Positions 1-40,015 of a stretch of 40,015 nt of DNA are shown here, one piece after another. Origin of the DNA: Lentisphaeria bacterium. Its GTDB lineage: Bacteria > Verrucomicrobiota > Lentisphaeria > Oligosphaerales > Oligosphaeraceae. The position numbers were made by a program, and so were the translations under genes. The stretch lies in NCBI GenBank assembly GCA_028706165.1, contig JAQWBY010000002.1, forward strand, positions 5,481 through 45,495, written 5' to 3'. The number at the start of each line of letters is the position of its first letter. The first letter of the stretch is position 1. The notes beneath the pieces are model-generated. The model had not been told where the DNA came from. It searched no databases and saw nothing but the letters and a program-made list of their open reading frames with translations.

Positions 1-477
1 GGCGCTCATGGCCAGCGAGGCCGGCTTGTCCAGCGACGCTTCCTGGCTTTCGACGGGGTTGATCAGATAGCTCTTGATGGTCGCCAGTTGCTTGGCGTTG
101 ATGGCGCCTTCGAGGACGTACTGCGTGGCGCTGCGCACCAACGGGCGGTCCTTCTGGGTGAGCAGCTGCACGCACTGCGCGGCGGAGTCCGCGCGCTGGT
201 CGTATTGGCCCGGCAGGAATTCGACGGCAAACAGCTGGCCGGCGCAAGACGGCAGCGCCTCGTCGTAGACGACGTCGCAGTTGGGCTCGGAGAGAACGCT
301 GTCGCGCGCAGCCAGATACTCGTCGTCAGTTAAGCCGGAGAGGTCATAGCGCTTGCAGATGCGGACGCGCTCCAGGCCGCGGATGCCGAGGTTTTCGCGT
401 AGATCACTCAAGAGATGGCGCGCTTCAACATCGAAACCAGGGCGTTTTTCGACAAAAACCCGTCTGACGAACTCCAT
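1..477 (-). CDS. purL: Phosphoribosylformylglycinamidine synthase (PurL), N-terminal part; truncated by window edge
   Basis: Minus-strand open frame from ATG at 477 to the window edge: MEFVRRVFVEKRPGFDVEARHLLSDLRENLGIRGLERVRICKRYDLSGLTDDEY..., resembling the N-terminus of long-form PurL. Absent from the ORF track because it runs off the edge. Confidence 0.8.
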   Translation of the reverse strand, partial: MEFVRRVFVEKRPGFDVEARHLLSDLRENLGIRGLERVRICKRYDLSGLTDDEYLAARDSVLSEPNCDVVYDEALPSCAGQLFAVEFLPGQYDQRADSAAQCVQLLTQKDRPLVRSATQYVLEGAINAKQLATIKSYLINPVESQEASLDKPASLAMSA

Positions 478-605
478 AACGGCACTCTCCTGCAAGGGAC
501 AAAAAGAAACAAAAACCGGCCTGCGGCCGGCGCTGGCAATGCGTTAATATAACGCCGCAAGCGCCGGCTTTGGGGCGGTGGCGGGAGCTTTTTCCGGCTT
601 GGTGT

Positions 606-1847
606 TCAGTCGAGCATGAAGGAGGCTTTGCCGAGCTTGTCGAGTTGTGGCTTACGGGCGAGCGCTTCATCGCGGCGGCCTTCTTCGACGAGTCGCAGGT
701 AGGTGGTTACCAGCTCATTGTGGGCTTCGCAGGTAAGGAGATTGCGGAGGCCGAGTAGTTTTGGGTTTGGCGTGGGCGCGTCGAAGTCCTCGGTGGTCCA
801 TGACGGCTTAATGAAAGCGCGGGGGTAGCCGCTGCTGGCGGCCCAGCATTCGAAGAAGCGGCGGAGTTCCTGCATGTCGGCGATGGGGGCGGAGATGGTG
901 TTGATGTACTTGAAGAAGCCCTCGCGTTGGGTGCCGGTCAGCGGTTTGACGGTGTCGGCTTCGGGGGTGAAGGTGGTGGGGATGAGCTCCATTGCGGTCG
1001 CGCCGTCCATGTCGATGCTGAAGCGGACCATGTAGCCGACGTACCAGAAGTTGGTCGGGTCGTCTTTGACGCTGCGTTCGGGGAAGTAGAAATTGCCGAG
1101 GCTGTAAACGATGGGTTTGCCGTGCCAGAGTTCGGTGCCCTGGGGGCAGTGGGTGTGGATGTTCACGACCATGCTGGCGCCGGCGTCAATGAAGGTCCGG
1201 CACATTTCGACGACGCGCGGACTGGGCAGGGGGTTGTGCTCGTTGCCGCCATGGAGGACCACCAGGCAACAGTCAACCGCCTCGGCCACATTCGCTATTT
1301 GGCGGGTGTTCAGGGCAGGCGAGAGCGGTGCGGCGCCGGGGCGTTCCGGGGTAGCGCTGCCGAATTCGTTTTCGGCGAAATTGAGGATGCCGATACGGAT
1401 GCCGTTGACTTCACGGACCAGCGGCCGGTAGGCGGCGGCGAGGTTTTCCCCGGCGCCGACGGTGTGGAAGCCGTTGTCGCGGAGTTGGGCGATGGTGTCC
1501 ATGGCGGCTTTGGGGCCGAAGTCGCCGATGTGGTTGTTGGCGAGGAGGGCGACGTCGCCGCCCCAGGCGTGCAGGAAGTCGATGGTGCCGGGGTGGCAGC
1601 GGATATTGGGGCCACTTTTGCAAATGGGAGTGTCGTCGGTGGTCAGTGGCGTCTCGAATTGGATCAGGGAGAGATCAGCGGCGGCGAAGATGTCGTGGAG
1701 CGGCGCGAGGATGTCATTGGCCTGGCCGTCCAGGACGCGTTCTTCGGCGACGAGGCGGGGACAGCAGTCGCCCGCGATGAGGATGTCTGCCTGCTCGCTG
1801 GATTGACGTTCACGGATGGCAACGCGGCCGTTTTTCGGGTTGATCAT
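606..1847 (-). CDS. CapA family protein (poly-gamma-glutamate synthesis protein-like metallophosphatase)
   Basis: 413 aa; ILIAGDCCPR, LLANNHIGDFG, GIRIGILNFAENEFG, VVLHGGNEH, VVNIHTHCPQGTELWHGKPIVYSLGNFYF are typical CapA motifs. Confidence 0.85.
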   Translation of the reverse strand: MINPKNGRVAIRERQSSEQADILIAGDCCPRLVAEERVLDGQANDILAPLHDIFAAADLSLIQFETPLTTDDTPICKSGPNIRCHPGTIDFLHAWGGDVALLANNHIGDFGPKAAMDTIAQLRDNGFHTVGAGENLAAAYRPLVREVNGIRIGILNFAENEFGSATPERPGAAPLSPALNTRQIANVAEAVDCCLVVLHGGNEHNPLPSPRVVEMCRTFIDAGASMVVNIHTHCPQGTELWHGKPIVYSLGNFYFPERSVKDDPTNFWYVGYMVRFSIDMDGATAMELIPTTFTPEADTVKPLTGTQREGFFKYINTISAPIADMQELRRFFECWAASSGYPRAFIKPSWTTEDFDAPTPNPKLLGLRNLLTCEAHNELVTTYLRLVEEGRRDEALARKPQLDKLGKASFMLD

Positions 1848-1926
1848 GACGGTGGTCCTTTGGGGAATGGAGGTGAATAAAAATCGCTAACACAAACGAA
1901 ATGATAGCATTGTGCTACTGCGACGG

Positions 1927-3876
1927 CTAGTCGCAGCGGATGCTGAGGTCGTCGAGAAAGAATGTGGCGGAGCCGCCGGCGGCGGGGATTTCCGGGAAGA
2001 AGTCCACGACGATTTCCATGGGCGGGCCGTCCTGCTGCTGACTTTTGTCGCCGCCGAGGCATTTTGGGGGCAGTTGCTTGAGGTCCCAGTTGATTACGCG
2101 CCAGCCCTGCCAGTCCAGGTGGCCTTCAGGGCCATAGAATTGCTCGCCGCTGCGATCGCGGACGCGGGGGACGAAGCGGGTGTTGCTGCCGTCGCCAAAG
2201 AGCTTGAAGGACAGTGCGGTGACGGGGCGGTCGAGGCTATCGAAGCGGACCGAGAAAAGCTTGAGCTGCCAGGTCTTGGTTTTGTCGCCGGGCGGGAATT
2301 GCGCCGAGACGGCGACGGCCCGCTTGCCGCTGGCGGCCTGCTGGTCGCTGAGGACGGCTTGGGCGGCGACGAGTGTGCCGTCGGGGCCGCGTTCTGGCCA
2401 GACATAGGCGAGAGCCCAGGGGTTGTCGCTTTCGAAGTCGAAGTCGAGTTGCAGCGGCCCGGTGCTGGTGGCGACTTGTGGCTCCGGCGGGGCGATGTCG
2501 CCAACGGGGAGTTCAATGGGGCTGGCGATGCCGGGCGCCCGGCGCTGTCGGCCGTCCATGATCTTGGGGTGCTGGGCCAGGAACATGCCGCGGAAGGATG
2601 GTGCTCCCAGCACCGATTGGGCGTCCTGGCCGCTGGCGCTTTGGTAATCGGCGAAGGCCGTCGGCGGGAAGTCTTGATCATTGATGCGAAAGGCGCCGGG
2701 GTGGTAGGCGTTGCCGTTGGCCCGTAGGGTGCCGCCCTGGAGCAGCAGGGCATGGCCGCCTTGGGGATGCCTGATCAGCGAGTGGAAGAGGTGAAGCGCG
2801 GCACCACTGAGGACGCTGGCGCCAACCACGGAGTCTAGAATGGTGCAGCGCTGCACGGTGGCGCGGGCATTGCTCATGACGACCAGGCCCTGCGGGCCGC
2901 CGCTGATGACGACGTTTTTGAGGAAGAGCGTGCCGGCGGCCATGGGATCGTCGGGTTCGTAACCGGCTGTGGCGACGAGGGTGCTGCGGATGACGACCTG
3001 CCCACCGGCGTTGTCGCGCACGAGCGAGTCTTCCATGCTGCGGAAGCCGCCCCAGAAGTCCGCGCCGGCGCGGCGGTTATGCTCGGCGAGCACGCCCTGG
3101 TAGAGTGAGCGCGCGACACTGATGTCTTGGATGCCGTAGTTGTTGTGGTGAAAATGGCCGCCGCGGACGACAGCGGCGACGTCTTCGTGGTTGGAGAAGC
3201 CGTCGTCGCCGTTGTGGCGACCGCAGATGTTTTCATAGTGGAGACCGCGGCAGTAGCCGTGCATGTTGAAGCCGTCATTGGCGAAGTACTCGGCGTTGAG
3301 ATTGCGGATGGTGACGTAGCTGATGTTGCTCATGGTGACGCCGCAGGGCCGGTAGGTGCCGCGCAGGCCGAGTTGGGCCGGGGTGACGCCGGGTGCGCAG
3401 CGCAGGTAAATACCCTTGGCGGTCCAGCAGGCCTGACCGACTTTGAGGTCTTCCGGCTTGCGGGGGCCTTCCAGGCGCCGGCCATCGCCGTCAATGAGGT
3501 AGGGTTCCTGGGCGCCGACGCGGGTGCCGTCGGGTTGGAAGAACAGGCCGTCGCCGCGGTCTTGCCACTGGTCGGCGGGGACGGGCGCCAAGCCGCTGAT
3601 GGTCGCGCCGTTGCCTTCGATGGTGATGGGGCGCCAGGGCGTGCCACCGCGGAGGAAGACCATGCTCTCGTAAAAATACTGGCCGGCGCCCAGCGACACC
3701 GTGTCGCCGGGTTGGACTTTGGCCATGGCGGCGGCGATGCTGCGCAACGTGGTCTGCGGACTGCGGCCGTCCTGCTGGTCGTCGCCCTGGGCGGCGTCGA
3801 CAAAAATCACGTTCTGGGCGATGGCGAACACCGCGCTGAGGAGGAGTGTCGCTGCTGCTGGAATACGTGTGCGCAT
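1927..3876 (-). CDS. Secreted right-handed parallel beta-helix repeat protein
   Basis: 649 aa, N-terminal signal peptide, then DAAQGDDQQDGRSPQTTLRSIAAAMAKVQPGDTVSLGAGQYFYES and repeated beta-helix-like segments (NISYVTIRNLNAEYFANDGFNMHG, GGHFHHNNYGIQD). Confidence 0.75.
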   Translation of the reverse strand: MRTRIPAAATLLLSAVFAIAQNVIFVDAAQGDDQQDGRSPQTTLRSIAAAMAKVQPGDTVSLGAGQYFYESMVFLRGGTPWRPITIEGNGATISGLAPVPADQWQDRGDGLFFQPDGTRVGAQEPYLIDGDGRRLEGPRKPEDLKVGQACWTAKGIYLRCAPGVTPAQLGLRGTYRPCGVTMSNISYVTIRNLNAEYFANDGFNMHGYCRGLHYENICGRHNGDDGFSNHEDVAAVVRGGHFHHNNYGIQDISVARSLYQGVLAEHNRRAGADFWGGFRSMEDSLVRDNAGGQVVIRSTLVATAGYEPDDPMAAGTLFLKNVVISGGPQGLVVMSNARATVQRCTILDSVVGASVLSGAALHLFHSLIRHPQGGHALLLQGGTLRANGNAYHPGAFRINDQDFPPTAFADYQSASGQDAQSVLGAPSFRGMFLAQHPKIMDGRQRRAPGIASPIELPVGDIAPPEPQVATSTGPLQLDFDFESDNPWALAYVWPERGPDGTLVAAQAVLSDQQAASGKRAVAVSAQFPPGDKTKTWQLKLFSVRFDSLDRPVTALSFKLFGDGSNTRFVPRVRDRSGEQFYGPEGHLDWQGWRVINWDLKQLPPKCLGGDKSQQQDGPPMEIVVDFFPEIPAAGGSATFFLDDLSIRCD

Positions 3877-4117
3877 GATAGTATCTTTTCCGTTGTCAAG
3901 ACTAGGCCCTGTGCCAATGGACTGACTGTGTCATTCGTTATTACCTGTTTGTGTGTGGCGGTTGCGCGTGGTGCAAACCATAAGATGGTCACCTTGGCGG
4001 GGTTTTCAACAACTCTGTGGCGGCGCCAACGCGAGTTGTTTCGGTACTATGCGGTGGTGGTACATGGGCGCCTGGCGGGCGCAAGAGGTCAGTGCAGATA
4101 CGAGGTGTCAGCAATCT

Positions 4118-4711
4118 ATGAAGCAGATTCAGAAGTGCCCGCATTGCGGCAAAGACGCCATCTTCATTCGCGAATTGTGCCCGAATTGCGGTCATGATTC
4201 GCACAGTGATGCTCGCGGCGAGCCTGATTACAAGGCCGACGAGCGTGGACGCTTGCCTTCCTACGTGTCGCTGCTGGAGGAGACGCTGAGCGTGCCGCAG
4301 CAGCACGGTCGGATATTGCTGGGGATGATCTGCGCGTTGCTGGTATTGCCGGTGGCGGCTCTGAATGTGGTGAACGTCTATTTGCTGCTAGACCCCGACC
4401 GCACGCGGGATATCCTCGTGTGGCGCAGCCTGTTGCTCCTGGTGCTCTGTCTCTGGCTGGTCTATCGCGTGTGGCATGGCCGGCGCTGGTCGCAACCGTT
4501 GCTCACCGGCTGGGCCGTTCTTTCCGGCCTGGTGCTACTCGCCTACGCGCTGCAGCATTACGCGCAAGGCGCGTCCGGCAATCCCGTGGCACTGCTGGGG
4601 GCGACGGTGTTCGGGCTGGTGAATCTCTGGTGTGCCTGGCAACTTTGGCGCTCCCGCATTATTCCCGATTTTGTTAACCGCCAGCAGCGCTTCTATCACG
4701 CCTCTTTCTGA
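4118..4711 (+). CDS. Zinc-ribbon, multi-TM membrane protein of unknown function
   Basis: Internal ATG gives MKQIQKCPHCGKDAIFIRELCPNCGHDS (two CxxC knuckles) followed by hydrophobic segments; the upstream part of the ORF looks non-coding. Confidence 0.6.
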   Translation: MKQIQKCPHCGKDAIFIRELCPNCGHDSHSDARGEPDYKADERGRLPSYVSLLEETLSVPQQHGRILLGMICALLVLPVAALNVVNVYLLLDPDRTRDILVWRSLLLLVLCLWLVYRVWHGRRWSQPLLTGWAVLSGLVLLAYALQHYAQGASGNPVALLGATVFGLVNLWCAWQLWRSRIIPDFVNRQQRFYHASF

Positions 4712-4803
4712 ACAGCACGGCATTTGCGCCCCGGTGACAACTTTTTCAAAAATGTAATAACCACGGCTGGTTTTCGTGCTAAATGCCTGGCGAAAAACAT
4801 TGA

Positions 4804-4827
4804 AAGTTAGGTATTGTGTCCTAACTT
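4804..4827. other. Perfect 8-bp inverted repeat AAGTTAGG-N8-CCTAACTT
   Basis: Read directly: AAGTTAGGTATTGTGTCCTAACTT in the intergenic region upstream of the 5-FTHF cyclo-ligase gene. Confidence 0.6.
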
Positions 4828-5042
4828 ATTCAAGTCGTCTCGGGTGAGGCGGCAAAGTATTTAGGCAGATGGCGGCGGTTCGGTTCGGGCGGCGATGGCC
4901 AAGGTGTTGTTGCCGTTTGGGTTGGTTGTTGTCATCGAATGATAGAGACGTGATTTCCGCACGGAGGCGCGTTCGAGGAATTCAGGGTGTTGACTGAGGC
5001 CATGAGGCTGACTGCCGGTTGTGGCTGTTACTGTGCCCACCA

Positions 5043-5648
5043 ATGCACATGCCAACCCATTTGACAACAAAGGAAGCGCTGCGACATGAGATACGGGGGC
5101 GTTTGCGCGCAACCCGGCCAGATTCATTGCGCAGTGGCCGAGTGATTGCATCGTTGTTGTCAGGATTGTCGGTGTTGACAGAAGGGCGGGCGTTGGCTGC
5201 ATACATGGCATTCGGGCTTGAGCCAGATATCTACGACTATCTGGTGGCCTGGCTGCAAACTGGCAAGGCGTTGTATTTGCCTGCATTTATTGAGCATGAG
5301 CAGGCCTACGCCATGGTTGCGGTCCATGATTTGGACACGCAGCTGGTTGCCGGTCATTATGGCATACGCGAGCCGCACCCAGCTCTTCCGCGATTGCATC
5401 CCCCCTTTGACTGTGAGCCGCCCTGGACGTGGTTGGTGCCCGGTTTGGCCTTTGACCAGACCGGCAACCGCCTTGGCCGCGGGCGCGGTTATTATGACCG
5501 TTTGCTCGCAGGCGCGACAGGCATCAAGATCGGCGTGGCCCACGATTGTCAGATCGTCCCGGCTATACCGACTCATGCGCACGACGTGCGCATGGACTAT
5601 GTCGCTACGGAAACACGTGTGGTTTCATGTGGCGGACATATTGCCTGA
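5043..5648 (+). CDS. fau: 5-formyltetrahydrofolate cyclo-ligase
   Basis: ATP-grip-free 5-FCL pattern: TKEALRHEIRGRLRA, VPGLAFDQTGNRLGRGRGYYDRLLAGATGIKIGVAHDCQIVPAIPTHAHDVRMDYVATE. Start chosen at MHMPTH; 5049 also possible. Confidence 0.9.
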   Translation: MHMPTHLTTKEALRHEIRGRLRATRPDSLRSGRVIASLLSGLSVLTEGRALAAYMAFGLEPDIYDYLVAWLQTGKALYLPAFIEHEQAYAMVAVHDLDTQLVAGHYGIREPHPALPRLHPPFDCEPPWTWLVPGLAFDQTGNRLGRGRGYYDRLLAGATGIKIGVAHDCQIVPAIPTHAHDVRMDYVATETRVVSCGGHIA

Positions 5649-5668
5649 GTGGCAGAAAGGATTTGGGA

Positions 5669-7303
5669 ATGATGACACAGGGGTTATTACCGGCCCTAAT
5701 GACGGGGCTGTTGGCGAAGTTGGGCGGCGGGGAAATTGTCTTGGTGATTGTGCTGGTGGTTACCTTGGCGGTTTTTGGCTTAGTGGCTCTGTTGCTGCGC
5801 CAGCGCCGTACAAGTGGGGAGGGCGGCAACAGCTTGCTGACGCAGGCTCGTGAGGAAGCCGAGCTCATTCGCCAGAAAGCCAGCCTGGAAGCTGAGAACA
5901 TCGTCAAGGAAGCGCGGATCAAGGCCAAGGAAGAGCTGATCGCGACACGCGATGAGTTTGAGGTGTCGACCAAGCAGCGCCGGAAGGAACTGCAGAAGGC
6001 CGAGGAGCGGCTGACGGCCAAGGAAGACAACGTCGACAAGAAGTTGGAGCAGCTTGATCAGCGCGCGGCGCAATTGGAGAATCGCGAGAAAGAGTTGCGG
6101 TCGCAGTCCGATGCGTTGAAGGAGAAGAAAGACGAGCTCGACGTCAAGATCGGTCAGCAGCTGCAGGAATTGGAGCGGGTTGCCGGACTTTCCCAGGACG
6201 AAGCGAAGCGGCAGTTGCTGGCGCGGCTGGAAGAGTCGTTGGAAACCGAGCGTGGCACGCTGATCCACCGTTACCAGGAGGAGAACAAGCAGATGTTGAC
6301 GCAGGAAGCGCAGGAGGTGATGATCACCGCCATGCAGCGCTACGCTGGCGACTGCGCCTACGAGCGGACGACATCGACGATTCCTTTGCCCAATGAGGAC
6401 ATGAAGGGCCGCATTATCGGTCGCGAGGGCCGGAATATCCGCACTATTGAGGCGGCGACTGGCGTGAATGTGCTCATTGACGACACGCCGGAGGCCGTGG
6501 TGATATCCTGTTTTGACCCGGTTCGCCGGGAGGTCGCGCGCATCACCATGGAACGCTTGGTGGCTGACGGTCGGATTCATCCGGCGCGGGTTGAGGAGAT
6601 CGTGGCGAAAGTCCGCAAGGACGTTGAGGCGGAGATACAGAAGGCCGGTCAGGACACGGTGAACCAGCTGGGAATTACCCGCTTGCGGCAGAATATCGTG
6701 ACCCTGCTGGGGCGCTTGAAGTACCGCTACAGCTACTCACAGAATGTGCTCATGCACTCCATTGAAGTCGCGTCCATGATGGGCGCCATTGCGGCGCAGG
6801 TCGGTCTTGATGAACACAAGGCCCGCCGGGCGGGGCTGCTGCACGACATTGGCAAAGCCGTCGACCACGAAGTGGAAGGCACGCACGCGCTGATCGGCGC
6901 GGACCTGCTGAAGCGCGCTGGCGAAGACGACGACGTCGTCAATGCCGTTGCCGCGCATCACGAGGAGGCGGAAAAGACCTCGCTAATGGCCATTCTGGTG
7001 CAGATTTGTGACGCCCTGAGCGCCAGTCGGCCTGGTGCCCGCTCTGAGACCACCGAACTCTACCTGAAGCGCTTGGAGCAACTCGAGAGCATTGGCAATG
7101 CCTTTGACGGTGTTGAGAACTGCTTCGCGATTCAGGCCGGCCGCGAACTGCGCGTCATCGTCCAACCAGAGAAGATCACTGAGGAACGCGCGTCGATTCT
7201 GGCTCGCGAGATGGCCGAGCGCATTGAGAAAGAAATGCGCTATCCCGGCCAGATCAGGGTGTCGATCATCCGCGAAACGCGGTCGGTCGATTACGCCAAG
7301 TAA
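5669..7303 (+). CDS. rny: Ribonuclease Y
   Basis: N-terminal TM segment, long coiled coil, KH domain (GRIIGREGRNIRTIEAATGVNVLIDDTPEAVVISCFDPVRREVAR) and HD domain (GLLHDIGKAVDHE, AVAAHHEE). Start set at MMTQGLL after an AGAAAGG-like RBS. Confidence 0.95.
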   Translation: MMTQGLLPALMTGLLAKLGGGEIVLVIVLVVTLAVFGLVALLLRQRRTSGEGGNSLLTQAREEAELIRQKASLEAENIVKEARIKAKEELIATRDEFEVSTKQRRKELQKAEERLTAKEDNVDKKLEQLDQRAAQLENREKELRSQSDALKEKKDELDVKIGQQLQELERVAGLSQDEAKRQLLARLEESLETERGTLIHRYQEENKQMLTQEAQEVMITAMQRYAGDCAYERTTSTIPLPNEDMKGRIIGREGRNIRTIEAATGVNVLIDDTPEAVVISCFDPVRREVARITMERLVADGRIHPARVEEIVAKVRKDVEAEIQKAGQDTVNQLGITRLRQNIVTLLGRLKYRYSYSQNVLMHSIEVASMMGAIAAQVGLDEHKARRAGLLHDIGKAVDHEVEGTHALIGADLLKRAGEDDDVVNAVAAHHEEAEKTSLMAILVQICDALSASRPGARSETTELYLKRLEQLESIGNAFDGVENCFAIQAGRELRVIVQPEKITEERASILAREMAERIEKEMRYPGQIRVSIIRETRSVDYAK

Positions 7304-7324
7304 GATCGGCGGGGCTTTTATGAC

Positions 7325-7372
7325 GCGGCCGCGCCGCAGACGATCGAGTCTGCGGCGCGGCCGCTTTGTTTT
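7325..7372 (+). terminator. Rho-independent terminator after rny
   Basis: Perfect 17-bp stem GCGGCCGCGCCGCAGAC / GTCTGCGGCGCGGCCGC, 6-nt loop GATCGA, followed by TTTGTTTT. Confidence 0.85.
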
Positions 7373-7474
7373 GTGGATGGCGAGCCGGACAACGGCGGGC
7401 GCGGGATGGGCGCGGGCGCGGGATGGGCGGCCACTGGTTTCCTGCGGCCAATGCTCTTCATATAAGTTCCATTG

Positions 7475-7640
7475 CCCTTTCGTCCCCAGTCAGCTTCGCC
7501 GACTGGGGACGAAAGGGCCGAGGAACACGGCCATAATGCCGTCTTACCCAGGGCGGCGCACGCCTTCAGCGTGCTTGCCCTGGGCTGGTATGTTTCGCGC
7601 TTTCAGCGCTTCTGCCGCTTTGCGGCGAGGGACAGCTCGG
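7475..7640. repeat. Interspersed multi-hairpin repeat module (no terminal inverted repeats seen)
   Basis: CCCTTTCGTCCCCAGTC-AGCTTCGCC-GACTGGGGACGAAAGGG hairpin, CCCAGGGC...GCCCTGGG hairpin (7547-7584), then GCGCTTTCAGCGC and GCCGCTTTGCGGC; same order and sequence as inside the 37545-38197 element. Confidence 0.8.
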
Positions 7641-7835
7641 GCCGGTGGCAGGATCGAAAAACGTCTTCCCGGCTATCGTAATTGGCAGAAACGCGGCCAT
7701 TTTTCGTGGTCGGCAACCCTCATGCGACGCTGCGGGCAAGAGCCCGGGAAACGGGCACGGGAGGTTTCGCGAAACGGGTGTGTGGAAGGTGGTCAGTTTA
7801 TCGCAGTATGTGGCGCGGCCCTGTTACTGCGGGGC

Positions 7836-10253
7836 TTATCTCATGATGGCGAAGCTTTTGGGTGGTTCGCCGGTGACGAAGTAATAGACGAGGCCGATGA
7901 TGATGGCGATGACGCCGGCGAGAAATTCGCCGGCGACGAGGCCGGCCATGAGCGGTTTGAGGTCCTGGTAGAGTTTGCCGCCGCCGAATTTGGTGACCAG
8001 TGACTTGACGAGCCAGCCGATGATGAAAGAGAAGGCCAGCACGGTGCTTTGGTAGGTGGCGAGAGTGAGGAACATCACCGGGTGCAGTGGCCACCACGGG
8101 AAGCGATGGCGGCAGGCGGTAAAGATGATGACCAGCGAGAAGGTGATGGCGAAAGCGACGAGTGAGGGCCCTTCGGGCTTCATGTCCCGGAAACGCTGCC
8201 AGCCGCCGCGCTGGTCGACGGCCTGGAGGGAACCCTGCGCCTGCATGGTGGTGCGGATACTGATATTGGCGTTGATAGCCATGCGTGGTGGGCTGCCGTA
8301 GGACCAGCCGTCGCCAGTGAGGATGGCGCCGTCCTTGTACTGGAAGTACATAGTGGCGGGCACGGCTACGGCCAGACCGATGATAATGACGGCCAGGCCC
8401 ATGACGCCGACTTTGCCGATGCGGCACTGCAGGCGATCGGTCAGCCCGAGGCTTTCGACTGCGTAGGGCATGAAGCATTCGCGAGGATCGACGAACATGA
8501 CGCAGGACATCATGCCGATGATCAGCAGCTGCTCGGGGCCGAGTGCCTGGACGCCGAGGAAGCCCCAGATGATGGCGCAGGGAAAGAGGTTTGTGTGCAG
8601 GTAGTACACGCCGGCTTCGGCCAGCAGTCGGCTGACTACGGTGAGCAGCACCAGCATGCCGGCGATGTACATGAGCGAAATCTGCCATTGCAGACCGGCC
8701 AGCTGCGTCATGAGGACAAAGGCGATTATGCCGAGGAAGAGCAGGCGTGCACCCCAGACGGCGTGGGGTTCAACTGGGTCGCCGCCTTTCAGGCCGAGGC
8801 AGCGGCGCAGCACGGAGCCGTAGTAATGCCGGCCGGTGTACATGAGCACGGCGAACATGGCTAGGTAGGAGCCGGCGTAGCAGAAAGTGTGCAGGCTCGG
8901 TTGAATCATGGTCGTGCCCATGACAACGCCGTAGGCAGCCAGTTTGCCCGTGATAAAGCCGAAGACGTAGGGCGCAATGCCTAACGACAGCGAGATGTCC
9001 TTGGGTAGAAAATAGGCGAAGCCGATGACAATGAAATAAATCATTGGGTTGAACAGCGACCAGTAGCCAATGCCTGAGCGGTAGTAGGTCGGGAAGAGTT
9101 TCAACAGGGGCGAGAAGGAATAGCGCAGCCGCACGGGGATGAGGTAGTCCGGCCACCAGGCGACACCGCAGTTGTTCATGTGGATGATGAGCACGGGCAG
9201 GAGGCCGATCCAGAACCAGCGGCTGCGGAAGATGTCGCTGATGACCTTGCCGGGCTCGGGTAGGAGCATGCGGGCGAATTCCACCGTGGGGTAGGGCAGG
9301 TGTTCGTGGGTGATCCATTGGCGGTGGATGACCATGGCCAGGCCAGTGGCGCAGGCGCAGACGATGAACATGAGCGGCAACCAGAACAGCAGCGGGCGGC
9401 GCCAGGCCTCCCAGGGTATGTCGTTGCGCAGGGATATGCCCTCGTCGCCGGAGCCCAGGCCATTGATGAAGCCGTCCAGAGCATTGGCGTCGATGCGGGG
9501 ATTGGCCAGCATGATCGGCGGGATGTGGGCGACGGCACCGGGGTTGCGCAGGCGAATGCTGTCACCGAAGGCGACGTCGAAAGCGGCGCGGGTGATGCCC
9601 TGGAGTTCTTCTTCGCTGAGTTGCGCGTCGGGATTTTCGAGGAGGAATTTGGCGTAGTTGGGGAGGAAGGCGCTGTTTTGTCGCAGGTCGGCGTGGAGGC
9701 CCTTGTTTTGGATGATGGTGTTGAATTCGTCCAGGGCCTTGAATTGGAAGTCGCTGCTGGGCTGTTGGTCAGGGTTTTCGGGTAGCATGGCCAGCAGTTC
9801 GGCGGAGAGTTTGCTGTGAATGAGGGCGGCGGCGGGAGTGTCCTGAGCCGAGCTGGCGCGGAGGGCGTTGGCGACTTTGCGCCAGTCACTGATGGCATTG
9901 ATGGCGATGCGGGGGCTGTCGCTTTTCCATGACGACGTGGTGCGGGTGTAGTGATGCGGGAACATCAGCACGTTGGTGAAATGGTGCATGAAGCCGCGGC
10001 CGGGGATAAAGCAGGCGAAGAACAGCAAGGCGATGATGACCGCAAGCTCTTTGCCGCTCAGAGCCCAGCGTTTGCCGAACATGGCCAGCAGGGGATTGCC
10101 CAGGAGGACAAAAAGGATGAGCGACCCCATGATGCTGAACGGCAAGAAATTGCCGACCAGGAAGGTGCCGCGGATGACCATGTCATTGAAAAAGGTGAAG
10201 CCACAGAGAATAATGACGCCAAGAATGCCAATGACAATGGAGCGAAAGGTCAT
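7836..10253 (-). CDS. Multi-TM membrane protein, DUF6785/DUF6784-like (OPT-like transporter fold possible), paralogue 1
   Basis: 805 aa, about a dozen hydrophobic segments; strong similarity by eye along its length to the 10578-12995 protein (TFFNDMVI-GTFLVGNF-PFSIMG..., EHLPYPTVEF-RML-PEPG). Confidence 0.7.
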   Translation of the reverse strand: MTFRSIVIGILGVIILCGFTFFNDMVIRGTFLVGNFLPFSIMGSLILFVLLGNPLLAMFGKRWALSGKELAVIIALLFFACFIPGRGFMHHFTNVLMFPHHYTRTTSSWKSDSPRIAINAISDWRKVANALRASSAQDTPAAALIHSKLSAELLAMLPENPDQQPSSDFQFKALDEFNTIIQNKGLHADLRQNSAFLPNYAKFLLENPDAQLSEEELQGITRAAFDVAFGDSIRLRNPGAVAHIPPIMLANPRIDANALDGFINGLGSGDEGISLRNDIPWEAWRRPLLFWLPLMFIVCACATGLAMVIHRQWITHEHLPYPTVEFARMLLPEPGKVISDIFRSRWFWIGLLPVLIIHMNNCGVAWWPDYLIPVRLRYSFSPLLKLFPTYYRSGIGYWSLFNPMIYFIVIGFAYFLPKDISLSLGIAPYVFGFITGKLAAYGVVMGTTMIQPSLHTFCYAGSYLAMFAVLMYTGRHYYGSVLRRCLGLKGGDPVEPHAVWGARLLFLGIIAFVLMTQLAGLQWQISLMYIAGMLVLLTVVSRLLAEAGVYYLHTNLFPCAIIWGFLGVQALGPEQLLIIGMMSCVMFVDPRECFMPYAVESLGLTDRLQCRIGKVGVMGLAVIIIGLAVAVPATMYFQYKDGAILTGDGWSYGSPPRMAINANISIRTTMQAQGSLQAVDQRGGWQRFRDMKPEGPSLVAFAITFSLVIIFTACRHRFPWWPLHPVMFLTLATYQSTVLAFSFIIGWLVKSLVTKFGGGKLYQDLKPLMAGLVAGEFLAGVIAIIIGLVYYFVTGEPPKSFAIMR

Positions 10254-10367
10254 ATTTCGAGTCCTGAAACAATGCTGCGGATGGTGGGCGGCGGGTGGTG
10301 AAACTACATACTATGCACGCGCTTGGACATTATTCCATTGCCGAAATTGCACTTTTTGGTTGGGGCG

Positions 10368-10531
10368 GTAATCGGTCACCCATTGAGAATTGAACCATAG
10401 AGCTTCTGGCTGAGTCAAACGTGCCCGTTTCCCTGGCCGCGAAGCGGCAGCAGCGCTGAAAGCGCGAAACATACCAGCCCAGGGCAAGCACGCTGAAAGC
10501 GTGCACCGCCCTGGGTACAATGGCGACCATT
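10368..10531. mobile_element. Truncated copy of the GTAATCGGTCA-terminus MITE-like element
   Basis: Left terminus GTAATCGGTCACCCATTGAGAAT (22/23 identical to the terminus at 39223-39245) followed by the same internal sequence (TGA-CCATAGAGCTTCTGGCTGAGTC-AACGTGCC...), ending near GGCGACCAT; no right terminus. Confidence 0.7.
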
Positions 10532-10577
10532 TACTTAGGGCGGGGGGCATGTGGGCGGTTGCCCGGTCGCGAAGTTG

Positions 10578-12995
10578 TCACGAGCGGAGGATGGCGAAGC
10601 TTTTGGGCGGGTTGCCGGTCGTGAAGTAGTAGACGAGGCCGATGATGATGGCGATGACGCCGGCGAGGAATTCGCCGGCGACGATGCCGGCCATGAAGGG
10701 CTTGAGGTCTTGGTAGAGTTTGCCGCCGCCGAAGCGGGTGACCAGGGATTTGATGAGCCAGCCGATGAGGAAGGAGAAGGACAGGACGATGCTCTGGTAG
10801 GTGGCCAGGGTCAGGAACATCACTGGGTGTAGTGGCCACCAAGGGAAGCGATGTCGGCAGATAGTGAAGAGGATCACCAGTGAGAAGGTGATGGCAAAGG
10901 CCACCAGGGACGGTGCGACGGGCTTGATCGCCTTGATGCGTTCCCAGGGGCTGCGGTCCTCAATGATCTTCAAGGCGCCCTGTGCCTGCAGGGTGTTGCG
11001 CAGTTCGATGTTGGCATTGATGGCGATCATGGGCGTGTAGCGGGTCCAGCCGTCGCCGCTGCGGGTGCCGCCATTTTTGTGTTGGTAATAGAGTGTAGCC
11101 GGCACGCCGGCGGCCAGGCCGATGATGATGATGGCCAGGCCGGTGACGGCGAGTTTGCCGATGCGGCATTGCAGGCGGTCGCTTAAGCAGAAGCCGGCGA
11201 CGGCGTAGGGCATGAAGCATTCGCGGGAATCGACAAAGGTGACGCAGGAGATGGTGCCGATGATGAGGATCTGCTCGGGGCCGAGAGATTGCACCCCCAG
11301 GAAGCCCCAGATGATGGCGCAGGGGAAGACGTAGGTGTGCAGGTAGTACACGCCGGCTTCGGCGAGGAGCCGGCTGACGACCGTGAGCAGCACCAGCATC
11401 CCCGAGATATACATGAGGGCGATCGGCCATTCAAGGTCGATCAGCTGAGTCATCAGCACGAAGGCGATCATGCCGAGGAAGACCATACGCGCGCCCCAGA
11501 CGGCGTGCACTTCTACGGGGTCGCCGCCTTTCAGCCCAAAGCAGCGGCGCAGGACGGACCCGTAGTAGCGTCGGCCGGTGTACATGAGCACGGCGAACAT
11601 GCCGATGTAGGCACCGCCGTAGCAGAAGGTGCTATAGGTCGGCTTGAGCATGGTCGCGCCCATGACGACGCCGAAGCCGGCGAGCTTGCCAGTCACAAAC
11701 CCGTAGAGGAAGGGCGAGAGCCCCAGGGACAGCGAGATGTCCTTGGGCAGAAAATAGGCGAAGCCGATGACCACGAAGAAGAGGGTTGGCGCGAAGAGTG
11801 CCCAGATGTGAATGCCGGAGCGGTAGTAGGTCGGGGCCATTTTGAGCAGCGGCGTGAAAATAAATTTGAGTTTGACGGGGATGAGGACGTTTGGCCACCA
11901 AGTGGCGGCGCAGTTGTTCAGGTGGATGATGAGTACGGGCACCAGGCCGAGCCAGAAGAGCCGGTTGCGGAAGACGCTGCTGAGGACCTGGCCGGGCTCA
12001 GGCATGAGCATACGCATGAATTCCACCGTGGGGTAGGGCAGGTGCTCATGGCTGATCCATTGGCGGTGGACCACCATCGCCAAGCCGGTGGCGGCCGTGC
12101 AGATGATGAACATGATCGGCAGCCAGAACAGCAGGGTGTGTCGCCAGGCGCGCCAGGGAATGTCGTGGAACATGGAGATGGTTTCGTCGCCGACGCCGAC
12201 GCCGTTGACAAAGCCGTCGAGGGCATTGGCGTCCTGACGTGGATTGGCCAGCATAAGCGGCGGGATATGCGAGACGGCGCCGGGGTTGCGAAAGCGGATA
12301 GCGCCGGCGAAGGCGACGTCGAAGACGGCGCGGGTGAGGCCTTGGAGTTCTTCCTCGGAGAGCTGGTCATCGTTGCTTTTGAGCAGGTAGCGCGCGTAAC
12401 CGGGCAGTGGCGGCGGGTTGCTGCGCAGTTCGTCGTGGAAGGCCTTGTCCTGAATGAGACGATTGAATTCGCTGAGGGCGCGGAATTGGCAATCGGGGCT
12501 GGGGATGTCGTGCGAGCTGTCGGCCAGCATGGCGAGCAGGTCGGGGCTGAGGTGTTTGCGGATGAGCTCGGCGGCGGGTTGCGGCTGGTCGGGGGGGGCG
12601 CTGAGGACGGCGGCGACTTTATGCCAGTCGCTGATGTCATTGAGGGCGATGCGCGGGCTACCGGCTTTCCAGGAGGCGTTGGTGCGGGTGTAATGGTGCG
12701 GGAACATGAGCACGTTGGCGAAGTGGTGCATGAGGCCGCGGCCGGGAATGAAGCAGGAGAAGAAGATCAGGGTGATGATGACGGCCAGCTCTTTGCCGCT
12801 CAGCGGCCAGTTCTTGCCGCCGCGAGCGAGGAGGGGATTGCCTAGGAGCACAAAGAGAATCAGCGTGCCCATGATGCTGAAGGGCATGAAATTGCCCACC
12901 AGGAAGGTGCCGCCGATGACCATGTCGTTGAAGAAGGTGAAACTGCACAGCAGAACGACGCCGATGATGCTGATGATGATGGCGCGAAAGGTCAT
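10578..12995 (-). CDS. Multi-TM membrane protein, DUF6785/DUF6784-like, paralogue 2
   Basis: Internal ATG at 12995 gives MTFRAIIISIIGVVLLCSFTFFNDMVIGGTFLVGNF..., aligned with the start of paralogue 1 and also exactly 805 aa. Confidence 0.7.
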   Translation of the reverse strand: MTFRAIIISIIGVVLLCSFTFFNDMVIGGTFLVGNFMPFSIMGTLILFVLLGNPLLARGGKNWPLSGKELAVIITLIFFSCFIPGRGLMHHFANVLMFPHHYTRTNASWKAGSPRIALNDISDWHKVAAVLSAPPDQPQPAAELIRKHLSPDLLAMLADSSHDIPSPDCQFRALSEFNRLIQDKAFHDELRSNPPPLPGYARYLLKSNDDQLSEEELQGLTRAVFDVAFAGAIRFRNPGAVSHIPPLMLANPRQDANALDGFVNGVGVGDETISMFHDIPWRAWRHTLLFWLPIMFIICTAATGLAMVVHRQWISHEHLPYPTVEFMRMLMPEPGQVLSSVFRNRLFWLGLVPVLIIHLNNCAATWWPNVLIPVKLKFIFTPLLKMAPTYYRSGIHIWALFAPTLFFVVIGFAYFLPKDISLSLGLSPFLYGFVTGKLAGFGVVMGATMLKPTYSTFCYGGAYIGMFAVLMYTGRRYYGSVLRRCFGLKGGDPVEVHAVWGARMVFLGMIAFVLMTQLIDLEWPIALMYISGMLVLLTVVSRLLAEAGVYYLHTYVFPCAIIWGFLGVQSLGPEQILIIGTISCVTFVDSRECFMPYAVAGFCLSDRLQCRIGKLAVTGLAIIIIGLAAGVPATLYYQHKNGGTRSGDGWTRYTPMIAINANIELRNTLQAQGALKIIEDRSPWERIKAIKPVAPSLVAFAITFSLVILFTICRHRFPWWPLHPVMFLTLATYQSIVLSFSFLIGWLIKSLVTRFGGGKLYQDLKPFMAGIVAGEFLAGVIAIIIGLVYYFTTGNPPKSFAILRS

Positions 12996-13162
12996 GATGC
13001 CATTCCTCAAAGGCCGCCAGTTGGCGTGGCTTGCGGTTGGGCGCAAAAGAAAAGCATACTATGCATGATACGCGATATTCTGCCAGTAGCGGCCGTGTGG
13101 TTGCCATCGGCGCCCGCGCCGGCGCAGTTGTACGCATGGCGCGGGCTGCTTGGTGAGCGTGC

Positions 13163-15088
13163 TTATTCGAGTATCCAGATGATCATTTCACCGGGGGCGC
13201 GGTTTGCCCAGAGGAAATAGGGTATAGCCGTGAGGGTGCATGCGTGGTAGTGGGAATTGTCGGCCGCGTAGAGCTTGTGGTCCCAAACGCTTTTGTCTCG
13301 GCGCAGAGCCGGGCCGCTGATGACGGGGATGCCGCCGAGATCGGCGGGGCCCGGGTGGACGGTGAGATCGGCGACGGGTGGCAGGCGCAGGTCGGCGAGG
13401 TCCGGGCCGTTGTCCACTTCTTCCAGGCAGTAGACGACGGGGCCGCGCTGGAGGGCGACTCGGCCGGCGTCATGACGGACGGACGGGTGGGCGTAGATGC
13501 GCTCCGGCGCCATGGCTAGGCTCAGCTCGACCTTGTCGCCCGCCTGCCACTGGCGGCGGATGACGGCGTAGCCGCGTTCGTTGATTGCGGGAATGGCGAT
13601 GGCCTTGCCATTGACGTTGAGGGTTGCCTGACGGCACCAGTCGGGGATGCGCAGGGCCAGCGCGAAGGCGCATGGCTGGTCGGGCTGGACGGTGATGGCG
13701 ACGTCGCCGTCCCAGGGGTAGTTGGTCTGCTGACTGAGGCGGACCTGCTGGCCGGCGACCGTGAAAGCCGCGTCGCAGCTGGCGTAGCTGTGCGCCCAGA
13801 TGGCCTCGTCGTTACTGGTGTAGAAGGTGCTGCCGATGGACGCGAGTACGCGGGCGATGTTGGGCGGGCAGCAGGCGCAGCCGAACCACTCCTGGCGACG
13901 CGGGGATTTCTGGCCGCTGAACTTGTGATATTCTGGATGGCTGGCCAGAAGGTTGTCGTAGAAGAAATGCCGGCCGTCCAGTGACACGCCGCTGATGACG
14001 CTGTTGTAGAGCGCGCGTTCCATGACGTCGGCATAGCGGCTGTCGGGATCGCATTCGAGCATGTTGCGGGCAAAGAAGACGAGGGCGATGGCCGCGCAGG
14101 TTTCGGCGTAGGCCTCTTCGTTGGGCAGGTCGTAGTCGAAGGTGAAGCGTTCGGCGAAGCGTGACGAGCCGATGCCGCCGGTGATGTACATGCGGCGGGT
14201 GCTGATGTTATCCCAGATGCGCCGGCAGGCGTCCAGCAGAGACTGGTCGCCGGTGGCTTTGGCGACGCTGGCCATGCCCGCGTAGAGATAGCAGGCGCGG
14301 ACGGCGTGCCCCTCGGCGGTGAGTTGTTCGCGGACAGGCAAGTGCGCCTGGAAGACTGCGTAGGGACCGATCTCGGCGGGACCGTGGTTCTTGGGCGCAT
14401 CACCGCGGGCTTGGCGTTCCTGGTCGTAGTAGTGGGGCTGTTGGCCGCGTTCATTGACGAAGTATTCGGCCAGCTTGAGGTATTTGTCATTGCCGCTGGC
14501 TTTGGCGAGCTTGACGAGCGCCAGCTCGATTTCCTCGTGGCCGGGGTAGCCGCGTTTTTGGCCGGGGCCGTGCCCGAACGTCGCGGCAATGTAGTCGGCA
14601 TAACGGCACATGACGTCGAGCAGGGTGCGCTTGCCGGTGCCTTCGTAGTAGGCGACGGCGGCCTCCATGAGGTGTCCGGCGCAGTAGAGTTCGTGAGCGC
14701 CTTCGAGGTTGCTCCAGCGTTTGTCAGGTTCGACAATGGTGAAATGGACATTGAGGTAGCCGTCGGGTTGCTGGGCGGCGGCCATCCAGTCGATGACCTC
14801 ATCGCAGAGGGCCTGGAGAGTCGGGTCGGGGAATTGCGCGAGGCTGTAGCCGACGGCTTCGATCCACTTGGCGACGTCGGAGTCCCAGAAGATGTGGGGC
14901 GGGTTGGGCTGGCCGGGTTTCCACTCCAGTTTCCAGGCGTCGAGGCGGCCGGTTTTCTTGCACTGGTCGTATTCGATGGGGAGGGTGATGTCGCGGTTGA
15001 CGCGCTGTTTGTCCTGCCAGAAGCCACCGGTGAGGGTGACGGCGGTGACGACGGGGGCGGCGCTGCGGGTGCTGATGTGGTCTTTCAT
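13163..15088 (-). CDS. Glycoside hydrolase family 127 protein (beta-L-arabinofuranosidase-like)
   Basis: VTLTGGFWQDKQRVNRDITLPIEYDQCKKTGRLD, PDGYLNVHFT, ELYCAGHLMEAAVAYYEGTGKR, YITGGIGSSRFAERFTFDYDLPNEEAYAETCAAIALVFFARNML, WFGCACCPPNIARVLASIG: typical GH127. Start set at MKDHIS. Confidence 0.88.
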   Translation of the reverse strand: MKDHISTRSAAPVVTAVTLTGGFWQDKQRVNRDITLPIEYDQCKKTGRLDAWKLEWKPGQPNPPHIFWDSDVAKWIEAVGYSLAQFPDPTLQALCDEVIDWMAAAQQPDGYLNVHFTIVEPDKRWSNLEGAHELYCAGHLMEAAVAYYEGTGKRTLLDVMCRYADYIAATFGHGPGQKRGYPGHEEIELALVKLAKASGNDKYLKLAEYFVNERGQQPHYYDQERQARGDAPKNHGPAEIGPYAVFQAHLPVREQLTAEGHAVRACYLYAGMASVAKATGDQSLLDACRRIWDNISTRRMYITGGIGSSRFAERFTFDYDLPNEEAYAETCAAIALVFFARNMLECDPDSRYADVMERALYNSVISGVSLDGRHFFYDNLLASHPEYHKFSGQKSPRRQEWFGCACCPPNIARVLASIGSTFYTSNDEAIWAHSYASCDAAFTVAGQQVRLSQQTNYPWDGDVAITVQPDQPCAFALALRIPDWCRQATLNVNGKAIAIPAINERGYAVIRRQWQAGDKVELSLAMAPERIYAHPSVRHDAGRVALQRGPVVYCLEEVDNGPDLADLRLPPVADLTVHPGPADLGGIPVISGPALRRDKSVWDHKLYAADNSHYHACTLTAIPYFLWANRAPGEMIIWILE

Positions 15089-15333
15089 TGACAAGGGCTT
15101 TCTGGCTGGGGTGACATCCATGAGTGAGGTGGGTTGGTAGACGTAACAGAGTCTGGCGTCGAGTACTATATCCACAGAGAGCGCCGGAGGTGGCTTGGCG
15201 GGCTTTTTTTTCCGCGCAGTGTACAGCGTGGCGTCCTGTTGCAAAAGGCGCAAAGGTTATTACAATAGCGTTCCGGAAGCGCCCGGCGCAGTGCTGGCGC
15301 AGGCATGGATTTCACTTCAGGGAGATTGACGTG

Positions 15334-16266
15334 ATGAGAAAACGCAGTGTGGTTGCTCCGGAATGGTGGGATTACACGACGATCAGTGACGATCTGGTCG
15401 CCGACGTGGCGAAGCTGACGGTGCGCGACCTGGAGCAGCTGTCGCGGCCGGGCTTCAAGGTAGTGATGTACGACAGCATTGAAGAGTTCTACTTGGCGGA
15501 AGCCCTGGAGTATATTGAGGCGTGGCAGCAGTCGACGCCGGACAATCCCTGCGGGGTATGCGGGCCGATTGGGCCGACGGAGCAGCTGCCGTTGGTGGCC
15601 CGCATCGTCAATGCCACGGGCATGAATCTCGGGCGCTTGGGCGCGCATTTCTGGGGTATGGACGAATGGGTGGAAAACGGCGTGGCCGTGAGCGCGGATC
15701 ACCCGTTGTCCTTTTCACGCTGTGACAAGGCGCTGTGCTTTGACCGTATCCGGCCCGAACTGCGCCTGCCGGAAGCGAACATGCATTTCCCCACCGGCGA
15801 TCTGTCCGTATACAGCCGGAGTTTTGACAGCGTCCGCTGCCGCTTGATGCAAGGGGGGCAGGGCGACACCAAGCACTGGGCGTTCAACGACCCGGTGAAG
15901 CGCGCCGGTGCCTACGCCGAGCGGCCGCCGACCCCGGCCGAGTACCGGCAGCTGGCCACCCGCATCGTGGACCTCCATCCGATGACGGTCATGCAGAACG
16001 CTCGGACGTCTGGCGGCGGCAATATCTCCATGGTGCCGACCGTGGCGGCGACGGTGGGGCCGCAGGAGACCTGGAAATGCGACAAAGTGTCCATCTGGCA
16101 GGCCGGTTGCCACGACAACGCCTTTGGCATGCGCCTGACCACGTTCATGATCAGCAAGGGCCTGGCGGATTCGGCGGTGCCCATGAGCCTGCTGGCGGAT
16201 CATCCCAATGTCCAGTTCAATTTCTATCGCCCGGGCATTGGCCCCTGCGCCGTGGAGATGCACTAA
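15334..16266 (+). CDS. Glucosamine-6-phosphate deaminase/isomerase-like protein
   Basis: [23 protein letters not shown] (cf. MDEYVG..HPxSY), [14 protein letters not shown] (cf. GxGxDGHIAFNEP) and downstream [16 protein letters not shown]. Confidence 0.7.
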
Positions 16267-17051
16267 TGAGCGAAAAACCACGAGTTTTGGCCCTGGTGGC
16301 CCATCCGGACGACATTGAATTCATGTTTGCCGGCACCATGCTGATGCTGCAGGCGCGAGGCTGGGAAATGCACTGCATGACCATTGCCAACGGCAGCTGC
16401 GGCACGGCGGTGGACGACGTCGAGACGATCGTCGCCAAGCGGCGCGCCGAGGGCCAGGCGGCCTGCAAATTGGCTGGCGCCGTCTGGCACCCGGCGGTGT
16501 GCAACGACCTGGAGGTGTTTCACAACTGGGACGTCATCAGCCAGGTCCTCAGCGTGGTGCGCGACGTCCGTCCGCAGATAGTGCTGACGCAGTCGACGGA
16601 CGACTACATGGAGGACCACATCAACAGCTGTCGTGTCGCCGTAACGGCGACATTTTGCCGTGGCATGCGCAATGCCCAGTGTCGGCCGCCGCGCCCGCCC
16701 ATTCAGGACGACGTGGTGGTCTATCACGCGATTCCGCACGGCCTGATGGACCCGTTCCGGCGCCGCATCGAGCCGGAATTCTTTGTCAATATCGCGCCGG
16801 TCATGCAGATGAAATGGGACATGCTCAGCTGCCATAGCTCGCAAAAGGAATGGCTGGATGTGAGCCAGGGCATGGACGCATACCAGAAGGTCATGGTGGG
16901 CTTCGCTGAGGAACTCGGACGACGCTCCGGGCGTTTCACGCATGCCGAAGGCTGGCGTCGGCGCTCGTGGCTGGGTTTCTCCGCAGAGGAAAAAGATCCG
17001 CTCCGGGACGCTCTCGGCGACGACGTCGTCATGAACCCGCTCTGGCATTAG
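16266..17051 (+). CDS. PIG-L (LmbE-like) family deacetylase
   Basis: VLALVAHPDDIEFMFAGTMLML, TIANGSCGT, LTQSTDDYMEDHINSCRVA; ATG overlaps the upstream stop (TAATG). Confidence 0.85.
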   Translation: MSEKPRVLALVAHPDDIEFMFAGTMLMLQARGWEMHCMTIANGSCGTAVDDVETIVAKRRAEGQAACKLAGAVWHPAVCNDLEVFHNWDVISQVLSVVRDVRPQIVLTQSTDDYMEDHINSCRVAVTATFCRGMRNAQCRPPRPPIQDDVVVYHAIPHGLMDPFRRRIEPEFFVNIAPVMQMKWDMLSCHSSQKEWLDVSQGMDAYQKVMVGFAEELGRRSGRFTHAEGWRRRSWLGFSAEEKDPLRDALGDDVVMNPLWH

Positions 17052-17164
17052 CTCGTTTTGTTTACCGCAGCTTGCGCCGATTCACGCAGGGTATTGCTGA
17101 CGCGTCTTGCCGCCGCGCGGCAATTCGCGCCGCCGGGATACCGCCGCGAGGGCATTTTCTCCGT

Positions 17165-17192
17165 AGCCGCACGGCGCGCCGTGCGGCTTTTT
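17165..17192 (+). terminator. Rho-independent terminator after PIG-L deacetylase gene
   Basis: AGCCGCACGGCGCGCCGTGCGGCTTTTT: perfect 24-nt palindrome followed by T-run. Confidence 0.8.
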
Positions 17193-17354
17193 GGCGTTTG
17201 TTGTGGGTGAGAATTCCGTTGTTTTGCTGCGGACTGCCAGGCAAGTCATGCTATATTACAAGTTTTCGCAATAACGTGTGGCAGTCGGCAGTACCGCAAG
17301 CCTGCCGGCGTTTGTTTTGCCTAATAGTTTAGAAGGCGATTGAAGGAGCGGATA

Positions 17355-18752
17355 ATGAGGCGGACATTGGTGCGTGACGCGCTAGCCAGCCGTGAGTACG
17401 GCGAAGAGATGACGGTTGCTGGCTGGGTGCGTACTCGTCGGGATTCGAAGGCGGGCATGTCGTTTGTGGAATTGAATGACGGCTCCTGCATGAGCAATCT
17501 GCAGGTTCTGGCGCCGGCGAGTCTGGCCAATTATGCATCCGAGGTTACGCGTCTGCATCCCGGCGCGTCGATAAAAGTGACGGGGCTGCTGCTAGAGTCG
17601 CCGGCTGCCGGTCAGGCCGTTGAGTTGCAAGCCACGACCTTGACTGTGCTGGGCTTCTGCGATCCGCTGGAATACCCTTTGGGCAAGAGCCGTATATCCT
17701 TCGAGCGTCTGCGTGAAGTCGCCCATCTGCGGGCGCGCACCAACACCTTCGGGGCGGTGGCGCGGGTACGCAACGCCCTGGCCTTTGCCACTCACCGCTT
17801 CTTCCAGGAGCGGGATTTCTACTACTTCAACGCGCCGATCATCACCGCCAGCGACTGCGAAGGCGCCGGCGAGATGTTCCAGGTTACGACCCTCGACCTG
17901 GAGAAACCGCCGCGCGATCCCGACAGCGGCAAGATCGACTTCAAGCAGGATTTCTTTGCGCGGCCGGCCAACCTCACGGTCAGTGGCCAGCTGGAAGCCG
18001 AAACCCATGCCTGTGCCCTCGGCAATGTCTATACCTTCGGACCGACCTTCCGCGCCGAAAACTCCAACACGACCAGGCATCTGGCCGAATTCTGGATGAT
18101 CGAACCGGAAATCGCTTTTGCCGATCTCAATGACGACGCTGATCTGGCTGAGGACTATCTGCGCTTCCTGTTCCAGGAAGTACTCGCGCGTTGCCCCGAA
18201 GACCTCAAATTCTTCGACCAGCGTGTGGAGAAGGGCCTGCTGGCAAACCTCGAGGCCCTCGCCAAGGCGGAGTTTACCCGCATCAGCTATACCGAGGCCA
18301 TTGCCCTGCTGGAGAAGGCGGCGGACAAATTTGAGTTCAAGCCCTACTGGGGCGCGGACCTGCAGTCCGAGCACGAACGCTATTTGGCCGAGGAGCTCTT
18401 CCACGGGCCGGTGATTGTGATGAACTACCCGAAAGAGATCAAAGCCTTCTACATGCGCCTGAATGACGACCAGAAGACGGTCGCGGCCATGGACGTGCTG
18501 TTGCCGACGGTCGGCGAGATCATCGGCGGCAGCCAACGCGAGGAACGCCTGGATGTGCTGGAAGCACGCATCCGCGACATCGGCATGACGCCGGAGGATT
18601 ACTGGTGGTATTGCGATTTGCGGCGCTTCGGGACCGTGCCGCATGCGGGCTTCGGCCTGGGTTTTGAACGCATGGTGCGTTTTTGTACGGGCATGGGTAA
18701 CATCCGTGATGTTATTCCCTTCCCGCGCACGCCCCAAAGCGCTGAGTTCTGA
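17355..18752 (+). CDS. asnS: Asparaginyl-tRNA synthetase
   Basis: Class II aaRS with OB fold: [127 protein letters not shown] just upstream. Confidence 0.95.
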
Positions 18753-18898
18753 GTGGGCCCTGGTTCTCAAGACTGGCCGTGCTGGTGAAGCGGCAGGCCG
18801 GTCGAGGACGAGGTCGGACACGCCGGACAGCCCCCCCCTCGGGCGTATCGGCTGACGATAGTACGAGCACTGGCTAGAACGAAAGAAGGCTGAAAAGT

Positions 18899-20329
18899 AT
18901 GGGCGGTTTCTTTGGCGTCGTTTCTGCAGGTAGTTGTGTTCAGGATCTTTTCTTTGGCACCGACTACCATTCGCACCTGGGCAATCAGCGTGGCGGTATG
19001 ATGGTTTGGGGCGAAAAAGGTTTCAAACGCTTTATTCATGACATTACCAACGCGCAATTCCGCAGCAAGTTCCAAGTTGACGTCGAAGCGCTCAAGGGCA
19101 ATCGCGGCATTGGCTGTATTAGCGATACGGGTGATCAGCCGTTGATTGTCACGTCGCACTTGGGCACTTTCGGCATCACCACTGTCGGCGTGATCAACAA
19201 CCTTGGTGAGCTCAGCCGCAACGCCTTCCGCAGCACCCGCGCGCATTTTGCCGAAATCCTGGGCGAAGGCGTGAATCCCACCGAGATGGTCGCCTCACTC
19301 ATCAGTCTAGAAGCCAATTTTGCCGACGGCATCCGTTCGGCGCAGGATAAGATTCAGGGCTCCTGTTCCATGCTGCTGTTGGCCAAGGAGGGCGTGTACG
19401 CCGCGCGCGATCGTTATGGACGCACGCCGGTGATCATCGGCCAGAAGAGTGACGGCAGTCTGGCGGCGACCTTTGAGACCTGCGCACTGGACAACCTCGG
19501 CTACAAAGTCGTGCGCTGGCTGGGGCCTGGCGAAGCCGTGCTGTTGCACGAACGCAATGGCATACAGCAGATTCTGCCACCCCGCAAGACCATGCGGATG
19601 TGCGCGTTCCTGTGGATCTATTACGGCTTTCCCGCATCATGTTACGAAGACATCAACGTGGAGGATGTCCGCTATCGCTGCGGCATGGCTTTGGCGGCAC
19701 GGGATGGCAAACTGGACGTGGACGCGGTGGTGGGCGTGCCGGATTCGGGCACTGCGCATGCGTTGGGCTATTCGCACGCGTCGGGCCTGCCCTACAAACG
19801 TTCGTTTGCCAAGTACACACCGACTTGGCCGCGGAGCTTCATCCCCAGCGACCAGCCGACCCGCGAGCTCGTCGCACAGATGAAACTGATTGCCATTGAG
19901 CACTTTATACGCGATAAGAAGCTGTTGTTTTGCGAAGATTCCATCGTGCGTGGGACGCAGTTGCGCGACACCTTCAAGCGCTTGCCCGAGCTGGGCGCCA
20001 AGGAGATACACGTGCGTTCGGCTTGTCCGCCCATCCTGTTCAATTGCAAGTACTTGAATTTTTCCCGTTCGCGGGCCTTGCTGGAATTGGCGGCGCGCCG
20101 GGCCATCCAGCATCTTGAGGGCGACTGCGAAGCGAATCTGGATCAGTACACGGATTGTACTACTGAGAAATATGCGGCGATGATCGATCACATCCGTGAA
20201 GATCTTGGGCTGACGTCCTTGAAGTACCAGCGCCTGGATGATATGATTGCGGCGATTGGTATCCCGAAGGAATGCCTCTGTACCTACTGTTGGGATGGCT
20301 GCGAGCATGAAAATCCCGGGGACGAATAG
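18899..20329 (+). CDS. Amidophosphoribosyltransferase-like protein (PurF family) without the canonical N-terminal Cys
   Basis: MGGFFGVVSAGSCVQDLFFGTDYHSHLGNQRGGM; GCISDTGDQPLIV; VVGVPDSGTAHALGYSHASGLPYKRSFAKY; FCEDSIVRGTQLRDT (PRPP loop). Confidence 0.85.
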   Translation: MGGFFGVVSAGSCVQDLFFGTDYHSHLGNQRGGMMVWGEKGFKRFIHDITNAQFRSKFQVDVEALKGNRGIGCISDTGDQPLIVTSHLGTFGITTVGVINNLGELSRNAFRSTRAHFAEILGEGVNPTEMVASLISLEANFADGIRSAQDKIQGSCSMLLLAKEGVYAARDRYGRTPVIIGQKSDGSLAATFETCALDNLGYKVVRWLGPGEAVLLHERNGIQQILPPRKTMRMCAFLWIYYGFPASCYEDINVEDVRYRCGMALAARDGKLDVDAVVGVPDSGTAHALGYSHASGLPYKRSFAKYTPTWPRSFIPSDQPTRELVAQMKLIAIEHFIRDKKLLFCEDSIVRGTQLRDTFKRLPELGAKEIHVRSACPPILFNCKYLNFSRSRALLELAARRAIQHLEGDCEANLDQYTDCTTEKYAAMIDHIREDLGLTSLKYQRLDDMIAAIGIPKECLCTYCWDGCEHENPGDE

Positions 20330-20383
20330 ATAGCACGACCGTTGGCCTTGCGCCGATCGGCCACCAGTTGAGGAAAACATGCC

Positions 20384-22177
20384 ATGAAGTATTTATCGCG
20401 TGAGGTCTTTGCCTTGGGGCTGGTTCTGGTGCTGCATATGGGTGCCGTATCGGTGTTTGCTGAAAGCTGGCCCCAGGCTGGCGTGGTGACGGCGACGCAG
20501 GTGAATGTCCGTGCCCGTCCCAGTACGCATTATGAGCGCATAGGCCAGTTTCGCAAAGACGATATCCTCACCGTCGTGAGCATGAAAGATGGCTGGTATG
20601 AAGTCGAGCTCAATGACAATTTTGTCTGCTGGGTGACGGCCGACAGCGTCGCTGTCAATGGCGACGTCTTGACGGAGCCTTGTCTGCTTTACTCTGGCCC
20701 CAGTCTGGTGTTCACGTCCTTTGGCCAGGTGGGCAAGGGCAGCACGTTGACGATCGTCGGGGCGGAGGCTGACAACTGGCGGCAGGTGCGGGTGCCGGAG
20801 AAGGCGACGGCATGGGTGAGCGCGGACTACATTGCCCTGCAGGACCCGCCGGCACCAGTCAAGGCCGAGGTGGTCAAGAGCGCTGCGCCGGCGCCGGCGC
20901 AGGTGGCTCCACGCCTGACTGAAGAGCTCGCCCGTCAACAGGCGAGTCTGCAGGTGGAGGCCGAACGCCTGGAGGCCTTGCAGGCCGAAGCCGAGCTGAT
21001 CAAACAGCACACCGCTGAACGGGAAAAGGAAATCGCCGTTCTGCGCGCGGAGGAAGAACGCATGCAGGCGATGAAAACCGACGCCGCCAAGCAGCTTGAG
21101 GCGGCCTTGATGGCCCGCGAGAAAGCCGATACCTCAGCCCGTCTGGAACAGATCCGCCTGGAAGACTTGAAGAAAGAGGCGGAAAAAAAGGCGCAGACGG
21201 TTAGTGCCGAGCGGGCTAACTGGGAAGCCGAGGCCAAACGTCACGCAGACGCGTTGGCCAAGGCCAAGGCCGAAGCCGACCGGCTGGCTGCCGTCGCCAA
21301 GGCCGAAGCCGACCGCCTGGCCAAAGAACAGGCTGGTGCCGCTGCCCAGGCCGAAGCCTTGCGCGCGAAGGTCGTCGCCGCTGAATCCGCAATCAAGGAC
21401 GGCAGCACCCGCCATGCCGAACTGCAGTTGGCCATCGCCGATGTGGAAAAAGAAAAGAACGAAGCACAGGAGCGACTGACAAAACTCCAGGAGGAGAAAA
21501 AAGCGGTCGATCTACAGGTGCAACGGGAAAATGAACTGCTGAATGCGCTGAAACAGCAGGCGGCGGCTATTACCCAGGAAAAACAGGCCGTCATGGTCCA
21601 AATTGAGCAGGCCAAGAAGGAACGCGAGGAACTCGAAAACAAACGCTTGGCCGAAGACAAAGCCCGTGCCGATGCCGACGCCAAACGTCTGGCCGCAGAG
21701 GCCGCAGAGAAGGCCCGCGCCGACGCCGACGCCAAACGCCTGGCCGCCGAAGCCGAAGAGAAGGCCCGCGCCGACGCTGAAGCCAAACGCCTGGCCGCCG
21801 AAGCCGAAGAGAAGGCCCGCGCCGACGCTGAAGCCAAACGCCTGGCCGCAGAGGCCGAAGAGAAGGCCCGCGCCGACGCCGAGGCCAAACGGCTTGAGGC
21901 AGAACGGCTGCGCCTCGAGGCAGAAAAGCTACCGCCGAAGTTCAGCGGTAATGGTCTGCTGGTGCCCCTGCGGCCCAACAGTGCCGGCAAGGCCACGCAT
22001 GCCTTGTGCGAGCCCCGCGGTGAGCGGAAAGAGCTCGTGGCCTACTTGATAGCGCCGTATATCAATCTGCGGGAATGGGAAGATATGCGGGTGCAATTGG
22101 ATGGCATGGACGTCCGTCCCGAAAACTGGCGCTACCCACTGATTGAGGTTCGTTCCATTCGTCCCGAACCCAAATGA
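20384..22177 (+). CDS. Exported SH3-domain protein with long alanine/lysine/glutamate-rich coiled coil
   Basis: Signal peptide MKYLSREVFALGLVLVLHMGAVSVFAES; SH3b-like VTATQVNVRARPSTHYERIGQFRKDDILTVVSMKDGWYEVEL repeated once; extended coiled coil with 17-residue repeats. Confidence 0.8.
   Translation: MKYLSREVFALGLVLVLHMGAVSVFAESWPQAGVVTATQVNVRARPSTHYERIGQFRKDDILTVVSMKDGWYEVELNDNFVCWVTADSVAVNGDVLTEPCLLYSGPSLVFTSFGQVGKGSTLTIVGAEADNWRQVRVPEKATAWVSADYIALQDPPAPVKAEVVKSAAPAPAQVAPRLTEELARQQASLQVEAERLEALQAEAELIKQHTAEREKEIAVLRAEEERMQAMKTDAAKQLEAALMAREKADTSARLEQIRLEDLKKEAEKKAQTVSAERANWEAEAKRHADALAKAKAEADRLAAVAKAEADRLAKEQAGAAAQAEALRAKVVAAESAIKDGSTRHAELQLAIADVEKEKNEAQERLTKLQEEKKAVDLQVQRENELLNALKQQAAAITQEKQAVMVQIEQAKKEREELENKRLAEDKARADADAKRLAAEAAEKARADADAKRLAAEAEEKARADAEAKRLAAEAEEKARADAEAKRLAAEAEEKARADAEAKRLEAERLRLEAEKLPPKFSGNGLLVPLRPNSAGKATHALCEPRGERKELVAYLIAPYINLREWEDMRVQLDGMDVRPENWRYPLIEVRSIRPEPK
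21659..21913 (+). repeat. Five in-frame 51-bp tandem repeats (KARADAxAKRLAAEAxE)
   Basis: Unit KARADADAKRLAAEAAE / KARADAEAKRLAAEAEE repeated five times, near-identical at DNA level in the central copies. Confidence 0.9.
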
Positions 22178-22254
22178 CAGCAGTGCCAGGTTGAGCAATG
22201 ACCGTGCCGGGCTGAGCAATGCCGGCGTAGTGTTTTATCATCAAGGAGTTGATT

Positions 22255-23124
22255 ATGAAGTACAGTGTGACCACAGTGTGTCTGCCCGCCCTGGACATGG
22301 CACAGCAGGCGGCGCTCCTGCAAAAGCTTGGTTTCGACGGCGTTGAACTGCGGGTCCGGCGGGTGTCTGACGAGGTGCGCGCCAAGGCCGAACCGAGCAG
22401 CTGGGGCTATCACGTGAACGACGTCACGCCAGAGAATTTTGCGGAGAAGGCCCCGGCGATCCGGCAGATACTGTCGGATCATGGCTTGTCGTTGGCTGGT
22501 TTGGCGACGAACATGACTTGTCTCGACCTCGAGCAGTTCAAGCACGCGCTGGAAGGCGCGGTTGCCGCCGGGGCGCCCTTTATTCGTCTGGCTGCTGCGG
22601 CGGGCTACACGGGCAAGGACGGCGAGAACTACTGGTCCATTTACGGCGAGACTGTTGCCGGTTACGCGCGTTGCCTGGAATTGACCCAGGGCAGTGGCGT
22701 CAAGTTGGTGCTGGAGATGCATGGCGGGACGATTCACCCGAGCGCGTCGCTGGCCTATCGGATTCTCAGCCAGTTTTCGTCGTCGGCGGTGGGTGTGATT
22801 TACGACCCGCAGAACATGGTGAAGGACGGCTTTGAGACGCCGGCGTTGGCGCTGTCGCTGCTGGGCGATTATCTCGCGCATTGCCATTTTGGGGCGCATC
22901 GGCCGTTCCCCGGCGACAAAGACGCCAAGGGTACCGCGCAGTGGAAGTGGGAGGCCTGCAGCATGGCCGAAGGCCTCTTCAATTTCCCGCTGATTATCAA
23001 GTTGTTGCAGAAGCAGCAATACAGCCACTTTATCACCATCGAAGACTTCCGCGCCAATATCGCCCCGGAACTGAAATTAGCCGAGGGCATCCAGTATCTG
23101 CGGTCCTTGGAGGGGCAGGCGTAA
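22255..23124 (+). CDS. Sugar phosphate isomerase/epimerase family (xylose isomerase-like TIM barrel)
   Basis: MKYSVTTVCLPALDMAQQAALLQKLGFDGVELRV, VKLVLEMHGGTIHPSASLAYRILSQ, VGVIYDPQNMVKDG, AHCHFGAHRPF; SD AAGGAG upstream. Confidence 0.8.
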   Translation: MKYSVTTVCLPALDMAQQAALLQKLGFDGVELRVRRVSDEVRAKAEPSSWGYHVNDVTPENFAEKAPAIRQILSDHGLSLAGLATNMTCLDLEQFKHALEGAVAAGAPFIRLAAAAGYTGKDGENYWSIYGETVAGYARCLELTQGSGVKLVLEMHGGTIHPSASLAYRILSQFSSSAVGVIYDPQNMVKDGFETPALALSLLGDYLAHCHFGAHRPFPGDKDAKGTAQWKWEACSMAEGLFNFPLIIKLLQKQQYSHFITIEDFRANIAPELKLAEGIQYLRSLEGQA

Positions 23125-23208
23125 GGACGCCGGATCAGCGCCGGCGGTGACGACAGCGGCCACATTGGCCGCTGCCGTGTGCGGTCAAGCTGCTCCCGGA
23201 GACCAACT

Positions 23209-24372
23209 ATGCAAGGAAAAGTCATTATCCTGGTGGATGGGCCGGCGGTGTTGTTGCGGGTGCCGGCGTTGCTTAACGGTTTGCGCGCGGCCGGGTTGTC
23301 GGTGACGGTCGCCAGCAGCGAGTCCGCCAATATCTTCATGCCGCCTTTGGCGTACTCGGCGATGTCCGGCCATGCCTCGTTATCCTTTGCGGCATTGAGC
23401 AGCGAACGGCTGCATGAGGCCGATCTGGTGATGGCCGCGCCGCTATCCCTGCAGCTGCTGGAGTTGCTGGCGGGGGAGGGCTGGGAAGAACGCCGTCAGG
23501 CGCTGAAGCGGCCGCTACTGGTCGCACCGGCACTGTTGCCGACGGACCTGCAGCCGGCTTTTTTGGACGAACTGGCGGCACGGTTGGGGCCGCAGTTTGC
23601 GCTAATCCGGCCTAGCGCGGCGGCCGAGCCGCTCGGCGCTTTGGGTACGCTTTGCGTGGCCTCGGTGGAGCAGTGCCTGGAAGCGGCACTGACGGCATTA
23701 ACGCCGCCGGACTGTCGTGACATGCGTCTGCTGGTCACGGCTGGGCCGACGGCAGAGGACGCCGATCCCGCGCGCTATGTGACCAACCGTTCCACGGGGC
23801 GCATGGGCGTGGCCTTGGCGGTGAAGGCAGCGCGACGCGGCGCGAAAGTACTGTTGATTCACGGGCCGATGACCTGGCCGGTGCCGCCGCATGCGGGCAT
23901 CGAGTGCTGCGCCGTGCGCAGCGCCCAGCAGATGTACGACGCGGTCATGGCGCGGCTGCCTGAGCATAACGCCGCCATACTGTGCGCGGCGGTGGCCGAT
24001 TATACGCCGGTGGCCTACTCCCGGGAAAAGATCAAAAAGGGCCAGGAAAGTACGTTCAGCTTGCTTTTGCAGCGTACGCCGGACATTCTGGCAGCGGTGG
24101 GCGCCTTGTCCTCGCGACCCTTTTTGGTCGGTTTTGCGGCTGAGACGCATGAGGTCGAGGCCAATGCGCGCGAAAAGTTGTACCGCAAGGGCTGTGATAT
24201 GCTCTGTGCCAATGACATATCCGAGGCCGGCAGCGGTTTTGCGGTAGCAACCAATCGGGTGACGGTGCATCTTCGCGATGGCAGCAGTATCGAGTTGCCG
24301 ATGCAGAGCAAACTGGAAGTCGCCGATGCCATTCTGGACCTGATGCTGGCCCGCTGGCAATCGGGGCGCTGA
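23209..24372 (+). CDS. coaBC: CoaBC-like protein: intact phosphopantothenate-cysteine ligase (CoaB) domain, degenerate CoaC half
   Basis: CoaB motifs VTAGPTAEDADPARYVTNRSTGRMGVALA, AAVADYTPVAYSREKIKKGQ, RTPDILAAVG, GFAAET, CDMLCANDIS; N-terminal flavoprotein-like region lacks CoaC signatures. Confidence 0.8.
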   Translation: MQGKVIILVDGPAVLLRVPALLNGLRAAGLSVTVASSESANIFMPPLAYSAMSGHASLSFAALSSERLHEADLVMAAPLSLQLLELLAGEGWEERRQALKRPLLVAPALLPTDLQPAFLDELAARLGPQFALIRPSAAAEPLGALGTLCVASVEQCLEAALTALTPPDCRDMRLLVTAGPTAEDADPARYVTNRSTGRMGVALAVKAARRGAKVLLIHGPMTWPVPPHAGIECCAVRSAQQMYDAVMARLPEHNAAILCAAVADYTPVAYSREKIKKGQESTFSLLLQRTPDILAAVGALSSRPFLVGFAAETHEVEANAREKLYRKGCDMLCANDISEAGSGFAVATNRVTVHLRDGSSIELPMQSKLEVADAILDLMLARWQSGR

Positions 24373-24469
24373 TGCCCGCCGATGGCGCGGACCGCCCTCT
24401 GCGGAGCGATGTTGGTTTATCGCGGACTTATTGTTGACCTAATCGTTGTTGAGAGAGAAAGGGACGCCG

Positions 24470-25555
24470 ATGGCGGTCACGCAATTGGAGCAATTTTTGT
24501 ATCAGGCGTTGTACGACGCCGCATTTGCGCTCCTCGCGGCGCAGCCGTGGAAGACACTCGGCGAGGACGACGTCTTCGCGGTGCAAAATCCCGATGACGG
24601 CGAATTGCAGTTCGCAAAAATCACCGGCCGCGAAGGCGACCAGTGCGAACTGACCATCTTCAGCGGCGCTCGCGGTTTGGACATACTGTGGTCCTTGAGC
24701 AACACGCAGGACATGGCTTTTGTCAGCGACATCTGCTGCGACGTGCCCGGGCTGTGTTTTGCCGCGGTGCCCAAGGGTATGCTGGACAGTCTGGACCGCG
24801 ATATTGTCGCGGCCATCACTCTGCCGGAGGCCTTTGACGGCAATTATCCGGTTTGTCGCAGTCTTAGGCCGGGGTATTATCCCTCACGCCTGAGCATCAG
24901 TGACATATGCTTGCTGGCGCATATTCTGCGCCAGGCGACGGTGCTCGTGCGCGAGATCCAGAGCGGAGCGGTGTCCCTGGCGGTGGTGCCGGGTCACGAA
25001 GATGACTACGTGGCGAGGCTGGCCACCAAGGATGAACAGGGCGCCATCGCCTGGCGGACGGACCGCGTCACCATGATTCTCGACGAGCTGTTGCCGCGGT
25101 CAACGCCGATTGCGGACAGCGACGCGCTGGCGGCAGTCGCCGCTAAGCGCGCCGGCAAGCAGGAAGTGCGCCTCGAACTGCTGCTGGCGCCGCCCGATCC
25201 CGCACAGGCCGACGAGAACGGCGCCGTCCCTGCGACCTATGTCTTCCTCGTCAGCGATCATCAAAGCCGCAGCCCGCTTTGTGCGCAAATCGCCATGCCC
25301 GGCGCATCGCTGCCGGAATTTCGCCAGGGGCTGCCGGCGGTACTGCTGGAGCTCCTCGGACGCCTGCCCGCGCGGCCAAGGCGGGTTCACGTCGAACTGC
25401 TGTCGCTCCAGGACAGCATGAGCGAAATGCTGGCCGCCATGGGTATCGCCCTGGATCAGCACGCCATGCCGCCGGAATGCGCCAAAGAACAGGCTGCGTT
25501 GCTCAAGCAGGTCGCCGAATTGGACATGCCATTGCCCGCGACGCTGTGGTTCTGA
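24470..25555 (+). CDS. Conserved-looking hypothetical protein
   Basis: 361 aa from ATG 24470 (track start at 24446 is a TTG); codon-consistent frame, MAVTQLEQFLYQALYDAAFALLAAQPWKTLGEDDVFAVQNPDDGELQFAKITGREG; no family confidently recognised. Confidence 0.6.
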   Translation: MAVTQLEQFLYQALYDAAFALLAAQPWKTLGEDDVFAVQNPDDGELQFAKITGREGDQCELTIFSGARGLDILWSLSNTQDMAFVSDICCDVPGLCFAAVPKGMLDSLDRDIVAAITLPEAFDGNYPVCRSLRPGYYPSRLSISDICLLAHILRQATVLVREIQSGAVSLAVVPGHEDDYVARLATKDEQGAIAWRTDRVTMILDELLPRSTPIADSDALAAVAAKRAGKQEVRLELLLAPPDPAQADENGAVPATYVFLVSDHQSRSPLCAQIAMPGASLPEFRQGLPAVLLELLGRLPARPRRVHVELLSLQDSMSEMLAAMGIALDQHAMPPECAKEQAALLKQVAELDMPLPATLWF

Positions 25556-25559
25556 AAGG

Positions 25560-25723
25560 GCGCGTCCCGCCGCGCTTGCGCGCAAGATCAAGAGTAGGTG
25601 ATCTTCTTGGGTAGGTCTGGTGGTGGTCCCGCCGCGCATGCGCGCAAGATCAAGATGGTAGCGGACGATGGCGTCGCGCCGCGCACCGGTGGTCCCGCCG
25701 CGCATGCGCGCAAGATCAAGATG
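25560..25723. repeat. Three regularly spaced copies of a GTCCCGCCGCGCATGCGCGCAAGATCAAGAT repeat
   Basis: Copies 2 (25622-25657) and 3 (25688-25723) are identical over 36 nt and 66 bp apart; copy 1 (about 25560-25595) is degenerate, about 62 bp upstream. Confidence 0.85.
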
Positions 25724-25900
25724 CATCTGGCGCGGCACCACTCGCGACTCCTTTCGGTAGTCCTGCCGTCTGCTGGGCGAACGCTTACCTGGATGTGGTG
25801 ACCCAGCTGCCTCTGCCAGAGGTTCCGTGCAAATCGCAACTCTGATTTGGATTTTACGCAAATAGGGGGCTGTTGTACTGCAAAAGCCAGGAGACCAGCC

Positions 25901-26814
25901 ATGATCGAAAGAAAAATAACGCCGTACTTACTGGAAATGGCCCGCTATTTTCCGGTGGTGACCATCATGGGGCCCAGGCAGTCCGGCAAGACGACCTTGG
26001 CAAGAACCATATTTCCCAACCATGTGTATGTGAATTTGGAGGATAAGGCAGCACGTGAAATCGCCCTGAGTGACCCCAAGACGTTTTTTTTCTCTGTACA
26101 AAGCTCCGGTTATTGTCGACGAGATTCAACGGGTCCCGGACTTGCTGAGTACCATTCAAGTCCTTGCCGATGAAACTCGCGAAAAAGGTCGCTTCATATT
26201 GACCGGTTCTCATCAGCCAAAATTACATGCGGAGATTTCACAATCTCTTGCTGGGCGTACCGGCATTTTGCATTTGCTTCCGCTCTCAATTGAGGAACTC
26301 TCCAAGGCTGATGTTTCCCTGTCACGTGACGACTATCTTTTCAATGGCTTCATGCCTCGGTTGTATGACGAAAATATTCGGTAAACGGCTAATCAAGGCT
26401 CCCAAAATATTCTTCACTGATGTTGGTCTTGCCGCCTTTCTGCTCGGAATCGAAAGAGTGTCGCAAATTGCCCGCGACCCGCTTCTTGGCGGCTTGTTCG
26501 AAAATATGGTTGTTATGGAAGCACTGAAAGCTCGTTACAACGCAGGAAAACAACAACCGGAACTTTATTATTTCCGTGTGCAAGGGCGGAATGAAGTCGA
26601 TCTTATTCTGAACGATAATCGACAATTGACTCCGGTAGAAATCAAAGCTGGCATGACCTTCGATCCATCGTTTGCCAACGACCTCAGAAAATTTCTCACC
26701 TTTGCTAAAGATTGCGTCAATCCAACGGTTCTCTATGCCGGGGATACGACCGCGACCATTCATGGTGTGAAATTTGACAATTTTACAAACACCTGCCAGC
26801 TCTTTGGCACGTGA
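25901..26814 (+). pseudogene. Decayed AAA/DUF4143-type ATPase gene (frameshift plus internal deletion)
   Basis: MIERKITPYLLEMARYFPVVTIMGPRQSGKTTLARTIFP (Walker A) continues in another frame after T8 at 26084-26091 as FSLYKAPVIVDEIQRVPDL (Walker B), stops after MPRLYDENIR, then the C-terminal domain resumes in a third segment FGKRLIKAPKIFFTDVGLAAFLLGIERV...ELYYFRVQGRNEVDLIL. Confidence 0.85.
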
Positions 26815-26820
26815 TTGCCG

Positions 26821-27666
26821 TCACCGGGGCAGCAGTTGTTGGCGGAGTTGTTTGAGCCAGGCGATGGCTTCGGCGACATCGCGTTGCTGTTCTGGTCCCA
26901 GTGGCAGTTCGCGTTCGATGATCAGCGGGCCGCGGAAGCCATGGCCGACCAGCTGCGCCAGGAGCTCGGCGAAGCGGGTGTCGCCCTTGCCCAAGGGCGT
27001 TTCCTTGCCCATTTGACCTGCCTGCTCGGGACGGCGGGCATCTTTGCAATGCACGACGGCAACGCGATCCGCGAGGAGGGTGAGGAAATCGGCTGGGTCG
27101 TCTTGGTTGTAGATCAGCAGGTTTGCCGGGTCGAAATTGACGCCGACGTTGTCCATGCCGATGTCATTGAAGGTCTGTTGCAGCTCATGGGCGCTTTCCG
27201 GGCCGGTTTCGAAGAGGAATCGCTGGCCATTTTCGTTGGCGAAGCGGGCGACTTGGCGCAGGTCGTCAATGAGCTGTTCGTACTCGTTGCTGTCGTTTGC
27301 GGGCATTTTGCCCACATGGCAGGTGATGAGGTCGATGTGGTGCCGGCGGGCCCAGAGCATCTGCCGGCAGGCAGACGCAATGCGGCTGGCGCGGGGTTGC
27401 GGCGGGGTCAGGCCGAAGCCGCTGCCGGCGGCCGTGAAGCGCTGAGCGGGGAAAGACAGGAACAGCGACACGGCTTTGATGGCATGGTCGGCGAGCAGGC
27501 GCATGAGCGCGGCACTGTTGTCGGCGCCTTGCGGGCCATGCAGCCAGTCTTCGCCGACGCGGGCGAGCTGGCAGCATTCGAGGCCGGCCTGACGTAGGAA
27601 TTGCAGGCGCTCAGGGGTGATGTCCGGCAGCCGCAAGAGAGTGCCGATGTTCAAGGCCTGTGGCAT
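26821..27666 (-). CDS. Sugar phosphate isomerase/epimerase family (TIM barrel)
   Basis: MPQALNIGTLLRLPDITPERLQFLRQAGLECCQLA, RFLFETGPESAHELQQTFNDIGMDNVGVNFDPANLLIYNQDDP, VAVVHCKDA, PLGKGDTRF. Confidence 0.8.
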   Translation of the reverse strand: MPQALNIGTLLRLPDITPERLQFLRQAGLECCQLARVGEDWLHGPQGADNSAALMRLLADHAIKAVSLFLSFPAQRFTAAGSGFGLTPPQPRASRIASACRQMLWARRHHIDLITCHVGKMPANDSNEYEQLIDDLRQVARFANENGQRFLFETGPESAHELQQTFNDIGMDNVGVNFDPANLLIYNQDDPADFLTLLADRVAVVHCKDARRPEQAGQMGKETPLGKGDTRFAELLAQLVGHGFRGPLIIERELPLGPEQQRDVAEAIAWLKQLRQQLLPR

Positions 27667-27819
27667 GATCAGATGCTCCGTCGGTGTCAATGGGGGGACT
27701 TGGAGTGCTGGGCGCGGCACGCATGCCGCCTGGAGTGCTTGTGGGAGTGCTCGCCATACCGTGAAAGATAAAAGGCCATGTCCCACGTGCAACACGTGCA
27801 TGGCCGAGGGATGGCGGCA

Positions 27820-28902
27820 TCAAGACCTGAGGAATTTGAGATCTTCGGCACTGAGTTTGGATTCGAAGTCGGACTTGTTGGTGGCTTTCATGTAGGCCTC
27901 CATGCCGGAGATGCGTCCTTCCTTGAGCAGGGCCATGAGTTCGCTGTCCATGGTTCTCATGCCGCGGCCGCTGGACTGCTCAATGATACTGCGGATATTG
28001 GCAATGGCGCCCTCGCGGATGGTTGCCGGCAGCGCTTCGTGGCGGAGGAGGATTTCGTGGACGGCGACGCGGCCCTTGCCATCGGCAGTCCGGCAGAGCA
28101 GCTGTGAAATAACCGATGCGAGCGACTGGGAGAGCATGGCACGGATTTGCGGCTGCTGCTCGGCGGGGAAGGTGTCGATAATGCGGTCGACGGTCTTGGG
28201 CGCGTTGTTGGTGTGGAGGGTGCCGAAGACGAGCATGCCCATGGACGCACAGGTCAAAGCCAGGTTGATCGTCTCCAGGTCGCGCATTTCGCCGACGAGG
28301 ATGATGTCCGGGTCGGCGCGCATGGCGCCGCGCAGAGCGACGCTGAAGGCCGTGGTGTCGGCACCGACTTCGCGCTGGACGATGATGGATTTTTTGTTTG
28401 GGTGGACGAATTCGATCGGGTCTTCGATGGTGATAATGTGCCTGGCCTGGGTATTGTTGATGTAGTCGATCATGGCGGCCAGGGTTGTGGATTTGCCGCT
28501 GCCGGTCGGGCCAGTCACCAGCACGAGACCGCGCGTGTACTGACAGACTTCGTGGAGGACGGGCGGCAGATGCAGTTCCTCAATGGTCTTGATGCGAGTC
28601 GGAATGATACGCAGAATGGCGCCCGGGCCGAAGTGATTGAAGAGGTAGTTGACGCGGAAACGAGCCAAGCCGGGAATCTCGTAGGCGAAGTCCTGGTCGA
28701 GGTTTTCCTTGTACCAGTCCCATTTGGCATCGGTGGCGATTTCGTGGAGAATGTCCTCCATTTCCTCGGGACTGATGGCAGGAAAATCCAGTGGCGTGAG
28801 TTCGCCGTGGATACGGGTTTTGGGTGGCAGAGTGGAGCAGAGGTGCAGGTCTGAGCCGCCCTTGCCGACCATATCACGCAGGAAGTCATCAATTCTGGCC
28901 AT
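27820..28902 (-). CDS. Type IV pilus retraction ATPase, PilT/PilU family
   Basis: MARIDDFLRDMVGKGGSDLHLCSTLPPKTRIHGEL; Walker A GPTGSGKSTTLAAM; IEDPIEFVH; DPDIILVGEMRDLETI; GTLHTNNAPKTVDRIIDTFP. Confidence 0.9.
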   Translation of the reverse strand: MARIDDFLRDMVGKGGSDLHLCSTLPPKTRIHGELTPLDFPAISPEEMEDILHEIATDAKWDWYKENLDQDFAYEIPGLARFRVNYLFNHFGPGAILRIIPTRIKTIEELHLPPVLHEVCQYTRGLVLVTGPTGSGKSTTLAAMIDYINNTQARHIITIEDPIEFVHPNKKSIIVQREVGADTTAFSVALRGAMRADPDIILVGEMRDLETINLALTCASMGMLVFGTLHTNNAPKTVDRIIDTFPAEQQPQIRAMLSQSLASVISQLLCRTADGKGRVAVHEILLRHEALPATIREGAIANIRSIIEQSSGRGMRTMDSELMALLKEGRISGMEAYMKATNKSDFESKLSAEDLKFLRS

Positions 28903-28997
28903 GAGCATGTCCTTCTATCGTTAAGCTGAATCGCGGGTTGTGCTGTTTGTAGTGGGGGCAAGTGAACGATGGCGTGCCGCCGCGGGAACGCCGCCGG

Positions 28998-30608
28998 CTA
29001 GAACCACTTCCGTTTCTGATTGCTGCCGGTAGCGGCGGCCGCTGCGGTGGCTTCGGCTTTCCGGGTGCCCATGCGTTGCGCTTCGAAGACCTGCATTTCG
29101 CGGATAAGCTCCTGGTTCTTCACGTAGGGGATGGTCTGGTCGTAGCTGCGGACGCCAGCCTTGAAGAGGTCGACGTGGCTTTGCTCCATGGTGCTCATGC
29201 CGATGTTGCGGCCGGTCTGGAGGGTCGAGTCGATCTGGAAGGTCTTGCCTTCGCGAATCAGATTAGAGATGGCCAGGGTGCCCAGCATGATCTCGGCGCC
29301 CATGACCACGCCGTCGCCATTGATGTTGGTATAGAGCTGTTGACAAATGACGCCCTTGAGACTTTCGGCGACCATCGCGCGGATCTGCGCCTGCTGATTG
29401 TAGGGGAAGACGTCGAGAATGCGGTTCATGGTGTCAGCGGCGCTGCTGGTGTTGAGAGTGCCGATGACCAAGTGGCCGGTCTCAGAGGAGTGGATGGCCA
29501 TCTCGATGGTTTCCAGGTCGCGCATTTCGCCGATGACGATGACGTCGGGGTCTTCGCGGAGGGCCGCGCGCAGGGCGTTGCCGAAGGAGCGTGTGTGGCT
29601 ATTCAACTCGCGCTGGGTGACGTTGCAGCCCTTGGGATGATGGATGATCTCAATAGGGTCTTCGACACTGATGATGTGGTCTTTGCGGTTGCGGTTGACG
29701 TAGTCGACCAGCGCGGCGAGAGTAGTCGACTTGCCGCAGCCAGCAGGCCCGGTGACCAGAATTAGCCCCTGGTTGTTTGTGGTCAGCTTTTCCACAATTT
29801 CGGGATTCTTGAAGCCGAGATCGCGGATGGAGCGCACGGTCGAGTCGATGATGCGGTAGGCGCCCGCCACGCCCAAGCGCTGCTTGAGCAGATTAGTGCG
29901 GTAGCGATCTTGGAGGGTGATGCTGTAGCTGTAGTCCAGATCATGGTTGGCAATGAACTCTTCGCGCTGTTCTTCTGTCAACGGCGCTAAATTCAGGCGT
30001 TCGGAGGCCTCCTGCGAGAGGATATTCTGCCCAGGAACGTACACGACTTCCTTGTAGCGACGGACGAAGGGGTAGGCGCCAGCCGAGAGGTGGACGTCAC
30101 TGCATTTTTCTTGGCGCGCTCGGTGCAGAAAGTCGTTGAGGAGATTTTTGGCCTGCGGGTAATCCAAGCCGGCGGCTTCATTGAGGTCTGGCCAGCCCTG
30201 TAGCCAAGACGGTGCGTTGGCGGGGGACAGCGGCGCGGCATTGGAAATTGCCGTGGGACTGGCGGGGGGCGCCGTGGGGGGAGTGGGGGGAGTGGGGCGA
30301 GTGGTCGGCGCGGCCGGAGCCCTTGGCGTCAGGGGGGCGCTGCTAGGCGAGAAGATGCTGCGGCTGGGGAAACCGAACACGTCGGCTTCCTGTTTGCTCA
30401 TGTCTTTGAGTTCGTTGAGCCGGTCGATGTTCGCGCAGAGCTCATTATCGTGAGCGACTTGGATAATGAGGTCGACAGTCGGCGTCAGGTCTTCCCCCTC
30501 TATCGCATCCAGGACGGCGGTGCAGTCTTCGGCACTGAGTAATTTTTCTGAAACAACGTGATAGCAAAACCAGTCAATGTGCTTGGTGATATTTTTCTCG
30601 TTCATCAA
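28998..30608 (-). CDS. PilT-family ATPase with N-terminal extension and Pro/Thr-rich linker
   Basis: Walker A GPAGCGKSTTLAAL; VEDPIEIIHHPKGCNVTQREL; DPDVIVIGEMRDLETI; AISNLIREGKTFQIDSTLQTG (cf. AIRNLIRE motif of PilT); linker PAAPTTRPTPPTPPTAPPASP. Confidence 0.88.
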   Translation of the reverse strand: MMNEKNITKHIDWFCYHVVSEKLLSAEDCTAVLDAIEGEDLTPTVDLIIQVAHDNELCANIDRLNELKDMSKQEADVFGFPSRSIFSPSSAPLTPRAPAAPTTRPTPPTPPTAPPASPTAISNAAPLSPANAPSWLQGWPDLNEAAGLDYPQAKNLLNDFLHRARQEKCSDVHLSAGAYPFVRRYKEVVYVPGQNILSQEASERLNLAPLTEEQREEFIANHDLDYSYSITLQDRYRTNLLKQRLGVAGAYRIIDSTVRSIRDLGFKNPEIVEKLTTNNQGLILVTGPAGCGKSTTLAALVDYVNRNRKDHIISVEDPIEIIHHPKGCNVTQRELNSHTRSFGNALRAALREDPDVIVIGEMRDLETIEMAIHSSETGHLVIGTLNTSSAADTMNRILDVFPYNQQAQIRAMVAESLKGVICQQLYTNINGDGVVMGAEIMLGTLAISNLIREGKTFQIDSTLQTGRNIGMSTMEQSHVDLFKAGVRSYDQTIPYVKNQELIREMQVFEAQRMGTRKAEATAAAAATGSNQKRKWF

Positions 30609-30706
30609 AGACCTCAGTAGATGTGATTGGAGGAAAAAGAGCCTAAGTAGAATAGCCCCGAAAAGGCAAATTTAAATGTGATTTAGTAGAAAATGAAAAG
30701 GTTGAT

Positions 30707-31141
30707 GTAGGCGGTCACCCAGTGATAATGGCGGCCAGTAATGTAACTATCCGGCACGATGGGATGCAACGTGTCTTGCCAATGTGGCGCCCTCCGGGCG
30801 CAATTCTAACTTGTTATCATACCCCAGGTTGCGGCGCCCTCCGGGCGCCTCACTTGGGGGTATGCATGGTACGGCCCTCCGGGCCGAACTTGGCCGACCT
30901 GCATTTGAGTGCCGCGAAGCGGCAGAAGCGCTGAAAGCGCGAAACAGTCCAGCCCAGGGCAAGCAGCGCCGAAGGCGCGCGCCGCCCTGGGTAACGCGCC
31001 ATTTTTGTTCGTGTTCCTCGGCCTCTTTGGCCCCAGTCGGCGAAGCTGACTGGAGCCAAAGAGGCAATGGAACTCACTTGCTTACCTGGGATTGACATCG
31101 GTGGCAGGTTTGGCCGCCATTATCACTGGGTGACCGATTAC
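30707..31141. mobile_element. MITE-like element with 30-bp terminal inverted repeats and perfect 8-bp target duplication
   Basis: Left GTAGGCGGTCACCCAGTGATAATGGCGGCC (30707-30736) vs right GGCCGCCATTATCACTGGGTGACCGATTAC (31112-31141): 28/30 inverted match. Flanking direct repeat AGGTTGAT at 30699-30706 and 31142-31149, exactly abutting the termini. Confidence 0.85.
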
Positions 31142-31327
31142 AGGTTGATTTTCTCCCGTCTGGCGGGGAAAACGCCCATGTCGTCTTATATTTGGAGCTG
31201 CGGTGGTGGCCTGTGGCGCTGCTGTCGGTGCTTGGTTGGTTGTTGAGCTGGCGCGTGGCGACGTGCGCATTGAGGTCTGTCATCTGCAGTCCTAAGCGGG
31301 TTGCAGCAAAGGGAATACAGGTGTTTC

Positions 31328-32017
31328 ATGCCTTCACAGAATGAATTATGGTATGCGGCTCGGATGACTCGGGTGGTGTATCGGCCGCCGCGTCTGCTGG
31401 AGACCTTTGGCGAAACCGTTGTGCAGTACTATGTGTTGTCCGAGGTCCCTGACGTGGACGAGAAGGTCCGCATGCGCCGGGGCGTGGTTCGTTCCGCCAG
31501 GCCGCGTGTCATCACGCCCCATTATTTCCTCCATGAGGCTTTGGACAATTTTGGGGAGGACGCCCGGCGCTACTTTGGGGATGTGTTGAGCCGCAAGGAC
31601 AGCATGCGCATTGTGCAATACGGCCTGCGTTTCGAGAAGGAGGAGCATAACGAAGAGCTGCTCGGTGGCATGGTTGATGATATCGCCGAGCAGGTCGCCA
31701 AAGACGCCCAGGACAATTTGCGGGAGTTGCGCGGGGTCATGGTTGGGCCAGACCCGTTCTGGGAAGTGTCTCTGCTTGTTTTCCTCAATGAGCTGGTGAA
31801 TCGCTCCGGTCCGCGCAATGCCCGGGAACTAGCCGCACGCGGCCTGCTGGACCTCGAGGGCGGCGTGCCTTGGGCAGTGCGTAATGAGATTCGCGACGAT
31901 TTTGCCGCCGTGGACAGCCGGGATAAGGCCGAGGCCCTCGGCAAAAAACTGCGTGACTACGGCGTTTTTGATGAATACGAGGATCGCTTCTTCGATCTCT
32001 ACCAGAAATACCGTTGA
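31328..32017 (+). CDS. Hypothetical protein
   Basis: 229 aa, MPSQNELWYAARMTRVVYRPPRLLETFGETVVQYYVLSEVPDVDEKVRMRRGVV...; well-formed ORF, followed by pgm in convergent orientation. Confidence 0.65.
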   Translation: MPSQNELWYAARMTRVVYRPPRLLETFGETVVQYYVLSEVPDVDEKVRMRRGVVRSARPRVITPHYFLHEALDNFGEDARRYFGDVLSRKDSMRIVQYGLRFEKEEHNEELLGGMVDDIAEQVAKDAQDNLRELRGVMVGPDPFWEVSLLVFLNELVNRSGPRNARELAARGLLDLEGGVPWAVRNEIRDDFAAVDSRDKAEALGKKLRDYGVFDEYEDRFFDLYQKYR

Positions 32018-32055
32018 CGCCCGGTTGACGCGTGCAGGCCAGCCGGGCTGACCAA

Positions 32056-33681
32056 TCAGTCGATAAGCGCAGCGGCTTCCTCCTGCAATTGCTTGAGGTG
32101 CTTGGCGCTGATGGTGCTTTCGGCGTAGACTTTCATGGTATTTTCGGTCCCGGATGGACGGATAGCGACCCAGCCGTGCGCCGTGCACAGCTTCAGGCCG
32201 CCGATATCGGCCTGATTGCCGGCGGCGCGGGTGAGTTTGGCGGTGATGGGGTCGCCGCCAAGGGTTGTTGCCGTGATGTCCTCGGGTTTGCGGGCGGCGA
32301 GGCGCGCCTTCTGTTCGGGGGTGGCGCGTGAGTCGATGCGGCCGTAGAACGTCTCACCGAATTCGGCGACGAGGTTCTGGTAATGCTCAGCGGGGTCACG
32401 GCCGGTGACGGCGGTGATCTCGGCGGCCAGGAGGGCGAGGATGAAGCCGTCCTTGTCGGTCGTCCATACTTGGCCATTTTTGCGCAGGAAGCTGGCGCCG
32501 GCGCTTTCTTCGCCGCCGAAGCCCAGCGACGAGTCAAGCAGGCCGCTGACGAACCATTTGAAGCCCACGGGCACTTCCACCAGTCGGCGGTCGAGTTTCG
32601 CGGCTACCTTGTCAATCATGCAGCTGCTGACGATGGATTTGCCGACTCCGGCCTGCCGGGGCCACGCGGTGCGGGTGCTGAAGAGATACTGGATGGCGAC
32701 GGCCAAGTAGTGATTGGGATTCATCAGGCCGGCGCTGGGGGTGACAATGCCGTGGCGGTCGAAATCGGGGTCATTGCCAAAGGCGATGTCGTAGTCGTTG
32801 CGCAGGCGGATGAGGCCGCCCATGGCGAAGGCCGACGAGCAGTCCATGCGGATGCGGCCGTCGTGATCCAGGCGCATGAAACGGAAACTGGGGTCGGCAT
32901 GGCCGTTAATGATGGTGATGTCAAGGCCGTAATGCTCGGCGATGGCGCGCCAGTAGTTGATGCCGGCGCCACCCAGCGCGTCGGCGCCGATGCGGATGCC
33001 GGCGCGGCGAATGGCGTTCATGTCGATGATGGCGTCGAGATCGGCGATGTAGGGAGTGCGATAGTCGTGCTCCTGGACGCAATCGGCAGCCAGGGCCTGG
33101 GCGAGCCCGACGCGCTTGACGTCGGCGTTGCCGTTTTTCAGATAGACATTGGCGGTGCTGGCGATCCATTTGGTCATGTCCGATTCAGCGGGGCCGCCGT
33201 GGGTGGGGTTGTATTTGATGCCGCCGTCTTCGGGCGGGTTATGCGACGGGGTGATGACAATACCGTCAGCGAGGCCCTCTTTGCGGCCGCGGTTGTAGCC
33301 GAGAATGGTGTGCGACACCACCGGCGTCGGCGTGAAGTCGTGATCGCGGGCGATGCGGGTGTGGATGCCATTGGCGGCCAGCACGCAAAGAGCGCTGCTG
33401 TGTGCCGGTTCGGAGAGCGCGTGGGTGTCCATGCCCAAAAAAAGCGGCCCGTCAATGCCGGCTTGCCGCCGGTAATCGCACACCGCCTGGGTGATTGCCA
33501 AGATGTGACTTTCGGTGAAGCTGCCGTTGAGGGAGCTGCCGCGGTGGCCCGAGGTACCGAACACGACGCGTTGTTCCGGCTGCTCATAATCAGGCTGGGT
33601 GGCGTAGTACAAGGATACCAGGCGAGGAAGATTGACCAGCATGTCGGGGGGGACGGGCTTGCCGGCTAAGTTGTGATGCAT
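32056..33681 (-). CDS. pgm: Phosphoglucomutase (alpha-D-glucose phosphate-specific)
   Basis: [116 protein letters not shown]. Confidence 0.95.
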
Positions 33682-34242
33682 GGATCGCGTGCTCCTGTGA
33701 TCAATAATGGCTCGATGATGATGAAAGATGCTTACTCGCGTCGTTAATGTAGTGGCCCTCCGCCGGCTGACAACGCGCGGTGTTTGCGAATGGGCGTTGG
33801 ATACGCTCCGTCAAGGCCGGAAACATGCTGACGCCGATGCGTCTATTCAGAACTAGCCCAATTAATCTGTGAATAATATGGCGGCCATTTTTTGTGCTGG
33901 AAGACGCATCGCCGGCCTATCTCAGGACGCAGATAGATTGTTTTATAACGATGACCAGATTGATACGCTCTAAGCCATTTTGGTAGTCTGTTTTTGGCAA
34001 CACCGGCGTGTCGAAGTTATGATCTGGGCAGGGGGTAATTGGGCTGCCTAGTCGGTATTCGCTGATTACTGAAATGGATGTCGATTTCAGCTAGTGGCTT
34101 GCATCTTGTAAATCCGTTGTTATTTTTTTGAGGTATTGCAGAGATAATTTACTCTTCTCATGTATATTTAGCCTGTTGGCAATTGTGGAAGTGATAGGAA
34201 AAAATAGTAGCCACGAGCGAAAACAAAAAGGGTGCAAAAAAC

Positions 34243-34503
34243 ATGAACGAAGATCGCAAAACCAGCATTAGCGAAGGCCGTAAACGTGCCAAGGAACAGC
34301 GCGAAGCAGCCGAACAGCTTTTCGAACAGTGCGGCGGCATGCTGATCTCCTGGAAGTTCTGGAAAAAAGTTGACGCCGCGACGCGCGAAGAGATCGTCAA
34401 GGCCATCAAGAAAGCCAACAAGGCCGTCATTGATGCAGATATTCGCGCCGCGGAAGCGAAGCTGGCGGCCCTGCGCGCCGCCAAGGACGAAGTCGACGCC
34501 TGA
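34243..34503 (+). CDS. Small highly charged hypothetical protein (86 aa)
   Basis: MNEDRKTSISEGRKRAKEQREAAEQLFEQCGGMLISWKFWKKVDAATREEIVKAIKKANKAVIDADIRAAEAKLAALRAAKDEVDA; directly followed by a terminator. Confidence 0.6.
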   Translation: MNEDRKTSISEGRKRAKEQREAAEQLFEQCGGMLISWKFWKKVDAATREEIVKAIKKANKAVIDADIRAAEAKLAALRAAKDEVDA

Positions 34504-34535
34504 TAGGCTTAGTTCGTTCAGCAAAGAACCCGATT

Positions 34536-34575
34536 AAAGCCGCCGTGGTATAAACGCCACGGCGGCTTTGCTTTG
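34536..34575 (+). terminator. Rho-independent terminator after the 86-aa gene
   Basis: AAAGCCGCCGTGG-TATAAACG-CCACGGCGGCTTT perfect 13-bp stem followed by GCTTTGC. Confidence 0.75.
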
Positions 34576-34607
34576 CGGGTGAAGCGATGTATGGACGCCG
34601 CTGATGT

Positions 34608-35240
34608 TCAGCGGATGGCGGTCTGGAACTGGGCGGTGGTATCGGCGACGGCGCAAGCGGCCGATACGGGTTTTTCAAAGTCGGCGAAGACGCCGCGTTT
34701 GAGGATATAATCGCAGGCGTCGTTGGCGTCGCAGGCGTCGAATTGGTTGTCAGCCTGGTCGAGTCCAGGCGCATTCTTTTCGTAGGTGCAGACGTAGAAG
34801 GCCTGGCCTGGCTGCAGGGCGAATTCGCGGACCAGGATGGCGTCTTTGCGGACGATGGCGAGCCAGCCGTGCTGGCCGTCGGGGGTGACGACGCCGGTGA
34901 TACGGGGCGTGTCGAGGCTGTCGTGCTCGTAGTCCATGGCCAGCATGACGGAGGCCATGGCATCACGGGGGGGCAGGCCGGCTTGGATCTTTTCGGCAAC
35001 GGGATCGGTGTGGGAGCCGTTGCTGACGACAGCCATGCCGCGGGCGATACGCAGGCAGTTGTAAGCAATGTAGGGATTCTTTTGAATGTCGTTTTCAAAG
35101 CCAGCTTTGGGCACAATCGCTATGGCTTGGTTGAGTACCTTAGCTTCGCGATTGGGAAAAGAGCGCGATGAAACGCGATAGAGGGCGGCTCCACGGCCTT
35201 GGGGGGTGCAGGCGACTGCGACGATGCGTCCGACGTACAT
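34608..35240 (-). CDS. purO: IMP cyclohydrolase, archaeal-type (PurO family)
   Basis: MYVGRIVAVACTPQGRGAALYRVSSRSFPNREAKVLNQAIAIVPKAG...NPYIAYNCLRIARGMAVVSNGSHTDPVAEKIQAG...; matches the PurO pattern as remembered. Confidence 0.85.
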   Translation of the reverse strand: MYVGRIVAVACTPQGRGAALYRVSSRSFPNREAKVLNQAIAIVPKAGFENDIQKNPYIAYNCLRIARGMAVVSNGSHTDPVAEKIQAGLPPRDAMASVMLAMDYEHDSLDTPRITGVVTPDGQHGWLAIVRKDAILVREFALQPGQAFYVCTYEKNAPGLDQADNQFDACDANDACDYILKRGVFADFEKPVSAACAVADTTAQFQTAIR

Positions 35241-35282
35241 GATCATGTCCTTTGGTTGCTGGTTGCGGTGAAAAAAAGAGGT

Positions 35283-35765
35283 TTATCGGTTGAAGATGAG
35301 AACGAGAATTCCGCCGACGAAGCAGCCCATGGCGCAGCAGAAAAAGAGGTGGTTGAGAAGAATGCGGTGGCGAGCTTTGTCGCTAATCTTCTGATCGCGG
35401 ATAGCCACGCGTAGGCGGTTGTGGCTGCCGAGAATACTGAGCATGGCCATGAGAGCGCTGCTGAACATCACGTGTTCACGCTGGGTGAAGAACTGTGACG
35501 CGAAAAAGAGGCTGGCAAAAGTCAGCATGATGACGATTGCCGCCTCAGTATAAATATTCCATGTTGGTGAACGGTCTTGCTGCGCTTCGTTGCCAGCGCT
35601 GTTGGCCATGTGATGATGGCGCCAGGCAGCGATCAGCAAACCGAAACTACCGATAATGAGAATGCCAAGTGCGGGGAGATCCACAGTGGAAGTCTTTCGG
35701 ATAATCGTTGAGACTGGGGGCGGAAGGCATAATATAGCCTGAATAATAACACCTGCCGGAGGCAT
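35283..35765 (-). CDS. Small membrane protein (DUF2721-like), start uncertain
   Basis: DLPALGILIIGSFGLLIAAW..., AAIVIMLTFASLFFASQF, HLFFCCAMGCFVGGILVLIFNR. The track ORF start (35825) lies inside the MITE terminus, so the start is placed at MPPAG (35765). Confidence 0.55.
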   Translation of the reverse strand: MPPAGVIIQAILCLPPPVSTIIRKTSTVDLPALGILIIGSFGLLIAAWRHHHMANSAGNEAQQDRSPTWNIYTEAAIVIMLTFASLFFASQFFTQREHVMFSSALMAMLSILGSHNRLRVAIRDQKISDKARHRILLNHLFFCCAMGCFVGGILVLIFNR

Positions 35766-35789
35766 TGGCCAGAGATGACTCCTATGAAA

Positions 35790-36204
35790 GTAATCGGTCA
35801 CCCATTGATAATAGATGCACACCATTCTATCCGGGCCGAAAAGTGCCGGGATGGCGGCGCTCCCGGCAGTCCCGGCGACAATGGCATTTTTTTATCCACA
35901 GATTACGCAGATTAACGCAGATTATTTTTTGAGATTGGCCGCTTGGTGTCGTCAGGTCGCTGAGATTCAGGCGTCACCCTCGCGTCCAAAACATCGGCCA
36001 ACCGGTCCCCGAAGTCCAGGAAGTCCCCAATCAGTCCCTGGTGTCCAAAGCGTCATTCCCCACGGTCCCGAAAGTCCCCACCGTCCCGGCCATGAGTCGT
36101 GAGACGTGAGACGTGAGTCCTCGCCCCGGCGCCCCGCCGCCAATCAGTCCCACTGGTCCCTGGCGTCCCCTGAGGCCGGCCATTATCAATAAGTGACCGA
36201 TTAC
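35790..36204. mobile_element. MITE-like element, same terminus family
   Basis: Left GTAATCGGTCACCCATTGATAAT (35790-35812), right ATTATCAATAAGTGACCGATTAC (36182-36204): 21/23 inverted match. No flanking duplication seen. Confidence 0.75.
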
Positions 36205-36369
36205 CTGCTTACGTTGTTGTCGTTTTATCTCTATTGCATGTTGGCTCAGGCGGAGTATTTTCTGCATGATTTGATTGCGTGCGAGTTGGTCGGCGGCGCT
36301 TCGTGATGGCGTGCTGGTTGTTGCGCAAACTGCCGGGTGCGTGTTTTACACGGCTGGAGGTCATTATCA

Positions 36370-37518
36370 ATGGGAGTACGTGCAAAGATGAAGACGGCGT
36401 GGCTGATGTTGATTATCTGTACGCTGGGGGTAGTTGCCGAGGGTGAACAGCCCCAGCTCTTACCCGCGCCGGCGCGTCCGGGCGAACTGCCCAAATGCCC
36501 GGTGCAGATTACGAACGAGGGCGCTTTGCAGCTTGGTCGGGTTTACGATCGCTCCCGGCATGAAATACGGGTGCAATTTCGCCATGGGGGTGAAGGCGCG
36601 ATCCTGTTTCGCGTCGCGCGCTCGACCTGCCCCTGCATTGCGGTGTTGGAAGCGCCCATGAACCTCAATCTTTTCCCAGGCGACACCTTTAGCCTCCGGC
36701 TTCAGCTTGACGCCTCGGCGCTCACTCCCGGGCCCTTCACCCGGCATGTGATCGTCGATTTCAGCAACTGCGAGAGCCTACGCTTCGCTGTCTACGGTGA
36801 GTGTGTCCAGCCGGTGCAGGTGTCGCCGGGAACGGAAATGGACCTGGGCAGTTTTGAAGGCGTCGATGTGATGTGGAAACGGCGATTCGAATTGACGACG
36901 ACGGCGCTGGCTGGCGATGCCGTCAGCTTTGTGGCGCCGGTGGCGAGCGAGCGTTTTGAGTTTGAGTTGAAGCCCTTGCCCCATGGCCGCCATGAGCTGG
37001 CGATTCGGCCCCGCCTGCCTTTGCCCTTGGGCGAATTTCACGAGCGGGTGAGTGTTGCGGTCGAAGGTCTGGAGAATTATAGCGATCTGCAGCTGCTGTT
37101 GCATGGCCATGTGCGTGGCCGGGCCTTGGTGGTGAAAACTCCGCTGCTGGAATTCACGCGGGCGGAGATCGCTGGCGGTGGCGCACAACAGCGTGAGCTA
37201 GCCATCATCCGGGTTGCCGCCGAGGGCGCCCAGGGCCGTGGCCGGCGCCGCTTGATGCCAGCTAGGCGGCAAGGCGATGGACAGCAGGTCACGGTGGATG
37301 AACAACAGGCCGGCACCAAGGCCATTTTTGCCAAGCTGGCCGAGGAACTGCGCTGGCAGCCTGCGACGGGCATTACGGTCGAAAAGCAGGCGGAGGCCCT
37401 GCAATTGCGTCTACGCCTGAGTTTGTCGTCCGAATTTCTGCGGCAAGAGCCATTGCCGACGCTGAAGTTGTTCCGTGGCGACGAGTTACTGGGTGACATT
37501 GAACTCGTGGTCAAATAG
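36370..37518 (+). CDS. Exported protein, DUF1573-like
   Basis: Signal peptide MKTAWLMLIICTLGVVAEG; early LGRVYDRSRHEIRVQFRHGGEGAILFRVARSTCPCIAVLEAP resembles the DUF1573 pattern with CxC; start 36370 or 36388. Confidence 0.6.
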   Translation: MGVRAKMKTAWLMLIICTLGVVAEGEQPQLLPAPARPGELPKCPVQITNEGALQLGRVYDRSRHEIRVQFRHGGEGAILFRVARSTCPCIAVLEAPMNLNLFPGDTFSLRLQLDASALTPGPFTRHVIVDFSNCESLRFAVYGECVQPVQVSPGTEMDLGSFEGVDVMWKRRFELTTTALAGDAVSFVAPVASERFEFELKPLPHGRHELAIRPRLPLPLGEFHERVSVAVEGLENYSDLQLLLHGHVRGRALVVKTPLLEFTRAEIAGGGAQQRELAIIRVAAEGAQGRGRRRLMPARRQGDGQQVTVDEQQAGTKAIFAKLAEELRWQPATGITVEKQAEALQLRLRLSLSSEFLRQEPLPTLKLFRGDELLGDIELVVK

Positions 37519-37544
37519 CGCCCGTGCACTATGATGCTCGCGAT

Positions 37545-38197
37545 GCAATCGGTCAGTAAGCACCCCGGTGGGGAAAACACCGGGGACAATTTGCAGGAAA
37601 CCCACGGTCAGTCGCCGCCCAGCTATTACACATGGGTGGCTAACCAGGCAGCGGATTTCATAGGAGCAATGCTTTTCACATAGCATACGGCAATCGCCGG
37701 CCATGAGTTGATTGGCAACCATGCAAGATCATTCGCCGAGGTTTTGAGCACCAAAGGTGCGCCCTAAGATAGCCCAGGGCAAGCGCCCGCAGGGCGCGTC
37801 GCCCTGGGTTAAGGTGCCCAAACCCAAAAGAGCCCTGAAAGGGCGGCCTAAAAGACCTGCGACGAAGGGTCACAGCGACAAATTGCCGCAGCAATCAATG
37901 AGTTCCATTGCCCCTTTGGCCCCAGTCAGCTTCGCCGACTGGGGCCAAAGGGGCCGAGGAACACTGTCTTGGTTGGCGTCTTACCCAGGGCGGCGCGCGC
38001 CTTCGGCGCCGCTTGCCCTGGGCTGGACTGTTTCGCGCTTTCAGCGCTTCTGCCGCCTCGCGGCGGAAATGCACGACGAGAAAAGGCTGCTTGGTTGAAA
38101 CAACACGTGCCATTGATACCGTTAAATGAAGAACATCGGTTTCATAGGAGTAAGCCCCCCGGTGGGGAAAACACCGGGGTGCTTACTGACCGATTAC
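37545..38197. mobile_element. MITE-like element with variant 26-bp termini
   Basis: Left GCAATCGGTCAGTAAGCACCCCGGTG (37545-37570) vs right CACCGGGGTGCTTACTGACCGATTAC (38172-38197): 25/26 inverted match; imperfect flanking repeat CTCGCGAT (37537-37544) / CTCGCAGT (38198-38205). Confidence 0.75.
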
Positions 38198-38233
38198 CTC
38201 GCAGTTGCTCGGCGGAACCGCTGTGCAATCCCG

Positions 38234-39124
38234 TCAGGCCCGGAGTTGTTCGAGAGCCGCCAGATATTTTTCACGGGTCTGACTGATGACGTCGCCAGGC
38301 AGCTTCGGCGCGGGCGGTTGGTGGTTGAAGCCGACGCTGTCCAGCCAGTCGCGGACAAATTGCTTGTCCAGGCTCGGCGGGTTCTGCCCAAGCTGATAGG
38401 ATGCGGCAGGCCAGAAGCGGCTGGAGTCTGGCGTGAGGACTTCGTCGGCGAGGGTGAGAACGCCGTTTTCGTCAAGACCGAACTCAAATTTGGTATCGGC
38501 GATGATGATATCGCGGGTGAGGGCGTAGTCGGCGGCTTGGAGGTAGAGGTCCAGGGCCATATCTTGCAGCTGTTGCGCCAGGTCGGCGCCGACCTTGGCG
38601 CTGAGTTCGGCGAAGGAAATGGGCATGTCGTGGCCGGAGCTTTCCTTGGTGGTCGGCGTGAAGATGGGCTGATCCAGGCGCTCGCAGTTGGCGTAACCTG
38701 CGCGCAGGGGTATGCCGCAGATAGTGCCCTGCTGCTGATATTCTTTCCAGCCCGAGCCGGCCAGGTAGCCACGCACGACGCACTCGACGGGGACAATGCG
38801 CAGCTTCTTCACCAGCATGGCGCGGTCCCGCAAGTCGTCCTTAGCTGCGGCTAGTGTCGGGGGAAAATCGTCCACATCAGCCGTGATGAGGTGGTTGGGG
38901 GTGTCGGCAAAGAAATCGAACCAGAAGAGACTAAGCTGGGTGAGGACCTTGCCTTTGTCGGGAATGCCGTTTGGCATGACGCAGTCGAAGGCGCTAATGC
39001 GGTCGGTGGCTACGAAAAGCAGCTTGTCGCCAAGGTCATAGACATCGCGCACTTTACCGCGCTGGGGTGATGTCAAGCCGGGAATCTCGGTGGCAAGCAA
39101 GGCGCGGTTCTCGTCGTACTTCAT
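38234..39124 (-). CDS. purC: Phosphoribosylaminoimidazole-succinocarboxamide synthase (SAICAR synthetase)
   Basis: GKVRDVYDLGDKLLFVATDRISAFDCVMPNGIPDKGKVLTQLSLFWFDFF, VPVECVVRGYLAGSGWKEYQQQGTICG, PIFTPTTKE, DTKFEFGLDENG, LTPDSSRFWPA. Confidence 0.95.
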   Translation of the reverse strand: MKYDENRALLATEIPGLTSPQRGKVRDVYDLGDKLLFVATDRISAFDCVMPNGIPDKGKVLTQLSLFWFDFFADTPNHLITADVDDFPPTLAAAKDDLRDRAMLVKKLRIVPVECVVRGYLAGSGWKEYQQQGTICGIPLRAGYANCERLDQPIFTPTTKESSGHDMPISFAELSAKVGADLAQQLQDMALDLYLQAADYALTRDIIIADTKFEFGLDENGVLTLADEVLTPDSSRFWPAASYQLGQNPPSLDKQFVRDWLDSVGFNHQPPAPKLPGDVISQTREKYLAALEQLRA

Positions 39125-39222
39125 AGGTAATTGGCCTTTCAGGTTGGGGGACGACGGGACGAAAATGTAATGGAAAAAAGCGCAAGATGCAAATTACCCG
39201 GCTGATGTCCAGCGTGTTTTTT

Positions 39223-39519
39223 GTAATCGGTCACCCATTGATAATTGAGCCATAGAGCTTCTGGCTGAGTCGAACGTGCCTGTTTCCCTCGCCGCGAAGC
39301 GGCAAAAGCGCTGAAAGCGCGAAACATACCAGCCCAGGGCAAGCACGCTGAAAGCGTGCTTGCCCTGGGTACAACGGCGACCATGTTCGTGTTCCTCGGC
39401 CCCTTTTGCCCCAGTCGGCGAAGCTGACTGGGGCAAAAGGGGCAATGGAACTCACTTGCTTACTTGGGATTGACATCGGCGGCATGTTTGGCCGCCATTA
39501 TCAATGGGTGACCGATTAC
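39223..39519. mobile_element. MITE-like element with perfect 23-bp terminal inverted repeats
   Basis: GTAATCGGTCACCCATTGATAAT (39223-39245) and ATTATCAATGGGTGACCGATTAC (39497-39519), perfect inverted repeat; flanked by GTTTTTT at 39216-39222 and 39520-39526. Confidence 0.85.
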
Positions 39520-39526
39520 GTTTTTT

Positions 39527-40015
39527 GTAATCGGTCACCCATTGATAATAGATGCACACCTTGCCTCTCTGGCGCGGTAGGACGAGACGAGCCAAGCCAA
39601 TGCGGCGCCCTCCAGGCGCAATTCCAGGTTATTGTCATACCCCGAGTTGCGTCGCCCTCCGGGCGCCTCACTCGGAATTATGCATGATGCGGCCCTCCGG
39701 GCCGAACTTGGCCAATCTGTCTGATCGACTGTCTTTTGTCGCGGACGGATCTTCTTTGTGGTTATCGCGGACGGATCGGACGGATCTTCTTTCTGGTTAT
39801 CGCGGACGGATCGGACGGATCGGACGGATCGGACGGATCCGATTACTGATCGGTCTGATCGGTCTGATCGGTCTGATCCGGCTGCGAAAACTTGCCGAAA
39901 ACGTTGTTACCAGAAGTCCCTAGAGTCGGTCAATCAGTCCCTGGTGTCCAAAGCGTCATTCCCCACGGTCCCGAAAGTCCCCACAGTCCCGGCCATGAGT
40001 CGTGAGACGTGAGAC
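39527..40015. mobile_element. Second MITE-like element, left terminus plus body; runs off window
   Basis: GTAATCGGTCACCCATTGATAATAGATGCACACC (39527-39560) identical over 34 nt to 35790-35823; 39932-40015 matches 36029-36112 with one mismatch seen. Confidence 0.75.
39741..39879. repeat. Short tandem repeats: (GGACGGATC)n then (TGATCGGTC)n
   Basis: GCGGACGGATCTTCTTT-TGGTTATC superrepeats, GGACGGATC run up to 39839, then TGATCGGTC repeats from 39847. Confidence 0.9.

Follow-up and report, generated by a model that had tools for sequence, protein, structure and literature searches.

A hairpin repeat with covarying arms in Oligosphaera resembles REP elements and occurs inside IS66-type MITEs

Hairpin repeats of the window

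The window, the whole stretch of 40,015 nucleotides analysed here from the MAG of a Lentisphaeria bacterium, carries five units of a hairpin repeat, all located between large ORFs (Table 1). It is matched in order by the genome of Oligosphaera ethanolica DSM 24202 (G002; NZ_JAUSVL010000001, 5,729,305 bp) at 92-96% nucleotide identity, and this colinear match indicates that the window comes from the MAG of a close congener. Two adjacent paralogous DUF6785/DUF6784 genes on the minus strand (7836-10253 and 10578-13046), encoding proteins of 805 and 822 aa, have the truncated element at 10368 between them.

The initial annotation had located four CAGTC/GACTG hairpins and six CCCAGGGC..GCCCTGGG hairpins in the window, and both sets lie where it placed them, the former at 7466-7526, 31013-31073, 37902-37962 and 39391-39451, and the latter at 7547, 10478, 30953, 37773, 37984 and 39333. 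These hairpins are parts of one repeat rather than independent structures. The unit, of about 170 bp, has the order H1-H2-GAAACATACCAG-H3-H4, and a full copy consists of H1 (GCCGCGAAGCGGC), H2 (GCGCTGAAAGCGC), the linker, H3 (CCCAGGGC...GCCCTGGG), about 22 nt and H4, which is laid out as GTTCC-TCG-GCCCC...CAGTC-GGCGAAGCT-GACTG...GGGGC-AAT-GGAAC. The TCG/AAT bulge of H4 and the AA/GCC internal loop of H3 are both conserved and make the palindromes directional. Among the sampled loci, which were mostly chosen by the core motif, H4 adjoins the core in all but one case, and the exception lies at a contig end.

Comparison with O. ethanolica divides the five units of the window. The unit at 7466 is common to both genomes, three units are absent from the orthologous sites (10368, 30707 and 39223), and the place corresponding to 37.7-38.1 kb holds other repeats. 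For 30707-31141 the O. ethanolica site is exactly empty, with one AGGTTGAT against two in the window, and the same comparison gives an exact left boundary for the element at 39223.

Other repeats accompany these units. A second hairpin-rich family, with CCCTCCGGG loops, a TACCCC..GGGGTA stem and GGCCGAACTTGGCC, is present at 30790-30883 and 39655-39701; it is often joined to the core on the left side, and in O. ethanolica it also occupies the 37.7-kb position. Beside the last element, at 39750-39880, GGACGGATC and GGTCTGATC form short tandem runs.

Table 1. Positions of the repeat features in the window
Feature	Position	Strand	Description
MITE-like element	39223..39519	+	Complete, 297 bp; ends GTAATCGGTCAC...GTGACCGATTAC; four-hairpin core inside; GTTTTTT on either side
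H1	39291..39303	+	GCCGC-GAA-GCGGC; single changes aside, invariant across 91 unique copies
H2	39308..39320	+	GCGCT-GAA-AGCGC; left hairpin of the REP-like unit
Linker	39321..39332	+	GAAACATACCAG; its ACATACCAG part is conserved in several phyla
H3	39333..39369	+	CCCAGGGC...GCCCTGGG; internal loop perfected here, with AA..TT instead of the usual AA/GCC
H4	39391..39451	+	Covarying hairpin, GTTCC-TCG-GCCCCTTTTGCCCCAGTC-GGCGAAGCT-GACTGGGGCAAAAGGGGC-AAT-GGAAC
H4	37902..37962	-	Copy named in the initial annotation; core on the minus strand
H3	37984..38022	-	Same copy as H4 at 37902..37962
Linker, H2 and H1	38023..38064	-	Same copy; linker CTGGACTGTTTC 38023-38034, H2 38035-38047, H1 38052-38064
Extra hairpin	37773..37808	+	CCCAGGGC...GCCCTGGG; full unit not present
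Full core	7466..7626	-	H4-H3-linker-H2-H1 without MITE ends; the orthologous place in O. ethanolica also has the core
Truncated element	10368..10530	+	Left MITE end, H1, H2, linker and H3, without H4; element absent in O. ethanolica
Composite element	30707..31141	+	435 bp; IS66-type ends; additional CCTCCGGG-hairpin module; H1-H4 at 30911-31073
Target duplication	30699..30706 (left), 31142-31149 (right)	+	AGGTTGAT
Element without core	35790..36204	+	MITE ends without the hairpin core; element absent in O. ethanolica

Copy number and spread of the unit

Searches with the motif ACATACCAGCCC revealed a repeat of high copy number, an imperfect palindrome that is mostly intergenic, as REP sequences are. 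The MAG contains 145 copies, distributed almost equally between the strands (73/72), while the reversed control gave 0, and the two congeners have 70 and 135 copies. Outside these three Oligosphaera genomes, 37 copies were counted in G013, 25 in G005 and 20 in G032, with backward controls of 0 or nearly 0. A longer form of the motif is present in genomes labelled Kiritimatiellota, Akkermansiaceae, Opitutia, Acidobacteria, Chitinivibrionales and Schlesneria. Across phyla, the hairpin-ACATACCAG-hairpin arrangement keeps its linker constant while the stems are swapped for other self-complementary sequences (GCGCT/AGCGC, GCCCC/GGGGC, GGGCC/GGCCC and GGCCT/AGGCC). Of 46 linker sites from loci other than those of the MAG and O. 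ethanolica, 33 are bordered left and right by self-complementary stems.

The copies also occur in ordered arrays. Many of those in G013 form inverted pairs about 220-264 bp apart, which is the layout of REPINs; four tandem copies with a spacing of 88 bp are found in O. ethanolica, and three copies spaced by 111 bp in the MAG. In G013, contigs C260, C304, C345, C399 and C437 hold inverted ACATACCAGCCC pairs, and the Y1 gene of this genome (L242) carries the same unit. As a separate observation, the listed first 2.1 Mb of O. ethanolica (G002:C1) have about 30 motif copies on the plus strand and 13 on the minus strand, which may point to a replication-strand bias of the kind expected of Y1 elements.

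Covariation of the hairpin arms

The initial annotation had proposed that both arms of these hairpins change together, as expected for a selected fold. Four window copies alone cannot show covariation; therefore 93 core copies, 91 of them unique, were gathered from the MAG as a sample of the full set. A tree was built with FastTree, and a double change was defined as the alteration of both sides of a pair on one branch, ending in a standard pair. The null, which served as a stand-in for R-scape, was obtained by re-placing the changes on the branches in 2000 runs and ignores recombination between copies.

Under this test the proposal holds for H4 and largely fails for the other hairpins. Each of the 18 pairs of the H4 stem is Watson-Crick or G-U in 95.6-100% of copies, and 21 branches carry a paired double change. 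Under the null the mean was 3.37 and the maximum 9, and 0 of 2000 runs reached the observed value. Sliding the partner positions as a control left only 0-3 double changes. The H4 events include the transversions G-C to T-A, G-C to C-G and T-A to A-T, which have no wobble intermediate, and many distinct pair types occur at different pairs, each needing a separate origin. Across the same copies and tree, H1 and H2 are nearly invariant and show no double changes, and the outer stem of H3 (8 bp), paired in 98-100% of copies and nearly invariant, shows zero. Only one pair covaries in the H3 tip (A-T/G-C, on 5 branches); the tips differ also in length and through replacement. Covariation is thus genuine in H4, and in the remaining hairpins it is either minor or absent. 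The initial annotation was mistaken in reading the copy at 31021 as perfectly compensated, since GGCCCCAGTC stands opposite GACTGGAGCC in a C-A mismatch.

Homogenisation of the palindromes, which the initial annotation had itself named as the counter-explanation, is partly realised. The TCG/AAT bulge has become a perfect ATT/AAT palindrome in two H4 copies (L035 and L126), and the internal loop has been perfected in three H3 copies, two as GGC/GCC and one as AA/TT (window 39333). Template switching is a known source of compensatory changes (PMC8794818), and for this reason selection cannot be taken as the sole source of the covariation. During replication, a template switch from one arm of a near-palindrome to the other would rewrite one arm from its partner, and the single perfected copies look like outcomes of such events. 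This palindrome repair, seen in few copies, is probably the source of part of the covariation. Whether it could account for most of it, with the covariation mainly mutational and arms copied onto arms in long near-perfect palindromes free of any selection on the fold, is a point on which the data are divided. The perfected bulges and loops, the transversion double changes lacking intermediates and the documented mechanism all speak for such an origin. Against it, the bulge is retained in 80 of 93 H4 copies and, like the AA/GCC loop, in most copies, so repair is either rare or selected against, and the wholesale replacement of stems across phyla, which leaves them paired, is less simply explained by single-step arm copying. 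A mainly mutational origin is accordingly possible, but somewhat doubtful.

For a comparison of core with flank divergence, the sampled loci offered only two shared orthologous sites, a number too small to bear on selection. One of them (L024/L169) shows 0 differences in 164 core positions and 20 in 722 flank positions, and the other, at window 7466, shows few differences.

Hairpins in RNA or in DNA

Since the fold had been proposed for RNA or for a DNA cruciform, both forms were considered. The predicted RNA folds are very strong (z about -12 on the plus strand and -9 on the minus strand), and the DNA folds are equally clear (z -11.4 and -10.6); fold energies that are strong on both strands for both molecules do not discriminate between them, nor do the covarying stems, which are confined to H4. 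If the units were conserved structural RNAs, or elements of RNA processing or termination made by intergenic transcription, the strong RNA folds and the H4 covariation would fit. Rfam gave 0 matches in the window, the stems lack a T-tract, the gene settings of the copies are inconsistent (convergent, divergent and codirectional), the orientation is divided in half, and most sites are not common to species at 92-96% identity, so that turnover is high even among close species. Such an origin is highly improbable, and a role of the hairpins as RNA is unsupported.

Intrinsic termination was rejected as a separate candidate. No T-tract follows the stems, H4 being followed by TCACTTGCTT, and a terminator scan returned 11 matches against 10.2 expected from shuffles, none of them at H1-H4.

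What stands of the initial proposal is the hairpin fold, with DNA as the better-fitting half of the alternative, in view of the linker that stays constant between replaced stems and of the neighbouring Y1 transposase genes, relatives of which read hairpins in single-stranded DNA. GAA triloops, all on the same strand, occur in all four Oligosphaera hairpins. The sequence GCGAAGC forms an exceptionally stable DNA mini-hairpin (PMC4686876), and the triloops therefore hint at DNA, but as relatives also have AAC loops the DNA reading does not depend on this hint.

The IS66-type MITE layer

Many copies of the unit are located inside the 297-bp element, of which the MAG has about 40 near-full copies with 92-97% identity. 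IS66 elements are characterised by GTAA ends and 8-bp target duplications. The element of the MAG has terminal inverted repeats starting with GTAA, and both ends are present in 35 copies. The target duplication is exact over 8 bp or more in 22 of these, and in 27 it shows at most 1 mismatch in 8; mismatched pairs, used as the control, gave 9 in 10000. Additionally, an autonomous IS66 element of 2566 bp in the family member G005 (L227) possesses near-identical ends, a PF03050 transposase and the target duplication TTTTTCGC. Because of the duplications, the exact empty site in O. ethanolica and this autonomous relative whose ends match, the spread of the element is attributed to IS66-type transposition, and in Oligosphaera the unit has become cargo of the MITE, which spreads it with 8-bp target duplications.

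No IS66 transposase was found in the MAG itself (85% complete, 536 contigs). The repeat copies of the MAG may thus be stranded; alternatively, the transposase genes may lie in the missing 15%. The genome G022 has IS66-type MITE versions of about 120 bp (for example C1:11878-11999 and C24:10039-10160) that consist of the ends only and lack the hairpin core; neither an IS66 nor a Y1 transposase was detected there.

Association with Y1 transposase genes

In several relatives, within the genus and beyond it, the H2-ACATACCAG-H3 part of the unit flanks genes for Y1 (IS200-like, HUH) transposases. It precedes Y1 ORFs and follows them in inverted orientation in the congener G001 (L240) and in G013 (L242), G032 (L254) and G037 (L092), and it also adjoins Y1 genes in G001 (L085) and, on one side, in O. 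ethanolica (L086). A Y1 gene lies at 5601014-5601463 of G002 (O. ethanolica), and one of G001 at C113:87-536. The L240 locus retains the CAAGC...GCGCCG asymmetry seen in the H3 of the window, and its protein matches Y1_Tnp with an E value of 7.5e-23. The linked proteins carry the signature Y---Q--HH. More widely, for 35 of 51 Y---Q--HH Y1 genes the similarity between upstream and downstream flanks exceeds the 99th centile given by mismatched loci, from which it follows that flanking repeats are common even where their sequence differs; 47 of 53 such genes in relatives have flanks with other hairpins or none, without the exact CATACCAGCC unit. H4 was not seen beside the Y1 genes examined in detail, so its part in transposition is at most putative.

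The features of RAYT-associated REPs are not all present. At the foot of H3, nearly all copies have CCAG in place of the GTAG/GTGG guide tetranucleotide of RAYT REPs, GTAG appearing only in the versions of some relatives, such as L089, and the partner proteins are of the Y---Q--HH type rather than class-2 (Y---NP). Because the GTAG foot and the Y---NP protein are both missing, the unit, which works like a REP, is not classed among the RAYT REPs. A classical RAYT in the MAG was also considered and rejected, as profile and protein searches did not detect Y1_Tnp in this assembly.

These associations bear on the suggestion that the hairpins are passive filler of the IS66-type MITE and have no link to a Y1 transposase. 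Many copies do lie within the MITE, and the MAG has no detected Y1 gene. Against this, the inner unit occurs without MITE ends in each of the three Oligosphaera genomes as well as in genera further away, MITEs without the unit exist (window 35790-36204), and inverted pairs of the unit flank Y1 genes. Passive carriage is improbable overall, and for the inner unit it is refuted.

The preferred interpretation is a mobile repeat unit whose inner part is a REP-like target of a Y1 transposase, which is carried as cargo by an IS66-type MITE, and whose arms are coupled by both the need for a hairpin and template switching; this reading is very probable. The inner hairpin-ACATACCAG-hairpin would be the REP-like, single-stranded DNA target of a Y---Q--HH HUH/Y1 transposase, and the unit would spread through recognition of the folded strand by this enzyme at replication, a mode of action suggested by the gene association and by analogy with TnpAREP, which recognises folded single-stranded DNA (PMC8266576). 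CCAG at the foot of H3 would take the role of the GTAG guide, and paired changes would be retained because the transposase needs the hairpin.

Relation to known systems and significance

The unit shares many features with REP, BIME and REPIN sequences and their TnpAREP (RAYT) proteins (PMC2817692, PMC3116915, PMC6006769, PMC8266576). Both are short imperfect palindromes with high intergenic copy number, arranged in tandem and inverted arrays; both flank a low-copy Y1 gene, often as inverted pairs; and both show a conserved stem mismatch and compensatory stem changes, the latter being common in REPINs (PMC3116915). REPs are already known in the PVC group (PMC3733652). The Oligosphaera unit differs in its CCAG foot instead of GTAG/GTGG, in its link to a Y---Q--HH protein instead of the Y---NP protein of class-2 RAYTs, in having two hairpins with a conserved ACATACCAG linker between them, and in residing in a genome without a detected Y1 gene.

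The linked proteins resemble TnpAY1 subclass 1.2 in their Y---Q--HH signature, WQ motif, length of about 150 aa and low copy number (PMC6006769). For this subclass, one study reports occurrence mostly in Cyanobacteria and Bacteroidetes and no REP-like sequences (PMC6006769), whereas the genes described here are common in relatives from Verrucomicrobiota/Lentisphaerota and are flanked by hairpin repeats dispersed through the genome. With IS66 elements and their MITEs, the Oligosphaera element shares GTAA ends, the 8-bp target duplication and an autonomous PF03050 partner with near-identical ends (L227), but its interior is a REP-like hairpin array and not a transposase remnant. The broader proposal, that Y---Q--HH (subclass 1.2) Y1 transposases own a REP-like hairpin-ACATACCAG-hairpin system with a CCAG foot across Verrucomicrobiota and some other phyla, with as many as about 145 copies in one genome, and that it serves also as IS66 MITE cargo in Oligosphaera, has about an even chance of being correct.

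Covariation, which is commonly read as proof of a functional RNA, can belong to mobile DNA hairpins, and where genomes are rich in repeats it calls for careful interpretation. Should the Y1 link be true, the unit is a candidate substrate for subclass-1.2 HUH enzymes in the cultured O. ethanolica DSM 24202, where activity is directly testable. The element also combines two unrelated transposition systems, and this would account for how the repeat could go on spreading where the Y1 gene has been lost.
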